Assembly: GCF_013694095.1 (NCBI RefSeq)
Contig: NZ_JACEFB010000003.1
Location: 1 to 64,000, forward strand
DNA: 64,000 bases
DNA from: Thermogemmata fonticola
GTDB taxonomy: Bacteria; Planctomycetota; Planctomycetia; Gemmatales; Gemmataceae
Reading direction: 5' to 3'
The notes under the pieces were generated by a model. It was not told where the DNA came from. It did not search any database and was given only the letters and a program-made list of their open reading frames with translations. The position numbers were made by a program, and so were the translations under genes. Shown here piece after piece: positions 1-64,000 of the stretch (its first letter is position 1; every line of letters starts with the position of its first letter).

Positions 1-1521
1 GTCCACTACCTTCGGACCGGAAGGAGTCGTGGAATCGAACATTTTCCCTACATTGAGGCGGCCGCCTGTCAAGACTTTGCCCGATAGTCCTGAAATGGGG
101 TCCACAGAGGCCTTGAGTTTATCAATCACTTGCGTGTAGCTAAGTGTGGGATTGCTGGCCCAATAGAGGGCAATGGCACCTGTGACGTGCGGCGCAGCCA
201 TCGATGTACCGCTGAAATATGAGTAGCCATTATTGCGTACAGTACTGAGAATGGAGACTCCGGGGGCAGCTAATGTGACGGTATTGGCTCCATAGTTTGA
301 TGAGCTAGCTAATTGGTCTGAGCTATTCACAGAGGCCACAGTGATAACGTTGTTATAACTTGTTGAGTAGCTCGCCGGATATTGCGGTGAGGAATCCAGG
401 TTTTGTCCGCTATTCCCCGCGGCGGCGACGATGATATGTCCGGCATCCCGCGCCCGGCTGATAGCCGCGGCTAAAGAGGCGCTATAGTTGGCTCCTCCCC
501 AACTGTGATTGGTCAGCTTGACGCCTTTAGTGGTGGCGTAATCGATGGCCATGACGGCGCGGCTCACCAGGCCATTCCCACTCGAATCGAGGAATTTGAG
601 AGCCATCAGGCTGAGCGACCAGTTGATTCCAGTGACACCTACGCCATTGTTCCCCACGGCGCCGATGGTCCCCGCCACGTGGGTTCCGTGATTGTTATCA
701 TCCATCGGGTCATTATCGTTGTTGGCGAAGTCCCAGCCGAAGAGGTCATCCACGTAGCCGTTGCTGTCCTGATCCACACCATCCAACCAGCCGCCTTGCG
801 AAGTGGAGCGGAAAATATCCGCCGGATCGATCACGCCATTGCCGTTGTTGTCCGTCACTTTGCCAGAGTTACTGGAATGATTCAGGTCGCGGAAGGTGAT
901 GACGCCATCACCATCGGCATCAGTCAAAGTGTTGCGAATGGAGGTCGGTATCTCAGCATTGTTGATCCAGATGTTCATGAATAAATCTTGATGATTGTAG
1001 TCAATACCTGTATCAACGACACCCACTACGAATTTTGGCATGCCTGTGGTGACATCCCAAGCTATAGGGGCGCCGATTTTCGTCATATCCCATTGTGAGG
1101 AATATTGGGGATCATTGGGATCGCGTTGAATGGAGACGTAGTTGTCCACCGAGGCTGTCACAGCATAAGGACGCGTGGAATAGTAAGCGACGGCAGTAAG
1201 AGGAGAAACTCCGGCTTTGAGATGGACGGAATAGATGCCTAAGCCAAGATACTCTACCGTTTGAGCGTAGGGAGAAGACGCCAGCACCTGAGCGGCGGCC
1301 GTGGAACCCACAGGAGATCGCATCACCACATTGATGCGGTCGGAAGCGTAAGCGGGGAGCAAGTCCAGGACCGGCGGTTGGGAAAAGGGAAAGACGCTGC
1401 TCGGCGTCAGGCGATCTTCCAGTTGTTCCAGTTTGAGAGCGCTCAACCGAGGTTGGCGCGACAGAAGCCGTGAGGAAGTCCGGACAGCTTTTTTCAAGGC
1501 ACGACGCAAGTAGTTCCGCAT
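1..1521 (-). CDS. Secreted subtilisin-like serine protease (S8), C-terminus cut by window edge
   Basis: Exported peptidase of the S8 subtilase family; 507 codons are visible and no stop occurs before base 1, so the C-terminus lies outside. The catalytic triad is readable: Asp170 in VVDTGID, His278 in NNHGTHVAG and Ser440 in GTSMAAPHV, with the oxyanion Asn in VAAAGN near residue 370. The N-terminus carries LEQLEDRLTPS, a planctomycete motif common on exported proteins. Between Asp and His lies an insert of about 100 residues with three Asp/Asn-rich EF-hand-like loops (for example DADGDGVITFRDL and DNNGNGVIDPAD), which probably bind calcium. The ATG at 1521 is preceded by AGAGAGGGA. The substrate is unknown; a nutritional or surface-protein processing role is inference. 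Confidence 0.93.
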   Translation of the reverse strand, partial: MRNYLRRALKKAVRTSSRLLSRQPRLSALKLEQLEDRLTPSSVFPFSQPPVLDLLPAYASDRINVVMRSPVGSTAAAQVLASSPYAQTVEYLGLGIYSVHLKAGVSPLTAVAYYSTRPYAVTASVDNYVSIQRDPNDPQYSSQWDMTKIGAPIAWDVTTGMPKFVVGVVDTGIDYNHQDLFMNIWINNAEIPTSIRNTLTDADGDGVITFRDLNHSSNSGKVTDNNGNGVIDPADIFRSTSQGGWLDGVDQDSNGYVDDLFGWDFANNDNDPMDDNNHGTHVAGTIGAVGNNGVGVTGINWSLSLMALKFLDSSGNGLVSRAVMAIDYATTKGVKLTNHSWGGANYSASLAAAISRARDAGHIIVAAAGNSGQNLDSSPQYPASYSTSYNNVITVASVNSSDQLASSSNYGANTVTLAAPGVSILSTVRNNGYSYFSGTSMAAPHVTGAIALYWASNPTLSYTQVIDKLKASVDPISGLSGKVLTGGRLNVGKMFDSTTPSGPKVVD

Positions 1522-1881
1522 GGCGAGTCCCTCTCTGCGGACGGGAAGGTTCAGTTCGAAGGAATGCGGGCGAGTCGAAGCCAGTCGGACGGGCTGAAGG
1601 CGGACGGGAACAACCTCACCACCGCCGCTTCTGTGATACCTTTTAGTGGCCGGGAAATTGGGATGCAAATCTCGAATGGGTCGGTTTGGCCGAATTGGCC
1701 AAGAATGCCAGGAAAATTGAGTGTGCGAGAGAAAGTTCCAGGGCTTGCCGAAATCCTGTCACCGTGTTGCCAGCGGAAAAACTTGTCGGGAAAGGAAAGA
1801 TATCCAAAAAAAATCCCTTCCCGGAACGAGGGGAAGGGATCGGATCAGAAGAACGATTGGATTCGCGGAAGTGGGATGCGG
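1522..1881. other. Intergenic region, 360 bp
   Basis: Lies between the subtilase start and the stop of the alpha-toroid gene, both on the minus strand. It holds the terminator at 1806-1840 and presumably the subtilase promoter, for which I see no convincing hexamers. Short open frames here have no ribosome site and resemble nothing known. Confidence 0.6.
1806..1840 (-). terminator. Rho-independent terminator of the ExbB/ExbD operon
   Basis: Read on the minus strand, ATCCCTTCCC (1840-1831) pairs perfectly with GGGAAGGGAT (1822-1813) across an 8-base loop, followed by eight T residues. It begins about 40 bases after the stop of the alpha-toroid gene and is one of the two clearest intrinsic terminators in the window. 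Confidence 0.9.
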
Positions 1882-3525
1882 TTATTTGACCGCTTCGAGG
1901 AAGCGAGCATCACCGGCGGCAGCACGCTTGTACAGGGGCATGTGGCGATAGTAAACTTCGAGAGTCATAACGCACATGGCGGTGGTGCCCAAACGGCCTG
2001 TTCTTCCCATCGCACCGCTATCCGGGTCCCAACTGCCATAATTAGGCCCATCTTTGGTGACTTGCAGATCGATCAGCCAATCCCGCATGCCGCCGGTTCG
2101 CTTGCCAGTCTGCGGGTCTTTGGGACCTTCGTTCCAGGTCCGCCAGGCCTCGCCTTCGAAGAAGTGAACCACCTGAGTGGCGTAATAGTAGTAGTACATA
2201 TTCCCCAGTACTTTGCTGCCGAACCGAGGCGGAGTACGTTGCAGCAACCCCTGGACGCCTTCAGCCATCGCGGCATTGTCCGGTCCCCACCCATCGACGT
2301 AGTATCGGCAGAGCAGGCCGACGGCAGTCAAGGCAGTTCCAGGTGCAGCTCCTGCGGCATCTCGGTAGCCATACATGGTTTTGCGCGAACCCGCTCCCAC
2401 TTTGTCAAGGAACTTGATCGCTTTCTTGATACAATTGGGGTCAACTACAATATCTTTGCTCAAGCGGGCAGCTTGTAGGGCCTGAATCTGCCAACCGACG
2501 ATGGAGGTATCCCCCGGACTTCCCGCCTGGTAGCCCCAGCTCCCATCGGCAGCTTGTGCACGGATGATGAAGTTGATCGCGGCTTGAGCATGAGGTTTGA
2601 GAGCCGGATCCTTGGTCATACCGTAGGCTTCGCAGAGGGCCAAGGCGCCGATGGCTTGGGCATACATGGTGCGTGCCCCGATGAATTTGCCGGCATTCGG
2701 GCCGCTGACCGGACAATTCCGCATGAGGTATTGCAGCCCCCGCTCCACGTTCGCCCGGTATTTTTTGGCATGTTTGTGGGTCTCGCCAGCTCCCAGAAAA
2801 GCAGCCAATGCCAGTCCGGTGGCGGCAACGATTTCCTCCTTGTGATCGCCGTCAAAGACCCAAGAGCCATCGGTCCGCTGCTGTTTCGCCAGCCAAGCCA
2901 AGCCGCGAGCCACGGCTGCTTCGCTCCGCTCATTCCCGCCGCCTTCCCGCAGCATTTGGCTCTTCGTGGCACCACTGCGCCCGGCGAAGGAACTCATCAT
3001 ATTGCCATAGTTTCCGCCACCGCTGATAGCATTGCCTTCCAGACCGGCTAAACCGGGAGTGTTCGCCTCCAGCGAGGGAATACCCACGAGGTCGAAGGCA
3101 TTACGGTCCAGGTCCGGGTCCGGCACATCCGGCTTGCCCAAGGGATCCGTCGTGACCACTTCATCGACGGTTCGCTCATCAACCCGCTCTTTATCCGGCA
3201 GGGCAGACTCCAAATTGGCATCGAGGCCGATGTCTTCATTCGTGAGGTTGTCCTGCGGCTCCGTTTCCTCTTTTTCCACGGAGGTCGCAATCACCTTTTC
3301 CGAAGCGTTGGTTTGGGTCGGCTGCCCCGCAAAGAGCAATAGGAGGGCCACCAGGGCGACATGGACCGCCCCACTGATGACCCAAGCGGGCAGATGCTTG
3401 CGCAACAGCCGCTCTTGGGCCGTTTCCTGCGCTGCTTCCACCCGGCGGATGACAGCTCCCCCTTTCGCGGCTGGAACTGGCGGAGATGGGAGATTCGCCG
3501 GCACCGGCTGGGGAGACTTGCTCAT
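1882..3525 (-). CDS. TonB-like membrane anchor fused to a squalene-cyclase/prenyltransferase-type alpha-toroid
   Basis: 547 residues. A cytoplasmic Pro/Ala-rich N-terminus (1-44) is followed by one membrane helix (about 47-66) containing Ser51-x3-His55, the spacing of the Ser/His pair in the TonB anchor helix. Then come an acidic linker (75-200) and an alpha/alpha-toroid with QW-type repeats: QQRTDGSW at about 215, QAADGSW at about 330 and a degenerate GSWDPDSG near 510. The catalytic DxDD of true squalene-hopene cyclases is not seen, so it is probably a binding or scaffold fold, not a cyclase. ATG at 3525 follows GGAGG. It is the last gene of a run with ExbB and two ExbD proteins and ends at a strong terminator. 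Inference: a force-transmitting protein driven by the proton motive force in which the toroid replaces the TonB C-terminal domain. Confidence 0.8.
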   Translation of the reverse strand: MSKSPQPVPANLPSPPVPAAKGGAVIRRVEAAQETAQERLLRKHLPAWVISGAVHVALVALLLLFAGQPTQTNASEKVIATSVEKEETEPQDNLTNEDIGLDANLESALPDKERVDERTVDEVVTTDPLGKPDVPDPDLDRNAFDLVGIPSLEANTPGLAGLEGNAISGGGNYGNMMSSFAGRSGATKSQMLREGGGNERSEAAVARGLAWLAKQQRTDGSWVFDGDHKEEIVAATGLALAAFLGAGETHKHAKKYRANVERGLQYLMRNCPVSGPNAGKFIGARTMYAQAIGALALCEAYGMTKDPALKPHAQAAINFIIRAQAADGSWGYQAGSPGDTSIVGWQIQALQAARLSKDIVVDPNCIKKAIKFLDKVGAGSRKTMYGYRDAAGAAPGTALTAVGLLCRYYVDGWGPDNAAMAEGVQGLLQRTPPRFGSKVLGNMYYYYYATQVVHFFEGEAWRTWNEGPKDPQTGKRTGGMRDWLIDLQVTKDGPNYGSWDPDSGAMGRTGRLGTTAMCVMTLEVYYRHMPLYKRAAAGDARFLEAVK

Positions 3526-3826
3526 CGCTGTCCTCCTTTCGACATGACAAACTCCACGATGTCAGAAGGTCTCAGGTCCCCTACGGACCACTATAACTCA
3601 CGACTCACGTTCTATCCATCGCACAACGGTTGGGAAAAGAGTGAGTCGATGCCCTTCTACATCACACTCTTCCCCCACCGTATCTTCCCTGCAATAGCTT
3701 TACTCTGCATCGCATCGGCTCGGATTCCCTAACTTGAATTCCCCTAAATCGCCTCTCTGCGGCGGCCGAAGTCATTGATGCCGATAACTCTCTGTCGGGT
3801 TTTCTCCGTCGGAGCGTAATCCACCC
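3526..3826. other. Intergenic region, 301 bp, inside the Exb gene run
   Basis: Separates two same-strand genes of the ExbB/ExbD run. I see no terminator with a T-run and no clear promoter hexamers, so read-through is possible. The gap is longer than elsewhere in the run and could hold an internal promoter. Confidence 0.5.
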
Positions 3827-5377
3827 TCAAAATCGTCCCGGTGTATCGAACGGATTGCGCTGCTGTTGGGCGATTTCGTCCCGGATGCGGCGGTCATCCC
3901 GGCGATACCACCAGGTCAGCCCCAAGGCGATGAGGACCATGCCGATGACGGCTGCGGTGGCTGCCGTGGAAAACGCGGTCCAGGACACTGGCGAAGCGGC
4001 TTCAGGGTCCGGCCGCAAAATCACGCTGCGCCCCAGAAGGAGGGGAGCACGTTTGACCACAAAGCGGCTCGGATCGTCGGCATCCCGCTCCGCCGATTCG
4101 TAACGCATGAGTTTGAAGTAATAACCGGCGAAGGAAACCCAATAGTTGACCCGTCCCCCCGCTTCGACGCCCTCTGGTAAGTCCGTGAAAACGACACAGA
4201 CGGGGTTCCCACGGGGTTCGTTTTGCGGGATCAGCCAGCCCTCGTAGAGAGTGTCCACACCGGCATCCTGAAGTTTGCGGGTGGCGGCAAAGGAACGTAA
4301 CATGACGAGGCGGCCTTCCAGGCGCACCAATTCCAGCAGGTAGGAGCGCGGTCCGCGGAAGTCACGGCGGCCATCGCTCAATTCCCGATGGCCATCGAAG
4401 TAAAGGTCCGCGAAGCGAAGGTCGCGGCGGGCGAACTCTTCCAGTTCCTGAGCGCTCCAGCGGCGGGCATGGAGGAGCACGCGGTTGTAAGCTGCGGCCT
4501 CTTCCCACCGATCGGCTCCCCGCGCCACCCACGTATCGTTTTCGATGCGGCGGAAAATGCGAAGCTGCCGGTCCAGAGCGGGGGGAACTTGAGGGTCTGG
4601 GCCAGGCGGCGGAACAGTTCCTACCTGCAAGCCCTTGCCGATCAAAATCGGCAGGGTCGGGTCCGGCTTGACTTTGAAGAAGTAACCCGCTGCACTGGCC
4701 CAAAGGTTATCGAACTCTAGCCACGTGTTCACGGGAGCGGAAGTCAATTTCTGCAAGGCTTCCGGACATTCCGTAAAAACCACGGACACCCGATCGGGAG
4801 GCGGCTCATCCAGCGGTTCCAGGATCGCTTCATAAACCGCGGCGATGCCCACCTGCTGTAAGGTCGGGGTCGGTTCTACCCGGCGGGCCTGCACCAGGCG
4901 TCCATCCATGCGGATCAGCTCCAGGCGCAGAGTCTCACGGCTGTTTTCCACCAGTTCATCCCGCACGATATCTCGGCGTGCATGGGTCAAAAGCTCTTCT
5001 GGGGTGAATTGCCGGGCGTGCAGGAGCAATTCGTGCCAGGCGTGATATTCGTCGCTGTTGTCCTTCTCGGAGGCCACGGGAGTAAAATCCACGATACCTC
5101 CGGTGCGTTTCAAAGTTTTCGGATCCTGGAATCCCCGGAAAATGGCCCGATCGGGATTGGGCACCCGGTAATCTTTGCCTTGGGACGGAAGCGTTGGTGG
5201 CAGGGGGGGGCGGGGATCAGGTGGATCATCCGCCGCACCAAGTTGACCCAACACCCCAGCGGTCAGGGCCAGGCAAAACACAGGCAACCCCGTGCTCAGA
5301 CGACGGGGAAAAGCCCCTATCCCATGCCTACAGCCCCTTTCTACTCCCATACGTGAAATGACCTCATGGCACTGCAA
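3827..5377 (-). CDS. Membrane-anchored protein with a duplicated ~165-residue domain, function unknown
   Basis: 516 residues with an N-terminal hydrophobic segment (about 28-48, signal-like, ending near GAADD) and a C-terminal membrane helix (about 473-491, AAVIGMVLIALGLTWWYRR) followed by a short basic tail. Between them two copies of one domain can be aligned by eye. Both copies share an LLHAR...EL..HARRD block, a LEL.R..GRLV..R block, a YE..L.P..EP block, a VVFT..PE block and a final AGY(Y/F)FK. I do not recognise the family. Topology suggests the pair sits outside the cytoplasmic membrane. It lies between the second ExbD gene and the toroid gene on the same strand, so it probably belongs to the same machine. 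A later ATG (Met11) is a possible alternative start. Confidence 0.75.
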   Translation of the reverse strand: MQCHEVISRMGVERGCRHGIGAFPRRLSTGLPVFCLALTAGVLGQLGAADDPPDPRPPLPPTLPSQGKDYRVPNPDRAIFRGFQDPKTLKRTGGIVDFTPVASEKDNSDEYHAWHELLLHARQFTPEELLTHARRDIVRDELVENSRETLRLELIRMDGRLVQARRVEPTPTLQQVGIAAVYEAILEPLDEPPPDRVSVVFTECPEALQKLTSAPVNTWLEFDNLWASAAGYFFKVKPDPTLPILIGKGLQVGTVPPPGPDPQVPPALDRQLRIFRRIENDTWVARGADRWEEAAAYNRVLLHARRWSAQELEEFARRDLRFADLYFDGHRELSDGRRDFRGPRSYLLELVRLEGRLVMLRSFAATRKLQDAGVDTLYEGWLIPQNEPRGNPVCVVFTDLPEGVEAGGRVNYWVSFAGYYFKLMRYESAERDADDPSRFVVKRAPLLLGRSVILRPDPEAASPVSWTAFSTAATAAVIGMVLIALGLTWWYRRDDRRIRDEIAQQQRNPFDTPGRF

Positions 5378-5501
5378 TAGTTAGACGAGGATTTCTTTTC
5401 GGAGTTCCGGTTTTTTCCTCGGTCCTTCCCATTCCCCTCTTCCGTAGCTCCGCGAGTGGGAACTGAGCAAGAGTGATCGGGAAACTGGAAAACAAGACAG
5501 A

Positions 5502-5990
5502 TCAGGTGCCGCCCGAGGCCAGAATGGGGGAGATGTCCGTAAATCCGGCCCGCAAGGCATGGTCCATCAGAGAGACGACGTATTCATGCAACAGACGCCC
5601 ATCCAATTCCAGGGTGAGCTTGGCGCCGCGCTCTTGGTGACGTTGCATCGCGTCTTTGAGGGCGTTCATATAACGGCTGAGGTCCGCACCCAGGTCGGTA
5701 GGAGGACTTGCCGAACCTTCTTCCTTGAGACTCATACGGGCAATTTGGCCGCTGGCGTTTGCAGTGACCCGCACGATATACTTGGCAGGCTTATCCCCGA
5801 AGGGATCGGGCATCGCCGCCCCACCCCCCTGCTCCGGCGGCGGAAGCTGCATCGCCAACTGTCCCTCGGTCGGCGACGGCTTAAACGTCATGATGAAAAA
5901 CGCCAAAAGCTGGAAAGACATGTCCAGCATCGGCGTGATGGGCAGGTCCGGCTCGATGTGCTCCGTATGACCTTTTCGCCGACGACCCAT
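5502..5990 (-). CDS. exbD: ExbD/TolR-family biopolymer transport protein (second copy)
   Basis: 162 residues, a usual ExbD length. Short basic cytoplasmic N-terminus, then one membrane helix beginning ITPMLDMSFQLLAFFIMTF, where the Asp of PMLDM matches the essential proton-binding Asp of ExbD/TolR. The rest is a periplasmic ExbD-type domain. With ExbB it forms a proton channel that powers a partner such as TonB or TolA. A GGGGC sequence lies before the ATG at 5990. It follows the first ExbD gene by 53 bp and is clearly different from it, so the stator may be heteromeric, as in several planctomycete and Bacteroidetes loci. Confidence 0.93.
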   Translation of the reverse strand: MGRRRKGHTEHIEPDLPITPMLDMSFQLLAFFIMTFKPSPTEGQLAMQLPPPEQGGGAAMPDPFGDKPAKYIVRVTANASGQIARMSLKEEGSASPPTDLGADLSRYMNALKDAMQRHQERGAKLTLELDGRLLHEYVVSLMDHALRAGFTDISPILASGGT

Positions 5991-6043
5991 GGGCGCCCCT
6001 CAACAAACGGAACTCGCTGCCGCCCATATCCTTCCACACTCAC

Positions 6044-6517
6044 TCAGTCCAAGGTACCGTGGAGGATTGCCCGCAGTTGGACTCGTTCGTATCCAACCCG
6101 GCGGCAAGCGTTCATGATCTCAAATGTCTTGCGGAACTCCGTCTCCCGATCTACCCGCAGGATCAATACTGTCTCCAGTGGCGTGCTCGGGTCTTTTTTG
6201 GTCCGGCGTCGTTCCTCATTCGCGCGGCGGCGCAGATAATTCTCCACTTGAATAGCATTGTCCAGGGTATGGATGTCCCCTTCCCACTGATCCGGCGTGA
6301 GAATCACCCGGCCTTCCTTGTTGATGTTGAGGAAGAAGATCGACTGGGCGGTCTTTTCCACCGCTTTGGCCGCAATCGACTCCGGCAGGCGGATTTCCAC
6401 CGCCGTCTGCTCCATGACAAAGTTAGCCGAGAGCATGAAAAACATGATCAACTGTAGAACCAGGTCCAGGAGCGGCGTGAAATTCGGCTCCCCGCGATCA
6501 ATGTTGCCGTGACTCAT
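6044..6517 (-). CDS. exbD: ExbD/TolR-family biopolymer transport protein (first copy)
   Basis: 157 residues. N-terminal helix with FTPLLDLVLQLIMFFML, including the conserved membrane Asp, followed by a periplasmic domain containing LRVDRETEFRKTFEIMNACR, typical of the ExbD C-terminal fold. The ATG at 6517 has GGGGGAG about 6 bases upstream. It sits 50 bp after the ExbB gene and 53 bp before the other ExbD gene on the same strand, so co-transcription is very likely. Partner specificity is not visible from the sequence; the toroid protein at the end of the run is the obvious candidate. Confidence 0.94.
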   Translation of the reverse strand: MSHGNIDRGEPNFTPLLDLVLQLIMFFMLSANFVMEQTAVEIRLPESIAAKAVEKTAQSIFFLNINKEGRVILTPDQWEGDIHTLDNAIQVENYLRRRANEERRRTKKDPSTPLETVLILRVDRETEFRKTFEIMNACRRVGYERVQLRAILHGTLD

Positions 6518-6567
6518 GGCTGCTCCCCCTCGCTCTGGTCAATACACCCCTCCGTTTCGGGGAAGCA

Positions 6568-7404
6568 TCAGCGCGGGGGCGCCGGTGGAGGAGCAGCAGT
6601 ACCCACACCCTGGGCGGAGGGCGGCACGTTGGCGGCTGCCGCGGCGGCCACCGCCGGTTTCTTCGAGTTGTGATACATTTGGGTCAAAAGATCATCAGCG
6701 ATATGCCCCACATCCATGCATAGCCGCGTGATGCGGTTGCGGAAGTAGGCGTTGAAGAAAATGGCGGGCACCGAGATCGCAATGCCGAAGAGCGTCACCA
6801 CGAGGGCGTGCGCGATACCATCGGCCAGCTTGGCGGGATTGATCTGCGTCGCCGTTGCTAGAACCGAGAAGGACTTGATCATGCCGTACACCGTACCCAC
6901 CAGTCCAAACATCGGCCCTAATGTCCCGATCACCGCGGTGTAGTTGTTTTTCTGGTCCTTATCCGCCTTGATGCTTTCCAGGGCGTTCATCGCCGCTTCT
7001 CGCGCATCTTCCAGGCCGTACTGCAAGCGACCCATCCCTGCGGTCAGCACTTGGCCCAAAAAGGAAGGATCGCTTCGCGCCAAGTCAAAGGCTTCCTTGA
7101 ACTTCCGCTGATTGACAATTCCCGTGAACTCCTCCACGAATCCTGGAGGAATCGCTCCGCTCATGCGCAAATCCAGCGCCAGTAGAACGCAAAGGGCCAC
7201 CAACGCCACCGACACTGCCAGCAGGAGAGGGCCGAATACCGGTCCCACCGCCTTGATCATGAACAGGGCCAAGGACTCTTGCGGCCCTTCGGCTGCTGCA
7301 CTTTCCTGAGCTTGGGCCACGCCTGCAAACACAGCCAGGACCCAAAGCACTAGACAAAACCGAAACAATCCCCGCGCCCAACTCTGGTAAGCCGATCGGT
7401 TCAT
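6568..7404 (-). CDS. exbB: MotA/TolQ/ExbB proton channel family protein
   Basis: 278 residues from the chosen ATG. The N-terminus reads as a signal/first helix (LFRFCLVLWVLAVFAGVAQAQ), followed by three membrane helices: one near 60-80, and a pair around 160-225 containing the hallmark IGTLGPMFGLVGTVYGMI and a second segment with GIAHALVVTLFGIAISVPA. ExbB proteins form the pentameric stator around ExbD. The C-terminus is Ala/Pro-rich and variable. A longer frame starts at 7467, but its extra 21 residues have no ribosome site and would bury the signal sequence, so the Met at 7404 was chosen. First gene of the operon running down to 1882. Confidence 0.93.
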   Translation of the reverse strand: MNRSAYQSWARGLFRFCLVLWVLAVFAGVAQAQESAAAEGPQESLALFMIKAVGPVFGPLLLAVSVALVALCVLLALDLRMSGAIPPGFVEEFTGIVNQRKFKEAFDLARSDPSFLGQVLTAGMGRLQYGLEDAREAAMNALESIKADKDQKNNYTAVIGTLGPMFGLVGTVYGMIKSFSVLATATQINPAKLADGIAHALVVTLFGIAISVPAIFFNAYFRNRITRLCMDVGHIADDLLTQMYHNSKKPAVAAAAAANVPPSAQGVGTAAPPPAPPR

Positions 7405-7790
7405 ACGTTGCTTTCCCACACCAGGCGAAACGATGATGCAATGCGAGCCGATACCGAGTTCCAACATCCAGAGTGCACCTCGAGATGAGGTTTTCGTTTG
7501 GACGTTGAATCTTCTCCGTTTGTTCCCAAAAATCGGGCGCCGTAGTCGGACGGGTTACAACGACGCTTCCCGGAACATTCGCTTGATTTTTATTACGATA
7601 GCTTATGTTCCCCATCGTCAAGAGGAAATGCCGAAAAAATGATCGCTCCTCTTCTCCGCGCTCTGTTCTGTGCGCAAATGCGGCCCACGGATTACCCCTT
7701 CCGCCACCAATGCCCCGCCAGGTCTCAGAGGCAATGCCCAGAGAAGGACGATCCATCCCCAGCGCAAGGATGCCGGCAGGAAAGGAAACT
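7405..7790. other. Intergenic region, 386 bp, upstream of the Exb operon
   Basis: Should hold the promoter of the ExbB/ExbD run and the end of the DUF1559 transcript. Just after the DUF1559 stop there is a TGCCGG...CCGGCA pairing with a long loop and no proper T-run, so it is at best a weak terminator. The open frames here are shadows. Confidence 0.5.
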
Positions 7791-8708
7791 TTATTCCGGC
7801 ACCTGCACCGCTTCACCTCCCGCCCGGCTCGCCAACGCTGGCATAACCTCATTGGCCCCGTAGGAGACGAACTGCACCCGCCCATCGGCGAAAGCAAAGT
7901 TGGCACCCCCCGTATGCGGCGACCAGAAGTGAAACATCCCGCAGGGATCGTCGAATCCCCGCGCGGGTCGATAGGGATAGCGGCCCGGACCGCACGGCGA
8001 ACCAGCCGTAATGATCTGCAAGTTCGGTTCCCGCACCCCTAGAATCATATCCGCCGATCCCGTCAGTTGCTGCCCAGCACCGGCGTACCACCACCCGTAT
8101 TGGAAATCATGGCTCGGCGGCCGCTCCCCTAGCATCAGGGTGTTACTGCTCCCATCGGTGATGTCCCCCAAACGCACCTTTGACCCCTGATACAACACCC
8201 CGGTGCGCTGGCTGATCGAGTCGTACCCCGACACTCCCATGTAGGACAGCAAGGCCGCATTGGTCTGAGTCCGCAAAGAGATTTGCGGTCCCGGCGTCCG
8301 GCCATCTGACGGGCACGCAAATATGACCAACGGCGTCGATAAGCCCTGATGAGGAATCGGGCGGAAGGGCAACGGTTGCAACTGATATTCCCACTGGGCC
8401 TGAGTGTAGAGCGACTGCTGCTCCAGGTACGGTAGAATCGACAGCGGCCAACCGGAATACGGCAGGCGGTCCGGATGCGTCGCCGAGCGATGCCCCGGCG
8501 GCAAGCTATGATTCGTGTCATGGTAATTGTGCAGCGCCAGGGCCAACTGCCGCAGGCGATTTTGGCAATCCAAGCGCGCCGCCGCCCCACGCACCCTCTG
8601 AACCGCCGATAACAATAGCCCCATCAGGATGGAGATGATGGCGATAACCACCAACAACTCCAACAAGGTCATCCCCCTACACCGTCGACGACATGCCAGC
8701 GCAGACAT
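7791..8708 (-). CDS. DUF1559 type II secretion pseudopilin-like protein (H-x9-DG family)
   Basis: 305 residues. The N-terminus has a prepilin peptidase site, RRCRG|MTLLELLVVIAIISILMG, with Glu at position +5 and the hydrophobic pilin helix. The C-terminus shows HTGGANFAFADG, the H-x9-DG motif of DUF1559, a family greatly expanded in Planctomycetes. The middle has the usual LRQLALALHNYHDTN and LPPGH blocks. The ATG at 8708 has AAGGAG 6 bases upstream and puts the prepilin leader at its usual length; a longer frame from 8816 lacks this. Probably a minor pseudopilin or surface protein processed by prepilin peptidase. A promoter is seen at 8751-8780. Confidence 0.93.
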   Translation of the reverse strand: MSALACRRRCRGMTLLELLVVIAIISILMGLLLSAVQRVRGAAARLDCQNRLRQLALALHNYHDTNHSLPPGHRSATHPDRLPYSGWPLSILPYLEQQSLYTQAQWEYQLQPLPFRPIPHQGLSTPLVIFACPSDGRTPGPQISLRTQTNAALLSYMGVSGYDSISQRTGVLYQGSKVRLGDITDGSSNTLMLGERPPSHDFQYGWWYAGAGQQLTGSADMILGVREPNLQIITAGSPCGPGRYPYRPARGFDDPCGMFHFWSPHTGGANFAFADGRVQFVSYGANEVMPALASRAGGEAVQVPE

Positions 8709-8750
8709 GACTTGCTCCTTGTGCGAGAGAGAAATGGGTGACCGAGATAT

Positions 8751-8780
8751 AAGATACCCGCAGTTGTATTCACTTGTCAA
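8751..8780 (-). promoter_or_regulatory. Sigma70-like promoter of the DUF1559 gene
   Basis: On the minus strand, a perfect TTGACA (8780-8775), an 18-base spacer and TATCTT (8756-8751, four of six matches). The predicted transcript start near 8744 leaves a leader of about 36 bases with the AAGGAG ribosome site. Confidence 0.65.
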
Positions 8781-8975
8781 CAAACGAGACAAACTCCCCA
8801 GTCCACATACTGGCAATTCCCCATCTCATCTCATCCGACTGGGATGACCGGGTACTCTTCGGACTTCGATTTGACAGGACACGCTATGCTGAACATCATC
8901 GCACAATCGCAATTCCGACGGTCTCGAGGGTCCTCCCCGTCAGAAGGGTAGGCAGAGTGAAAGTAAGGATTAGCC

Positions 8976-9983
8976 CTACGACATCGCAGAGAGAGAGGAG
9001 ACGTTGGAAGGAGAAGTGGAGGAGAGGGAGGACTGCTGGGATTGGTCCATAAGGGCCAGTTTTCGCTTGAAGTACTCCAGGGTACGTTTGAGGCCTTCCT
9101 GTCGGGGAACGCAGGGTTGCCAGCCGAGGAGTTGCCGGGCACGGGTGATGTCCGGTCGGCGAACACGCGGGTCGTCCTGCGGCAGCGGCTGGAACACAAT
9201 GGGGCTGGAGGAACCAGCGAGCTGACGGATTTCCTCCGCGAACTGGAGGATGGAGATTTCTTCCGGGTTTCCGAGATTGACCGGTTCATGGAAGTCGGTG
9301 AAGAGAAGGCGGACAATCCCCTCGACCAGGTCCGAGATATAGCAGAAGGAGCGGGTTTGGGAGCCGTCGCCGTAAACCGTGATCGGCTGATTACGCAGCG
9401 CCTGGCACATGAAGTTGGGTAACGCCCGGCCATCGTTGAGGCGCATCCGCTCCCCATAGGTATTGAAAATGCGGACGATGTGAGTGTTGAGATTGTGCAC
9501 GCGGTGATAGGCCATTGTCATGGATTCGGCGAAGCGTTTGGCTTCGTCATAGACCCCGCGGACGCCAATCGGATTGACATTGCCCCAATAGGTCTCCTTC
9601 TGCGGGTGCTCCAGCGGATCGCCATACACTTCACTGGTACTGGCGAGGAGATAGCGAGCGTTGTGGGCTTTAGCGATCCCGAGGGTGTTGTGCGTGCCCA
9701 GAGAGCCGACCTTGAGAGTCTGAATGGGCAGCTCCAGATAGTCCGACGGGCTGGCCGGACTGGCAAAATGCAGGACGTTGTCGATCTTGACTGGGATTTT
9801 CAGCGGGTAGGAGATGTCGTGACCGATGATTTTGAAGCGGGGATGGCCAAGCAGGTGGGCGATGTTCTCCGGTGTGCCGGTGAGAAAATTGTCCACCGCG
9901 ATGACTTCGTGGCCCATCTCCAGGAACCGCTCGCAGAGATGGGAACCGATAAAGCCCGCTCCACCCGTGATGAGAGTCCGCAC
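8976..9983 (-). CDS. UDP-glucuronate decarboxylase (UDP-xylose synthase), SDR epimerase family
   Basis: 335 residues from a GTG start. Converts UDP-glucuronate to UDP-xylose with bound NAD, feeding surface polysaccharide synthesis. The Rossmann motif [10 protein letters not shown] is at residues 6-15, followed by TSEVYGDP, the catalytic YDEAK (YxxxK), and NTYGERM with NDGRALPNF, which is typical of the UXS subgroup as opposed to dTDP-glucose dehydratases. GTG at 9983 is preceded by GAGGAGGGACGCT, an excellent ribosome site, and places the Rossmann strand at the very N-terminus. A perfect TATAAT lies about 30 bases further up. The last 25 residues are Ser-rich and probably disordered. Confidence 0.92.
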
Positions 9984-10013
9984 AGCGTCCCTCCTCAGAT
10001 AGGATAAAGTCAC

Positions 10014-10042
10014 ATTATACTCCGCGAGGAATGGTTTAGCAG
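10014..10042 (-). promoter_or_regulatory. Promoter of the UDP-glucuronate decarboxylase gene
   Basis: Perfect TATAAT (10019-10014) on the minus strand, 17 bases from a weak -35 CTGCTA (10042-10037). The predicted transcript starts near 10007, giving a leader of about 24 bases that just includes the strong ribosome site of the GTG start at 9983. Confidence 0.55.
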
Positions 10043-10191
10043 AGTCAGAGATGGAGGCCGAAGGTGGGCCACTTTGCCCCCTCCGGCTTTACGAGTCCAG
10101 AGAGCGGAGTTAGGCTGATTATGGGAGAAACCGTCGTGGAAGGTGCTGCGTCCCCCGAATCCGTCCGAAGCCAATCAAAGGAGGGTGCGCC

Positions 10192-10404
10192 GTGGAGAAT
10201 CAACCGACCGCCGACATCCGCCAGACGCGAATTACCGAGTTCATGAAGCTGTTGCCGCTGACTGCCGAACTCGCGGGCTTGCCCAAGGGGGACCCCCAGC
10301 GGCCGTTTACGGTAGACCAACTGGAAGGCCGAGCGATGACGCTGCGCGCAGCTTACAAAGTCGCCCGGAACTTGCTGCGTGAGATCGCCGAACAGGGAGC
10401 TTAG
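10192..10404 (+). CDS. Small conserved-looking hypothetical protein
   Basis: 70 residues, soluble, probably helical, with several Leu/Arg-rich stretches (TRITEFMKLLPLTAELAGLP and TLRAAYKVARNLLREI). Starts with GTG at 10192, preceded by AAAGGAGGG, one of the best ribosome sites in the window, which makes it very likely a real gene despite its size. No catalytic or metal-binding motif is visible and I do not recognise a family. It converges with acpS, with 78 bp between the stops. Confidence 0.7.
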   Translation: MENQPTADIRQTRITEFMKLLPLTAELAGLPKGDPQRPFTVDQLEGRAMTLRAAYKVARNLLREIAEQGA

Positions 10405-10482
10405 GCAGTACTCCCTGGCTAATTCGGAATCAAAGGGTGGACCCAGGCGGTTTGCGAGTTGGTGTCGGCGAATCAGCCAGCG

Positions 10483-10908
10483 CTACAAATCCACGGTGGT
10501 ATCGTGCAGGGCAGCGGGAGGGGAACTTCCGCGCAGGGCCAACACCGTGGCCGTGGCAAAGGCCCGGCAGTAGGCTGCGGTCACGAGTAAATGGGCGATG
10601 CCCTGGTGTTCCATGTATTCGCGCGTCGCTCCTTGGGCCACTAGCCGCAAAGCCGCGATGGTGGACCCTTGAACCGCCAATTCCTTCCAGCGGCAAGTCC
10701 GCCGGCTCACCAAACCGATGGCCCGAAAGGCAGCTTCCTTGATAGCCCACAGAGCCGTGAAATACTCCGTGGTATGCTTCTGACCGTTACACCACGCGAT
10801 CTCCGCATCGGTGAACACTTGCTGGAGAAACAATTCCCCATGTTGATCGATCAACTCCCGGACCCGCACACACTCCAGCACTTGGGTACCGATCCCCGCA
10901 ATGTCCAT
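10483..10908 (-). CDS. acpS: Holo-[acyl-carrier-protein] synthase (AcpS-type phosphopantetheinyl transferase)
   Basis: 141 residues. Transfers 4'-phosphopantetheine from CoA to the Ser of acyl carrier protein. The N-terminal block GIGTQVLECVRV (5-16) and the second block WAIKEAAFRAIG (54-65) match the AcpS signature, with Glu58 of KEA retained. The Asp normally present in the first block (G-x-G-T-D) is Gln9 here, an unusual change at a magnesium ligand. The ATG at 10908 has GGGGGGAA upstream and gives the family N-terminus; the longer frame from 10941 would use TTG. About 20 C-terminal residues after LALRG look lineage-specific. Confidence 0.85.
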   Translation of the reverse strand: MDIAGIGTQVLECVRVRELIDQHGELFLQQVFTDAEIAWCNGQKHTTEYFTALWAIKEAAFRAIGLVSRRTCRWKELAVQGSTIAALRLVAQGATREYMEHQGIAHLLVTAAYCRAFATATVLALRGSSPPAALHDTTVDL

Positions 10909-11344
10909 GAGAAATTCCCCCCATTGATGCCTCCCCGACAACCGTGCTCATTCTCTGCCCGGTAATTCTCTGTCCTCTTTCAGTCCAATGTCGGATCATG
11001 GTCAGTCCCCCCTGTCTCCTTACCCCTCTTAGATTAGCTTCACGCGATCAAGGAAGTAAACAATACCCATAGGGAAGTAACCCGTGGGGTCCGTCGAGGA
11101 GAAGCTTCATCTCTGTTGGCCACCGTGCGTAGACGTAAGGCAAGGGTAGCGGAGTGCTGCGGTCAACGCAGGCATGGGTATGGGGCGATTCTCTCTGAGA
11201 GGCCCGACTGTTCCTCCGCAGGCGGAGCTACAAACATAGTCATAGCAACAGGTTGTGTACGGATTGTGCAACTAGTCACAAGGGGGCGTGGCTTTGGCAC
11301 GCCTGCTGCAACTTCCTGGCTTAGGGTGAGGAACCTCCCAAGAG

Positions 11345-11376
11345 CATCAAACAGAAAGGGGAGAGGCTGTTTGATG
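11345..11376. repeat. Stem-loop, 10-bp perfect inverted repeat (first of two)
   Basis: CATCAAACAG (11345-11354) pairs with CTGTTTGATG (11367-11376) over a 12-base loop AAAGGGGAGAGG. The outer arms AAGA and TCTT extend the stem past one bulged G. On the plus strand it is followed by TCTTCTC, not a convincing U-tract. Confidence 0.75.
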
Positions 11377-11403
11377 TCTTCTCAATCGGGTTTCTCACCA
11401 CGG

Positions 11404-11456
11404 ATCACCCGGGTTGTCCGACTGGTGGGGAGAGGCAGTTTGGACGCCCGGGTGAT
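11404..11456. repeat. Stem-loop, 10-bp perfect inverted repeat (second of two)
   Basis: ATCACCCGGG (11404-11413) pairs with CCCGGGTGAT (11447-11456); the inner arms TGTCC and GGAC(G) extend it. The loop contains GGGGAGAGGCAGTTTGG, closely matching GGGGAGAGGCTGTTTGATG in the preceding stem-loop, and both are followed by a pyrimidine-rich stretch. The pair looks like a duplicated structured element. Confidence 0.7.
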
Positions 11457-11655
11457 ATCTTTTCCGCTTGGGGGAATCTGAAACGGTTTCCTCCTGTTGC
11501 CTGTCCGGTGACTGCTCGACGTACTCGCCGGGATCGGACGCTCCGTTCTTCGCCGGGATTTGACTCTTTTTTCTTTTGCTCTTCCACAGCGCCGAATAGA
11601 CTAGGTTTGCCCGTAAAGTTTCAGGCATGGCGCAGTTTCCACGGAGGTTTCCCGT

Positions 11656-13260
11656 ATGCTGAGCAAGGCTGAACTGGCCGCTGCCATCCGGCAAGAGGGT
11701 GGAATGAGCCGGCGGTTATTCCTGCGCTGGAGTGCGGCACTGGCTGCACTACCCGTGGTGGCCCGGCAGGTCGAGGGCAGGCAGCAAAGCCGTCCGCGGT
11801 TTGTGGATGCCCCCTTCAGCTTGGGCGTGGCCAGTGGCGATCCCGATGAGAGCAGTTTCGTCATTTGGACCCGGCTGGCACCGCGACCTCTGGAACCGCA
11901 GGGCGGAATGCCCGCGGAAAAAATCGAGGTCCGTTGGGAAGTTGCCGAAGACGAGGGGATGAAGAAGATCGTCCGACAAGGTACGGCGTTGGCCACACCC
12001 CAACTAGCCCATGCGGTGCATGTGGTCGTCCCCGGTTTGTCCCCGGATCGTTGGTATTATTACCGCTTCCACAGCGGGGATGCAACCAGCCCGGTGGGCC
12101 GGGCACGCACCACTCCTCCGCGTTCCAGTTTACCCCAACGCCTCCGCTTTGCCTTCGCTTCCTGCCAGCATTACGAACAAGGCCTATACACCGCCTACGA
12201 ACACATGGCCCAGGATGATCTCGACCTGGTCTTTCACCTCGGCGACTACATCTATGAGGGACCGGCCAGTGTCAAAGGGGTGCGCAAGCACGCGGGACCT
12301 GCGAAAACCCGCTTGCAGACCCTGGAAGACTATCGGATTCGGCACGCTCAATACCGCAGCGATCCTTTACTGCATGGGATGCATGCCCGATGTCCGTGGG
12401 TGGTCACGTGGGACGATCATGAATTCGACAACAACTACGCAAACGACATTTCCGAAGTCCCCAATACAGACCCTGTGGAGTTCCTCTGGCGCCGGACCAA
12501 CGCCTACCAGGCTTATTACGAGCACATGCCCCTGCGTCCGACGTCGATCCCTCGCGGCCCAGATATGCAACTGTACCGCACGATCCACTTCGGGCGGTTG
12601 GCTGCCTTCCAGGTCCTGGACACCCGGCAATACCGCACAGATCAACCCAACGGCGACCGCCTGTCTCCCCTGGATGTGGATGCTCTCAATCCCCGCAATA
12701 CCCTCTTGGGGCGCCAGCAGCGTGGGTGGCTGCTGTCCCAATTGTTACAATCCCAGGCGACCTGGAACGTCTTGGCCCAACAAGTCATGATGGCGATGGT
12801 CGATGTGGACATTACAGAAGGTAAGGGATATTCGATGGATCAATGGCCAGGATATGCCTACGAACGGATGCAACTCCTGCGTTGGATCGCCGACCGTCGG
12901 ATTTCTAACCCGATCGTGCTGACGGGGGACATTCATCTTCACTGGTGCAACGAACTGCGCGTCGATGACCGCAAGCCGGAACAGCCGGTGGTGGCTGTCG
13001 AATTTGTCGGCTCGTCCATTTCGTCCGGCGGGAACTCCCGGCCGGCTAAGGAGCAGGAGTACACCGAATCCCTCAAGGCTCAGAATCCCTGCGTGAAGTT
13101 CTTCAACTCCCAGCGGGGTTACGTGCGCTGCGAGGTCACTCCCCAAACCTGGCAGAGCGATTATGTGGTGATCGAGGATGTCCTCAAGCCCGGCTCTCCG
13201 GCGGTTGTGAAAGGGAAATTCGTCGTCGAATCCGGCCAGCCCGGCGTGAAAGCGGGGTAA
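11656..13260 (+). CDS. phoD: Alkaline phosphatase D (PhoD family), Tat-exported
   Basis: 534 residues. Phosphodiesterase/monoesterase of the calcium/iron-dependent PhoD type acting outside the cytoplasmic membrane. MSRRLFLRW at residues 17-25 is a twin-arginine motif before a hydrophobic stretch. The N-terminal PhoD_N domain (about 48-145) includes FSLGVASGDPDESSFVIWTRL. The metallophosphatase core follows: FASCQHYEQG, HLGDYIYEG, TWDDHEFDNNY and VLTGDIHLHWCNEL, supplying the Asp/Asn/His metal ligands. The C-terminus NSQRGYVRCEVTPQTW is typical of PhoD. It stands alone between long upstream DNA and the convergent yebC. No Pho box could be recognised by eye. Confidence 0.94.
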   Translation: MLSKAELAAAIRQEGGMSRRLFLRWSAALAALPVVARQVEGRQQSRPRFVDAPFSLGVASGDPDESSFVIWTRLAPRPLEPQGGMPAEKIEVRWEVAEDEGMKKIVRQGTALATPQLAHAVHVVVPGLSPDRWYYYRFHSGDATSPVGRARTTPPRSSLPQRLRFAFASCQHYEQGLYTAYEHMAQDDLDLVFHLGDYIYEGPASVKGVRKHAGPAKTRLQTLEDYRIRHAQYRSDPLLHGMHARCPWVVTWDDHEFDNNYANDISEVPNTDPVEFLWRRTNAYQAYYEHMPLRPTSIPRGPDMQLYRTIHFGRLAAFQVLDTRQYRTDQPNGDRLSPLDVDALNPRNTLLGRQQRGWLLSQLLQSQATWNVLAQQVMMAMVDVDITEGKGYSMDQWPGYAYERMQLLRWIADRRISNPIVLTGDIHLHWCNELRVDDRKPEQPVVAVEFVGSSISSGGNSRPAKEQEYTESLKAQNPCVKFFNSQRGYVRCEVTPQTWQSDYVVIEDVLKPGSPAVVKGKFVVESGQPGVKAG

Positions 13261-13371
13261 AGATTCGGCGGCTCACCAGGACCTGTGATGTCCTTGTACA
13301 CTGCCGCAGTCTTTGGGCGTGACACGTGAGAATCGCCGGTGCCACTCCAGTAGGAGGAATGAGATCGCCTC

Positions 13372-14115
13372 TCATTCCTCCGTCATTTCCGGAGTGATCG
13401 AGGCATCGGTGTAAACATTTTGCACGTCATCGTGATCTTCGAGAGCCTGAAGGAACTTAACGAGGCGTTTGCCGGTCTCCAGGTCTAGCTCTTTTTGCAT
13501 CTTGGGCAGGTATTTGACTTCTGCCTCCATCGTTTCGACCTGAGCAGCTCGGAGAGCTTCCAGGACGGCGGAAAACCGCGAGGGATCGCAGGTGATCTCG
13601 AAGGTGTCTCCTTCGCGATGCAAATCGTCCGCGCCGGCCTCCAAGGCAATGGCCAGGAGCTGGTCTTCATCCGGGTATTTGTGGGCGTCGATAGCAAAGA
13701 AGCCTTTACGGTCGAACATATAGGCGACGCAGCCGGGGTTGCCGAGGCTGCCCCCAGCCCGTTCAAAGAGTTTGCGGATTTCGCTGCTCGTGCGATTGCG
13801 GTTGTCCGTCGTGGCCTCGATGAGGATCGCCGCACCGCCCGGTCCGTACCCCTCATAGAGGACTTCATCGTAGGTAACGTCTTCCAACTCTCCCGTGCCG
13901 CGCTTGATGGCCCGCTCGATGTTTTCCTTGGGCATGGAAACGGCGCGGGCTTTTTCGATGGCATAACGCAGCTTGAGATTGGTTTCCGGATCGCCTCCCC
14001 CGGCACGAGCAGCAATGATGATATAGCGGCTGAGCTTGCTGAAGAGCTTGCCACGCTTAGCGTCCACCACGCTCTTCTTGCGAGCAATGTTGGCCCAATG
14101 ACTATGACCGGCCAT
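13372..14115 (-). CDS. yebC: YebC/PmpR (TACO1) family translation/transcription factor
   Basis: 247 residues, the usual family size. The highly conserved N-terminus MAGHSHWANIARKKSVVDAKRGKLFSKL places the start with certainty. Further family blocks are NLKLRYAIEKARAVSMPKENIERAIKRGTGE, YEGYGPGGAAILIE, DNRNRT and the C-terminal LVKFLQALEDHDDVQNVYTD. YebC proteins have been described as DNA-binding regulators, and more recently as ribosome-associated factors that relieve stalling at proline-rich stretches. AGGACAGGA lies before the ATG. The next same-strand gene upstream is 230 bp away, so it is probably its own unit. Confidence 0.97.
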   Translation of the reverse strand: MAGHSHWANIARKKSVVDAKRGKLFSKLSRYIIIAARAGGGDPETNLKLRYAIEKARAVSMPKENIERAIKRGTGELEDVTYDEVLYEGYGPGGAAILIEATTDNRNRTSSEIRKLFERAGGSLGNPGCVAYMFDRKGFFAIDAHKYPDEDQLLAIALEAGADDLHREGDTFEITCDPSRFSAVLEALRAAQVETMEAEVKYLPKMQKELDLETGKRLVKFLQALEDHDDVQNVYTDASITPEMTEE

Positions 14116-14345
14116 ATTCCTGTCCTCTCACCTCATCCTCTCGGCTGTTCTCTGCATAGGGCAGTATAGCAGGCGGACGAACGACCGGCGTAGGGGAAGC
14201 AGGCTGCCCACCTCGAAAAGGGGCTGTAAAGTAGGACGAAACGACGTCAATAAGCCGAGATGAGTCGGTGTCCTCACACAAGCCGAAGGGGGTGATTATT
14301 CCCGGAACGTCAGGGGAAATGTGGATCATCCGCCTGCGATGGGGG

Positions 14346-15134
14346 TTACCAATGCATCACGAAGCCGCCGTCCACATTGAGAGTCTGTCCGGTGATATTG
14401 GCGGCTCGGTCGCTGGCGAGGAAGACGGCCAGAGCGGCGACATCTTCCGGCGTCTGCCACCGATTCAAGGGAATGAGCCGGGCGATTTTCGCCGCCGCCC
14501 AGGTTTCGTAATCTTGCCAGGTTTCGGGCGATTGTTGAGCGGCCCAGGCTTGCCAGACCGAGCGGTTCAACGGGGTACGGACCATCCCCGGACAGATGGT
14601 ATTCACCCGCACGTTGTACGGTGCCAGGTCCTTGGCCGCACATTGGGCAAAGTTGATCAATGCCGCTTTGGAGGCACTGTAAGGCGGATCGGTTTGCGAA
14701 CCAATCTGTCCCGCGACGGAAGCAAGGAACAACATGGTTCCACGCCGTTGCTGGGACAAAAGCGGGCCGAAGGCATGGGCCACGTGAACCGCACCGAGGA
14801 GATTCACGCGCCAGACACGCTCCCAATCCGCCGGTTCCAGATTCCAGTAAGGGAAGCCGTACTTGCCCGACCCCACGGCCGCCGCGTAAATCACGTGATC
14901 CACACGTCCCAACCGTGGCGGAAGCTCCCTTGCGGCGGCCTGAATGGCGGCGTAGTCCGTCACGTCCGCTCGGACAGCGACCGGACCCTCAAACCCGGAG
15001 AGGGCAGGCACGGGGGCAATGTCGATCACCGCCACACGGGCCTGTTCCTGGGCAAAAGCCTCCACCATTGCCCAACCGATCCCGCTAGCACCCCCTACAA
15101 TCACCACACCCTGATCTTGCAAGCCGAGTTCCAC
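14346..15134 (-). CDS. Short-chain dehydrogenase/reductase (FabG-like)
   Basis: 262 residues, classical SDR. The nucleotide-binding motif GGASGIG occurs at about 14-20, the second block is IYAAAV where most have NNAG, the catalytic Ser is in FLASVAG, and YSASK supplies Tyr and Lys. DGGFVMHW forms the typical C-terminus. The acidic VAVIDI after the second strand favours NAD over NADP. Start is GTG at 15134 with AGGA close upstream. The substrate cannot be told from sequence; the neighbours give no pathway. Confidence 0.9.
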   Translation of the reverse strand: MELGLQDQGVVIVGGASGIGWAMVEAFAQEQARVAVIDIAPVPALSGFEGPVAVRADVTDYAAIQAAARELPPRLGRVDHVIYAAAVGSGKYGFPYWNLEPADWERVWRVNLLGAVHVAHAFGPLLSQQRRGTMLFLASVAGQIGSQTDPPYSASKAALINFAQCAAKDLAPYNVRVNTICPGMVRTPLNRSVWQAWAAQQSPETWQDYETWAAAKIARLIPLNRWQTPEDVAALAVFLASDRAANITGQTLNVDGGFVMHW

Positions 15135-15449
15135 AGAATCCTGCCTTTCCCCCTCGGATTGTTAACGCGGACACAACCGGTTTGCCATACGGATGCTACC
15201 GCATTGTTGGGACAGCGATCTCATCCGCTCCGTCCGCCCCCGCATGTCGCGGCAGAGTGAATCGCTGGAAAGCGCCGGTGCCCGTCTCCACTCAATGGTT
15301 TCGTTCGTAGCGATTGCACCAAATAACACGATTGCGCAAGAACTACAAATCGACCCCAATCTTATGGGAGGTCGCACGGGATTGCAATCGCCGCAGCAAG
15401 GCCCATACTAAACTCTGGGGAAGTTCTAAAGGCAATACCGAGTGCAAAA
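15135..15449. other. Divergent intergenic region, 315 bp
   Basis: Lies between the SDR gene (minus) and the papain-like gene (plus). Both promoters should be here, but no pair of good hexamers stands out and no strong palindrome was seen. Confidence 0.5.
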
Positions 15450-16502
15450 ATGCTAACGAATGTATGGTGGGCTACCGTGATAACGGTAGGACATGTCATT
15501 GCGCCTGCGAATGGCAATTCTCATGGCACGATGGCGGACGCCCCTTACGGCTTCCTGTATGCTCCGGCGTTCAGCCTGCATGCAGAATTACGCTATCCCG
15601 CGAGCCGCTACACACCGCAAGCGGGAGATGTTCTCCTGATGAGCGACACGGATTGTTTCTGGACTTTGATGTATCGCTTGGCTTTCACCGGAGCGCCGGG
15701 CCACGCGGGGTTGGTCGTACCCTTACCCGATGGCCGTCTGGGTGTACTGGAGGCCGGTTACAATGAGACACTTTGGACGCGCATCACCCCTCTGGCGGAG
15801 CGATTGCGGGAATATCCTGGGATGATCTGGGTCCGGCGCCGATGCATTCCGCTCACCCCCCAGCAACAATACCGCTTGATGGAATTCGCCCTCGCCGCTG
15901 CCGACAAGCCGTATGCTTCGGTGCGTGTCGCCCTGCAAGTCACTCCGTTGCGCACCCGCGGGCCGTTGCGGACGTTCGTCATGGGCCGTCCCCGCGGTCC
16001 TGGGCGGCGATACCAGTGTGCTGAGGCTGTCGTCGAAGCTCTGGTCTACGCCGGCCTGCGCGATCCCCGCACCGCCCGCCCCTCGGCCACTTATCCTCAG
16101 GACCTGTTCTACGATCGTTCGTGGAACCGCTATCTGGATCGCCATCCTCCGCTCGGCGAAGACTGGGAACCTCCCGCCCTTTGGACGCCGGTCTTGGGGT
16201 GGGCTTTGAAAGGCAGGACCCGTGCTGCCTTGATCGCTTCTGGCATCTTACCAAGCAGCGACACTAAACCCTTGGGAAATGCTACGGAATCAGCGAATGC
16301 TTTGGAGTCCAGCGGGGGTTCCAGGACTCTCTCCGGGCGGGTCGACGGCATCCAACCATGCGCGGGCAGCAGCGAACCAGTGCCGGTCCAGGGTTGCGTT
16401 CTCCTGGTGGGTCGTAAAACGCAGGCGATCACATACGTCGAGCAACCGCTGAAGCATGTCGGTGTGTTCGATCGGCCACCCCGCTTGGGCCGCCGCCGCT
16501 AG
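15450..16502 (+). CDS. Permuted papain-like (NlpC/P60, YiiX-type) amidase or peptidase, probable exported protein
   Basis: 350 residues. A signal-like N-terminus (WWATVITVGHVIAPANG) is followed by the circularly permuted order of the NlpC/P60 superfamily: QAGDVLLMSDTD, then His in GAPGHAGLVV (about residue 88), and later Cys in RYQCAEAVVEAL (about residue 190). In permuted members the His precedes the Cys, as here. Such proteins cleave peptidoglycan peptides or acyl bonds; the actual substrate is unknown. No Shine-Dalgarno precedes ATG 15450. The last 70 residues read through the 3' end of the opposite-strand BatD-like gene, an overlap of 213 bp, and have no recognisable domain. Confidence 0.75.
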   Translation: MLTNVWWATVITVGHVIAPANGNSHGTMADAPYGFLYAPAFSLHAELRYPASRYTPQAGDVLLMSDTDCFWTLMYRLAFTGAPGHAGLVVPLPDGRLGVLEAGYNETLWTRITPLAERLREYPGMIWVRRRCIPLTPQQQYRLMEFALAAADKPYASVRVALQVTPLRTRGPLRTFVMGRPRGPGRRYQCAEAVVEALVYAGLRDPRTARPSATYPQDLFYDRSWNRYLDRHPPLGEDWEPPALWTPVLGWALKGRTRAALIASGILPSSDTKPLGNATESANALESSGGSRTLSGRVDGIQPCAGSSEPVPVQGCVLLVGRKTQAITYVEQPLKHVGVFDRPPRLGRRR

Positions 16503-17291
16503 CACCTCTGCCGTCGTCCAGCAGCGTGCAGGCCACCCCCAGCGCCGTTCCAGGTATTCCCGCACGATCCCGGCCATCTCATCTGCCAGCATCCGTTGAT
16601 CGCAATCCGCCGTTAAGCCGCCGTCCCTCAGAGATTGCAGTTTCGCTTCCCATTTTTCCCACTGCTTCAAGGCCCATTGCCGGGGTGTGGGCGTTTCCGG
16701 TCGTCGCTGGCACTGCCAGAGTACCACTGCTGCCCCCAGCAGAGCCAGCCATGTCCAAAACACACCCAGCCAGCCCAAGCGAGCACTGCTTTCTTCCACT
16801 GCTGGCTCGGCTTCGATTTCCTCCGGTGCTGGCGCGATAGGGCGAATCGGACTTTTTCCCGCCTGGACATGGGTCCGCACGTCCGCCTCGAAAACCGGTC
16901 CATCGTACTCCTGCTCATTCACCCGCAATGCCGCAAACGCCACCATCTGGCCAGCCCCGGCCACATACGGCTCCAAACGGAAGCGCTGGAGCCACCGTTC
17001 CCGTCCCGCCGCGCTCTCTTCCTGCCGAGATGGACCCAGAGGAGTGATTCCCCAATCGCGCTGACTAGCCGGTGTCAACCACTGCGGCGGTGTTTGCACA
17101 CGCAAAGGTGCCGGTCCTTCGACCGCTAACTCGACTTCGATGCGATCCGATAGAAACAAGCTGGCCCGCGGCGGATGAAGAGTAATCGCCACACCATCCT
17201 GGCCGCAGGTCTTGCCCAAGAAACCAAGCAGCAACCCGACGACGCTGAGTGGTAGCCACCAAGCCGGATGGCGCCTAGCTGTTCCAGTCAT
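16290..17291 (-). CDS. BatD-like membrane protein (partner of the DUF58 protein)
   Basis: 333 residues. Signal/first helix at about 12-28 ending near CGQ, an outer beta-rich domain (about 30-140) with PPRASLFLSDRIEVELAVEG, resembling the oxygen-tolerance BatD repeat, one membrane helix (about 176-193, VFWTWLALLGAAVVLW) and a cytoplasmic helical domain (220-320) with EMAGIVREYLERRWG, like the DUF4381/BatD tail. It overlaps the DUF58 gene by 4 bp, so the two are translationally coupled. Together they resemble half of a MoxR/Bat chaperone-type cluster. Its 3' end overlaps the papain-like gene by 213 bp. Confidence 0.75.
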   Translation of the reverse strand: MTGTARRHPAWWLPLSVVGLLLGFLGKTCGQDGVAITLHPPRASLFLSDRIEVELAVEGPAPLRVQTPPQWLTPASQRDWGITPLGPSRQEESAAGRERWLQRFRLEPYVAGAGQMVAFAALRVNEQEYDGPVFEADVRTHVQAGKSPIRPIAPAPEEIEAEPAVEESSARLGWLGVFWTWLALLGAAVVLWQCQRRPETPTPRQWALKQWEKWEAKLQSLRDGGLTADCDQRMLADEMAGIVREYLERRWGWPARCWTTAEVLAAAAQAGWPIEHTDMLQRLLDVCDRLRFTTHQENATLDRHWFAAARAWLDAVDPPGESPGTPAGLQSIR

Positions 17292-18172
17292 TGGGAACGT
17301 CCTCGGCGGCGTCGTTGTTCGAGATAGCGAACCAAGCTCTGCACATAGCGATCCGCCGGACTGAGGGTCAGGACATCAACTCCCGCCTGAGCGGCGAGGC
17401 GTCGCAGCACTTCCCGATGCTGGGTCACCTGGGCTGCAAAGGACCGGCGAACATCAGCGTCAGCCGTATCCACCAGCAGCTGCTCCCCGCCCTCGCTATC
17501 CTCCAATTGCACCAGCCCCCACTGAGGGCACTCCAACTCGTAAGGGTCCGCGAGGCAGATAGCAATCAGATCATGCCGTCGCGCGACCTGGAGGAATGCA
17601 TGTTCGTAGTCTTCGGTGAGGAAGTCGCTCATCAAGATCACGATGGCGCGGCGCCGTTGGGTCCGGAGCACAAATTGAAGCAAAACGGCAAGGTTCGTGC
17701 CTTTCTGGAGCGGTTCGTAAGCCAACACATCCCGCAAGAGTCGTTGCAAGTGCCGCGGGCCTTTCGAGGGAGTCACAAAACGCTCGACCTCCGTCGTCCC
17801 CAACACGGCCCCGACCCGATCATTGTTCACCGCCGCACACAAAGCCAGCAGTGCCGCCACTTCCGCCGCAGCCTGCCGCTTGGTCCGTCCCGTACTGCCA
17901 AATCCCAGACTCGCGGAGACATCGACGACCAACAGCACGGTCGTCTCCCGCTCTTCCGTGAAGCGCTTGATGTAGGGCCGGCCCATCCGAGCGGTCACAT
18001 TCCAGTCGATCGCCCGTACATCATCACCCGGTTGATATTCACGGACTTCCTCGAAGATCAAGCCAGCTCCTTTGAAGGCTGTATGATACGCCCCTCCCAA
18101 CTGGCCCTGAGCCAATCGGCGGGCGTAAAGATGCAGCCGTCGCACCTGTCGCAGCAATTCCGCACTCAGCAC
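17288..18172 (-). CDS. DUF58 (BatA/vWA-related) protein
   Basis: 294 residues, a normal length for DUF58. Signature blocks are GLIFEEVREYQPGDDVRAIDWNV, TARMGRPYIKRFTEERE and VLLVVDVSASLGFG; the last is a von Willebrand A MIDAS-like DxSxS that binds a divalent metal. A second metal-site segment lies in VILMSDFLTEDY. Proteins of this family accompany MoxR AAA ATPases and are thought to help mature membrane or periplasmic complexes. No MoxR gene is present within several kilobases on either side. It is followed at a 4-bp overlap by the BatD-like gene. Confidence 0.9.
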   Translation of the reverse strand: MLSAELLRQVRRLHLYARRLAQGQLGGAYHTAFKGAGLIFEEVREYQPGDDVRAIDWNVTARMGRPYIKRFTEERETTVLLVVDVSASLGFGSTGRTKRQAAAEVAALLALCAAVNNDRVGAVLGTTEVERFVTPSKGPRHLQRLLRDVLAYEPLQKGTNLAVLLQFVLRTQRRRAIVILMSDFLTEDYEHAFLQVARRHDLIAICLADPYELECPQWGLVQLEDSEGGEQLLVDTADADVRRSFAAQVTQHREVLRRLAAQAGVDVLTLSPADRYVQSLVRYLEQRRRRGRSQ

Positions 18173-18472
18173 CTCACCCCCCCTGCTTATCTCCTCTCTC
18201 CAGTGCCTGACCGGACCATCCTCTGGTACCAGGCCGCACGTCCGACCCGACCTCAGCCCTATGGCCCAACCCGTTTGGACCTCAATGCAGGGTCCACATC
18301 CTCCCGTGCATCATCCCTTCCCGGAACTTCATCGAAGCGCAGTTAGCGTAATGCCTCATTCTTCCGCCAGCAGCCTTTTCTCTTCCTATGTTGCATTGTA
18401 CTGCTGGAACCGCTTCGGCTTGACTCCAGAGGAAGCTTGTGCAGGCCCACCTGATGGCCAACTTCATGGGAA
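18173..18472. other. Intergenic region, 300 bp
   Basis: Between glpK and the DUF58 gene, both on the minus strand. No T-run terminator after glpK and no clear promoter for the DUF58 gene can be read. The reading frames here look like shadows. Confidence 0.45.
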
Positions 18473-19993
18473 TCAAGACTCGTCTCCTGCGGAGCGGGCA
18501 AAGGTGAGGACGGCATCCACCGCTCGCCGCCAGACGTGCCGCTTGTGTCGCCGCTGCTGCGGGGTCCATTTTGGCTCGAAGCGGGCCGTGACGTGGAGGT
18601 GCTGCCGCAATGCGGTTTCATCAGTCAAACCCGCACCGACCGCCGCGAGAAAGGCCGCTCCGTGGGCCGTTGCTTCGATCTGAGCCGCCTGCACGACGGG
18701 CCGGCCGAGCAAATCCGCTTGGCGCTGCAAAAACCAGGTGTTCCTTGCCATTCCGCCATCCACACTCAGGGGAGCCAAGGCGGCCTGCGGCGTGCCACTC
18801 CAATCCTTCACAGCGGCTTCCACCAGATCGACCACTTGGAGCGCCACCCCTTCCAAGACAGCACGGGCCAGGTCCGCCGCCGTCGTCGCACGAGTCAGGC
18901 CCAAGATGGCTCCGCGGGCTGCTGGTTCCCAATGCGGTGCTCCCAAGCCGACGAAGCCCGGCACGCAAATCACCGGTTCCTCTTCCCGCGACGCCGCTGC
19001 CAACTGTTCGATCTCCGCGGCCTTGCTGAAGAGGCGCAGGCCATCCCGTAACCATTGGACGGCGGCGCCCGCGATGAATACGGCCCCTTCCAGCGCATAC
19101 TTCGGTGTGGCGTCACACATCGCCGCCACCGTCGTCAACAGTTTGTGATGGGATGTGACGGCCTTCTGGCCCGTGTGGAGCAGGTAAAAGGCCCCGGTAC
19201 CATACGTGCATTTGCTCTCCCCGGCTGTGAAACACCCCTGCCCGTACAAAGCCGCCTGCTGGTCCCCGGCAATGCCGCGAATGGGAATCCCATCCGGCAG
19301 AAAATCCAGGCCACGGGTAACCCCAAAATCCGACACACTGGGCTGCACCTGCGGCAGCAAGGCCGCCGGTATCCCGAAGAAGCGCAACAAATCGTGATCC
19401 CACTGCAAAGCATGGATGTCGAAAAGCAAGGTCCGGGCGGCATTGGTCACATCCGTACCATGAACCTGACCTCCCGTCAGGCGCCATAATAGAAAGGTGT
19501 CGATCGTCCCGGCGGCCAATTGGCTCGATTCCGCCGCTGAGCGGACATAGTCCACGTGGTCGAGCAACCAGCGGATCTTCGTCGCGGAAAAGTATGGATC
19601 GAGAAACAAACCGGTCTTGGCCGTGATGAAGGGCTGGGCACTGGCATGCTGCTGGCAATAGCCGGTCGTCCGCCGGTCCTGCCAAACGATGGCTCGGTGG
19701 ACCACCCGACCTGTAGCCCGCTCCCATACCACCACCGTTTCCCGCTGATTGGTGATACCGATGCCAACGAGTTTTTGCGGCTCCACCCCGGCCTGCCGGA
19801 CCGCCTCCTGCACGGTTTCGGCAACGGTCCGCCATATCTCCTCAGGATCGTGTTCCACCCAACCGTCTTGAGGGAAATACTGCCGGATCTCCTTCTGCGA
19901 CGCCGCTAGAGGCAGCAGGGTCTCCGCGTCGTACACCACGCTGCGAGTACTTGTCGTTCCTTGATCGATCGCCAGGATGCCTCGGCTGACCAT
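18473..19993 (-). CDS. glpK: Glycerol kinase
   Basis: 506 residues. Phosphorylates glycerol to glycerol-3-phosphate with ATP (FGGY family). The N-terminal phosphate-1 motif ILAIDQGTTSTR begins at residue 5, followed by WVEHDPEEIW, GITNQRET, IVWQDRRT, the GTIDTFLLWRLTGG block, IAGDQQAALYGQGCF and the adenosine-binding PLSVDGGMARN. ATG at 19993 has GGAGGG 7 bases upstream and yields the family N-terminus; the frame from 20020 adds nine unlikely residues. No glycerol facilitator or glycerol-3-phosphate dehydrogenase gene is adjacent. A 38-bp tandem duplication sits just upstream. Confidence 0.97.
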   Translation of the reverse strand: MVSRGILAIDQGTTSTRSVVYDAETLLPLAASQKEIRQYFPQDGWVEHDPEEIWRTVAETVQEAVRQAGVEPQKLVGIGITNQRETVVVWERATGRVVHRAIVWQDRRTTGYCQQHASAQPFITAKTGLFLDPYFSATKIRWLLDHVDYVRSAAESSQLAAGTIDTFLLWRLTGGQVHGTDVTNAARTLLFDIHALQWDHDLLRFFGIPAALLPQVQPSVSDFGVTRGLDFLPDGIPIRGIAGDQQAALYGQGCFTAGESKCTYGTGAFYLLHTGQKAVTSHHKLLTTVAAMCDATPKYALEGAVFIAGAAVQWLRDGLRLFSKAAEIEQLAAASREEEPVICVPGFVGLGAPHWEPAARGAILGLTRATTAADLARAVLEGVALQVVDLVEAAVKDWSGTPQAALAPLSVDGGMARNTWFLQRQADLLGRPVVQAAQIEATAHGAAFLAAVGAGLTDETALRQHLHVTARFEPKWTPQQRRHKRHVWRRAVDAVLTFARSAGDES

Positions 19994-20016
19994 GCAAGAC
20001 CCTCCGGCAGACGACA

Positions 20017-20092
20017 GCACTTGCCCTCACACACTCTGACACTCATACCTCATGGCACTTGCCGTCACATACTCTGACACTCATACCTCATG
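20017..20092. repeat. Tandem duplication, 2 x 38 bp, upstream of glpK
   Basis: Two head-to-tail units (20017-20054 and 20055-20092) beginning GCACTTGCC and ending CATACCTCATG differ at only two of 38 positions. They end 24 bases before the glpK start, inside the expected promoter/leader. The high identity implies a recent duplication or selection on a repeated site. Confidence 0.9.
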
Positions 20093-20203
20093 ACTGAAGG
20101 AAGGAAGGGTATCCCCACCACCCTGCCGCTGTTGAAAGACCCAACATACAACAGACTTTAACTCTTCGGTTGGTGCACCGATTCCAGCGAATCAAACAGG
20201 CCT

Positions 20204-20569
20204 ATGGATGAACCGATCCATTTGACGAACACTCGCAAGGGGCAGCAGTCTTCATCGCCGCCTCCCGTGCGCTGGGTCTGCTATGAAATCTGCTACTCCT
20301 TTATGTTGGCCACCGTGGTTTGCCGCTCGCGTCCTGTGGCAACTCATTCCTGGAAACAACGCTTGAGTTACGGAATAGGCTACTCATTGCTAGCGCTCCT
20401 GCTAGGTCCCTGGGGCATACCCTGGGGCATTTTCCACACCCTCCGAATCCTCTGGCTCAACCTCACCGGCGGAATTGACGTCACTCCCCATGTGTCACAA
20501 GCCGACAACACCACCTTCATTGTGAGGGCCAGTGATGGATCATCCCTGCCATCTTCGCGAACTGAGTGA
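20204..20569 (+). CDS. Small membrane protein, function unknown
   Basis: 121 residues with one hydrophobic hairpin region (about 66-90: YSLLALLLGPWGIPWGIFHTL), ending in NLTGGIDVTPHVSQA. The GIPWG...TL..LW.NLTGG.DVT pattern is one I associate with small planctomycete membrane proteins of unknown role. The ribosome site is weak. The last ten codons lie in a 30-bp sequence that is repeated just downstream, so the C-terminus may have been altered by duplication. It faces the RNase HII-like gene convergently. Confidence 0.55.
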   Translation: MDEPIHLTNTRKGQQSSSPPPVRWVCYEICYSFMLATVVCRSRPVATHSWKQRLSYGIGYSLLALLLGPWGIPWGIFHTLRILWLNLTGGIDVTPHVSQADNTTFIVRASDGSSLPSSRTE

Positions 20570-20594
20570 GGGATCGTCCCCGCCGTCTTCGTGA
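20531..20594. repeat. Imperfect 30-bp direct repeat at the end of the small membrane protein gene
   Basis: Units at 20531-20560 and 20565-20594 share 25 of 30 bases (AGTGA.GGATC.TCCC.GCC pattern). The stop codon of the gene lies in the second unit. Confidence 0.75.
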
Positions 20595-20617
20595 GGGAGG
20601 AGAAGACTGTTTCCGAG

Positions 20618-21544
20618 CTAGCGGCGCCGCCAGACTTCGTCCGGATGCACGCCCACCTCTGACAACAACGGAGCAATCCGCGCATACCACTGCCGGGCAT
20701 GCGGGAGATAACCCCCGGTTGTATCGAGATTGGGAATGTGCCGCTGCCAGAAGCGCTGGAACTGACCCATCCAGATTTCTCGCACATACTTGGCCAGCAT
20801 GGAAGCTAGAGCCACAACCAGACTGCTCGCCTCAGCACGGGGCGAAAATTGTACGGAAATTGCTCGCGTTCCACCGTCAATCCGATAGCGGCTTTCGAGG
20901 GGCTTTTCGCGCAGTGGAGTCACCCATCGCCCCGTAAAACACTCTTGCAACATCGGCCAGTAGAAATGCCGCCCGCCTAACTTATCGCTATAGATGACAA
21001 GATCCTGTCCATCTTCGGGAATCAGCGGCGGAGATGAAGAAGTCTCCAGCTCTCGGATCAATTCGATCCAGCCTTGACCGAGCACTTCCGCTTTGTTTCC
21101 CGTTTGATCACACAAGCGATTGAAGGCTGCCGGTGTCAGAAGACGAATCCGTGCACGGGCCGGAAAGGGCCAACATAAGGGCGATTCCCAGGACCTCTTG
21201 GGAATTACCTCCGCCCCATCAAACCAGCGTTCCCGCTGCCAATCCTGCCGACTGCTCTCCATAACATATGATTTTATCCATGTATCTAAAGTTTGATGCC
21301 CCATATGGAGCGATCTGACGATTCCACTTTCCAGACCATCGAGGCCATAACGACTATAGACCGCCTTGGAATCAGTAATGAGCACCCGCTCATCCGGGCT
21401 TTCGCGGGCCTGCCGAATCATGGAACGCAGGGCATTCCAGCCCGTCGTGTCCTCCGGCGGCAGCCATAAAACCACTACCGCCTGTACCAGAGGACCCAAA
21501 ACTGGACCATACCCGGCTTCATCAATTCCTACAACCCAAGGCAT
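20618..21544 (-). CDS. Divergent RNase HII-like (RNase H fold) protein
   Basis: 308 residues, longer than the usual ~200-residue RNase HII. The N-terminus VVGIDEAGYGPVLGPLVQA (residues 4-22) matches the catalytic GIDEAGRGPLAGPVVAA of RNase HII with Asp8 and Glu9; ITDSKAVY supplies Asp58 at the DDSKKL position; and SSLVVALASMLAKYVRE near residue 255 resembles the AAASIVAKVTRD helix. A further Asp lies in VIYSDKLGG. A roughly 100-residue insertion separates these blocks and the usual Arg of GRGP is Tyr. ATG at 21544 follows TCTGGAG. It may be a specialised nuclease, not the housekeeping rnhB; I infer this only from divergence. Confidence 0.7.
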   Translation of the reverse strand: MPWVVGIDEAGYGPVLGPLVQAVVVLWLPPEDTTGWNALRSMIRQARESPDERVLITDSKAVYSRYGLDGLESGIVRSLHMGHQTLDTWIKSYVMESSRQDWQRERWFDGAEVIPKRSWESPLCWPFPARARIRLLTPAAFNRLCDQTGNKAEVLGQGWIELIRELETSSSPPLIPEDGQDLVIYSDKLGGRHFYWPMLQECFTGRWVTPLREKPLESRYRIDGGTRAISVQFSPRAEASSLVVALASMLAKYVREIWMGQFQRFWQRHIPNLDTTGGYLPHARQWYARIAPLLSEVGVHPDEVWRRR

Positions 21545-21655
21545 AGGTTTCTCCAGATATACGAATCGTGGCACCAAAAGCGCATTGATTCATCCTCATA
21601 CCCCACTGGCAACGTTCGGGCGTTGCTGACTCGCAGAGGAATGGCGGCACTGCAT

Positions 21656-21678
21656 CAAGCGATCTGCTCGATCGCTTG
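21656..21678. repeat. 9-bp perfect inverted repeat
   Basis: CAAGCGATC (21656-21664) and GATCGCTTG (21670-21678) separated by TGCTC. No T-run on either side, so not an intrinsic terminator; it could be an operator or an RNA hairpin. Confidence 0.7.
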
Positions 21679-21848
21679 CGCTGGCGGGCGTCCCGATCTC
21701 GCCTTCATCTCTCGCCAGCGACCCAGCGGTGTGGTACAATTCCACTGAGGTGTTGTGGCGCATTGGGATTACCGCCAGACCAACTAATGATCGCATCCCC
21801 TACATGTATTCCGTGTATTGAATGCAAAGAATCGTAGTAAGGCCAAGT

Positions 21849-21865
21849 ATATCCTATTAGGATAT
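21849..21865. promoter_or_regulatory. 17-bp palindrome before the HIT gene, candidate operator
   Basis: ATATCCTA-T-TAGGATAT is a perfect palindrome around one central base, 31 bases before the HIT gene start. Its size and position suit a dimeric repressor; no such regulator is encoded next to it. Confidence 0.5.
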
Positions 21866-21896
21866 CTATTTGAGTATTTCTAAGAGGTCTACATTC

Positions 21897-22241
21897 ATGA
21901 TGGCAGATAATATCTTCATGAAAATCATTCAGCGTACAATTCCAGCGAAGATCATTCACGAAGATGAGTGGAGTCTGGCATTTCATGACATTAATCCTCA
22001 AGCACCGGTACATGTTCTGATCATTCCGAAGAAGGAAATTCGCACGTTGGATGACACGACGGAAGAAGATCAATCCCTGTTGGGCCATCTGCTCCTGGTC
22101 GCCCGGAAGCTGGCCCGGCAGCTTCAATTGGATCAGGGATACCGGCTGGTGATCAACTGCCGGGAGCAGGGAGGTCAAACCGTGCCGCATTTGCATGTCC
22201 ACTTGTTGGGGGGCCGCTCGATGACTTGGCCGCCCGGTTGA
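21897..22241 (+). CDS. HIT (histidine triad) nucleotide-binding protein, HINT-like
   Basis: 114 residues. Nucleoside phosphoramidase/hydrolase family. The histidine triad PHLHVHLLGG near the C-terminus contains the nucleophilic His. The conserved front part (DNIFMKIIQRTIPAKIIHEDEW, AFHDINPQAPVHVLIIPK) is typical of HINT. The first of two adjacent ATG codons (21897) follows AAGAGGT at a good distance; ten further upstream residues of the open frame are not conserved. Followed on the same strand, 55 bp later, by yggS. Confidence 0.95.
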   Translation: MMADNIFMKIIQRTIPAKIIHEDEWSLAFHDINPQAPVHVLIIPKKEIRTLDDTTEEDQSLLGHLLLVARKLARQLQLDQGYRLVINCREQGGQTVPHLHVHLLGGRSMTWPPG

Positions 22242-22296
22242 AGCTGCGCGGCCATTTTGACATCGGGGGTCATTTCCGGGGGACAGTCGGACGCAC

Positions 22297-23007
22297 ATGC
22301 CAAGACCTGTGCGGGACCTTTTGCAGCAGCGCCTGACGGAGGTACGCGGGCGCATCGAGGCAGCCGCCCGGCGCAGCGGACGAGCCGGGGGAGAAATCAC
22401 GATTGTCGCTGTCACTAAGTCGGTAACTGCCGCTACCGCCGCCTGCTTGCCGGAGCTGGGCCTTTTCGATCTCGGCGAGAACCGGCCGCAGGAACTCTGG
22501 AAAAAGGCCGCGGCTATTCCCCAGGCTCGTTGGCATCTCATCGGCCATCTCCAGCGGAATAAGATCGAACGGACAGTTCCTCGTGTCGCACTCATTCATT
22601 CTGTGGACTCCTTGCGTTTACTCGTCGCCCTCGATGAGTTTGGCCGGCGGACGCAGCCGGTACCTATCTTGTTGCAGTTCAATTGCAGCCGGGAAAGCAG
22701 CAAACAAGGCTTTCCGCCGGAGGAAGCGGACATCCTGGCCGAACAATTGCCCCACTATCCCGGCTTGAACATTCTCGGTCTGATGACCATGGCCGCCTGG
22801 CAGAGCAATCCCCAGGACACTCGTCCAGTCTTTGCGGAGCTGCGCCAGCTTCGAGAGCGCCTGCGCCAGCGGACGGGTTTGTCTTTGCCCCATCTCTCGA
22901 TGGGAATGAGTCACGACTTTGAAGTCGCCGTCGAAGAGGGAGCCACGATGGTCCGATTGGGGAGCGTCCTGTTTGCGGGATTGGAGGCTACTTCCGCGGA
23001 GTCATAG
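22297..23007 (+). CDS. yggS: YggS/PROSC family pyridoxal phosphate-binding protein
   Basis: 236 residues, the normal length. PLP homeostasis protein with an alanine-racemase-like TIM barrel. The PLP Lys is in IVAVTKSV (about residue 41). Other family blocks are [48 protein letters not shown] and the phosphate-binding [28 protein letters not shown]-like tail (here VLFAG). No true catalytic activity is known for the family. Its stop overlaps that of the convergent rpe gene by 20 bp. Confidence 0.95.
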   Translation: [236 protein letters not shown]

Positions 23008-23692
23008 CTTGGCGAGCATACTCAGCCAGTCGCTGGACGGCAGCGGCGGGGCCTTGGGGATCGGAGAAAATGGCCGTTCCTGCGACGAAGACATTGGCAC
23101 CAGCCCGTGCAGCTTCCACGATCGTCTGCGCATCGATGCCGCCGTCCACCTCCAATTCACACTCGGCCTCCTCAGCAGCAATCCACCGCCGCAACTCGGC
23201 AATCCGGCGGGTACTTTCCGGTATGTAAGACTGTCCTCCGAAGCCGGGGAAGACCGTCATGCATAAGGCCACGTCGATATCCCGCAGGTACGGCCGGAGC
23301 CGCTCCACGGGCATATCCGGATTGATGGCCAGACCACAGCGTTTCCCCAACCCCCGGCGGATATGTTCCAGCATCGAGCGCGGATCGGGCAGAACTTCCA
23401 AATGCACAATGAGCGTATCAGCTCCCGCCGCGACGAAGCCATCGAGGAAGCGCCCCGGTTCCTCCACCATCAGATGCACTTCCAGAGGAAGTCGAGTCAC
23501 CGGGCGCAAACTCCGCACCACCACCGCCCCCATGCTCAGGTTTGGCACAAAGTGGCCATCCATCACATCGACATGAATCCGATCAGCACCCGCCGCTTCG
23601 ACCTCACGCACCTGGTCCCCCAAGCGTGCGAAATCCGCGGACAGGATCGACGGTGCGATCTTCACGCCTAGCTTGGTCTGATCTCCACTCAT
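22988..23692 (-). CDS. rpe: Ribulose-phosphate 3-epimerase
   Basis: 234 residues. Interconverts ribulose-5-phosphate and xylulose-5-phosphate in the pentose phosphate pathway. TIM barrel with KIAPSILSADFARLG at the N-terminus, the metal-binding HVDVMDGHFVPN and LEVHLMVE, MTVFPGFGGQSY and the catalytic Asp in ECELEVDGGID. ATG at 23692 is preceded by GGAGGAG and gives the family length; the open frame continues upstream for 200 more codons without any conserved sequence. Confidence 0.96.
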   Translation of the reverse strand: MSGDQTKLGVKIAPSILSADFARLGDQVREVEAAGADRIHVDVMDGHFVPNLSMGAVVVRSLRPVTRLPLEVHLMVEEPGRFLDGFVAAGADTLIVHLEVLPDPRSMLEHIRRGLGKRCGLAINPDMPVERLRPYLRDIDVALCMTVFPGFGGQSYIPESTRRIAELRRWIAAEEAECELEVDGGIDAQTIVEAARAGANVFVAGTAIFSDPQGPAAAVQRLAEYARQAMTPRK

Positions 23693-23860
23693 GCCTCCTC
23701 CTGCCCATCGGCCTATCCGTAGTGACACCTGGCCGGCAGTATGGCCATCAGCCGCCTGGCGCACCGCAGGTTCCGCAGACACTGGCCGCGGGGTCTCCAT
23801 ACCTATTACTACGAACTTGCTTGTGCAGCGGTGGACCTGCTGGCCCGAAGGAAAATCCCC

Positions 23861-24229
23861 ATGGCTTACAACTTCCCGATTGCGCGGCGTGTCATCCGCT
23901 GGAGCCGCTCGGCGGCGCGCCAGTGGCGGTTGCGGCATCAGCATCCGGTCAACTTCGCCCTGCACCTGGTGGGCATCCCCTTGGCCCTGGCGGGACTGGT
24001 GTCGCTGGCGTTCCTCGCGTGGCCTTATGCCCTGTCGGCTTTCTGCGGCGGCTATCTGCTGCAATGGATCGGCCACCGGATCGAGGGGAACGATGTCGGG
24101 GAACTGATTCCGCTCAAGCGCTGGCTTGGCCTGCCGGTAGTCGCCATCGCGCCCCAGTATCTGCCAGTGGCAAATGATTCGCACCCCCAACACCAGCAGA
24201 ACCCCGTCCAGCCAACCGAACACTCCTAA
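23861..24229 (+). CDS. Mpo1-like (DUF962) membrane protein
   Basis: 122 residues. Resembles the Mpo1/YGL010w (DUF962) family, whose yeast member is a fatty-acid alpha-dioxygenase. Visible family features are HQHPVNFALHLVGIPLALAG (conserved HP.N...H), a hydrophobic hairpin, and LLQWIGHRIEGN (conserved GH..EGN), with the His residues likely binding iron. ATG at 23861 has AAGGA 8 bases upstream; a frame from 23741 lacks a ribosome site. The C-terminal 25 residues are polar and may be disordered. Confidence 0.75.
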   Translation: MAYNFPIARRVIRWSRSAARQWRLRHQHPVNFALHLVGIPLALAGLVSLAFLAWPYALSAFCGGYLLQWIGHRIEGNDVGELIPLKRWLGLPVVAIAPQYLPVANDSHPQHQQNPVQPTEHS

Positions 24230-24389
24230 CGCGGTCATCTGGCTGCAAGACACCTTGGGTCGACGCCTGGCGTTGAAAACATCGTCAATCATGGATTGAT
24301 CCCTCCCTCAGCACGATCGATTCCCGTGAATAGGCACCCCTCCTCCTCTCTGCCGATACCAAAGTCACGTAGAAACGACACGGAACTCC

Positions 24390-25580
24390 CTAGCGAGTCG
24401 GATGCGTGACAATCGATCTCGTCCCCTCGTGCCACTGAGGCGGATCTCGCAGTTTCGCGGGGGCGGCGGAGGGATGAGACCCCAGCACCCGATGGCGGAA
24501 CCTCAGGAGGGAAAAGGCGGAATGGCGAAAGTCATAGGCAACAGAGGCGGCGGGATGATCCGGATCGGTGAAGCCGATGAAGCGGGCGAAGGCCCAGGAG
24601 TCCCCTTGGCGGAGCATGCGATCGAGGACAGGAGCATCCACCCAGAAGCCGGCGGGGGGAGCATGGGGCGGCACGCGCGGGCCGGAGTGGGCTTGATCTC
24701 CCCAGGAATTGAGGAGGAATCCGCCAGGGCGTGGGTGGCCTCGGTAGCCAATCAGGGCCATGGCGTGATACCAAATGCCCCGCGGAGCACAGAAGCCGTC
24801 CCGGTCCCGTTCCATGCGGAACCCTTGATCGCTGCACACCAGGACCGGATAGCCCCGGCGGAGCGCGGCACGCGCTTCGTCCCAACTTTGGACCCGCATC
24901 ACCTCCAGGACCGGATGGCGGCGTGCCAGCGCAGCTAGTTCTGGGGGAACGCCCCGCCGTCCAAATTCGCGGCACAATTTCTCATCATACTGACGTAAAT
25001 CATACCGTTGATATACACCACGTGGTACAACTCCATAGTCTTTGACCCATTTGGCTGCCCATGCTCCAATGGAACCATCGCCCCGAATGCGGCCGCCGCC
25101 GATCTGAACACGAGAGCCGCCATAGATGACCTCGCTAGCGACATCCCGATAGCGGGCTTTCTCCCCGGCGGCAATCTGAACGCATTGGAGATGTTCCAGA
25201 GCTGAAGCCGTGGCGACTGCCACACAACTGCCGACAGCTCCTTGATCGCGTCCGGGCAGAATCTCGCCCGTCACCTGCCGGACGGTTTCCCAGAGATAGA
25301 CCGGCTCGTCCGCCTCCGCACACGGTTCTTCACCCTCCGCCGGTGCGGCCCGGAACTCGCGAATATCCAGGTCTTTGAGGCATTCGCGCACTGCTTGCGG
25401 ATCAGGGATCCAACCGCAGTATCGCGGCGGCGGTTCCGGTTCATCCGCCTTTGGAGACGACGGCGGCAGCTCTCCGTCCGGCTGGGGTACCGCCCCCTGC
25501 CAAAACAGAATCCACCCTCCGCAAACTAGCACCACCCCCATGATCACCAGCACACGCCGCGAACTCGCTAAGGTCCCCAT
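24390..25580 (-). CDS. Papain-family (C1) cysteine protease-like protein, membrane-anchored
   Basis: 396 residues. One N-terminal hydrophobic segment (about 10-29) acts as signal or anchor, followed by a Pro/Glu-rich linker. The peptidase core has the active Cys in DQGAVGSCVAVATASALEHL (about 118), His in WYHAMALIGYRG (about 271) and Asn in FLLNSWGD (about 291), matching C1A catalytic spacing. The Gln of the oxyanion hole is in DQGAVGSC. No inhibitory propeptide is evident. The start at 25580 has GGAGGGTGAGCC before it. The substrate is unknown; the topology suggests a periplasmic or surface site. Confidence 0.85.
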   Translation of the reverse strand: MGTLASSRRVLVIMGVVLVCGGWILFWQGAVPQPDGELPPSSPKADEPEPPPRYCGWIPDPQAVRECLKDLDIREFRAAPAEGEEPCAEADEPVYLWETVRQVTGEILPGRDQGAVGSCVAVATASALEHLQCVQIAAGEKARYRDVASEVIYGGSRVQIGGGRIRGDGSIGAWAAKWVKDYGVVPRGVYQRYDLRQYDEKLCREFGRRGVPPELAALARRHPVLEVMRVQSWDEARAALRRGYPVLVCSDQGFRMERDRDGFCAPRGIWYHAMALIGYRGHPRPGGFLLNSWGDQAHSGPRVPPHAPPAGFWVDAPVLDRMLRQGDSWAFARFIGFTDPDHPAASVAYDFRHSAFSLLRFRHRVLGSHPSAAPAKLRDPPQWHEGTRSIVTHPTR

Positions 25581-25995
25581 GGCTCACCCTCCTTTGGACA
25601 TTCGATGGTCTTGGTCTCGGACCGGCCTTGCAGCGGGAGAGGGTCCAACCGCAAAGCCACTCAATCAAAAGCATCCCCGCGATGCCACGCCACATGCAGG
25701 ACATCGCCGGCTGTACTAAGGAACATATGCCCACTAAATCGCGCGAAGTCAAATAAAAAGTGGAAAAATTTTCATTACCCTTGTCAAGGGCTAGATTTCG
25801 AGCCAGAAGGGGAGCTTTTGATTGAGATTCCTGGTTCGATCGTTTCCAATCGAGGGGCCGGTGGAAGCAGAGGGCAAATGCCAGGGAGTTGATTCGCTAG
25901 CCAAGCGAGGAAAAAGAAAGGGACAGCCACTCGGCTGTCCCAAGGGGTGCAAGTTCCAGATAGAGCGCCGGCAGTCTCAGGGGCGGGAGGATGGA
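25581..25995. other. Intergenic region, 415 bp
   Basis: Between two minus-strand genes. It carries the terminator of the repeat-protein gene (25911-25941). The upstream half should hold the protease promoter, which I could not define. An AT-rich patch lies at 25730-25800. Confidence 0.55.
25911..25941 (-). terminator. Rho-independent terminator of the Lys/Glu repeat-protein gene
   Basis: On the minus strand GGGACAGCC (25941-25933) pairs perfectly with GGCTGTCCC (25928-25920) across a GAGT loop, followed by TTTCTTTTT. It lies 55 bases after the stop at 25996. Confidence 0.9.
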
Positions 25996-26985
25996 TTATT
26001 TCCGCGGTTCGAGTTTGCGGCGCAGTTCCTCGGCTTCACGGGTCAGTTTTTCTAGGCGTTGTAGCAATTCTGCACGTTCTGCCGCTGGATCCGCCGGCTT
26101 CTTCACCCCTTCCTTGACCTTCTCCCCCACACCGGGCTTCTTCACCCCTTCCTTGACCTTCTCCCCCTCACCTGGCTTTTTTGCCCCCTCCTTGGCCTTA
26201 TCCCCCTCCGCCGGCTTCTTCACCCCTTCCTTGACCTTGTCTCCCTCACTGGGCTTCTTCGGAGTTTCCGGGGCCTGGTCCTTGCCGGTTTCTTTCCGCG
26301 GTTCCTTGTCACTTTCCGGGCGGCGTTCGGGCCGGCCTTTCGGGGTCTCCGGGCGTTTGCCTGTTCGTTCCTCCAAGGCTTTCTGGAGGCGTTGGATCAG
26401 GTCCTGGATTTGCTCTGGGGACATCCGTTCGATGGGGGGCAAGGCGCGGGGTCCTTCCGGTCCGGGCAGAGCTGGGCGGCCGCCGGCTCCGCCAGGTCCG
26501 CCGGGTACTCCGGGAAAACCAGGTCCTGCAAAGCCTGGCCGACCGAAGGGGGGATTCCCAGGGCCGAAGGGTGGGAAAGGTCCTGGTCCGCGCCCCATCT
26601 GTTCGTGCAACAGTTCGGCATGGGCTTGGACTAGTTCATGGATCAATTGGTGCATGCGAGCTTGGGTTTGAGCCAGTTCGCGCTCCAGTTGACGGATGCG
26701 TTCGGCGGGGGGCAGCCGTTCGCCTTCCGGCCGCTGTCCGCGTTCTCGCCGTTCTCCGTCTTTGCGTTCTCCCTCTTTGCGCTCCGCGTCTTTGCGTTCT
26801 CCTTCTTTACGTTCCGCGTCTTTCCGTTCTCCTTCCTTCTCTTTGAAGGCCGGTCCTTTGCCGAAGCCGAACTTGCCCTTGCCGAAGCCGGGAGGCTGGG
26901 CGTGGGTTTGGGTGGCCAAGAGTGCGACGCCGGCAGCAACGGTAGCCAGCAGTCCGGCGGCCACGAAGGCTCGTCCGCGAGTCAT
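25996..26985 (-). CDS. Exported low-complexity protein with Lys/Glu, Gly/Pro and 13-residue repeat regions
   Basis: 329 residues. A signal peptide (FVAAGLLATVAAGVALLATQTHAQ) is followed by a charged stretch built from ERKDAERKEG units, a predicted coiled coil (LPPAERIRQLERELAQTQARM), a Gly/Pro/Phe-rich middle, and four consecutive 13-residue repeats of the type EGEKVKEGVKKPG, ending in a helical EELRRKLEPRK. The start is the ATG at 26985, 8 bases after GGAGG; two upstream in-frame Met codons are less well placed. I do not recognise a family. The composition suggests an extended, polyelectrolyte-like envelope protein. Its terminator is at 25911-25941. Confidence 0.75.
   Translation of the reverse strand: MTRGRAFVAAGLLATVAAGVALLATQTHAQPPGFGKGKFGFGKGPAFKEKEGERKDAERKEGERKDAERKEGERKDGERRERGQRPEGERLPPAERIRQLERELAQTQARMHQLIHELVQAHAELLHEQMGRGPGPFPPFGPGNPPFGRPGFAGPGFPGVPGGPGGAGGRPALPGPEGPRALPPIERMSPEQIQDLIQRLQKALEERTGKRPETPKGRPERRPESDKEPRKETGKDQAPETPKKPSEGDKVKEGVKKPAEGDKAKEGAKKPGEGEKVKEGVKKPGVGEKVKEGVKKPADPAAERAELLQRLEKLTREAEELRRKLEPRK
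26096..26251. repeat. Four tandem 39-bp repeats within the Lys/Glu repeat-protein gene
   Basis: Units start at 26096, 26135, 26174 and 26213, each beginning GGCTT on the plus strand, with a fifth partial unit at 26252. The reading frame is kept (13 codons), encoding (G/A)(E/V)G(D/E)K(V/A)KEG(V/A)KKP. Confidence 0.9.
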
Positions 26986-27095
26986 GGGAATCATCCTCCG
27001 ATCCGGGAACATGGAGTTGGGGAAGCCGGGACGACACTGTCCCCTTCACTGCTTCCTCCTGTAGGTGGGTTCTCCACTAGTATATCCGCCGCAGC

Positions 27096-27142
27096 ATGAG
27101 GGGCGGATGAGTGTTCATCCCTTCGATGAGGGGCGGATCAGT
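27096..27142. repeat. Short direct repeat, 17 bp x 2
   Basis: ATGAGGGGCGGATGAGT (27096-27112) recurs at 27126-27142 with one change. It lies between the acetolactate synthase stop and the repeat-protein gene; meaning unknown. Confidence 0.7.
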
Positions 27143-27217
27143 TTGCCCCCCAGGGGATTAACCCCGCCGCCCGTGGAGGGTAGCGGCCCACCAATGTAAC
27201 AGGAATACGAAGGCAAG

Positions 27218-28993
27218 TCAAACCTTGATGATGTCCCGGACGGTCATGCCGCTGGGGATCATGGGCAAGACATGTTCCTGATGCGGCACCAGGATATTCA
27301 GGAGGAAGGAACCCGGAGATTCGACCAGTTCGCTGAGGGCCTCGTCGAGGTCGCCTTTCTCCTGGATGGTGCGGGCGGGAATGCCGAACCCCTGCGCTAT
27401 GGTCACGAAGTCGGGATACGGGGGGTGGTGATCACCGGCGCCGAGGTAGGTATGGGCACGGTTGCCGCTGAAAAAGCGGTCTTCCCACTGGACGACCATG
27501 CCCAGGTGCTGGTTGTTGAGGAGGAGGATTTTCACCGGGATGTTTTCGGTGTAGGCGGTGGCCAATTCCTGGATGTTCATAAGGAAGCTGCCGTCGCCGT
27601 CGATGTCGATGACGAGGTGATCGGGCCGGGCGACTTTGGCCCCGAGGGCCGCCGGGAGGCCGAAGCCCATGGTGCCCAATCCGCCGCTGGTGATCCAGGT
27701 GCGGGGCTGGTTGAAATGGAAGAACTGGGCGGCCCACATCTGGTGCTGGCCGACGCCCGTGGTGATGGTGGTGCGGTCGAGGATCTGCCGATCCCGCAAG
27801 ATTTCCCAGAGGCGGCGGATGGCATACTGCGGAAGGATGGCGTCGTCCCGCTCCGGGATGCGCAAGGGATCGCTGGCGCGCCAAGCGTCGATCTGCCGCC
27901 ACCAATCGGTGTAACGCCCGCCGGCAATCAGGTCCGCGTTGGCCTCTTCGCGCAGCATGGCGTTGAGATCGGCCAGGGCATGCTTGATGTCCCCATGCAC
28001 GGGGATGTGAGCATACTTGTTTTTGTGGATTTCGCTTTTGTCAATGTCGATGTGCACGATCTTCCCGTGTTTGGCGAACTCCGAGAGTTTGCCCGTGACG
28101 CGGTCGTCGAAACGCACGCCGAAGGCCAGCAGCAGATCGGCATCGTTGATGGCATAGTTGGCATAGACGGTGCCATGCATGCCGAGCATGTGGAGGCAGA
28201 GGTAGTGATCCGCCGGGAAGTTGCCCAAGCCGTGGAGGGTGAGTCCGACGGGGATGCCGGTCAGTTCGGCGAATTGCCGCAGTTCTGCAGCGGCGTGGGC
28301 ATGGGTGATCCCACCACCGGCGTAGATGAACGGTTTTTTACTTTGGCGGAGGGCGTGCAGGATCGGTTCCAATTCTTCGCGGCGTGCCCGGCGGAAGGGC
28401 CGATACCCCGGCAGGTCCATCGGCGGGTCCCAATCGGGGCAGTGGCGAGCCGTTTGGACATCTTTGCAAATGTCGATGATGATCGGACCGGGCCGGCCGG
28501 TCGTGGCGATGTAAAACGCCTCCTTGACCACCCGGGTGATGTCTTCGACGCGGGTCACCAGGTAATGGTGTTTGGTAATCCCCCGGCAGATTTCCACGAT
28601 GGGGGTTTCCTGGAAGGCGTCATTTCCGAGAACCGAGGTCGCCACTTGGCCGGTGATGGCAATAACGGGAATGGAATCCATTTTGGCATCGGCCAGGCAG
28701 GTGACCAGATTGGTGGCTCCCGGTCCGCTGGTGGTGATGCACACCCCGGCTTTGCCCGTGGCCCGCGCGTAGCCATGCGCCATGAACCCGCCCCCTTGCT
28801 CATGACGGGGCAAAATGGTGCGGATGCGGTCCGCGACCCGTGTCAGGGCCTGATGAATGGGCATGCTCGCACCGCCGGGATAAGCGAAAACCACCTCCAC
28901 CCCCTGCCGCACCAGAGCATGGACCAGGATGTCAGCTCCACTCATCGCCGTGGCTGAAGCAGACAGAGCAGCGGAAGGGGATGTCGCGGTCAT
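27218..28993 (-). CDS. ilvB: Acetolactate synthase, large (catalytic) subunit
   Basis: 591 residues. ThDP-dependent enzyme making acetolactate from pyruvate, first common step of valine, leucine and isoleucine synthesis. N-terminal [34 protein letters not shown] with the cofactor-activating Glu region ([21 protein letters not shown]), a central FAD/ADP-binding domain, and the C-terminal ThDP motif [11 protein letters not shown]...[11 protein letters not shown]. The start chosen, ATG at 28993, gives the normal length; the frame extends 76 codons further without similarity. No ilvN regulatory subunit gene adjoins it. ilvC is 33 kb away in this window. Confidence 0.96.
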
Positions 28994-29233
28994 TGTCCTG
29001 GAGTCTTTCCACAAATTGGCGGGAAAAACAAAAGAGCTAGAGGCAGGCCATCTGCCCCTACTGCCGGAATGTCGCCATTCCATTCCGAAACCTTTGCAAT
29101 ACTTTAGTATAAGGAACCAGGAAAAAAGTTGGCAGAGGAATTTGCCGAAAAACTCCGTTCCTTCACACCGCCATCCTGAGCTGTACTTTAGGGACCAGAA
29201 CACCCAAATGCCTACCCTGAACACCGGGAAGGC

Positions 29234-30274
29234 TCACGAGGCTTCCGCTCCCTCCGGGTCCGAAGGCCGCTGCACAGCGTGCTGGTTCCGCGAGCGGGCG
29301 TGGGAGAGGCGCCGCCCAAACCAAACGAGCAACAAAGCGGCGGGAATGATCACGGGCAGCCAAGGGGTCAGAGCCACGGCGGTCAGGGTGCATTGCGTCA
29401 AAAAGCTCAGGAAGCTGTCCCAAGAGTTGCGGAAGGTGACGCGGATGCGTTCGCCAAGCGTCGGAGCGGCTTTGGAGGCGGGAGGCTGGTAATTCTGCTC
29501 TTCCCGGAGCTTGAGGTGAATGGTGGAAAAGGCGGTCAAGCGGCTCAGAAGGTTCAATCGGGCTTGGGCTCGCTCGATTTGGCTGCGGACCTGGAGGATG
29601 TGGTCCCGCGTCTGGAGCAAATCCGAGCGGCTCGTGGACTCGAGCAACAGTTTGTTGAGGGTTTCCTCTTCCCGTTTGAGGACTTGCAAGCGGGCCTCGA
29701 TATCGACGTACTCCTCCGTCACATCCTGCGATTCCAGGGCATTGCGTTCGGCAAAACCAAGCTGAAGCAAGCCTTCCTGGAGGGCCGTGAAGTGGTTCGC
29801 CGGCACGCGCAGGACATAGTCCGCTGTTCGGCGCTGGCCGACTTGGCCGCGAACTTCCGATTTGGCGATGTACCCCTTGTGCCCCTGGACGAGCTGTTTC
29901 ACCTCCGCCATGGCGGTCTCCAGTTCCTTGACCACCAGTTCGATGTGGGCGGTGTAGATGATTTTCCGTTCGACTTCGGCGGTGAGGAGCTTGGGGTCCA
30001 CGCTGCGGTTAGCGGCTCCGTTCGGTTCAGGGGCGAAGTCCCCGCCGCCTTTTTCCGCTCGGCCCGCCGGTGCCCGACTGCCCACATCAGCGGACGTTGC
30101 CATGGTGATTTCTGGCGCTTCCCGCGGAGCTTTGACTCCACATCCCAACCAGGCCAGGCAACTGCTCGCCAGCAGAAGGCAGAAGCCTGTGCGACACCCA
30201 GAGGCGATGAAGAGAGATGACCGAGGTGACAGCATGGTTCCACTCACCGGGGAACGGGGTTGAGGTGCTAACAT
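29234..30274 (-). CDS. DUF4349 lipoprotein with coiled coil
   Basis: 346 residues. An N-terminal hydrophobic stretch ends in LAWLGC, a probable lipobox with Cys near 45. The DUF4349 domain follows, with AHIELVVKELETAMAEVKQLVQGHKGYIAKSE, DYVLRVPANHFTALQEGL, an antiparallel coiled coil (DIEARLQVLKREEETLNKLL to QIERAQARLNLLSRL) and a C-terminal membrane helix (WLPVIIPAALLLVWFGRRL). ATG at 30274 has AGGAG 7 bases upstream; Met14 is an alternative. It follows malQ by 28 bp and is probably in its operon. The function of DUF4349 is unknown. Confidence 0.85.
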   Translation of the reverse strand: MLAPQPRSPVSGTMLSPRSSLFIASGCRTGFCLLLASSCLAWLGCGVKAPREAPEITMATSADVGSRAPAGRAEKGGGDFAPEPNGAANRSVDPKLLTAEVERKIIYTAHIELVVKELETAMAEVKQLVQGHKGYIAKSEVRGQVGQRRTADYVLRVPANHFTALQEGLLQLGFAERNALESQDVTEEYVDIEARLQVLKREEETLNKLLLESTSRSDLLQTRDHILQVRSQIERAQARLNLLSRLTAFSTIHLKLREEQNYQPPASKAAPTLGERIRVTFRNSWDSFLSFLTQCTLTAVALTPWLPVIIPAALLLVWFGRRLSHARSRNQHAVQRPSDPEGAEAS

Positions 30275-30302
30275 AGCTCCACTCCTGAGAGAAAGGGATG
30301 AT

Positions 30303-31805
30303 CTATGAATGGACCACCCGGTTATAGAGGTGGGTCCACTCGGCCAGCCGCTCGATCATGTCCGGTGTAAACTGTTGGAGGCGGAACCGCCAGCGCCAGT
30401 TCCCTTGGTTTGTAGAGGGGGTATTCATGCGGGCTTCGTTCCCCAGGCGTAGCAGGTCTTGGAGGGGGGCGATTGCCACCACGGCGACCGAAGACCAGGC
30501 CAGGCGGATCATGTCCCAAGCGGGGTCCTCCAGGCGCTTGCCGACGGTTTTTTCCAGGTAGTGGCGTTGCGAGGGGTTGAGGTTGTTGTACCAGCCGACG
30601 ATGGTTTCGTTGTCGTGTGTGCCGGTGTAGCAGAAGCAGTTGCGCTCATAGTTGTGGGGCCAGTGTAAATCCGCCGGTCCATTGAGGGCAAATTGCAGGA
30701 CGCGCATTCCGGCCAGTCCCAATTGCTCCCGCAGAGCGTGGACATCCGGGGTGATGTACCCTAAGTCCTCTGCGAAAAAGGGGAGCGTACCCAGGGCGTT
30801 CCGCAGGGCGTCGAAGAGTGCCCGGCCGGGGCCATCCACCCATCGTCCGTTGCGGGCTGTGGTTTCTCCGGCGGGAATGTGCCAGGCTTGCACGAAACCG
30901 CGGAAATGATCAAGACGCAGCAGGTCCACCTGGGTCAATTGCCGCTGCACGCGCGCGATCCACCAGTCATACCCGCGGGCGGCTAAGCGCTCCCAATTGT
31001 AAATGGGCGTGCCCCAATTCTGGCCGTCGGCGCTGAAGTAATCGGGAGGCACACCTGCGACAACTCGCGGCCTCAGCTCTTCATCCAGGAGGAACAATTC
31101 CGGGTGTGCCCAGACATCCGCGGAATCCAGAGCGACGAAGATGGGAATGTCGCCGAGAATCTGGACGCCGCGTTCCGCTGCATACCGCCGCAGAGCGGAC
31201 CATTGGCGATCGAACAGGAATTGGCCGAATTGGTACATGCCGATGGCATCCGCATAGGCATGGCGGGCGTGGGCCAAAGCGGCAGCATCTCGTTTGCGCC
31301 ATTCGGCCGGCCAGTCCGGCAACGATGCCCCCCCCAGCGCATCCCGCAGAGCATTGAAAAGAGCGTAATCGTCCAGCCACTCCGCTTCCCGAGCGCAGTA
31401 GGCTGCAAAGTCTTCTCGCAAGTGAGATGCACGGCCCGCCCGAAAATTCCCCCACGCCTCCCGTAACAACGCCAGCTTGAAAGCATGGACACGGGGATAA
31501 TCGACCGCCTCCTCCGGCAAATGCACTCCCGCCCAGAATGAACTCGACACCAGCCCCTCCTGCTCCAACAGCTCCGGGCTGAGCAGTTTAATCTCACAGG
31601 CGAAGGCGGAGTAAGTCTGATAGGGCGAATCGCCCAAACCGGTCGGAGTCAAGGGCAGGATTTGCCACCAGCGCTGCCGCATGGCTGCCAGTGTTTCCAC
31701 CCAGCGATACGCCATCGGCCCCAAGTCTCCGATGCCAAACGGCCCCGGCAGACTGCTCGGATGAAGCAACACACCACTGGACCGCGGCCAGACTGGCACA
31801 CTCAT
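30303..31805 (-). CDS. malQ: 4-alpha-glucanotransferase (amylomaltase)
   Basis: 500 residues, GH77. Disproportionates maltodextrins in glycogen or starch use. Family blocks: RSSGVLLHPSSLPGPFGIGDLG, WWQILPLTPTG with SPYQTYSAFA, the nucleophile region LLRLDHFRGF, the acid/base in PFFAEDLGYITPDV, and YTGTHDNETIVGWY. ATG at 31805 has GGAGGTGG upstream and fits the family N-terminus. The DUF4349 gene follows directly. No glycogen synthase or phosphorylase gene is near. Confidence 0.96.
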   Translation of the reverse strand: MSVPVWPRSSGVLLHPSSLPGPFGIGDLGPMAYRWVETLAAMRQRWWQILPLTPTGLGDSPYQTYSAFACEIKLLSPELLEQEGLVSSSFWAGVHLPEEAVDYPRVHAFKLALLREAWGNFRAGRASHLREDFAAYCAREAEWLDDYALFNALRDALGGASLPDWPAEWRKRDAAALAHARHAYADAIGMYQFGQFLFDRQWSALRRYAAERGVQILGDIPIFVALDSADVWAHPELFLLDEELRPRVVAGVPPDYFSADGQNWGTPIYNWERLAARGYDWWIARVQRQLTQVDLLRLDHFRGFVQAWHIPAGETTARNGRWVDGPGRALFDALRNALGTLPFFAEDLGYITPDVHALREQLGLAGMRVLQFALNGPADLHWPHNYERNCFCYTGTHDNETIVGWYNNLNPSQRHYLEKTVGKRLEDPAWDMIRLAWSSVAVVAIAPLQDLLRLGNEARMNTPSTNQGNWRWRFRLQQFTPDMIERLAEWTHLYNRVVHS

Positions 31806-31984
31806 GATCCACCTCCTGCACTTTGTTCTTCGTCCTTCCACCAGGGGAAAGCCCTTCCTGAGACCGTTCTCTAGTCTCCAGGACGGAATTTCTTCCTCCC
31901 GTATTCCGAATGAGTGGAAGCCTTTCCCTTCCTTATCTCCAGTGGAAGAACCTTCGCCTCAAGCCGTGGGATGCTGCCCCTGTA

Positions 31985-33178
31985 TCACCAGACCCGTGCG
32001 TACACCGCTTTGAGATACCGCCCCTCCGGGACATTGAGCAGGAAGGGGTGATCCGGCCCTGCACCGCCCACATGGAACACTTGCAAGGTCCGCCCCGCTT
32101 GCCAGGCCGCCCGGCGCAGCGATTCCAAAAACTCCTCTTCCTTGACCAGACCCGTACACGAACAGCTCAGGAGGATTCCTCCCGGCGCGGTCACTTGCAT
32201 GGCCAGGCGATTCATATCGCAATACTTGCGCAAAGCTGCTGCTACACCCTCCCGGTCGCGGGTCAACTTGGCCGGGTCCAGGATCACTACGTCGAACCGC
32301 TGCCCGCTCGGCGCTATATCCCGCAACCAGCAGAACAGGTCCGCCTGTACCCAGCGGATTTGGACCTGATTGAGTCCCGCGTTGGTCCGCGCCAAGGCCA
32401 GAGCGTCCTCGTCGATATCGACGCCGATCACTTCCCGCGCCGCTCCCCTGGCTTTGGCATAAATCGCGAAGCCTCCGCTGTTACAGCACAGGTCCAGCAC
32501 GCGCTTGCCGGCGCACCAGGAGCTGATCCGCCAGCGATTCTCCCGCTGATCAACGAAAAAACCCGTCTTGTGCTTGCTGCCCGGCAGAACCCGGAAGCGT
32601 AATCCATATTCCTGAATGTCCACAGGCCCCGGCGGTGCAGGCGGGCGGCAGTCGAACGACTCCTGCTTGCCCACGTGTTCTTCTGCAAAATAGTAGAAGC
32701 GGGCGCCCGGAAACTCTGCCTGCAGGGCCGCCATGATCCAGTCCCGATACCGATACATCCCCGCTGCAAAAAACTCCAGCACGATCACGTCCGCAAAACG
32801 GTCCACCACCAGCCCGCTCAGGCCGTCTCCCTCTGCATGGACCAAGCGGTAGGCATCCGTGATCGTGTCCAATTGCAGCACGTGGCGGCGAAAGGCGACG
32901 GCCTCCTGAATGCGCCGGGCAAAAAAAGCCGCGTCCACCGCCTCCTGTGGATCACGCGTGAGGAGCCGCACGCCAATCCGCGAATGGCCATTGTAAAAAC
33001 CCCGTCCCACCCACCGGCCGGTCTTGTCCACCACCTCCACCAACGTCCCCGGACGCAACCGCTCCGCAGGCTTTTCCACCATCTTTTGGAATATCCACGG
33101 ATGCGACGTCTGTCGCTCCACTTTCAGGCGTACCACCGGCAATCCCGTTCCCACCGTCTCACTCATACCTTCCATCAT
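31985..33178 (-). CDS. Class I SAM-dependent rRNA (cytosine-C5) methyltransferase, RlmI-like
   Basis: 397 residues. The N-terminal PUA-like domain (about 12-80: VVRLKVERQTSHPWIFQKMVE) binds RNA, a central RNA-binding domain follows, and the C-terminal Rossmann methyltransferase has KTGFFVDQRENR, VLDLCCNSGGFAIYAKARGA (SAM motif I) and DVVILDPAKLTR, with CSCTG holding the catalytic Cys region. This is the architecture of RlmI, which modifies 23S rRNA C1962. The first of the Met codons in MMEGMSE (33178) has AGGAG just upstream; a longer frame from 33292 is not supported. Confidence 0.9.
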   Translation of the reverse strand: MMEGMSETVGTGLPVVRLKVERQTSHPWIFQKMVEKPAERLRPGTLVEVVDKTGRWVGRGFYNGHSRIGVRLLTRDPQEAVDAAFFARRIQEAVAFRRHVLQLDTITDAYRLVHAEGDGLSGLVVDRFADVIVLEFFAAGMYRYRDWIMAALQAEFPGARFYYFAEEHVGKQESFDCRPPAPPGPVDIQEYGLRFRVLPGSKHKTGFFVDQRENRWRISSWCAGKRVLDLCCNSGGFAIYAKARGAAREVIGVDIDEDALALARTNAGLNQVQIRWVQADLFCWLRDIAPSGQRFDVVILDPAKLTRDREGVAAALRKYCDMNRLAMQVTAPGGILLSCSCTGLVKEEEFLESLRRAAWQAGRTLQVFHVGGAGPDHPFLLNVPEGRYLKAVYARVW

Positions 33179-33584
33179 ACGACTCCTGCGGCCGCCTCCA
33201 CCGCAAGCAAGTGCCGATCTCATCCCTGTCCTGTCTGACCCGGAGTTCGCAAGCGCTTCGCTTCCCCCTGTTCCCCAAATCACTTTCTCCAAACTGTGCA
33301 GATGGCTTAAACGCCATTATCGCACGGGAACTTCCTATCTCTCTCAACGGCTGCACTTTTCCCAGATAGGAGGAACACTTCTTCCCAGTGCACGATCAGA
33401 ATCTGATCACTTCGGCAACTTCCGGTTTCGGATGACGTCTATCAGGCGATGAAAAGGGACAAATATATCCACAGTTATCATTTTTTTCGTGGCGATCGCG
33501 TCCATTTTCGTATAAAAATGGAGTCTCCCGCTGCTGTGGAGGCGGCGGATGATCAAGGATTGTACGAACACGGAGGAAGCAGAC
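33179..33584. other. Divergent intergenic region, 406 bp
   Basis: Between the methyltransferase (minus) and the Cys-rich gene (plus). An AT-rich stretch (33450-33520) contains a stem-loop TCCATTTT/AAAATGGA (33501-33522) whose loop includes TATA; this may be part of the promoter of the Cys-rich gene. Confidence 0.5.
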
Positions 33585-34346
33585 ATGACGGCGACATCTT
33601 TGGCTCTGGCGGCTCTGCTCGGCGGTTGCATCACCGCAGGAAATGAGGCCGTGCCGGCAGCACCGGCGGTCTGGACCGACTACGCCCGCGCCTTGGCGGA
33701 AGCGGCACGGACCCACAAGCCCGTGGTGGTTTTCATCAGTGAAGCCCCGGCACCCTTGCGCCAGCAATTGCAAGCCGGTACTGTGCCCGCCGAAGCGATC
33801 CACCTGCTCCAGGAGCGGTATGTCGTGGTGGAAGTCAGCCGCCAGCAAGCCGAGGGGCGCATCTTGGCCAGCCAATTTGACCTGCAAGAGGGTGTGGTAA
33901 TCAGCGGTCCGGGCGGCCAGTTCCAGGCGTATCGTCACGGCGGCCCCTGGCAAGTGACCCAGCTTCTCCCGCAACTGCGGCAGTATGCCACAGCGGCAGC
34001 ACCGACCACGACGGTTTGCAGCGGCACCGCGACGGCTTCCTCCGGCTCCAGTACCACCTGCGCCCAAGGCACCTGCGGCACCTCCACCCTTGCGGGAGCG
34101 AGCACCTCGTGCGCCGGGGGAACCTGTGCCAGCAGCGGAGGAACCTGCTCAAGCGGCGGAGCAACTTGCTCCAGCAGTAGCGGTACCTGCACCACTTGCA
34201 GCGGCACTTCGGTGAGCACCGGGGTGACTTGCACGACTGGCACCTGCCCCACCACCCCAGCCCGGCGGGGCATCCTGCGGTCGGTCCGCCGCGCCTATGC
34301 CGTCCCGGTGTCTTCCTGTCCCAGCGGGACATGCCCCGGTCGATGA
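33585..34346 (+). CDS. Cys/Ser/Thr/Gly-rich exported protein with a thioredoxin-like front half
   Basis: 253 residues. A short hydrophobic N-terminus (SLALAALLGGC, perhaps a lipobox) is followed by about 110 residues that look like a degenerate thioredoxin fold (DYARALAEAARTHKPVVVFISE, YVVVEVSRQQAEGRILASQF, GPGGQFQAYRHGGPW) without a CxxC. From about 137 to 250 the chain is built from short GTC, TC and SGGTC units, with some sixteen Cys spaced 3-10 residues apart, then a basic RRGILRSVRRAY segment and a final CPSGTCPGR. ATG at 33585 follows GGAGGAAG. I know no named family; a metal-binding or disulfide-linked surface protein is inference. Confidence 0.7.
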   Translation: MTATSLALAALLGGCITAGNEAVPAAPAVWTDYARALAEAARTHKPVVVFISEAPAPLRQQLQAGTVPAEAIHLLQERYVVVEVSRQQAEGRILASQFDLQEGVVISGPGGQFQAYRHGGPWQVTQLLPQLRQYATAAAPTTTVCSGTATASSGSSTTCAQGTCGTSTLAGASTSCAGGTCASSGGTCSSGGATCSSSSGTCTTCSGTSVSTGVTCTTGTCPTTPARRGILRSVRRAYAVPVSSCPSGTCPGR

Positions 34347-34445
34347 AAAACTCGCCGATGGAGCAGCACTGCAAATGGCAGAATAAATGATGAGGAAAGC
34401 CAAGAGGAAACGGCCATCAGGGCGGCGATCACCGCAGGGAAGCGG

Positions 34446-35384
34446 TTAGGACCCTGCCTTGACCAATTCGACCTCGAAGATGAGGGTGGCATTCGGCGGA
34501 ACTTCCCCTTTGCCTTGGGCACCGTAGCCCATCTCCGGCGGGATAACCAGCTTGCGGATGCCGCCCGGTTTCATGCCGGGGATGCCCTTACGCCAGCCGG
34601 CGATCATGTCGTCGAGGGAAAGGGTCATGGGTTGGCCCCGATTGCGGCTTCGGCTATCGTCGAAGACTGTACCATCGGGCAGCCAGCCTTTGTAGTGCAC
34701 CGTGATGGTGGCCCCAGGTTCCACAGGAGTACCTTCCCCCAGGCGAAGGTCGCGGATGCGAACCCCGTCGCCTATGTGGGTCAGTTGCAAATCTTCCGTG
34801 CCCCCATCTGAACCATCCGACATCGGGCGGCCTGGACCTTGCGCCAGATTGGCTGAGGGAAGTATCTCCAGCAACTGCACCTCAAAAATCAGAAAGCTGT
34901 TCGGGGGAATCCGGTCGGTCCCTTGATTGCCATATCCTTTATCGGGCGCAATGACGAGTTTGCGGATGCCGCCGGGACGCATCCCTTGAATCCCATACAC
35001 CCAGCCGGTAATCACCCCATCCATTCCCGGCTTGAGATTGCAGACAAACGGGGCACGGCCTTCCGTGCTGTCGAAGACCGTACCATCCGCCAGCCAACCC
35101 TTGTAATGCACGCGAATGCGGGCGCCGATCTGCACCGGCGGTGAGCCTTCCCCCACCTTCAAGTCCCGAATCTTCACACCGGCGACCACCTCTTGCAGAT
35201 CGGGATCATGCAGTCCGCCGGGAGAACCGTCCGACATCTTCGGCCCGCTGCCGCCGAACATGCCCGCGACCACCGCTGACACAATTATCAACAAGGCAAT
35301 TCCTCCCGCCGGCAACAGCACGCGTAACATCCGCCGACGCTCCTCGGAGGGAGGCAGTGAGGATGTGGGAATATCCGCTGACAT
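34446..35384 (-). CDS. Double-domain FKBP-type peptidyl-prolyl cis-trans isomerase, membrane-anchored
   Basis: 312 residues. A single N-terminal helix (about 23-44, VLLPAGGIALLIIVSAVVAGMF) anchors two tandem FKBP domains (about 75-175 and 205-310) on the outside. Each has the family core: IRVHYKGWLADGTVFDST...GVITGWVYGIQGMRPGGIRKLVIAPDKGYG and the matching VHYKGWLPDGTVFDD...MIAGWRKGIPGMKPGGIRKLVIPPEMGYG, ending in PPN(S/A)(F/T)LIFEV. A periplasmic folding catalyst for prolyl bonds. ATG at 35384 follows AGGAG at 8 bases; upstream codons of the frame have no support. Confidence 0.95.
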   Translation of the reverse strand: MSADIPTSSLPPSEERRRMLRVLLPAGGIALLIIVSAVVAGMFGGSGPKMSDGSPGGLHDPDLQEVVAGVKIRDLKVGEGSPPVQIGARIRVHYKGWLADGTVFDSTEGRAPFVCNLKPGMDGVITGWVYGIQGMRPGGIRKLVIAPDKGYGNQGTDRIPPNSFLIFEVQLLEILPSANLAQGPGRPMSDGSDGGTEDLQLTHIGDGVRIRDLRLGEGTPVEPGATITVHYKGWLPDGTVFDDSRSRNRGQPMTLSLDDMIAGWRKGIPGMKPGGIRKLVIPPEMGYGAQGKGEVPPNATLIFEVELVKAGS

Positions 35385-35726
35385 AACCACAACTCCTGCA
35401 CCAGGTCCATTGCCCGCAGGGCAATCATCGCTGGCCCTGCTTTGCACCGGATTCACTCCCCAAAGCGACATTTTTCCTGATCTTTCAGGGATATTCTATC
35501 TAAGGCTACGCTTCCTATGGCCGACCCGGTTCGCCGCGTCTTCTCCAGCTTCAATTCTCCCTAGGGAGAAACAAACCGCCATCAGATTTCGAGGGGGGAA
35601 AAGCGAGGAGCCAAGACCGGCTGGCGTTAGACCGAATGCGGAGATTTTCGGCAATCTGCTGGTATTAAACGCACGTGCGGAAAAACCCCGACGTGTCCTA
35701 ACATTGTCCTAACAATGGAGGGGCGT
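35385..35726. other. Intergenic region, 342 bp
   Basis: Between the MFS gene stop and the FKBP gene start, both minus. Just after the MFS stop, on the minus strand, CATTGT-TAGG-ACAATG forms a small hairpin and a GGGGTTTTT follows about 20 bases later, a weak terminator candidate (35679-35720). The FKBP promoter was not identified. Confidence 0.45.
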
Positions 35727-37037
35727 TTAGCGGGCGGATCGGGGCGGTCTCCAGAGCCAAATCACGGCAGCAGTCGCCAGCAGCGGAGCCAACCCCGCAA
35801 TGGCCAAGCCCAAGTCATAACTGCCCGTCGTGTCAATATGGCGGCCCAGATGCTGCTGCACTGCTCCCGCTAGGAACCAGGCTATGGCGGCGAGCAATCC
35901 TGAACCCAGCCCCAGAAAGCGCTGGGGCAACTCCTGGACCAAGGCGTAGTAATAAGGATGCAAGCCGAGAATACCTGCCCCGGCCAGCCACAGCAGAACC
36001 ACAGCCGCCCAACCTCCGCCGCTCCAACGGGTGGCTGCCGCTAAGAGGGTCAAGCCAGCAAAGAGGACGAATCCCAAGCGGCGGGCCGCGGTCAACTCCC
36101 AGCCGCGAGCCGTCAGCAGGCGCACCACCGCTCCCGAAAGCAAGCACCCAATATCCGCCGCAATGTAATAGCCCGCCACGGCCACATCCGCCGCATCCGC
36201 GGAAAAACCCTCCGACTCTTTCAGATACTTGGGCAACCACGCCCGCAGGAACTGCCAGCTCACATTCAGACAACACACAATAATTCCCAGGCACACCAGC
36301 GGCAGAATCCAGCGTCCCGCAGAGACCGGCCCATCGGACTCCGGGCGATCGCCGCCACTTCCGAGTTCATCCACCGATGCCGAAGGAGGAACCGATCGCA
36401 GGTCCGCCGCCCGCACTAGGGTCAGCCATAAGGGCACCCAGAGCAACCCCGCCGCTCCGATGGTCCAGAATACCACCGGCCAGTCGCCGCCCAGATGGCG
36501 AATCCCCAGCACATACAGGGGAATCAACACGGCTCCCAGCGAAGCACCCGATTGCAGAATCCCGTTGCCGAGAGGGCGATCCCGGCCCGACAAGATCAAG
36601 CGAACCGTGATCAAGGCACATGGCCAGTGACCTGCTTCAAACAATCCCAAGGCCGTCCGGCAAATCAGCAGCCACCGGAATGCCCCGGAGGATGGATCAT
36701 CTGGGTCCGCCAGGATCGCGGTCCAGCTTTCCTGGGCCAGGAGCGGCGTGGCCAAACCCGCCAGCGACCAGCCTGCCAAAACGAGCGGATAGAGCAGCCG
36801 GGGACCGAAACGATCTGCCAAATACCCGAACAGGATCGAACCGATGGCAAACGCCCAACTGAAGTTCCGCTCGACCAAGCCATAGCGGGTATCGCTCAAC
36901 CCGTGACGCTGTTTCAATTCCGTCGCCGTTTGCGGCAAAGCCTGGCGATCCATGTAATTCAGCAGTGTAGCCAGCAACAGGACGCCACACACCCACCAAC
37001 GCCAGGATACGCCACGCTCGAAGCCAACGGTGTGCAT
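35727..37037 (-). CDS. Major facilitator superfamily transporter (anion:cation symporter type)
   Basis: 436 residues, about 12 membrane helices in two halves. N-terminus WWVCGVLLLATLLNYMDRQALP is typical of the ACS subfamily (hexuronate, sialate and phthalate carriers), followed by GSILFGYLADRFGPR (motif A) and GLFEAGHWPCALITVRLILSGRDRPLGNGILQSGASLGAVL, a signature of the sugar-acid group. The second half begins near residue 240. The substrate is not determined; a carboxylated sugar would fit a planctomycete polysaccharide degrader, and a PfkB sugar kinase lies 13 kb away. ATG at 37037 follows AGGGAAA. Confidence 0.87.
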   Translation of the reverse strand: MHTVGFERGVSWRWWVCGVLLLATLLNYMDRQALPQTATELKQRHGLSDTRYGLVERNFSWAFAIGSILFGYLADRFGPRLLYPLVLAGWSLAGLATPLLAQESWTAILADPDDPSSGAFRWLLICRTALGLFEAGHWPCALITVRLILSGRDRPLGNGILQSGASLGAVLIPLYVLGIRHLGGDWPVVFWTIGAAGLLWVPLWLTLVRAADLRSVPPSASVDELGSGGDRPESDGPVSAGRWILPLVCLGIIVCCLNVSWQFLRAWLPKYLKESEGFSADAADVAVAGYYIAADIGCLLSGAVVRLLTARGWELTAARRLGFVLFAGLTLLAAATRWSGGGWAAVVLLWLAGAGILGLHPYYYALVQELPQRFLGLGSGLLAAIAWFLAGAVQQHLGRHIDTTGSYDLGLAIAGLAPLLATAAVIWLWRPPRSAR

Positions 37038-37064
37038 AGCGGCTTTTCCCTGGTGTCTACGCTC

Positions 37065-37108
37065 TGAACGATACCGTAGGGGACTATGAACGATACTCTA
37101 GGGGAAAC
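37065..37108. repeat. Imperfect 22-bp tandem repeat before the MFS gene
   Basis: TGAACGATAC..TAGGGGA occurs at 37065-37086 and again at 37087-37108. It lies 28 bases upstream of the MFS start, within the probable promoter/leader. Confidence 0.65.
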
Positions 37109-37220
37109 GAGTCAAACGCTCGGATGCCTGAGGAGGGTGATGAGTCCGGCTGGAGGGAAGGCGGCAACTGCTTGGATGCCGTATCCTCACGGCGGCGTCT
37201 ATCTCACGGCGGTATACCCG

Positions 37221-37979
37221 TCACTGCCAGCTTCCATCCCAATGCACCACCCGTTCCAGGAAGTCTGCCACCGAGCGGGCGAAGAAGGTGAACAGGGCCT
37301 CGCCTTTCTCCGCCGTAGCCGCTGCCGGGGCGCCGATGTGCCCTGGTTCGCTCCGTTCCGGCATCACCCAGGCCCGGTAACCAGGGGCAAAGCCGCTTCC
37401 AAAGGGTACCTCCGGCAATTGGGACACGTCTCCTACAACCCACTGCGGGGCCAGGCGCAGCATCATGGATGTTTCCCACTCGCAGGCGTGCCCCATCTGC
37501 GACTGCACCAAGCCGCTCACCGCCTCCCGTGGGTTTCCCCCCGCTTCCCAATACGTCAGCGACAGGAGCAACAACTCCCGATAATCCCGGAACTCTTGCT
37601 TGAGTTCAAAAAGGGCCTGCTGCACCGGCACGATGTTGCCGCCGTGGCCGTTGAGGAAAACCAGGCGGGAAAAACCATGTTCGATCCAGCAGCGGGCCAA
37701 TCCCTGAAGCATCTCGATATAGTGCCGGCCCGCCAGGGACAGGGTACCGGGAAAGTCCAGGTGGTGATGGGAGTGGCCCAGCCATTGCACCGGCGCAAAC
37801 AAGCACTGCTGCGCAATCGGCAACTCCTGGACCCGCCGCACCACTTCTCCCAACAGCAAAGTATCGGTGAATACGGGCAAATGCCGGCCATGTTGCTCCA
37901 GGGCCGCTATAGGCAGAACAATCGGCGTCTTCCGGGGCAGCTCCGCGATCACCGGCCAGGACAACTCGCTGAGATTCAT
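37221..37979 (-). CDS. Creatininase-family amidohydrolase
   Basis: 252 residues, the usual length for the family (creatininase, MftE, FAPy deformylase). The metal ligands are seen in ALEQHGRHLPVFTDT (Glu, His, Asp), HHHLDFPGTLSL, VFLNGHGGN and CEWETSMML. ATG at 37979 follows AAGGA and gives the family N-terminus; the longer frame from 38045 is not supported. Substrate unknown; the neighbours (MFS, zinc-ribbon protein) do not define a pathway. Confidence 0.9.
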   Translation of the reverse strand: MNLSELSWPVIAELPRKTPIVLPIAALEQHGRHLPVFTDTLLLGEVVRRVQELPIAQQCLFAPVQWLGHSHHHLDFPGTLSLAGRHYIEMLQGLARCWIEHGFSRLVFLNGHGGNIVPVQQALFELKQEFRDYRELLLLSLTYWEAGGNPREAVSGLVQSQMGHACEWETSMMLRLAPQWVVGDVSQLPEVPFGSGFAPGYRAWVMPERSEPGHIGAPAAATAEKGEALFTFFARSVADFLERVVHWDGSWQ

Positions 37980-38304
37980 CTTTACTTCCTTGCCCAAGTC
38001 CAAGCCGATGCTAGGCTTCTCTCCACCCGCTGGGACAAGTAGCACCAGCTCCAGGAACCGGGGCGCTCCGCACCAAACAGCTTGGACTCAGTTTAGTCCT
38101 TCACGATGCTATTGGACTGATTTTCTGGAGAAAACTTCAGACACCGTGCCCGCGGAACCTGTCACCGGGTTCCGAAATCCTGCCCCCACTGGCCTCAACT
38201 CGTCCTGCCGCTTGTTGCAACCTCACCATTCCATCTCTCAATCACAATGCTCGATCGCTAATCGCAGGACATAAACATATGATATAGCTACAATCCAGTA
38301 TGAT
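37980..38304. other. Intergenic region, 325 bp, AT-rich at its right end
   Basis: Between the zinc-ribbon gene stop and the creatininase-family gene start, both on the minus strand. From about 38215 base composition turns AT-rich, continuing into the zinc-ribbon gene. No terminator with a T-run or clear promoter was seen. Confidence 0.5.
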
Positions 38305-38976
38305 TCAATTTGAATAATACTTTTTACATAACTCTAGCACACCGATTCCAATCGCTCGCACATTTTCCTCAAAATGTATTATCATAAACATTAATTCTCC
38401 CACAGTCCATATCAACATGCATACAAAAACTGCGATAGGCGTTGAAATCAACATTACTCTTAGCCATGCCCATACCATAGCACTTTCTAATGGATTATCG
38501 GCGATGATATATTTGATAAAACCAAAAAATAATGCCAAAATAAATAAGCCCAAAATTATACAAGCTAAAACCTTAAAGCAATACCCCATGATCACCAGGA
38601 CTGGGTATTTACGCTTCGTAGGAAGGCGGGGCAAGGAGGGCATGGCCTTGGCGGAATACTCCGCTTGGGGCACGGGCAGCGGCTCCTCGATCCATTCCGG
38701 TTCGACGAAGGCGGGTTCGGAAGAGGAAGGATAGGACGGCGCCACTGGTGGCGAGGCGTAATTCCCAACGGCCTTGGAGGGACCGGCAGGGGGAGCCTCC
38801 ACGGGAGGTGTCGTACCGGCATCCTCGGATAGTTCAGATCTCGAGACCGCAGCCATGTCAGCGGGGAACTGCAAGACCGTCTGACACCGAGGACAAGGTT
38901 TGGTTTTTCCGATGAGCCGCTCAGACACTTTAATACGAGCTTGACAGTTAGGACACTGAACCAATAAGCGGGACAT
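38305..38976 (-). CDS. Zinc-ribbon membrane protein, function unknown
   Basis: 223 residues. The N-terminal zinc ribbon has CPNC at 8-11 and CPRC at 28-31 (MSRLLVQCPNCQARIKVSERL), followed by a Pro/Ser/Glu-rich linker (45-115) and two membrane helices (about 126-152 and 168-195) with a short tail. This ribbon-linker-helices layout is common in Planctomycetes, where it is usually annotated as hypothetical. The C-terminal half is noticeably AT-rich compared with the N-terminal half and all neighbours. A good promoter lies at 39048-39077. Confidence 0.8.
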   Translation of the reverse strand: MSRLLVQCPNCQARIKVSERLIGKTKPCPRCQTVLQFPADMAAVSRSELSEDAGTTPPVEAPPAGPSKAVGNYASPPVAPSYPSSSEPAFVEPEWIEEPLPVPQAEYSAKAMPSLPRLPTKRKYPVLVIMGYCFKVLACIILGLFILALFFGFIKYIIADNPLESAMVWAWLRVMLISTPIAVFVCMLIWTVGELMFMIIHFEENVRAIGIGVLELCKKYYSN

Positions 38977-39047
38977 ATTCTCGTCTCCCAGAGGTCAGAA
39001 CACGTTACTCTAATATCTATCACTATAACTGTTCAATTGTTTCGATG

Positions 39048-39084
39048 AATATATCACACTGGTTCCTCCACTGTCAAGCAGTGG
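39048..39084 (-). promoter_or_regulatory. Sigma70-like promoter of the zinc-ribbon gene with an overlapping inverted repeat
   Basis: On the minus strand, a perfect TTGACA (39077-39072), an 18-base spacer and TATATT (39053-39048). CCACTG-TCAAG-CAGTGG (39068-39084) is an inverted repeat centred on the -35 hexamer and would suit a repressor site. The predicted leader is about 65 bases. Confidence 0.65.
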
Positions 39085-39275
39085 TAGCTTGCCGTAACCC
39101 CAGCGTCCACTCCGAGGACATTCGAGGATGCGGAATCCCCAGCTCAGGCGGCCAATCTCATTTTTCTTTCATGCAGAACATGGTACAACGGAATAGCAAA
39201 AAGTAAGGGGAAGAAACTCTCGGCGAACATGCCTGGCCTGTGCCAACCCGGCATCCATCAGGAGGGAACGCTGCC

Positions 39276-40910
39276 ATGTTCAAGAGCCGTTATGGGATAG
39301 GACTAGTCATTTTGTGTGGGGGGATGAGTTGGGCGGTGGTGCGCTCAGCGGAGGAGGTGGCTCCCCATCCCCGCCTCGTCTTGCCGGGATATCGCACGGT
39401 GGTCGATGCCGTGCGTGCTGACCCGAAGCAATTCCGCCTGCAAGTGGCCAGTACCCCGACTCCCGCGGGTTTCCTGGGAGTTGTCCTGGCCGAAAAGAAT
39501 GGGGCGGTGATCGTCGAGGAGGTTGCTTTGGATTCTCCGGCAGAAGCCGCCGGTTTGCAAGCGGGGGATCGCCTGTTGGCCTTGGATGGTCAGCCAGTCC
39601 GGCACCTGACAGCAGCACGAGAATACCTGCGTGATCTGCTCGCAGGCCATACGCTCCAGTTAGAAATCGAGCGGAAGGGCCTACGTCAGAAACTTCAGGC
39701 CACTCTGACGCCGGTGTCCGCTCCCCTAGCCCCTCCGGAGCGTCCATTCGGCAAAGGACCTGCGGGGAAGTTCGGTGGCTGGGACGATCGTTTGCCTCGC
39801 GCCTGGCGCAAATCGGTCTATCGCCTGGCTGTGTTGGGTATTGAATATCCCGATGTCAAGCACAATCCCAAAATCACGGCGGAGGATTGGACGCGAGCCT
39901 TCTTCAGTACGGACGAGTACCAAGACAAATCCCCAACGGGAGAGAAAGTTTATGGCAGCATGCGGGATTACTACCACGAGGTAAGCTACGGCAAGCTGAA
40001 GCTGGAGGGGCAATTCCTCGGCTGGGTGCAGGTGTCCAAAAAACGCCAGGACTACTCGACGGGAAGCAGCAGCTCTCCAGCGGAACGGCGAGCCTTACTG
40101 GTCGAAGCCTTGGATGCCTACACGGCCAAGCATGGGAAGGATTCGCTCAAGGATTTTGACGGCGTTTGCTTCCTGTATGCAGGGGGGCGAGTGCAAACCA
40201 GTCGCGGCGGGTTGTACTGGCCGCATCGGGCCAACGTGACCTATCAGGGCCGGTCAATTCCCTACTTCATCGTTCCGGAAGGAGGGAACCGCATGACTGA
40301 TATCAGCGTCTGCTGCCATGAGTTTGGCCATTTACTCGGCCTGCCGGACCTGTACGCGCGGCCCGAACAACCGGGCAGTGAAGGGGTGTGGCAATGGTGT
40401 GTCATGTCGAATCAATTAGGCGGCGGGCGGCCGCAACATCCCTCGGCTTGGTGTAAAGAACAACTGGGGTGGATCGAACCCGTGGTGCTCGACCCGCGCA
40501 TTCCCCAAAAGTTGATTCTCAGCCCAATCTGGAATGATCCCCGGCAATGTTACAAGGTCATGATCCGGCCCGATGGCACCGAGTATTTCCTCCTGGAATA
40601 CCGTACCCGCAACGGTTGGGACGCCGGCTTACCAGCGGAGGGTTTGCTCATCTGGCGGGTCTTCGCCGGTGCAAATCGTGGCGGCCAACCTGTGTATCTG
40701 GAGGAATCCCACGGCATTCAGGGAGCTAGCGGACCGCGCCTGTTCCCCGACAGCGTCCCCTTTCCGAGCAAGTCCAACAACAGCTTCACCCCTTATACTA
40801 TCCCCAGCAGCAAAAGTCAGTTGGGTGGAGGACTCCCCGTCTGGATCACCAACATCCGGAAATTGCCTGATGGCCGTATCACTTTCCACATTGGTTACGA
40901 GTACCACTGA
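39276..40910 (+). CDS. Exported M6-family metalloprotease with an N-terminal PDZ domain
   Basis: 544 residues. Signal peptide (about 6-24), then a PDZ domain (about 65-135) with GFLGVVLAEKNGAVIVEEV and LDSPAEAAGLQAGDRLLALDGQPV, then an immune-inhibitor-A-like M6 peptidase. The zinc site is CHEFGHLLGLPD, with His348-Glu349, His352 and Asp358 (HExxHxxGxxD). Tail residues TIPSSKSQLGGG and WITNIRKLPDGRITFHI are typical of M6 proteins. ATG at 39276 has GGAGGG upstream. A cytochrome c gene begins almost at its stop. The PDZ fusion suggests targeting to a peptide ligand or substrate C-terminus. Confidence 0.92.
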   Translation: MFKSRYGIGLVILCGGMSWAVVRSAEEVAPHPRLVLPGYRTVVDAVRADPKQFRLQVASTPTPAGFLGVVLAEKNGAVIVEEVALDSPAEAAGLQAGDRLLALDGQPVRHLTAAREYLRDLLAGHTLQLEIERKGLRQKLQATLTPVSAPLAPPERPFGKGPAGKFGGWDDRLPRAWRKSVYRLAVLGIEYPDVKHNPKITAEDWTRAFFSTDEYQDKSPTGEKVYGSMRDYYHEVSYGKLKLEGQFLGWVQVSKKRQDYSTGSSSSPAERRALLVEALDAYTAKHGKDSLKDFDGVCFLYAGGRVQTSRGGLYWPHRANVTYQGRSIPYFIVPEGGNRMTDISVCCHEFGHLLGLPDLYARPEQPGSEGVWQWCVMSNQLGGGRPQHPSAWCKEQLGWIEPVVLDPRIPQKLILSPIWNDPRQCYKVMIRPDGTEYFLLEYRTRNGWDAGLPAEGLLIWRVFAGANRGGQPVYLEESHGIQGASGPRLFPDSVPFPSKSNNSFTPYTIPSSKSQLGGGLPVWITNIRKLPDGRITFHIGYEYH

Positions 40911-40914
40911 GAGC

Positions 40915-41355
40915 GTGGCTTCCCGATGCCAAGGAGGGCCACGAACTAATGACCGCCGCTGGTTCTGGTGTCTCGCCTTGATCGTAACGGGAGTGGGAAG
41001 CAGCGGCTGCCACAGCCCGGCTTCCTCCGTACAGGAACCTGCCCAACTGTTCCAACTCCATTGCGCGCGCTGCCATGCTCAGGTCGGCGAAGTCGGGGGA
41101 CCACAATTGGGAGCCTCCCAAGGTCCCGATTTACGGGAGATTGGCCGACGGCGCTCCCCAGAATGGATCGCTGATTACATCCGGCAACCGACCAATCGCC
41201 GGCCGAATACTCGTATGCCCGCCTTTGCCGGCCAGCTCAGCGAGGAGCAAATCCGCGCCCTAGCGGACTACCTCTATCAGCGAAGCGCTACCTCCCCTTC
41301 CAGGACGCCGACCGCTCCCTCACTTCGCGGCAGCGATGAACATTCGACAGATTAG
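40915..41355 (+). CDS. Monohaem cytochrome c, exported; start codon uncertain
   Basis: About 146 residues. A hydrophobic signal segment (FWCLALIVTGVGSSGC) is followed by a class I cytochrome c domain: haem motif CARCH, a Gly/Pro-rich GPDLREIGRRRSPEWIADYIRQP and an axial Met in NTRMPAFAG, ending LSEEQIRALADYLYQR. The only in-frame start after the previous stop is GTG at 40915, which lacks a ribosome site. A good site (AAGGAGG, 40931) with ATG at 40949 exists in the +1 frame, so either GTG is used or one base is missing. It directly follows the M6 protease gene. Its redox partners are unknown. Confidence 0.8.
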   Translation: MASRCQGGPRTNDRRWFWCLALIVTGVGSSGCHSPASSVQEPAQLFQLHCARCHAQVGEVGGPQLGASQGPDLREIGRRRSPEWIADYIRQPTNRRPNTRMPAFAGQLSEEQIRALADYLYQRSATSPSRTPTAPSLRGSDEHSTD

Positions 41356-42335
41356 GCAGAAGTGCTCAGTGGCGGAATGAAAATCTCTCCCCGCTTGGGG
41401 TCGTAAAGCCCGACACCCAAATCCTGAGCCACGGTTTCGATCCTTCCGTACAGCGCCATGGCGAACACCGCGGGCACATATGGCTCTGGGAAGCCCTCCC
41501 GCCGCAACCAATTGAGAAAATCCGCGTCAGCCAATCGTTGGAGGATTTGCTCGAAGGGGCGGGAACTGAAAACCCGTCCTTTCACCTCGAGCACCAAGGT
41601 GAAACGAAAGCCGTTGGCTTCCTCCACCTCCAGGACCAAGTCCACCTCCCCATCGTACTGAACCTTGGCAATTCGCCGCACGATCCGCTGGCTTCTCTCC
41701 AGAATGTACGGCATTTGATCCTCCGCCAAATCCTCGTGAAGCAACCCCCACCGTTCTTGCATGCGTCCGATGCTTTGGCTGATGCTCCGAAGCTCCTCCG
41801 TATGCTTCTCCATCTGCTCCTCCACACGCTCCATCCGCACCGTCAACGCCGCTATCTGCTCCTCCACACGCTCCATCCGCACCGTCAACGCCGCTATCTG
41901 ACGACTGTTCTCCGCTATCTGCTCCTCCACACGCTCCATCCGCACCGTCAACGCCGCTATCTGCTCCTCCACCTTCTCCATCCGCACCGTCAACGCCGCT
42001 ATCTGCTCCTCCACACGCTCCATCCGCACCGTCAACGCCGCTATCTGCTCCTCCACACGCTCCATCCGCACCGTCAACGCTGCTATCTGACGGTTATTCT
42101 GCTCGATAACCTCCCAAACACGCCGAAATTGTTCGTTCATTTCCTGACGCAAGCGAGCGATGGCTTCCTCCATCTCGCGCCGGAATTGTTCCATCCGCTC
42201 AGGGAGCGCCAGCAATTCTTCGCTCAAAAGTTTGCGGCGGACCTCCTCGCGAAAGGCGGGGTCCCGATCGAGCAGCTCCAGAAACTTGGCTCGGAATGCG
42301 GGATCTTGCAGCAACTCATCAATCGAGGATGCCAT
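41352..42335 (-). CDS. Coiled-coil repeat protein with a C-terminal nuclease-like domain (DUF3782 type)
   Basis: 327 residues. An N-terminal helical region (DPAFRAKFLELLDRDPAFREEVRRKLL), then a coiled coil with six copies of the 14-residue IAALTVRME(R/K)VEEQ, interrupted once by a 7-residue IAENSRQ, then a globular C-terminus (about 195-327). The latter shows AKVQYDGEVDLVLEVE and FTLVLEVKGRVFSSR, a D...ExK arrangement like PD-(D/E)xK nucleases; proteins of this layout are labelled DUF3782 and occur in thermophilic and filamentous bacteria. Nuclease activity is inference. ATG at 42335 follows GGGAGAG. Its stop overlaps that of the convergent cytochrome gene by 4 bp. Confidence 0.85.
   Translation of the reverse strand: MASSIDELLQDPAFRAKFLELLDRDPAFREEVRRKLLSEELLALPERMEQFRREMEEAIARLRQEMNEQFRRVWEVIEQNNRQIAALTVRMERVEEQIAALTVRMERVEEQIAALTVRMEKVEEQIAALTVRMERVEEQIAENSRQIAALTVRMERVEEQIAALTVRMERVEEQMEKHTEELRSISQSIGRMQERWGLLHEDLAEDQMPYILERSQRIVRRIAKVQYDGEVDLVLEVEEANGFRFTLVLEVKGRVFSSRPFEQILQRLADADFLNWLRREGFPEPYVPAVFAMALYGRIETVAQDLGVGLYDPKRGEIFIPPLSTSA
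41814..42086. repeat. Six 42-bp tandem repeats with one 21-bp spacer
   Basis: Units start at 41814, 41856, 41919, 41961, 42003 and 42045, almost identical at the DNA level; 41898-41918 is a 21-bp half-length insert. Each unit is two heptads of the coiled coil, so copy-number changes preserve frame and coil register. Confidence 0.95.
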
Positions 42336-42840
42336 AAAATCTCTCCCGATAGCGGTTTTTCCTGGGACTTCCCACGTTCAAAAATACCTCATCCACTGCA
42401 TCCTTACCCGAACAGACTACACACGTCATTCCTGCAATGCGGTAATCTTACGAGGCGGTACTCCCGCTCCGCGATCCGGAATACGTTTTCTTCCCCCAAA
42501 GTATCGATCTCCGGCATGGGTGGTCCAGATCTGTTTGTTTATAACCATCATACGCCAAGCAGGTGTACTCCCCTCGATTAAGAACCGCCCAAGGCCCAGT
42601 TGCGGGGAGGAATTTTCCCTCTCTTCTCAACCGCGATTTGCCGCTGAAAGCCGACGGTATCCGGCCGCCCCTGGATATCAGAAGAAAGGGATAAATTATG
42701 AACATGCGATGATAGTTATTTGCTGAGATAGGACCTGTCATATAGAGTGGTGTTGATAAGAATGGGCCGCTGAATGACCGGGAAACATCAAGATGGTTCA
42801 AGATTACCTTTCCGGCTCATCCCATTTCAGGAGAGAAGCT
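42336..42840. other. Divergent intergenic region, 505 bp
   Basis: Between the coiled-coil gene (minus) and the dioxygenase gene (plus). Open frames on both strands here have no ribosome sites and no family resemblance. The right half is fairly AT-rich and probably holds the dioxygenase promoter; a TATAGA near 42741 has only a poorly spaced partner. Confidence 0.5.
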
Positions 42841-43587
42841 ATGGATATGCGATTGCAGCATGAGTTTTCCAGCCAGCAGGACACAACAGGGCGGCTGTGG
42901 GTTCCACAGTCGGGCGAGGCACATTGCAGCCGGCGGACCTTCCTTCGTACAGCCGGGATGATGATACCCGCAGCCCTGCTCCCGTTCTGGACCGTGCGGG
43001 GCGCTTTCGCCGAAGAATTAACTCGGACCCCACCCCAAACGGAAGGGCCATTTTACCCGAACCGCCTCCCCTTGGATACAGACAACGATCTGCTCATCAT
43101 CAACGATTCGATTACACCTGCGGTGGGAGAGATCACCCATTTGACCGGACAAGTTCTGGATCCCAAAGGTCAACCGGTGAATAACGCGGTCGTGGAAATC
43201 TGGCAGTGTGATGCGAAGGGGGTGTACTTACACACTTCGGACAGCGCACGCAAGCAGGACCAGCAGGATAAGAACTTCCAGGGGTTCGGCCGCTTCATCA
43301 CCGGCAGTAAGGGTGAATTCTACTTCCGCACGATCAAGCCCGTGCCCTATCCGGGCCGCACACCCCATATCCATTTCAAAATCAAAAAGGGACGACGCGA
43401 GTTGCTAACCACGCAGTTGTACATTCAGGGACACCCCCAAAACGAGCGGGACGGCATTTGGCGCAGCATTCGCGATCCCAAACAGCGGGACAATGTGACT
43501 CGTCCCTTCGAGAAAATCCCAGAGTCCAAGATCGGCGAGTGGCGAGTGCATTTCGTCATCGTGCTCGGAGTGACTCCCGAAAGCTAG
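42841..43587 (+). CDS. Tat-exported intradiol ring-cleavage dioxygenase-like protein
   Basis: 248 residues. CSRRTFLRTAGMM near residue 30 is a twin-arginine signal. The mature part resembles protocatechuate 3,4-dioxygenase: TEGPFYPNRLP, LTGQVLDPKGQPVNNAVVEIWQCDAKGVY and RTIKPVPYPGRTPHIHFKI. The four iron(III) ligands can be assigned to Tyr129, Tyr170, His176 and His178. The loop between the second Tyr and the His pair is about seven residues shorter than in classical enzymes, as in other exported members. ATG at 42841 follows AGGAG at 8 bases. No aromatic degradation genes adjoin it; the true substrate is unknown. Confidence 0.9.
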   Translation: MDMRLQHEFSSQQDTTGRLWVPQSGEAHCSRRTFLRTAGMMIPAALLPFWTVRGAFAEELTRTPPQTEGPFYPNRLPLDTDNDLLIINDSITPAVGEITHLTGQVLDPKGQPVNNAVVEIWQCDAKGVYLHTSDSARKQDQQDKNFQGFGRFITGSKGEFYFRTIKPVPYPGRTPHIHFKIKKGRRELLTTQLYIQGHPQNERDGIWRSIRDPKQRDNVTRPFEKIPESKIGEWRVHFVIVLGVTPES

Positions 43588-43623
43588 GAGCAAGGGAACT
43601 ACATCCTGAACTGGCTAGGAAGC

Positions 43624-43644
43624 AACGACCTAACATAGGTCGTT
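43624..43644. repeat. 9-bp perfect stem-loop between convergent genes
   Basis: AACGACCTA-ACA-TAGGTCGTT sits 36 bases after the dioxygenase stop. No T-run follows on either strand, so it may be a bidirectional transcript end or an RNA-stabilising hairpin rather than a classical terminator. Confidence 0.65.
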
Positions 43645-43758
43645 CAAACTCGATAACTCGCCCACCTAAAGGGGGGATGGGCGAGGCTGAGAAGTGATGA
43701 TGTTTACTGGTTTTCGCCAATATGGTTAGACTGTTGATCGTAAGGAAACATTCCCGGT

Positions 43759-45465
43759 TTAATCTGAGCGAATGTCTAAAATCCAGTCCTGTGAGTCAGG
43801 AGTTTTCCCAATCGCATCCTGATCTTGGGGTTCTAGTTGGGCCGGTTGCTTTTTGCCGGTTCGCGGGTCAAACCAGTAGGCCTGGAATGTTTCGGGCAAC
43901 GCGGCACGGCGCAATCGCAAGGTACCGCCTACGGGCGTGTAGATAACCATCCATTTTTTTGTCGGCGTAGCGGCTGCGGCTATGAAATGAGCAGGGGCTT
44001 TGGCACCGGGTTGTTCAGCTAACACATTCGGAGCTGGCCGCAACTGCGTCCAGGGACCGCTGAGAAAGAACGCTTTGAGAATGCCCATAGCTTCAGCACC
44101 CGAGGTCTGAAGACTCGTGCTCCAAGGAGAAGCCTCCCCCAACCGTTTATGCCCTTCCACGGGACCACGTTGTTCCAACCAGGGCCAGATGTTGTGGTGC
44201 CCATAACTCACCCCGGCCGGGGGCGTGACTAACAACGACCAGTAAGCAGCGCGGCGGACATGATACGGTTGGAAAAGTTGGCGGCTGTGGTAGGAAGGAT
44301 GATCTTCGTAATTCGGTTCCAGGTTAATAACCGGTTTGATCGGCTTGCGGTTCCACTGCTTAGCGGGCGGACCTTCGATTAGCCAACGCAAGTGGTCAGC
44401 GTTATCCCCATGGCCCGATTGGTAGCCAAGGAAGTCAACCCAGGGTTCGGCTCCGAATCGATCCCAAACCCAATTCTGAGTCGAAGGATGCAACGTCACG
44501 AGCCGATCGCGGGATGGGTGCGGAAATAGCGCTCGGCCCAACCGCTGCCAGCGCTCGGTGTCGCGGTAGGTACTATCTCCCCCCAAAATCCAAACAACTT
44601 GATAAGCTCCCCAACGGGCGATGAGATATTCGCACAGGCGCTGGGCTTCAGCCTCAGGTAACACTATGCCGGGATCATTGGCCGTGAGTGCCCACAGGAG
44701 GACCGGTGCTGCGATCAAACCCTCCTCGTTGACCATCGCCACCTTTTGATCGAGCTTTCGCATGGTTTCTAATTCCATCCCCAATCGCCGATTGCGGGTA
44801 AAAACATGTTCTGTTAGGGTTTTGTTCGCTCCGCGCCATTGAGTCGAAACGAACTGCACGGCGGTGAATCCCTGCTGCCGCCGAACGCTGAGATAACGCT
44901 GCCAATCTTCAGGCCGCGCTCGGAGGACTCCATTCCAAGCAGTATCACTGAGCCAGAAAAACGGTGTGCCATCAACGTGTTCGAGATGAGTTCCGGTCGC
45001 GGCGACGCGCAAGGCGCCGTGCCGATACAAAGGGTTCTTCCCTTGGTAAGCAACCGCCTGAAATTGACCCTTTTGTTCGTGCAAACCTTTGTCTTGGGCT
45101 GGTCGAGCATGGGTATGCCAAGACCACGCTCCCACCGCTGGCGGGCTGAAGCGAACCCGCCAAGTTCGGCCGCCGTCCCAAAAGGCTTCCCGCACCCACT
45201 TCTGCCCTTGGGGACCAGTGAAGGTGACTTCAAGCCGCACGTCCCAGAGGGGCTCCGGATAGTCTTGTTCGCTGATAAAGACGGCCTCAAACACTCCCCA
45301 TTGATGAACAGTCGGATTGGCAGCGATGACCGCAGGGATCCAAGGAGTGACCCAACAACCCACTAAGACTATGCCTAGTCCCATCCCAAAGCCGCGAAAC
45401 AACCGTTGGCGGCCGGTATCACGAATGACGGCTGACTGGGACTGAAACACACTTTGCAGAAACAT
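43759..45465 (-). CDS. Exported apiosidase-like glycoside hydrolase (DUF5060 + DUF4038)
   Basis: 568 residues. Signal segment (about 24-48). Then a DUF5060-type beta-sandwich with VFEAVFISEQDYPEPLWDVRLEVTF and FWDGGRTWRVRFSPPAVGAWSW, a DUF4038 TIM barrel beginning HVDGTPFFWLSDTAWNG, continuing through VQFVSTQWRG and WILGGDSTYRD, and a small C-terminal beta domain with MVIYTPVGGTLRLR and YWFDPRTG. Members include GH140 apiosidases acting on pectin side chains, so a role in plant polysaccharide breakdown is plausible; activity on apiose is not shown by sequence alone. ATG at 45465 follows GAGGA. No other pectin genes are adjacent. Confidence 0.88.
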   Translation of the reverse strand: MFLQSVFQSQSAVIRDTGRQRLFRGFGMGLGIVLVGCWVTPWIPAVIAANPTVHQWGVFEAVFISEQDYPEPLWDVRLEVTFTGPQGQKWVREAFWDGGRTWRVRFSPPAVGAWSWHTHARPAQDKGLHEQKGQFQAVAYQGKNPLYRHGALRVAATGTHLEHVDGTPFFWLSDTAWNGVLRARPEDWQRYLSVRRQQGFTAVQFVSTQWRGANKTLTEHVFTRNRRLGMELETMRKLDQKVAMVNEEGLIAAPVLLWALTANDPGIVLPEAEAQRLCEYLIARWGAYQVVWILGGDSTYRDTERWQRLGRALFPHPSRDRLVTLHPSTQNWVWDRFGAEPWVDFLGYQSGHGDNADHLRWLIEGPPAKQWNRKPIKPVINLEPNYEDHPSYHSRQLFQPYHVRRAAYWSLLVTPPAGVSYGHHNIWPWLEQRGPVEGHKRLGEASPWSTSLQTSGAEAMGILKAFFLSGPWTQLRPAPNVLAEQPGAKAPAHFIAAAATPTKKWMVIYTPVGGTLRLRRAALPETFQAYWFDPRTGKKQPAQLEPQDQDAIGKTPDSQDWILDIRSD

Positions 45466-45932
45466 GGCACGTCCTCGGCGAGGTCATCATGTTTCCGGTG
45501 AGGTGATTTTGGGTGAAGTGCCTCCCCTCTTCCCCTTCCACGAAGTATACGGTGAGCCAACGTAGCCCACAATCGTTACAACTGCGTTACAGCTTCGGCG
45601 GCTGAGCGACCTATATTAATGCTCCCAGCGCATGGCCATTGCGGAGTGACAGGTGGTAGTCGCCAGGACAAGGCCGATAAGCTCCCTTGTTTTAGCTCCT
45701 TGAGCCTCTCCTCCCAGCGGAACTCCGAGGATGGCGATAAATTCAGTCGAGTTCACGCTTGACGGAGCGGGAGGCGCGCATCACAATGGAAGCGGAGCTT
45801 CCTGTTCCTGGCGATGCGAAGATAGACCGCCGGGATTCCGCTCGGCAGACGATGGATGAGAAGTAAGGAAGCCCTTGACGTAATGGTATCGGGTGAACAG
45901 ATGAATGTGAGTCTGTGAGAGGAGGGCAAACC
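45466..45932. other. Divergent intergenic region, 467 bp
   Basis: Between the hydrolase (minus) and the DUF1326 gene (plus). A TTGACG near 45873 lacks a convincing -10 at normal spacing. No repeats or RNA genes recognised. Confidence 0.5.
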
Positions 45933-46601
45933 ATGGCAGCTATGCATGTGTGGTTGGCGGCTTTGCAGGTCTTAGCAATATCTGGAGTGGACAAACCCGC
46001 CCCGTCAGTACGTGGGCAGTATCTGGAAGCGCGGACGTGCGACGTTTACACCGGTTCGTGTTTCGCCAACGCGGATACAAGCCTAACCGGGCGCAATGCC
46101 GTGCTCGCCTGGAAGATCGAGCAAGGAACCTATCGTGGGGTGAAACTCGATGGTCTGGGTGTCGCTGCCGTTTTGGCCACCAGTGATACACTGGGACTGA
46201 AGCAATCCACACCCGCGAAGGCTGTCGTGATTGTAGATCGCACCGCCACACCAAGCCAGCGCGAGGCTTTGGTCGCCTTTGTTCAGGCTCAGACAGGCGG
46301 CTTGATTGGGGAAATTGTCGCTGTGCGTGAAGCCTCCGTGGAATTGGAACTCTGCCCCTGCGAAAACGGAGCTTGCGCCCGCCTGGAGGCCGGCGAGGTG
46401 AAGGTGGCGACCCGCTGCATCTATCCCGAACACGACAAGGCTTGCGGCAATGAATCTGTGCAGTATCCGCCGCTGGCACGAGGTGTTCAGGCGGTTGCCG
46501 CGATGGCTGTGGAGCACACCTACTCCGGCAAAGATTTGAACCAGACTTGGCAGGATGCGGGTCGCCGAGGCGCCTTCGTTGGTCATTTTGCGACTCGCTG
46601 A
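45933..46601 (+). CDS. DUF1326 domain protein, exported
   Basis: 222 residues. A short hydrophobic N-terminus (MHVWLAALQVLAISG) acts as signal. The domain begins RGQYLEARTCDVYTGSCFANAD and includes AVLAWKIEQGTYRGVKLDGLGVAAVL, VVIVDRTATPSQREAL and a Cys-containing ELCPCENGACARLE, all characteristic of DUF1326. ATG at 45933 follows GGAGGGCAAACC. The family has no established biochemical role; conserved Cys residues hint at metal or redox chemistry. The next gene encodes another exported protein of similar size and is probably co-transcribed. Confidence 0.88.
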   Translation: MAAMHVWLAALQVLAISGVDKPAPSVRGQYLEARTCDVYTGSCFANADTSLTGRNAVLAWKIEQGTYRGVKLDGLGVAAVLATSDTLGLKQSTPAKAVVIVDRTATPSQREALVAFVQAQTGGLIGEIVAVREASVELELCPCENGACARLEAGEVKVATRCIYPEHDKACGNESVQYPPLARGVQAVAAMAVEHTYSGKDLNQTWQDAGRRGAFVGHFATR

Positions 46602-46785
46602 AAGACCGCCGCCCGGATCCGGTAGTTTCCTGGTAGACTTGGCGATCCTCGGAAACCCTCTCCGGCAATTTGCCGCCACGAGAGGGCAAGAGGATTTTGT
46701 GCTGACTAAACCAAAGGCAAACTTCTCTAGGAAGTGCGAAGCCTTCTGCGTCTGCTTCACAAAAATTCCATGCGAGGAAACACCG

Positions 46786-47472
46786 ATGTCTGGTCGAGGA
46801 TGGGCGGGTGCAGGATTCTTGCTGACGATAGCTCTCATCTGCTGGGTCGGGACGGAAGGGGCCATCCGGGCCGATGTGCCAAAGTGGACGGTCAAACCCG
46901 TTGAGGCAGCTATCCCCAAGTCTGTCTCGGCATCGATCCAAGCGGTGCTCTCGCCAGCCGCCCTGGAGGTTCAGGACGAGACCGGCAAGCCCGTCGCCAC
47001 TCTCTGGCGCCGTAAGGAGCTGCCCCTCCAGCAAAAAGGAGCCAACAGTTACGCCGCTTTGGCTGAGGGCATGTTGATCGGCCTGATCCAATGGCATCAG
47101 CCCTGGACCGACTACCGCAAGCAGAAGGTAAAGCCCGGTGTCTATACCTTGCGATTCGCCCGGCAGCCGATGGACGGAGACCACATGGGCACTGCCCCTT
47201 ATAACGAGTTCCTCCTGCTGGTCCCCGCTGCCCTCGACGAAAAGCCCGACACCCTGATGGTTGACGAACTGCATGAGCTGAGCGGCAAAACCGTGGGCCG
47301 CAAACATCCGAGCATGATGCTGCTGTTCCCATATCGTAAGGGAAACAGCGATGCAGCGACTCTGACCGCTCGCCCTCAGGACCATTTGACGCTGGATTTT
47401 GTCATCCCTGTAGGCGGCGGAGGCACCTTGGGATTTGCCCTGACCGTGGTGGGACACACCATGGCGGAGTGA
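46786..47472 (+). CDS. Exported hypothetical protein
   Basis: 228 residues. Signal peptide (WAGAGFLLTIALICWVGTEGAIRA) followed by a compact beta-rich domain with TGKPVATLWRRKELPL, KVKPGVYTLRFARQPMDGDHMGTAPYNEFLLLVPA and a Gly-rich end VGGGGTLGFALTVVGHT. Nothing resembles a catalytic motif, and I do not recognise a family beyond a general likeness to small secreted planctomycete proteins. ATG at 46786 follows GAGGAAAC; upstream codons in the frame overlap the DUF1326 gene and are not supported. Confidence 0.72.
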   Translation: MSGRGWAGAGFLLTIALICWVGTEGAIRADVPKWTVKPVEAAIPKSVSASIQAVLSPAALEVQDETGKPVATLWRRKELPLQQKGANSYAALAEGMLIGLIQWHQPWTDYRKQKVKPGVYTLRFARQPMDGDHMGTAPYNEFLLLVPAALDEKPDTLMVDELHELSGKTVGRKHPSMMLLFPYRKGNSDAATLTARPQDHLTLDFVIPVGGGGTLGFALTVVGHTMAE

Positions 47473-47617
47473 GAGGACCAAGCTGGTTCAAGCCCGGTGC
47501 TGAGGAGTTCGCCTCGATACAAGCTGCTCGACTCGATTACGGGTGTCCAGAATCGATTCCACTGCATGCTGCGGATTCGCTTTGCCATAGAGGATGTTGG
47601 GGAGGTCCAGCGGCACT

Positions 47618-48814
47618 ATGCGTTCCGTGCTCGATGAACTGATAGCCGCACGGGAACGAGGGCTGGAGTGTGTTTATTGCCAAGTGGTGGAAACACGAGG
47701 GAGCACGCCGCAGAAAGCGGGTGCGGTGATGCTCGTGTATGCGGATGGCCGCCAAGCGGGCACCTTGGGAGGCGGATGCATCGAAGCGGATGTCAAGCGG
47801 CGTGCCTTGGCTCGGTTGCATGATCAGGCCCCGCCGTTGCTCTGCACCTTTACGCTCGATGGCGACTATGGCTGGGACGATGGCCTGATCTGCGGCGGGC
47901 GCATGACTATTCTCATTCATCCCCTCAGTGCACGTACCGATCCGGACTCTTTGGCTCTCCGGTACTACCGTCATCTCCACAGTCTGGTTCAAGGAGGCAA
48001 GGGACATTGGGAAGCGGTGGCGCTCGAATCGACGCCGCACGGGCCGGCCGCCAGCCGCTGGTTGTTCGACCATCAGGCCAATTTGGTCGCCTGGTGGGGG
48101 GGCGCCGCGGTGGCTGCGCCGGAGGTCGTGGCGAATTTTTTGGCCCATAAACCGGCCAACGTCACCGTCGGAACCGCGGCTACCCTGCGTCGGGCCACCG
48201 TCCGGCAAGGGATTGCCTGGCTTCCTACACCGCGGCGGAAAACCTTGTTGATCGTCGGCGGCGGACACGTGGGACAAGCCACAGCTCAACTGGCAGCGGC
48301 GGCTGATTTTGACATTTGGGTGCTGGACGACCGCGAACGCTATGCCAGTGCCGATCGTTTCCCCCAGGCGCAACGCCGTCTGGTCGGTCCCATCGGAGCG
48401 ACCCTCCAGGAACTGGCCCCGACCCTGACAGAGGATGTGTATGCCGTTATCGTCACACGCGGACACAACCATGACGAAGAGGCACTCTTCCATTTGGCTG
48501 GCACAGCCTGCGGTTACGTCGGCATGATCGGCAGCCGGCGCAAAATCCGCTTGATCTTTGAGGACCTCCAGCGGCGCGGTATTCCGGCAGAAGCCTTGCA
48601 GCGGGTCCGCGCTCCCCTCGGCTGGCCCATCGGGTCTCAGTCCGTTATGGAAATTGCCATCAGTATCGTCGCGGAACTGATCGCCTGGCGCAACCTGGGG
48701 CCGGAATCCACCCGCCGCATGTATGCTCAGCTCTGCTCGGATCCGGAACAGGATTGCGGTTTGTCTGAAGACGTATCCTGTCCGACGGCCCCCATCGCTC
48801 GTGAAGGAAAATAG
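47618..48814 (+). CDS. xdhC: XdhC/CoxI-family molybdenum cofactor insertion protein
   Basis: 398 residues. XdhC binds molybdenum cofactor and helps load xanthine dehydrogenase-type hydroxylases. N-terminal CoxI domain with VVETRGSTPQKAGAVMLVYADGRQAGTLGGGCIEADV, and a C-terminal Rossmann domain with TLLIVGGGHVGQATAQLAAAADFDIWVLDDRERYA and GYVGMIGSRRKIRLIFEDL. The start at 47618 (MRSVLDEL) matches family N-termini, with GGGGAGG upstream; an ATG at 47594 is an alternative. It is followed by a MocA-like gene, the usual partner, but no hydroxylase genes are visible in the window. Confidence 0.92.
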   Translation: MRSVLDELIAARERGLECVYCQVVETRGSTPQKAGAVMLVYADGRQAGTLGGGCIEADVKRRALARLHDQAPPLLCTFTLDGDYGWDDGLICGGRMTILIHPLSARTDPDSLALRYYRHLHSLVQGGKGHWEAVALESTPHGPAASRWLFDHQANLVAWWGGAAVAAPEVVANFLAHKPANVTVGTAATLRRATVRQGIAWLPTPRRKTLLIVGGGHVGQATAQLAAAADFDIWVLDDRERYASADRFPQAQRRLVGPIGATLQELAPTLTEDVYAVIVTRGHNHDEEALFHLAGTACGYVGMIGSRRKIRLIFEDLQRRGIPAEALQRVRAPLGWPIGSQSVMEIAISIVAELIAWRNLGPESTRRMYAQLCSDPEQDCGLSEDVSCPTAPIAREGK

Positions 48815-48928
48815 TCCCCCATCGTTCGCCAACGGAAAAGTGTATTTCCCGCTGCCAACAGGGTGTCGTCAACAAGAGAAACGAGACAATCGAACCCCAC
48901 AGTATCCCTACAGTTCCGAGAAGACATT

Positions 48929-49633
48929 ATGGCGCCAGCATCCATCCTGACTCCCAAAGGCGGAGTCCAAGTGATCGCCGTGGTCCCTGCTGCGGGCCAA
49001 AGCGAGCGGATGGGGCAGCCGAAACTGTTGCTGCCCTGGGGCCGCCAAACCGTGATCGAAGCGGTGGTGGCTGCGTTGCAGGCGGGGGGAGTCGATAGGG
49101 TCCTGGTAGTCGTCGGGCCGAAGATGGAAGCGATCGCCGAGCGAGCCACAGCAGCGGGGGCCTTGATCCACCATCTTGCCACACCCACTCCCGATATGCG
49201 AAGTACTGTGGAGCAGGGATTGGCTTATCTCCAAAGGCAAAAACTGCTCCAGGAACAGGACGGCTGGCTGCTGGCCCCTGCCGACCATCCCACACTGTCT
49301 CCCCGAATTGTCCGCCAATTGCTCGGAATGTTTGCTGCCGATTCCGCGATAGAAATGAGCGATCCGCCCGCACCCGTCCCGGAGGAACACTCCTCCACCC
49401 GCCGCGTGATTCTGGTTCCCGTTTATCAAGGACGGCGCGGCCATCCTCTGCTATTGTCCGCTCGCTGCATTCCAGCTCTTCAAGCCTTGCCCCCAAATCA
49501 GGGCATCAACGCCCTTCTACGCCATCCGGCAGTGCAGGTGCGTGAAGTCCCTTGTGATGATCCGGCCACCCTGGATGACCTGGATACACCTTTGGACTAC
49601 GTCCGCTTGCGAGAGCGTATATTTCCCGGCTGA
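48929..49633 (+). CDS. MocA-like nucleotidyltransferase (molybdenum cofactor cytidylyltransferase type)
   Basis: 234 residues. MobA-like NTP transferase fold: VVPAAGQSERMGQPKLLLPWG is the GxxxRMGxxK nucleotide-binding motif, followed by RVLVVVGPKMEAIA, DGWLLAPADHPTLSPRIV with the metal-binding Asp, and VPVYQGRRGHPLLLSARC. MocA makes molybdopterin cytosine dinucleotide for the xanthine oxidase family. ATG at 48929 gives the family N-terminus, with GAGAAG upstream. It follows xdhC by 114 bp on the same strand, supporting a molybdoenzyme maturation pair. Confidence 0.88.
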   Translation: MAPASILTPKGGVQVIAVVPAAGQSERMGQPKLLLPWGRQTVIEAVVAALQAGGVDRVLVVVGPKMEAIAERATAAGALIHHLATPTPDMRSTVEQGLAYLQRQKLLQEQDGWLLAPADHPTLSPRIVRQLLGMFAADSAIEMSDPPAPVPEEHSSTRRVILVPVYQGRRGHPLLLSARCIPALQALPPNQGINALLRHPAVQVREVPCDDPATLDDLDTPLDYVRLRERIFPG

Positions 49634-49846
49634 ACTCCACTTTTTCCCTGCACCCCATGTCACTGTACCCATGCCTCGAAAGAGCAGGCGGTGCAGGAGG
49701 GGAAAAACTCCCGCCGCGACGGACCCCGTAGCGCGAAGCGCTCCCCTTCCTTGCGGGAAACCGTACAACGACACAGTTGCGAGCCGATCACCGACTGTTT
49801 CCGCCGCATCGAGAACGGCAGGTTCAAAGGAGGAGACTGAAGTATC

Positions 49847-50932
49847 ATGGCGCTGGCGATTCGTACCGATGCATGTGCCCTGGATTTTCTAGCTTTAGGA
49901 GCTTTGGTGCATCGTTTGGACCCTGGAGTCATTCCCTTCCGCAAGGCCCGCAGTGTGGAAATTCATGTTTCCGGCGGGGAGTACAATGTGGCGGCCAATC
50001 TCTCGGACTGCTTCGGGTTGAAGACCGGCATTTGCACGGCGATGGTGCGTTATCCGATCGGGGATTTGGTTCAAGCACGAGTGCGGGAAATGGGGGTGCA
50101 AGCGTTTTACAAGTATTTTGAGCACGATGGGGTGCGTGGTCCGAACATCGCCACGGTGTACAGCGACCGGGGTTATGGCGTGCGCCCGCCGATTGTCTTC
50201 TACAATCGTGCCAACGAGGCGGCGGCTTTATTGCGGCCCGGCGATTTCGACTGGTCCCAGATCTTTGGCCAGGGTGTCCGCTGGTTTCACTCCGGCGGGA
50301 TTTTCGCTTCGCTCTCGGAAACGACGGCGGAACTGATCATTGAAGCCATGCAAGCGGCTCGTAGCGCGGGAGCCATCGTCTCGTTCGACCTGAACTATCG
50401 GGCCAAGCTATGGAAGGCTGCCGGGGGAGAAAAACGCGCGGTGGAGGTACTGCGCCGCATTGTCACCCACGTGGATTGCCTGGTGGGCAATGAGGAAGAC
50501 TTGCAGAAGGGCCTGGGGATTCGCGGGCCGGAGGTGAGCCGGCCGGACGCCTCGCGGCTCGATCCCGCTGTCTTCTTCGAGATGATCCAAGCGACGGTGC
50601 AACAGTTTCCGAATATCCAACTGGTAGCCACCACCCTGCGGGAAGTCCATTCGAGCAACCGGCACGACTGGGCGGCGGTTCTGTGGTTGCAGGGGCAACG
50701 CTATGTTAGTCCAACCTGTCAGCTCGACGTGCTCGACCGCATCGGCGGAGGGGACGGTTTTGCCGCCGGCCTATTTTACGGTCTGCTCACGGGGCGGCCT
50801 CCGCAAGAGGCTCTCAATCTCGGCTGGGCGCATGGAGCGTTATTGACCACCTACCACGGCGACACCACCATGGCAACCCTGGCGGAAGTCGAAGCCTTCG
50901 CCCAAGGCGGCAGCGCCCGCGTCCAGCGCTAA
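49847..50932 (+). CDS. PfkB-family sugar kinase, probably 2-keto-3-deoxygluconate kinase
   Basis: 361 residues. Ribokinase fold. The N-terminal GGEYNVAANLSDCFGLKTGICTAM is the substrate-binding GG-N block; the C-terminal signature is VLDRIGGGDGFAAGLFYGLL with the catalytic Asp in GGGDGF. FHSGGIFASLSETTAELI and SFDLNYRAKLWK are typical of the KdgK group, which phosphorylates 2-dehydro-3-deoxygluconate from uronic acid breakdown. It starts with ATG at 49847 after AAAGGAGGAG. No KDPG aldolase gene adjoins it. Assignment to KdgK over other PfkB kinases is moderately supported. Confidence 0.85.
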   Translation: MALAIRTDACALDFLALGALVHRLDPGVIPFRKARSVEIHVSGGEYNVAANLSDCFGLKTGICTAMVRYPIGDLVQARVREMGVQAFYKYFEHDGVRGPNIATVYSDRGYGVRPPIVFYNRANEAAALLRPGDFDWSQIFGQGVRWFHSGGIFASLSETTAELIIEAMQAARSAGAIVSFDLNYRAKLWKAAGGEKRAVEVLRRIVTHVDCLVGNEEDLQKGLGIRGPEVSRPDASRLDPAVFFEMIQATVQQFPNIQLVATTLREVHSSNRHDWAAVLWLQGQRYVSPTCQLDVLDRIGGGDGFAAGLFYGLLTGRPPQEALNLGWAHGALLTTYHGDTTMATLAEVEAFAQGGSARVQR

Positions 50933-51263
50933 AGCTAATTTCCCAAATTAGGGGAACACACCCCCCACACTCGCCCAAGCTAGAGGGGGAAGACTCCCAA
51001 GCCGAAACAACCCTTCGGACTGAGGCTGGTTCGACCGGGTATTCTCGGCTTACTTGTGAGCATACGGTCTGCTTATAAACAGATGAAAAGCTACGGCTTC
51101 GAGTGGCGAATCGGCCTGCGTTCTGCTACTCTTGTGGGCAAGCCCCTGGGAATGTTGGATTCCCGCCAGAGAAAACCCAGGTGGATACCGGCTGTTGCTG
51201 GCCGCAGCAGCTAGCCCCCCGACAGGACCTACCTCGTTCCCCCTTTGGAAGGAGTGAATTCCA
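50933..51263. other. Intergenic region, 331 bp
   Basis: Between the sugar kinase and the PQQ gene, same strand. CTAATTT-CCC-AAATTAG (50935-50951) forms a small hairpin right at the kinase stop without a U-tract. A TATAAA at about 51075 could be a -10 but its -35 is poor. Confidence 0.45.
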
Positions 51264-52550
51264 ATGCGTTCGACTCTGTTACCGCTGCCCGTTGTGGGAG
51301 TCGTCCTGGTGATCGCCGCGGGGAGTTGGGCCGCGTCCTGGCCGCAATGGCGCGGACCGAAAAATGACGGCCAATCACCCGAAACCGGCCTGCCTGTGGA
51401 GTGGGGACCGGAAAAAAACGTGCTCTGGAAATTCCGCTTGCCCGGACAAGGGGAATCCACTCCTTGTATTTGGGGCGAGCAAATCTTTCTCACAGCCACG
51501 GCGGACAACGACGTCGTCCTGCTTTGCATCGGTACCGATGGCCAGGAACGCTGGCGGCGGGTTGTTTCCAATAGCGGTATGGTGCGGTATCGCAACCCTT
51601 CGGGGGTGCCGATCACCAATGCCTCCTCGTCGCCTTCCACAGACGGCCAGCATGTCTGGGTCTTCGTCGGCGATGGAACACTCGCCTGTTACAGCGTCAA
51701 CGGCGATTTGGTCTGGCGCAAGGACCTCCAGAAGGAATACGGCCGGTTCCGCATTCAGTTTGGCACGCACTGGACGCCGGTCCTCTACCAAGGCACGTTG
51801 TATTTGCAGATCATGCACCGCGGAGCGCAGTTGCTGGTGGCCCTTGATGCCAAGACCGGTCAAGAAAAGTGGAAGGTGGAGCGTCCCGGTTACGGACGGG
51901 GAGAAAGCCCGGACACCTACGCTTCCGCCGCCATTTGGGAAGGCGAAGGAGGGCCTCTTTTGGTCGCGCACGGCAACGACTATTGCACCGGGCATCGTCT
52001 GGAAGATGGTGCCGAGGTATGGCGGGTCATGGGATTGAATCCCCGCGAACGCCAGGATTGGCGCTTCGTTTCCAGCCCGCTCCTGTCTCCCGATTTGATC
52101 GTCGTGCCTTCCTGCAAGGATGGACCCACCGTCGCTTTCAATCCTGTCGGTGCGCGCGGCAAAATCGATGCAGGGCATCCGGCGGAGTTGTGGCGCCTGC
52201 CAGCCTCGACCACCTTCCGCACGCCGGATGTCGTTTCCCCCATCCGGGTTGGCGACATCGTGTATATGGCCGGGGATGGGCCTTTCCACGCCGTCGATGC
52301 GAAAACGGGCAAACTCTTGTACCGGGCGGACCTCACGAAGAGCATTCACCGCTCGAATCTGGTCGCCGCGGAAGGCCGCATCTACGTAGTGGCGGCCAAT
52401 GGTGTCACCGACGTTGTGGCTGCCGGACCCACCTTCAAAAAACTGGCCACCAACAAGCTCCCCGACACCTTCTATGCCACGCCGGCCATCGCCAATGGCC
52501 GCCTGTACTTACGGGGCTTCGAGCATCTCTGGGCCATTGGTACCAAGTGA
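51264..52550 (+). CDS. Exported PQQ-like beta-propeller protein
   Basis: 428 residues. Signal peptide (LLPLPVVGVVLVIAAGSWAASW), then a seven- or eight-bladed propeller of pyrrolo-quinoline-like repeats: WPQWRGPKNDGQSPETGLPVEWG, KNVLWKFRLPGQGESTPCIWG, LVALDAKTGQEKWKVERPG, YRLEDG-like HRLEDGAEVWRVMG and PFHAVDAKTGKLLYRADL. The WRGP..DG start is very common in planctomycete outer-envelope proteins of this type. It lacks the residues that bind PQQ in quinoprotein dehydrogenases, so it is probably a scaffold or sugar-binding protein. ATG at 51264 follows GGAAGGAG. Confidence 0.93.
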   Translation: MRSTLLPLPVVGVVLVIAAGSWAASWPQWRGPKNDGQSPETGLPVEWGPEKNVLWKFRLPGQGESTPCIWGEQIFLTATADNDVVLLCIGTDGQERWRRVVSNSGMVRYRNPSGVPITNASSSPSTDGQHVWVFVGDGTLACYSVNGDLVWRKDLQKEYGRFRIQFGTHWTPVLYQGTLYLQIMHRGAQLLVALDAKTGQEKWKVERPGYGRGESPDTYASAAIWEGEGGPLLVAHGNDYCTGHRLEDGAEVWRVMGLNPRERQDWRFVSSPLLSPDLIVVPSCKDGPTVAFNPVGARGKIDAGHPAELWRLPASTTFRTPDVVSPIRVGDIVYMAGDGPFHAVDAKTGKLLYRADLTKSIHRSNLVAAEGRIYVVAANGVTDVVAAGPTFKKLATNKLPDTFYATPAIANGRLYLRGFEHLWAIGTK

Positions 52551-52653
52551 GCCGCTCCTTCTCTGGGCCATCGGTCATCGGCACCATCTTTCCACAGACC
52601 ATCGGTATCAACGTGCACCTTCATCTGGTAGCAAATGGCCCCGTTTTTCGTCT

Positions 52654-52709
52654 ACTATGTAAACAGCACGATAAATGGCCCACTATGCAAACAGCACGAT
52701 GATGGGCTG
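52654..52709. repeat. Imperfect 28-bp tandem repeat
   Basis: ACTATG(T/C)AAACAGCACGAT occurs at 52654-52681 and again at 52682-52709 with a few changes. Confidence 0.75.
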
Positions 52710-52743
52710 AGGGAAGAAGGGGGAAAAAACCACCCCTCAGCCC
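52704..52743. repeat. 10-bp perfect stem-loop after the PQQ gene
   Basis: GGGCTGAGGG (52704-52713) pairs with CCCTCAGCCC (52734-52743) over a 20-base A/G-rich loop. No U-tract follows; it may end the PQQ transcript by another mechanism. Confidence 0.6.
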
Positions 52744-52857
52744 GATACCCCCGTGAGGTTTCTGGCCTGTGATGTGGACTTGATGGAACCAAGCCCTTGC
52801 CAAATTTGAGCCTTTTCTTTTGTGGTACCATCGGTCCGACCCGGTGTTTGGGGAAAA

Positions 52858-52887
52858 TTGACAAGACCGGACGGCGTAGGTTATAGT
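52858..52887 (+). promoter_or_regulatory. Sigma70-like promoter of the receptor-like kinase gene
   Basis: Perfect TTGACA (52858-52863), an 18-base spacer and TATAGT (52882-52887, five of six). The predicted transcript start is near 52894, about 65 bases before the AGGAGG-associated CTG at 52960. Confidence 0.75.
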
Positions 52888-52959
52888 GGACACAGAAAAA
52901 CGAAGGGGACTACGACTGAACTAAGGGACGAGGACTGATACAAAAGAGGAGGAACTCCC

Positions 52960-55900
52960 CTGCGCGAAACTCCTCAAGGCCCGGAAGCAGTGCCCGGTGC
53001 AGAAACGAAACTTCCGCCGTCCGCCTGCCCCCACGCCACGGGGAAGGCTCACCCCTCGTCTATCCCTGAAACACCTCCTTCTGCCCCAGAGACATCTTCG
53101 CCTCCCCCTTCGCCGAGCCTTCCCCCTGTCCCCTCCGGCCCACTGCGAGTTGCGACAGCCGCTGGTGCTTCGTGCCATCCCGCAGCTACTGCCGAACAAG
53201 CCCCGCACTCCGCGGACGAGAGTGCTCCGCAAGGGGTAGGAGCCGTTCCAGGAACCGACCCATTACCGTCCACACGGTCCCACTATCCGGCGGGCGGGAA
53301 TGGTGGGCAACAGTATGGGGAACTAGCGGAGGCTTTGCAGGAGGCCGCCGCTACCGCCTCCTCCAGTCAGCGTTCCAGCAGCAATTCTGCGGTGGTCTCC
53401 GTACTCGGTGGAGAAAAGAACGGCAGCAGCGGCCATGCCTCAGCCGTGGACGAACCGAACACGGACGACGCCCCGACGGTGATCACTCGCCCACTTCACG
53501 GCATCGGAGCGGCAGCCCCCTTGTCCCGCGCGGCTTTGGCGGGCCGGCGGTTGGGACACTTCGAGCTGATCGAAGCCATCGGTTCCGGCGGTATGGCTGC
53601 GGTGATCAAGGCCCGCGATCTGGAACTGGGCCGGATAGTGGCCCTCAAGATTCTCCCTCCCGAAGCGGCACAGGATGCGGAAAGCATCGCCCGGTTCAAA
53701 CAGGAGGCCCGCGCCGCAGCACTGCTCGACCACGAGAACATCGCACGTGTTTATTTCTGCGGTGAAGACCAGGGATTGCATTTTATCGCCTTTGAGTTCG
53801 TCGAAGGGGAGAATCTCCGCACGTTGATTGAGCGGCGTGGTCCGTTACCGGCGGCGGAATGCGTCCATTATCTGCTGCAAGTGGCGGCGGGATTACATCA
53901 TGCCTGGGAGCGCGGCGTCGTCCACCGGGACATCAAGCCTTCCAACATCATCATCACACCGGATGGCCGGGCCAAGATCGTGGACATGGGCTTAGCCCGC
54001 CTTTACGATGCGGCCACCGACGGCGGCATGACCCAATCCGGGGTCACCTTGGGTACTTTCGATTACATCTCCCCGGAACAAGCCTTGGACCCTCGGCGCA
54101 CCGATGTGCGCAGTGACATTTACTCCCTGGGCTGTACGTTTTACCATGCCCTGACAGGCCGGCCCCCCGTCGCAGAGGGAACCGCTGCCAAAAAGCTCTA
54201 CGCCCATCAGCACCTCGACCCCATCGATCCGCGGCTGCTCAATCCGGCGATTCCCGATGAACTGGCGATCATCCTAGCCCGGATGATGGCCAAGGACCCT
54301 GCCCGACGCTACCAAACGCCCCTCGAACTTATCGCCGATTTGAAAGGACTTGCCGAACGGTGGCAACTGTCCGTGGAAATGTCTGATACTGCCGTCCAGG
54401 CCGCACCAGCTACCCCGGCGCTGCTCCCTCGCCCTTGGCCGGTTTCACCGATATGGCTTGGCGTCCTGACGATGGCGGTGCTGCTGGCTGTGTTGCTCGG
54501 CTGGAATCGGACCATACCGCCGGGAGAAATCCCGCCTCCCGATTGGGCCGTTGTGGAAGGACCGCCCCTTCCGCCCTCTCCACCAGCCGACCGCCCTCCA
54601 CCTGCCCCGGAACAACCCGTTCTGGCAACAGAAGCGGTTCAAGTCCGTACGGTCGAGGAGTTGGTCCAAGCTTTCCGTAACAATCGCGTGCGTCAGATCA
54701 TCGTGCACCCCGGCATCTACGACCTGAGCCGCTGGCGTGAACCGCTCATTGCCCGCATGAACCATCTGGAAATCGTGGGAATGGAGACTGGCGAAAGCCG
54801 GATCCGTCTGCGTGCCTCTTCCACCATGGCCATCGATGCTCCCCCACGAGCGGGCACCCTCACCATCCAAGCCGAAACCTTCAGCGCCCGCCGGATCAGT
54901 TGGGAAATTGTGCCTGGGGAAGCTGAGGAAGCAGCGGAGCTGGAAGAGGGAGAATCTGGCCCCGCCGGTTTGGTCCTCAAGGAAGTTCACAAGGCCCAAT
55001 TCCAGGATTGTATCTTCCGCACCAGGGTGCCGCCGGAACATCAGGGTGCGACGCTGGTCTGTCTCGCCGGTGACAAGCCGCCGCAATTGCATCTGGAGCG
55101 GTGCGTATTGGCCGCCAGCGGCTATCCGCGGGCCGGAATTGGAGTCCTGTTGCCCTTCGGCAGCCAAGTGGAGGTGGAAGACAGCGGTTTCGGACCCCAT
55201 CTGAGCGCCCTGCGCTTTCTGCCACCCCTTCAACCGGAGGACGAGGAGTCTGTCCCTTCCCTCGTACAACTGTCCCGCAGCTCATTTTTCGTCGATCGGC
55301 GCTCCGCAGTGATCGGGGCAGCCGGTCCCTGCCGGGTACGTGCTGGCTACTGCGTTTTCGCGGCACCGGCTCCTCCTCTGCGGCCGGAGTACAACGGCGC
55401 CGTCCTGACAGTACCGGCAGTGGCGGGAATCTCTTACGAAGGCACCGCCCGCAACGCCTACTATGCCGTGCAACCCCTGGCCGTGGGAACCGAAGGGGCA
55501 CAACGCCTGTGGAGTTTCGACGAGTGCCGGGCCCAAGGCTGGCCGGTGAGGGACCCGCAGGCGGAACGTCTCAGCCGGCCTCCGTGGAGCGAGAATCGGC
55601 CCTTGCAGCGCCTGGAAAGCGCTGAACCGTGGCCGGCTTTCCGCCTGCGTATCGAGCAGGAAGCGGCCTTGTTCGTGCGGGATCGCGTGAAAGTCATCGG
55701 CGCGCAGTTCCGGGATGAATCATTCGGCTTCCGGGCCTACCCCCAGTTGGTGGCTTTCCCCCTGCCGCCGAAAGAGGGTTCCTCCGCCCCAGGCGAGCCG
55801 CGGCAACTGGTTTGGCAACCCCATGCCCCAGAAGGCGAACCTCTCCCGCCAGGAACCGCGGCAGATCTCAGCACTCTGCTCCGCCAAGCCCGACCGGACG

Positions 55901-57072
55901 ACACCATCCTGATCCGTCACGATGGGCTTTTGGCTTTCGACCACACCGAATTGCTCGACTTGCGCTCGCGGGCCAGCGGCGGAGGGGAATTCAAAATCAC
56001 CTTCAAACCCTATCCCAAATCCCGGCCCGTGCTCACGATAGACCCCGCCAACCGCTCCCTGGATCAATTCCTCTTCCAACTGCGGGCTGGGGAAGTGGAG
56101 TTTGTCGAGCTGCAATTCTTGCTCAAGCCCTCGCTGCCGCAAAACGGTTTGCAGACGGCAGCGGCTCTATCCCTGCTGCACGGCCGGGGGTGTACCTTTG
56201 ATCGCTGTGTCTTCACTCTGCTAGAGGAAGGGGACGCCAAAGCCGCCGTTCTGCATGCTGGCGATCCGGACAAAATCATGGCCCTGGAAGGCATGCCCCG
56301 GCCCGTCCCCACGGTGCGCTTCCTCAATTGCCTCATCCGTGGCAAAGGCCGATGCCTTTGGGTCACTGGGGGGCGAGGGCTAACCTGCGAGTGGACCAAC
56401 TCGCTCTTCGCCTTGCAGGGACCCATCTATGGTGCGGAAGGAGCCAGCCGTTCCGCCGGGGGAGAGGGCAGTCTGCGCTGGAGCCACTGCACCGCTCTGC
56501 TCGCTGGCCCTCTCGTGGAATTGCATGGCCAGCCAGGGGGAGAGATGCGTGCCGCGGGACTGCCGCGCCTCACCGTGGAAACAGAAGCGTGCCTCTTTGT
56601 CGCTGCCGCGGGTAACGTCCGCCCGCTTGTCGAGCTGCACCAAGTGGATATCGAAGCGAGAAACCTGCTCTCCTGGCAGACCCGTCAAACCAACCGCTAC
56701 GCCAACTTTGACGCCAACGCGGTAACTTTGCTCGTGCGGCCGCCTGCTGATGCTGCCATGCCCCGCGAATGGGATTGGGACCAGTGGCTGGTCTTCGCCG
56801 CGGAACCTCCCAGGCCCCAAAAACCCTTGGGCAACGTCGCTTTCGCTGCGTATCCGCACAAAGTCCAGGAGCTGGCCTCCCTCACTCCGGCAGACTTGCG
56901 CCTTCGCTCTGTCCAGTTTCCCGACCTGGAATCGCCTGATCCCAACCTGCTCGCGGCCGGCTTGCTCCAACCGGCTGAATTACCGGAACCCGTTCCCCTT
57001 AGCGACGCCCCCTCTCCCGCACCATCCGCGGACCCCACCCGCGATCCTCAGCCACCCGTTCCGGCACCTTAA
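52960..57072 (+). CDS. Transmembrane serine/threonine protein kinase with a large extracytoplasmic beta-helix-like domain
   Basis: About 1,370 residues. A Pro/Ser-rich N-terminus (1-190), a Hanks-type kinase (about 195-470) with glycine loop GSGGMAAVIKA, Lys in VALKIL, HRDIKPSN, an atypical DMG for DFG (IVDMGLAR) and ISPEQ, one membrane helix (about 498-516, WLGVLTMAVLLAVLLGW), then some 850 residues outside. The outer part has many short beta segments and phrases such as FQDCIFRT, LERCVLAASGYPRAG, FDRCVFTL and FLNCLIRG, typical of right-handed parallel beta-helix repeats. Start: CTG at 52960 lies 7 bases after AGGAGG; the first conventional in-frame codon is GTG at 52990, without such a site. 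A sensory role is inference. Confidence 0.88.
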   Translation: MRETPQGPEAVPGAETKLPPSACPHATGKAHPSSIPETPPSAPETSSPPPSPSLPPVPSGPLRVATAAGASCHPAATAEQAPHSADESAPQGVGAVPGTDPLPSTRSHYPAGGNGGQQYGELAEALQEAAATASSSQRSSSNSAVVSVLGGEKNGSSGHASAVDEPNTDDAPTVITRPLHGIGAAAPLSRAALAGRRLGHFELIEAIGSGGMAAVIKARDLELGRIVALKILPPEAAQDAESIARFKQEARAAALLDHENIARVYFCGEDQGLHFIAFEFVEGENLRTLIERRGPLPAAECVHYLLQVAAGLHHAWERGVVHRDIKPSNIIITPDGRAKIVDMGLARLYDAATDGGMTQSGVTLGTFDYISPEQALDPRRTDVRSDIYSLGCTFYHALTGRPPVAEGTAAKKLYAHQHLDPIDPRLLNPAIPDELAIILARMMAKDPARRYQTPLELIADLKGLAERWQLSVEMSDTAVQAAPATPALLPRPWPVSPIWLGVLTMAVLLAVLLGWNRTIPPGEIPPPDWAVVEGPPLPPSPPADRPPPAPEQPVLATEAVQVRTVEELVQAFRNNRVRQIIVHPGIYDLSRWREPLIARMNHLEIVGMETGESRIRLRASSTMAIDAPPRAGTLTIQAETFSARRISWEIVPGEAEEAAELEEGESGPAGLVLKEVHKAQFQDCIFRTRVPPEHQGATLVCLAGDKPPQLHLERCVLAASGYPRAGIGVLLPFGSQVEVEDSGFGPHLSALRFLPPLQPEDEESVPSLVQLSRSSFFVDRRSAVIGAAGPCRVRAGYCVFAAPAPPLRPEYNGAVLTVPAVAGISYEGTARNAYYAVQPLAVGTEGAQRLWSFDECRAQGWPVRDPQAERLSRPPWSENRPLQRLESAEPWPAFRLRIEQEAALFVRDRVKVIGAQFRDESFGFRAYPQLVAFPLPPKEGSSAPGEPRQLVWQPHAPEGEPLPPGTAADLSTLLRQARPDDTILIRHDGLLAFDHTELLDLRSRASGGGEFKITFKPYPKSRPVLTIDPANRSLDQFLFQLRAGEVEFVELQFLLKPSLPQNGLQTAAALSLLHGRGCTFDRCVFTLLEEGDAKAAVLHAGDPDKIMALEGMPRPVPTVRFLNCLIRGKGRCLWVTGGRGLTCEWTNSLFALQGPIYGAEGASRSAGGEGSLRWSHCTALLAGPLVELHGQPGGEMRAAGLPRLTVETEACLFVAAAGNVRPLVELHQVDIEARNLLSWQTRQTNRYANFDANAVTLLVRPPADAAMPREWDWDQWLVFAAEPPRPQKPLGNVAFAAYPHKVQELASLTPADLRLRSVQFPDLESPDPNLLAAGLLQPAELPEPVPLSDAPSPAPSADPTRDPQPPVPAP

Positions 57073-57652
57073 GCTTGAGGAGCTAAGACCAGCCCACGAC
57101 TTGCCGAGGGACCAACATGACTGGTTTTCGGCCCCGATGATCTGCCCGAACTGCCACGCAAGTGTTCTCCCGCCCGCTTTCCAATCGCTCTTGTCACAAG
57201 CGGCCAGGCTGCTAAAATGCTGATGCTCCCTGCGGGATTGGTATAGCGGCCGTGCCCCAGCTTCCCAAGCTGGTGACAGGGGTTCAACTCCCCTATCCCG
57301 CTCTTGTTCCAATCCAGCTTTTCGACTTATCCTTCCTGTTGTGACCCACACACGATCCCCCAATTTCTCGTCCTAACCTCCTTCTCTCCGCGTCCGGTCA
57401 ATCTTCGCGGCAGCAGAAGGCGAAGCTCCAAGTGTTCTCTCCCCCTCTCGTCCTCTTCCCTGACGTCCTTGGTGCGGATGTCCCCAATTTCAACACCAGG
57501 CGGGGCTTGTTCGAATGTGGCAGGGGGGAAAGCCGCCGCTCTGGAGAATGGGCGGATGGCCCAGAAGATCGGCCAGAAGAATGAGGACACCCCCAGAAGG
57601 AACGTCCTAGAAAAAAGCGAAGAGGCCGGGGAATGCATGAGGATGCCAAGCC
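57073..57652. other. Intergenic region, 580 bp, containing a tRNA gene
   Basis: Between the kinase gene and fhcA. Apart from tRNA-Gly at 57232-57302 I see nothing certain. The part after the tRNA (57303-57652) should contain the fhcA promoter, but no good hexamer pair was found. Confidence 0.6.
57232..57302 (+). tRNA. tRNA-Gly, anticodon CCC
   Basis: 71-base cloverleaf. Acceptor stem GCGGGAT (57232-57238) with ATCCCGC (57295-57301) and discriminator T. Anticodon stem CCAGC/GCTGG (57257-57261, 57269-57273) around loop TTCCCAA, giving anticodon CCC at 57264-57266, which reads GGG. The T arm GGGG-TTCAACT-CCCC is normal. The 3' CCA is not encoded. Confidence 0.93.
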
Positions 57653-59305
57653 ATGCTGCGGATCCAAGGCGGACAGGTATATGACCCCCGCAACGGTTGT
57701 CACGGCGAGGTGCGGGATATTTGCATCGGCGAGGATGGGCGGATTGTGGCGGAGCTGCCCCCGGATGCGCCGGTGCTCGATGCATCCGGCTGCCTCGTGT
57801 TTCCAGGGGGTGTGGATGTTCACACTCACATTGGCGGAGCGGCGTTGAACTTCGCCCGCGGTATGATCCCGGAGCAGCACCGCCGGGCGGTTCCGATATA
57901 TCGCACAACTCATCGCCGCGCGGGTCTAGTCGGCACGACACCGACGACTTTCGCCACCGGATATGTTTACGCCGGCATGGGTTGGACCACCGCTAACGAA
58001 GCGGCTGTCCCCGTCCTGTCCGCCCGCCATACGCATGAGGAACTGGCGGACACACCGATTTTGGACAAAACCGCTTGTGTCCTGATGGCCAATAACGAAA
58101 TCCTGCTGGACCTATTGGAACAGGGGGAAGACGAACGGGCACGGCAGGTGCTGGCCTGGTATCTGCATGCGGCCAAGGCGTATGGGGTCAAGGCGGTTAA
58201 TCCGGGCGGTGTCGCTGGCTGGAAGTGGGGGAAGGACTGCAAGGGGCTGCACGAGCCGGTGCCGGGGTATCAGCGGGTGACTCCGGCGCGAATCGTCGCG
58301 GCCTTGGCCCGTTTCTGCGATGAATTGCATTTACCCCACCCCCTCCATTTGCACTGCAACAATCTCGGCGCACCGGGGAACTTCCTGACGACCTTGGAAA
58401 CTATGCGTGTGCTGGATGGCCATCGCGTTCACTTCGCCCACCTGCAATATCACGCCTATGGTGGTGACGACTGGCTGTCCATGCGTTCTGCCGCCGCCGA
58501 AATCGCGGACTACTTCAATAGCCATCCTCTGTTTACGGCAGATGCAGGGGCAGTGCTTTTCGGCACTACGGTCACCGTCACCGCAGATGGCCCGTGGCAA
58601 CACCTACTTTACCAACTGACCGGCCGCAAGTGGGGCAACCTCGATGTGGAAAACGAGACCGGCTGCGGCGTCGTTCCCTACACCTACAAGGAAAAGAGCA
58701 TTCCCAATGCCGTGCAATGGGCCGTGGGGCTGGAATTGCTGCTGCTTATCACCGACCCGTGGCGCATCGCCTTGACCACGGATCACCCCAACGGGGCTGC
58801 CTTCTGGCGCTACCCGGAAATCATCCATCTGCTCATGAATGCCGACTATCGCCGCGAACAGCTTCGGGCCATCCCTGAAAAGGCCCGCTCCCGCTTGCTG
58901 CTACCGGAATTGACACGGGAATATTCCTTATCTGAAATCGCCATTATCACCTCCGCCGGGCCGGCCCGCATGCTCGGCCTACCCCACAAAGGGCACCTCG
59001 GCCCCGGTGCTGATGCCGACGTGGTGATCTACAATCGCTCCGACAATATCGAGCAGATATTCGCCCATCCCCGTTACGTTCTCAAAAACGGAGTGATCAT
59101 CATCGATGATGGTGAACTCCGTGCCAGCATCGAAGGACGGCAATTTGCGGTGACCCCCTCCTACGATCCAGCAATCGAGGACTATCTGCGCCCTCTGTTC
59201 CAGCAGTATTACACCATCTCATTCGAGAACTATCCGGTCGCTGAGGAGCATGTCCCCCGTTTGCAATGCCTGACTCCTGCAGCCGATGGTGCCCGCACCA
59301 CGTAA
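57653..59305 (+). CDS. fhcA: Formylmethanofuran dehydrogenase/formyltransferase-hydrolase subunit A
   Basis: 550 residues. Amidohydrolase subunit of the Fhc complex, which in methylotrophs and planctomycetes handles formyl groups carried on tetrahydromethanopterin and a methanofuran analogue, releasing formate. Metal site HTH (His57, His59) in GGVDVHTHIGGAALNFARGMIPEQH, HCNNLGAPGNF, HFAHLQYHAYGG, and LTTDHPNGAAFWRYPEI with the catalytic Asp; the tail AITSAGPARMLGLPHKGHLGPGADADVVIY-like segment is typical. ATG at 57653 follows GAGGATG. The next gene is fhcC. Subunits B and D are not in the window. Confidence 0.95.
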   Translation: MLRIQGGQVYDPRNGCHGEVRDICIGEDGRIVAELPPDAPVLDASGCLVFPGGVDVHTHIGGAALNFARGMIPEQHRRAVPIYRTTHRRAGLVGTTPTTFATGYVYAGMGWTTANEAAVPVLSARHTHEELADTPILDKTACVLMANNEILLDLLEQGEDERARQVLAWYLHAAKAYGVKAVNPGGVAGWKWGKDCKGLHEPVPGYQRVTPARIVAALARFCDELHLPHPLHLHCNNLGAPGNFLTTLETMRVLDGHRVHFAHLQYHAYGGDDWLSMRSAAAEIADYFNSHPLFTADAGAVLFGTTVTVTADGPWQHLLYQLTGRKWGNLDVENETGCGVVPYTYKEKSIPNAVQWAVGLELLLLITDPWRIALTTDHPNGAAFWRYPEIIHLLMNADYRREQLRAIPEKARSRLLLPELTREYSLSEIAIITSAGPARMLGLPHKGHLGPGADADVVIYNRSDNIEQIFAHPRYVLKNGVIIIDDGELRASIEGRQFAVTPSYDPAIEDYLRPLFQQYYTISFENYPVAEEHVPRLQCLTPAADGARTT

Positions 59306-59369
59306 GTGTAGGCGTGTGACCAGTCTCTCCATAAGACCGGTCCGCAAACTTACCGCCGAGGAAAGAACC

Positions 59370-60305
59370 ATGACAACCCCGCAGCCTAGCGATGCCGCCC
59401 CTGCTTCTGCTTTTGGTCCGCTTCCCTCTGCTAGCGAGGTTCTCAGGGAAACAGCCGGTGAGGCTCCCCGTGTCATCCTCACACTCCAGTACCCGCCCGC
59501 CGTACCACTGGAAGCGGAAGTCATCTCACCGGATCGCTTTCTCGGACTATCGCCAGCGGACATCGCTGCCCTACCCGTGTTCCACGGCAAACGTCAATGC
59601 CGTCTCGAGGACTTTTTCACAGTCGAGGTCGTGGCAGCAGCGGAACGGTCCGGCCCGGTGGCGCCTTGGATCGAAGTGCATGGCGATGCCAGCCGGGTCA
59701 AGTGGCTGGGCCGCGGCATGAGCCAGGGACGCTTGTCCGTTTACGGCGCAGCCGGCATGCACCTGGGGGCGTATATGAGCGGCGGAGCCATCGAAGTGTT
59801 TGGCCGAGCAGGCGACTGGGTCGGCGCGGAGATGAGTGGGGGAACTATCCATATCCACGGCGATGCGGGCGGCCAGGTCGGAGCCGCCTACCGGGGCAGC
59901 AGCGTGGGCATGCGGGGCGGACTTATCGTGATCGATGGCTCCGCGGGCATTGAAATTGGCATGCGGATGCGGCGGGGGACTATCGTCATTCGCGGACCTG
60001 TGCGGGACTTCGCCGGTCTGCAAATGACCGGAGGAACCATCGTCCTACTCAGCGGTGCCGAACTGCGAACGGGAGCCTGGATGGCCCGCGGCACCATCGT
60101 CTCCCTTGTCCCCCTATCGCTGCTTCCTACTTTCGGACGTTGCTGCCTCTATCAGCCCACCTTCCTGTCCCTCTACGCCCGCTATCTCCAACCCTTTGGC
60201 ATCCACCTGCCCCACGGTCACCGCCAGGGTTTCTACCACCGCTGGATCGGCGATCGCTCCGTTCCCGGTCGAGGCGAAATCCTGGTTTGGGAACCACAAC
60301 CTTGA
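59370..60305 (+). CDS. fhcC: Formylmethanofuran dehydrogenase/formyltransferase-hydrolase subunit C
   Basis: 311 residues. Beta-helical subunit built from Gly-rich turns similar to the glutamate synthase alpha C-terminal domain: VHGDASRVKWLGRGMSQG, VYGAAGMHLGAYMSGG, VFGRAGDWVGAEMSGG, IHGDAGGQVGAAYRGS, IDGSAGIEIGMRMRRG and IRGPVRDFAGLQMTGG, about one turn each 18-20 residues. The C-terminus YARYLQPFGIHLP is family-typical. It lies 64 bp after fhcA and is probably co-transcribed. ATG at 59370 follows GAGGAAAG; the longer frame overlapping fhcA is not supported. The order A-C differs from the CDAB order of methylotrophic proteobacteria. Confidence 0.94.
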   Translation: MTTPQPSDAAPASAFGPLPSASEVLRETAGEAPRVILTLQYPPAVPLEAEVISPDRFLGLSPADIAALPVFHGKRQCRLEDFFTVEVVAAAERSGPVAPWIEVHGDASRVKWLGRGMSQGRLSVYGAAGMHLGAYMSGGAIEVFGRAGDWVGAEMSGGTIHIHGDAGGQVGAAYRGSSVGMRGGLIVIDGSAGIEIGMRMRRGTIVIRGPVRDFAGLQMTGGTIVLLSGAELRTGAWMARGTIVSLVPLSLLPTFGRCCLYQPTFLSLYARYLQPFGIHLPHGHRQGFYHRWIGDRSVPGRGEILVWEPQP

Positions 60306-60329
60306 TCGTTTCATTCAGGAGGGTTTGTC

Positions 60330-62348
60330 ATGTACGGGTTCCGCCCAAGTCTCTGTTCCTACCTGCGATGGGCTGCCTTACTTCTGCCGGGTATGGGGCT
60401 AGTTTTTTTGTTCTCACCGCTGCCCGCTTCCTCACCCTACTCCTCGGGGGGCGAGTCATCTGCTGCACAAGTGTTTTCATCCCATTCTTCGGCTGCCTTG
60501 TCTGCAGATACCGAAGGCAAGGAACAGCCCTCCTTGCCGCTGCGCCTCGATCGCATTCCCAAGGAGTTCCAGGGACCAGATGGCCGCTATCAACCCAAGC
60601 GAGAAAAAGGGCCTATCACCATCCCTGCCGTCCCTCGCGACCGCCTCATTGCTTTTTGTCTTTACACCACGCATCAAGGCGTGCTCAAGCTCAACGTTCA
60701 GCTTTACCCCGTCCCCGCGGGAGAATCCCGCCAAGTAACGCTTTGGCTGGATCGCGGCCAGGGATGGGAACGCATCGCCGAGCAAGCTGTGGATGGCATG
60801 GGATGGAGCACAGTCTTTCGGGTGGAAAAGTGGGATGACACACGCAGCGCACGCTATCGGATCACCCATCCTGCCGGCAGCCAGTACGAAGGGCTGATCC
60901 GGGCTGATCCCCGTGATAAGGACGAAATCGTGGTGGCCTGCCTCTCCTGCAACGCGGGCACGGATCGCAATCCCCGACCGGACCTGGTAGCCAATCTCCA
61001 GGCGATCAACCCGGACCTCCTCTTTTTCGCCGGGGACCAGGTTTATGACCATAAGAATCACCTGGCCGCCTGGTTGCTGTTCGGGCGGCAGTTTGGCGAA
61101 GTCATCAAAGATCGGCCCACCGTCACGATTCCCGATGATCACGATGTCGGCCATCCCAATCTCTGGGGTGCGGGCGGCAAGCCCGCCCTGCGTCCCGATG
61201 GAGCCGATGGCGGTTACATCATGCCTGTGGAATACGTCAACATGGTCCAGCGGCAGCAGTGCGGCCACCTGCCTGATCCCATTGACCCCACACCCATCGC
61301 CCGCGGCATCACCGTCTACTACACCCGTCTGATCGTCGGAGGAATCGATTTTGCTATCCTCGAAGACCGCAAATGGAAAAGCGGGCCGTATGGCCTGGTC
61401 CGAATTCGTGGACCACGGCCCGATCATGTCGTCGATCCCGATTTCGACCCGCGCACGGTGGATGTTCCCGAAGCCACCTTACTGGGCGAACGGCAACTGC
61501 GCTTCTTGCAGCAATGGGCTGCCGACTGGCAGGGCGCGGTCATGAAATGCGTTCTATCGCAAACCACTTTTGCCGGAGCTGCCCATCTCCACGGTCCGAA
61601 GCAGGAGCGCCTCACGGCCGATCTGGATTGCAACGGCTGGCCTCAGTCGGGGCGTAACGCCGCCCTTCGGGAAATCCGTAAAGGGTTCGCCTTTATGATT
61701 GCCGGCGACCAGCACTTGGCCACCCTCATCCACCACGGCATCAATGACTGGCGCGACAGCGGCTGGCAATTCACCTGCCCCAGTATCTGGAATCTTTACG
61801 GCCGCGCCTGGCATCCCCTGGAAAAGAGCCAGCGTCCGTGGCCCAACTCCCCACTTCCCTTCACCGGAGACTATCACGACGGTCTGGGCAACAAAATCAC
61901 CATCACTGCCTATGCCAATCCCAGCCGAGAGAATTACGAAGGTACCGGTTTCGGCGTCGTCCGCTTCCGCAAATCCACTCGCACGATCCTGGTCGAGTGC
62001 TGGCCGCGCTTCGTCGATGTAACCCGGCCTGGAGCCACCCAATATCCCGGCTGGCCGCAGACTATCACCCAGGAGGACAACTACGGCCGCCGAGCCATCG
62101 GCTACCTGCCCCGCTTGCAAACGGACCGGGATGATCCCGTCGTTCAATTGATCGACGAAAGTGACGGCAGCATCGTTTATACCCTGCGCATCCGCGGCCG
62201 GTCCTGGCAGCCGAAAACCTTTCGCATCGGCCCCCACACTCTCCGCCTGCGCTGGGACGATGGCACCCGCCGCGAGCTGGAGCACCTCCAACCCGCCTTC
62301 GAGCCGCCGGCAACCGTCTTGAACGTGAGTGGTGCGAAAACGCCGTGA
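60330..62348 (+). CDS. Exported PhoD-like metallophosphatase
   Basis: 672 residues. N-terminal Sec-type signal (YLRWAALLLPGMGLVFLFSPLPASS), in contrast to the Tat signal of the PhoD at 11656. An N-terminal beta domain (about 90-200) precedes the phosphatase core: CLSCNAGTDRNPRPDLVANL, LLFFAGDQVYDHKNH, VTIPDDHDVGHPNLWG and FMIAGDQHLATLIHHG, supplying Asp/Asn/His metal ligands. The C-terminal 150 residues are beta-rich. ATG at 60330 follows AGGAGGG and starts 24 bp after the fhcC stop, so it may belong to the fhcA-fhcC transcript, although no functional link is known. Confidence 0.87.
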   Translation: MYGFRPSLCSYLRWAALLLPGMGLVFLFSPLPASSPYSSGGESSAAQVFSSHSSAALSADTEGKEQPSLPLRLDRIPKEFQGPDGRYQPKREKGPITIPAVPRDRLIAFCLYTTHQGVLKLNVQLYPVPAGESRQVTLWLDRGQGWERIAEQAVDGMGWSTVFRVEKWDDTRSARYRITHPAGSQYEGLIRADPRDKDEIVVACLSCNAGTDRNPRPDLVANLQAINPDLLFFAGDQVYDHKNHLAAWLLFGRQFGEVIKDRPTVTIPDDHDVGHPNLWGAGGKPALRPDGADGGYIMPVEYVNMVQRQQCGHLPDPIDPTPIARGITVYYTRLIVGGIDFAILEDRKWKSGPYGLVRIRGPRPDHVVDPDFDPRTVDVPEATLLGERQLRFLQQWAADWQGAVMKCVLSQTTFAGAAHLHGPKQERLTADLDCNGWPQSGRNAALREIRKGFAFMIAGDQHLATLIHHGINDWRDSGWQFTCPSIWNLYGRAWHPLEKSQRPWPNSPLPFTGDYHDGLGNKITITAYANPSRENYEGTGFGVVRFRKSTRTILVECWPRFVDVTRPGATQYPGWPQTITQEDNYGRRAIGYLPRLQTDRDDPVVQLIDESDGSIVYTLRIRGRSWQPKTFRIGPHTLRLRWDDGTRRELEHLQPAFEPPATVLNVSGAKTP

Positions 62349-62408
62349 CCTGCCCGCTGGCCAAAGCCGAGAATCTCTCCAGTGACAGGCCAACTCCCCA
62401 CGGAGAGG

Positions 62409-63479
62409 TCAACTCGCGGGGCGCGGCGGCGGCGCTTGGCTTTCCGGACGCAAGGAGCGCACAATGGCCCCCGCCTGCCACATCTCGCTCTCGGCGATCT
62501 CCTTCAATTCCTTTTCCAGTTGCTGCCGGTAGTCCGGGCGGCTATTGGCCTCCAGCACCCGCCGGGCCTCCGCGCCTGAGGCCACGGATTGATACAGGCG
62601 CTCAAATACCGGCTTGGTCGCATCGCGGAAGATGCGGAACCAATCCAACGCTCCCCGCTGCGCCGTTGTGGAACAATTGGCATACATCCAGTCCATTCCC
62701 CGCTCCCCGATGAGCGGATAAAGACTCTGCGTCGCCTCCTCGACCGTCTCATTGAAGGCTTCACTCGGCGAATGACCATGCTCTCGAAGCACCTCATATT
62801 GGGCCAACCACAAACCGTAGATCGCCCCCATCAGAACTCCCCGCTCGCCGGTCAGGTCGGAAATCACTTCCTTCTCGAACGTCGTCTCGAACAGATAGCC
62901 TGAACCGATGGCGACACCCAGCGCCAGGCAGCGATCTCGCGCCCGGCCCGTGGCATCCTGATAAATGGCGAAGGAACTGTTGATCCCGCGCCCTTCAAGG
63001 AAGTGACGCCGGACGGTCGTTCCGGAGCCTTTCGGCGCCACCATGATCACGTCGATGTCGGGGGGCGGGATCACACCGGTCATGTCGCGGAACACGATGG
63101 CAAAGCCGTGGGAAAAATACAGCGCCTTACCCGCCGTCAAATGTGGGCGGATGCGCGGCCACATCTCCTTCTGTCCAGCATCGGAGAGCAGATACTGCAC
63201 AATCGTGCCGCGCGCGGCTGCTTCCTCTGGGTCAAACAGAGTCTCCCCCGGCTTCCACCCATCCTCCAGGCATTTGTCGTAGGTGCTGCTCCCCTTTCGC
63301 TGGCCGACAATCACCCGCACGCCGTTGTCCCGCATGTTCAGGGACTGCCCACGCCCCTGTACGCCATAGCCGATCACCGCCACCACCTCATCCTTGAGGA
63401 TGTCCCGGACCCGCTCCGGTGGATAATCGGCCCGCTCGATCGCCACTTCGACCGTGTCACCGATGCGTATTTCTTTCAT
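62409..63479 (-). CDS. ilvC: Ketol-acid reductoisomerase (eukaryotic/fungal-like type)
   Basis: 356 residues. Converts acetolactate to dihydroxyisovalerate with NADPH and magnesium, second step of valine/leucine/isoleucine synthesis. NADPH motif VIGYGVQGRGQSLN near 34-47, GKALYFSHGFAIVF, DVIMVAPKGSGTTVRRHFLEGRGINSS, then the metal-binding knotted domain with SDLTGERGVLMG and HSPSEAFNETVEEATQSLYPLIGERGMDWMY. These blocks read much like yeast Ilv5 and unlike the GYGSQGHAHALN class I enzymes of most bacteria. ATG at 63479 follows GAGGGCAGG. Promoter at 63597-63625. Confidence 0.96.
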   Translation of the reverse strand: MKEIRIGDTVEVAIERADYPPERVRDILKDEVVAVIGYGVQGRGQSLNMRDNGVRVIVGQRKGSSTYDKCLEDGWKPGETLFDPEEAAARGTIVQYLLSDAGQKEMWPRIRPHLTAGKALYFSHGFAIVFRDMTGVIPPPDIDVIMVAPKGSGTTVRRHFLEGRGINSSFAIYQDATGRARDRCLALGVAIGSGYLFETTFEKEVISDLTGERGVLMGAIYGLWLAQYEVLREHGHSPSEAFNETVEEATQSLYPLIGERGMDWMYANCSTTAQRGALDWFRIFRDATKPVFERLYQSVASGAEARRVLEANSRPDYRQQLEKELKEIAESEMWQAGAIVRSLRPESQAPPPRPAS

Positions 63480-63596
63480 GACCTGCCCTCACGCGGCTGA
63501 AGTTCTTCGTGCTGTCGCGTCTCTAGCTTTCCCACCTCCGCCTAGGAAGCCTTTCTGCCGCTGATCTAGCCGCAGTTCGGCCCCGCGGATAGCGTG

Positions 63597-63634
63597 AGTG
63601 TAATCGGATAATATCTCGAAGTCAAGAATCTTGA
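63597..63634 (-). promoter_or_regulatory. ilvC promoter overlapped by a palindrome, candidate MarR operator
   Basis: On the minus strand, TTGACT (63625-63620), a 17-base spacer and TACACT (63602-63597). TCAAGA-A-TCTTGA (63622-63634) is a perfect 13-bp palindrome that overlaps the -35 hexamer and lies 31 bases before the start of the divergent MarR gene. Such a site could let MarR control itself and ilvC together. Confidence 0.5.
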
Positions 63635-63665
63635 AAATAAGTTTCTCGATCTCAAAGTTTCACTC

Positions 63666-64000
63666 ATGCAAACAGACGCACTCCGGGATGTGGTGGACGA
63701 GCTGATCGCCGCTTGGCAGCGAGCACGACCCGATTTGGACCCTAGCCCTCTGCACCTTGTGGGGCGAGTGCTAGTTCTGGCACAACGCCTGGAAGAAAGC
63801 GTCGCCGCCGTCTTGGCACCGTTGGGCTTGACACTCGGTCAATTTGACATTTTAGCCACGCTGCGCCGCCACAGCCCCCAGGGTGGTTTGACACCAACCG
63901 AGTTGCTTCACAGTGTCGTACTCTCTAGTGGGGGAATGACGGCCCGCTTGGACCGGTTAGCCGCCGCCGGACTCATCGAACGTCGGGCCGCCGCGGACGA
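63666..64000 (+). CDS. MarR-family transcriptional regulator, cut by window edge
   Basis: 111 codons visible, no stop before base 64000. After a helical N-terminus (DALRDVVDELIAAWQRARPDL) comes the MarR winged helix-turn-helix: GRVLVLAQRLEESVAAVLAPLGLTLGQFDILATLRRH, TPTELLHSVVLSSGGMTARLDRLAAAGLIERRAA. SSGGMTARLDRL is the recognition helix and AADE-like residues lead into the wing. No obvious Shine-Dalgarno precedes ATG 63666, so the leader may be short. It is divergent from ilvC; the palindrome at 63622-63634 is the likely binding site. Ligand unknown. Confidence 0.92.
   Translation, partial: MQTDALRDVVDELIAAWQRARPDLDPSPLHLVGRVLVLAQRLEESVAAVLAPLGLTLGQFDILATLRRHSPQGGLTPTELLHSVVLSSGGMTARLDRLAAAGLIERRAAAD

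Follow-up and report, generated by a model that had tools for sequence, protein, structure and literature searches.

A putative TonB-like anchor with a cyclase-type toroid, linked to ExbB/ExbD motor genes in planctomycetes

The window analyzed here is a whole stretch of 64,000 nucleotides with which contig C3 of a 4.8-Mb planctomycete genome begins; it encodes an ExbB/ExbD-linked, TonB-like membrane anchor whose head is a cyclase-type toroid. Comparative evidence supports this assignment well: both the membrane motif of the anchor and the gene cluster are conserved, and other families combine toroid and ExbB genes in a second arrangement. The anchor, here named TOR, is probably a motor-coupled transducer in a proton-driven machine that resembles TonB/TolA but has another head.

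Layout of the locus and its recurrence in relatives

The five genes of the cluster (7404-1882) all lie on the minus strand in the order ExbB, ExbD, ExbD, DUP, TOR. The first encodes an ExbB/TolQ-like motor subunit of 278 aa (6568..7404; PF01618, E 3.3e-24). It is followed by an ExbD/TolR-like subunit of 157 aa (6044..6517; PF02472, 2.3e-19) and by a second, divergent one of 162 aa (5502..5990; PF02472, 8.5e-14). DUP, a protein of ~500 aa without a Pfam family, occupies 3827..~5350 and starts at either ATG 5350 or TTG 5377. TOR (547 aa) is encoded at 1882..3525 and matches PF13243 (SQHop_cyclase_C, 8.5e-8). These domain assignments bear out a preliminary description of the locus, which had placed ExbB-ExbD-ExbD and a toroid protein on one strand.

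The gaps between ExbB and ExbD and between the two ExbD genes are ~50 nt each, as short as had been described, and ~150 nt separate the second ExbD gene from DUP. The gap between DUP and TOR measures 301 nt, compared with mostly 10-200 nt in relatives; TOR might therefore have its own promoter in the window genome. A promoter scan returned 2 sites versus 2.0 expected and, being at chance level, is uninformative on transcription units. The terminator scan found 10 terminator-like sites versus 6.5 expected in shuffles. The longest stem among them, with 11 pairs and a T run, lies 3' of TOR (1812..1841, minus strand), where a terminator had already been noted. A search for plasmid carriage gave no match. 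Directly upstream of the cluster and on the same strand lies a DUF1559 prepilin-like gene (PF07596, PF07963; window 7791-8816, minus strand). At the other side, positions 1-1520 (minus strand) hold the beginning of a gene for a subtilisin-type secreted protease-like protein, interrupted by the window edge.

TOR relatives were found in 59/59 genomes of relatives and in 49/59 genomes sampled across the phylum (E 1e-20). Among the best 80 of 578 confirmed TOR stretches, all were planctomycete except a few labelled only 'bacterium' and one labelled Bacteroidales, and the latter resembles a Gemmataceae contig in content. The order ExbB-ExbD-ExbD-DUP-TOR recurs across the family, and the full ExbB-DUP-TOR cluster is present in 19 genomes of the Gemmatales, a term used here for the window's family (Gemmataceae) together with its sister family f2 in the same order. 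In a census of TOR neighbors, DUP (28 loci), ExbB (21), and ExbD (21) were the commonest three, nearly all of them upstream and on the same strand. In some genomes, DUP-TOR and ExbB-ExbD-ExbD are far from each other, by 2.6 Mb in G002.

In other planctomycete families we detected a second arrangement (loci L170-L178), in which ExbB-ExbD is immediately followed by a long-linker TOR of 700-1236 aa with an S-x3-H helix; in L170, it is preceded by a TPR gene. At L072, from another family, a TOR-DUP pair adjoins an ExbB-ExbD-ExbD set in opposite orientation. At L176, a gene (1555-2607) for a vWA protein whose membrane helix bears S-x3-H lies upstream of ExbB-ExbD-ExbD, and a long TOR comes after them. 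Short TORs outside the Gemmatales mostly lack an ExbB in the flanking sequence, and many of the loci end at contig borders. These distant TORs retain the S-x3-H and might therefore use a motor encoded elsewhere.

The preliminary description had proposed a single machine, recognizable by the same gene order in Planctomycetes, and had held that homologs usually located away from ExbB/ExbD would speak against it. The shared order was found in the 19 Gemmatales genomes and, as the second arrangement, in other families; it does not extend to most short TORs outside the Gemmatales. These do lie away from ExbB/ExbD, but they keep the motif. The gene run as described is confirmed, with two points to amend: the fifth gene, DUP, had been overlooked, and TOR follows DUP only after 301 nt.

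The Ser-x3-His helix and the motor subunits

TOR begins with a Pro-rich N-terminus, which is disordered in an AlphaFold2 model built from 32 homologs. Next comes a single membrane helix (residues 36-66; 3328..3420, minus strand) carrying Ser51 (codon 3375-3373) and His55 (codon 3363-3361), in agreement with the positions given earlier. As in TonB and TolA, the Ser-x3-His is located near the cytoplasmic end of the transmembrane (TM) helix. The Leu and the second Ser of the SHLS motif are not shared: the window protein has Leu62 but Ala66, Leu is present in 31/109 TORs, and Ser is not among the common residues at the last position in these 109 proteins.

An alignment of 32 TORs, drawn from the family and the class, shows no exception at Ser51 and at least 90% conservation at His55. 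Every TOR of the first 40 loci has S-x3-H or S-x3-N, one long TOR carrying the motif in its second TM helix. The motif was then counted in all loci. From 149 non-redundant TORs, 26 were dropped (21 with no recognized toroid start, 3 truncated, and 2 with no TM helix), leaving 123 with a readable TM helix. S-x3-H was present in 104, S-x3-N in 12, and neither in 7, so that 116/123 have one or the other. The control consisted of 198 further TM ORFs from these loci, of which 5 had S-x3-H and 3 had S-x3-N. The resulting enrichment of S-x3-H in TORs is ~30-fold, a comparison that somewhat favors TOR since the scan was more lenient for TORs (whole stretch preceding the toroid) than for the control (one TM helix per protein, first 150 residues). 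The Ser/His conservation that the preliminary description had asked about is thus evident.

In E. coli structures, the Ser and His of the transducer (Ser16/His20 in TonB, Ser18/His22 in TolA) touch Ser and Trp residues in ExbB and TolQ (PMC12215075). According to the citation of Swayne and Postle 2011 in PMC8928145, Asn can reportedly stand in fully for His20 of TonB. Asn is also the sole common substitute for His in the TOR motif, and this natural change therefore fits a TonB-like contact. It is found in several lineages (L059-L062, L064, L065, L052, and L055). In the sister family f2 (L168, L169), the TM1 Ser and the TM3 Pro of ExbB are also altered. Co-variation between the His-to-Asn change in TOR and ExbB TM1 was considered; it is seen in f2 (L168, L169) and absent in L064, L108, and L132, and was not used as evidence.

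When the window ExbB was aligned with E. coli ExbB, the channel threonines (GTVxG, VVTL), the TM3 Pro, and the N-x3-R all matched. In TM1, the Ser aligned with ExbB Ser34 is kept and Trp38, the contact of TonB His20 in E. coli, is absent. The Ser aligns in most Gemmataceae ExbB proteins, and the Trp position is occupied by Val, Leu, or another residue. The best NCBIfam score of the window ExbB is to TolQ, and an ExbB ortholog is present in essentially all relatives. Both ExbD proteins belong to PF02472 and have an aspartate in the TM helix (LLDL, MLDM), within NFTPLLDLVLQL in the first and within LPITPMLDMSFQL in the second. The idea that these genes are the sole set of the genome was rejected: a second ExbB-like gene, with two ExbD domains after it, is located at C1:127-130 kb. 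In this second set (L180:7444-10217; G000:C1:127-130 kb), an N-terminal extension is present on one of the ExbDs, and a gene for an FHA-type protein follows.

The toroid head and the DUP protein

The helix of TOR is followed by a disordered, acidic and Gly-rich linker (residues 67-179; 2989..3327, minus strand; pLDDT mostly <50) and by an alpha/alpha toroid (residues 180-530; 1936..2988, minus strand), which is supported by VIA-align, Foldseek, and conservation in 129 domains. The model itself has disorder at 67-178 and a confident toroid at ~185-528, with pLDDT mostly >90. Its top VIA-align match is squalene-hopene cyclase 2sqc (Z 26.9, 3.1 Å, 286 residues); the next are drimenyl diphosphate synthase, sugar epimerases, and GH76 mannanases. 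The predicted head thus has the fold of the class II terpene cyclases, and like squalene-hopene cyclase it contains QW-like repeats. Unlike these enzymes, TOR has a single toroid with its own near-invariant residues, tethered by an N-terminal TM helix and linker, and no DxDD. This motif is missing from the window toroid, as had been described, and from 125/129 related toroid domains. For lack of DxDD, an active squalene or terpene cyclase was rejected.

The near-invariant residues in the 129 domains are E202, G220, W222, E299, D306, D339, W345, Y447, W464, N465, T515, E523, and R527, and the conserved polar ones are H250, E299, D306, D339, Y447, N465, T515, E523, and R527. Such conservation indicates that the toroid is no idle spacer. 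It may hold a conserved binding or reaction site, unlike the site of the cyclases.

Several variants of TOR were observed. Tandem duplicate genes are common within the family and beyond (L047, L051, L055, L067, L069, L100, L112, L120). Paralogs of 410-515 aa at L090, L093-L095, and L086 lack the S-x3-H helix and may be secreted or soluble toroids. Two long TORs adjoining ExbB-ExbD (L171:2342-5878; L172:5471-9034, minus strand) carry N-terminal PD40 (TolB-like propeller) repeats ahead of an S-x3-H helix and a toroid; the repeats were called by Pfam in L171 and by eye in L172.

DUP has a signal peptide, two repeated OB-like domains, a C-terminal TM helix, and a basic cytoplasmic tail. Due to the signal peptide, the OB-like domains would be periplasmic. 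The predicted model (pLDDT 84.8) shows a long C-terminal helix (466-506), and Pfam gave no meaningful hit. The nearest folds are OB folds (best Z ~8), with a Foldseek probability of 1.00 for 3f1z, a periplasmic lipoprotein. One DUP domain resembles this OB-fold lipoprotein; DUP differs from it in its duplicated domain, its C-terminal TM helix, and its lack of a Pfam family. The structural matches are ordinary OB folds, and at Z ~8 they may reflect no more than a shared arrangement.

DUP is the most constant neighbor of both TOR and ExbB. It was found in 38 Gemmatales genomes (31/37 in the family and 7/7 in the sister family). Counting neighbors at a distance of up to 4 kb, 19 of these genomes have both ExbB and TOR near DUP, 11 have TOR only, 8 have ExbB only, and none has DUP by itself; two partial cases stop at contig borders (G001, G020). 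With ExbB, TOR, or both beside it in 38/38 genomes, DUP joins the two halves even when they are separated. Gene order suggests that it is an accessory subunit.

A candidate force transducer and its alternatives

In the proposed machine, ExbB would form a pentamer, and the two different ExbDs, each with its TM aspartate, would form the pore pair. The single TM helix of TOR would dock on ExbB via Ser51 and His55, the disordered linker would extend into the periplasm, and the toroid would bind a partner through its conserved polar surface or a pocket. DUP, anchored in the membrane and exposed to the periplasm, could hold TOR and the motor together or present a ligand. From these parts we infer the assembly of the complex, proton coupling, and the direction of force. 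The ligand would be a glycan, lipid, or protein of the periplasm or outer membrane, and our best guess for the physiological role is envelope upkeep. The full picture, in which TOR, ExbB, the two ExbDs, and DUP make up a planctomycete trans-envelope motor, a proton-driven 5:2 motor working a ligand-binding toroid that fills the Tol-Pal/Ton job, with the toroid transducer being phylum-wide, is tentative, and we give it somewhat less than an even chance.

Motor coupling of TOR is supported by synteny and the motif. We counted against it the missing Trp38 in ExbB, the short TORs distant from ExbB, and split loci as in G002. With TORs so often located away from ExbB, TOR could be a periplasmic protein, anchored in the inner membrane, that catalyzes or binds through a cyclase/glycosidase toroid; it would lie close to ExbB/ExbD through operon sharing, with no mechanical coupling. 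Its conserved polar residues point to a site for a ligand or for catalysis, similarity of the fold extends to GH76 mannanases and sugar epimerases, and some paralogs entirely lack the S-x3-H helix. A mere anchor, however, leaves unexplained why Ser and His/Asn stand at one spacing in 116/123 TORs and why two different ExbB arrangements exist across families, and we regard this reading as improbable. Even less can be said for the view that Ser-x3-His arises by chance or from helix packing in planctomycete signal anchors: the motif does occur in 5 of the 198 unrelated TM ORFs, but it is enriched ~30-fold in TORs and is almost always lost to Asn, which makes such an origin most implausible.

The motor and TOR could also serve envelope constriction rather than uptake, as a Tol-Pal-like machine whose toroid binds a peptidoglycan- or lipoprotein-like partner. 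The window genome lacks TonB_C (present in 10/59 relatives) and the Plug domain of TonB-dependent receptors (present in 23 relatives). No OmpA-family (Pal-type) domain passed the search threshold in it; it does encode an Omp85 protein, which indicates an outer membrane. ExbB scores best versus TolQ, and PD40 repeats of the TolB kind occur in some long TORs. These repeats are common generally, however, and were present in just two of the long TORs read; moreover, no Pal or TolB partner was identified in the window genome. We consider this role possible but rather unlikely; it is a special case of the motor-coupled TOR and does not contradict it.

With TonB-ExbB-ExbD and TolA-TolQ-TolR, the TOR system shares the motor families and a transducer with a Ser-x3-His TM helix, a linker, and a periplasmic head. 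It differs in that TOR has no TonB_C or TolA head, that the window contains two unlike ExbDs and an OB-fold membrane protein, and, compared with TonB-ExbB-ExbD, that TM1 of ExbB has no Trp38 equivalent. By the evidence given, TOR would act like TonB or TolA, yet it is placed outside the TonB_C family and would be no active class II terpene cyclase.

Closest in kind are vWA force transducers, which have an SHLS-type TM helix, a linker, and a vWA head, and are encoded beside tolQ-like and paired tolR-like genes, in planctomycetes included; the authors suggested that further such systems await discovery (Williams-Jones et al. 2025, PMC12204202). Like TOR, these proteins combine a Ser/His TM helix with a flexible linker and a globular non-TonB head, and their genes, too, adjoin one TolQ-like and two different TolR-like genes. 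A TPR gene is located upstream, as it is upstream of the long-linker TOR in L170, whereas the Gemmatales clusters have the OB-fold DUP. The heads differ, according to Pfam and structure: a vWA fold versus the alpha/alpha toroid of TOR. Since a toroid takes the place of the vWA domain here, TOR is a new variant of an already described kind, and 'new system', as the locus had first been called, is too strong. The text of PMC12204202 does not mention toroid, squalene, prenyl, or cyclase. A literature search joining planctomycetes, ExbB, and squalene, with subscription papers and preprints outside its scope, found none; one joining planctomycetes, TonB, and prenyltransferase returned papers that, judged by title, are apparently unrelated.

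Division and uptake are unusual in the planctomycetes, which are diderm bacteria. The TonB_C domain is absent from many of the genomes examined, the window genome included. The widespread toroid-headed membrane protein suggests an undescribed route for inner-membrane force into the envelope of these bacteria. If so, the toroid transducer would give planctomycete ExbB/ExbD motors a job, force transduction would extend past TonB, TolA, and vWA heads, and a cyclase-type toroid would gain a mechanical or binding role in place of catalysis.
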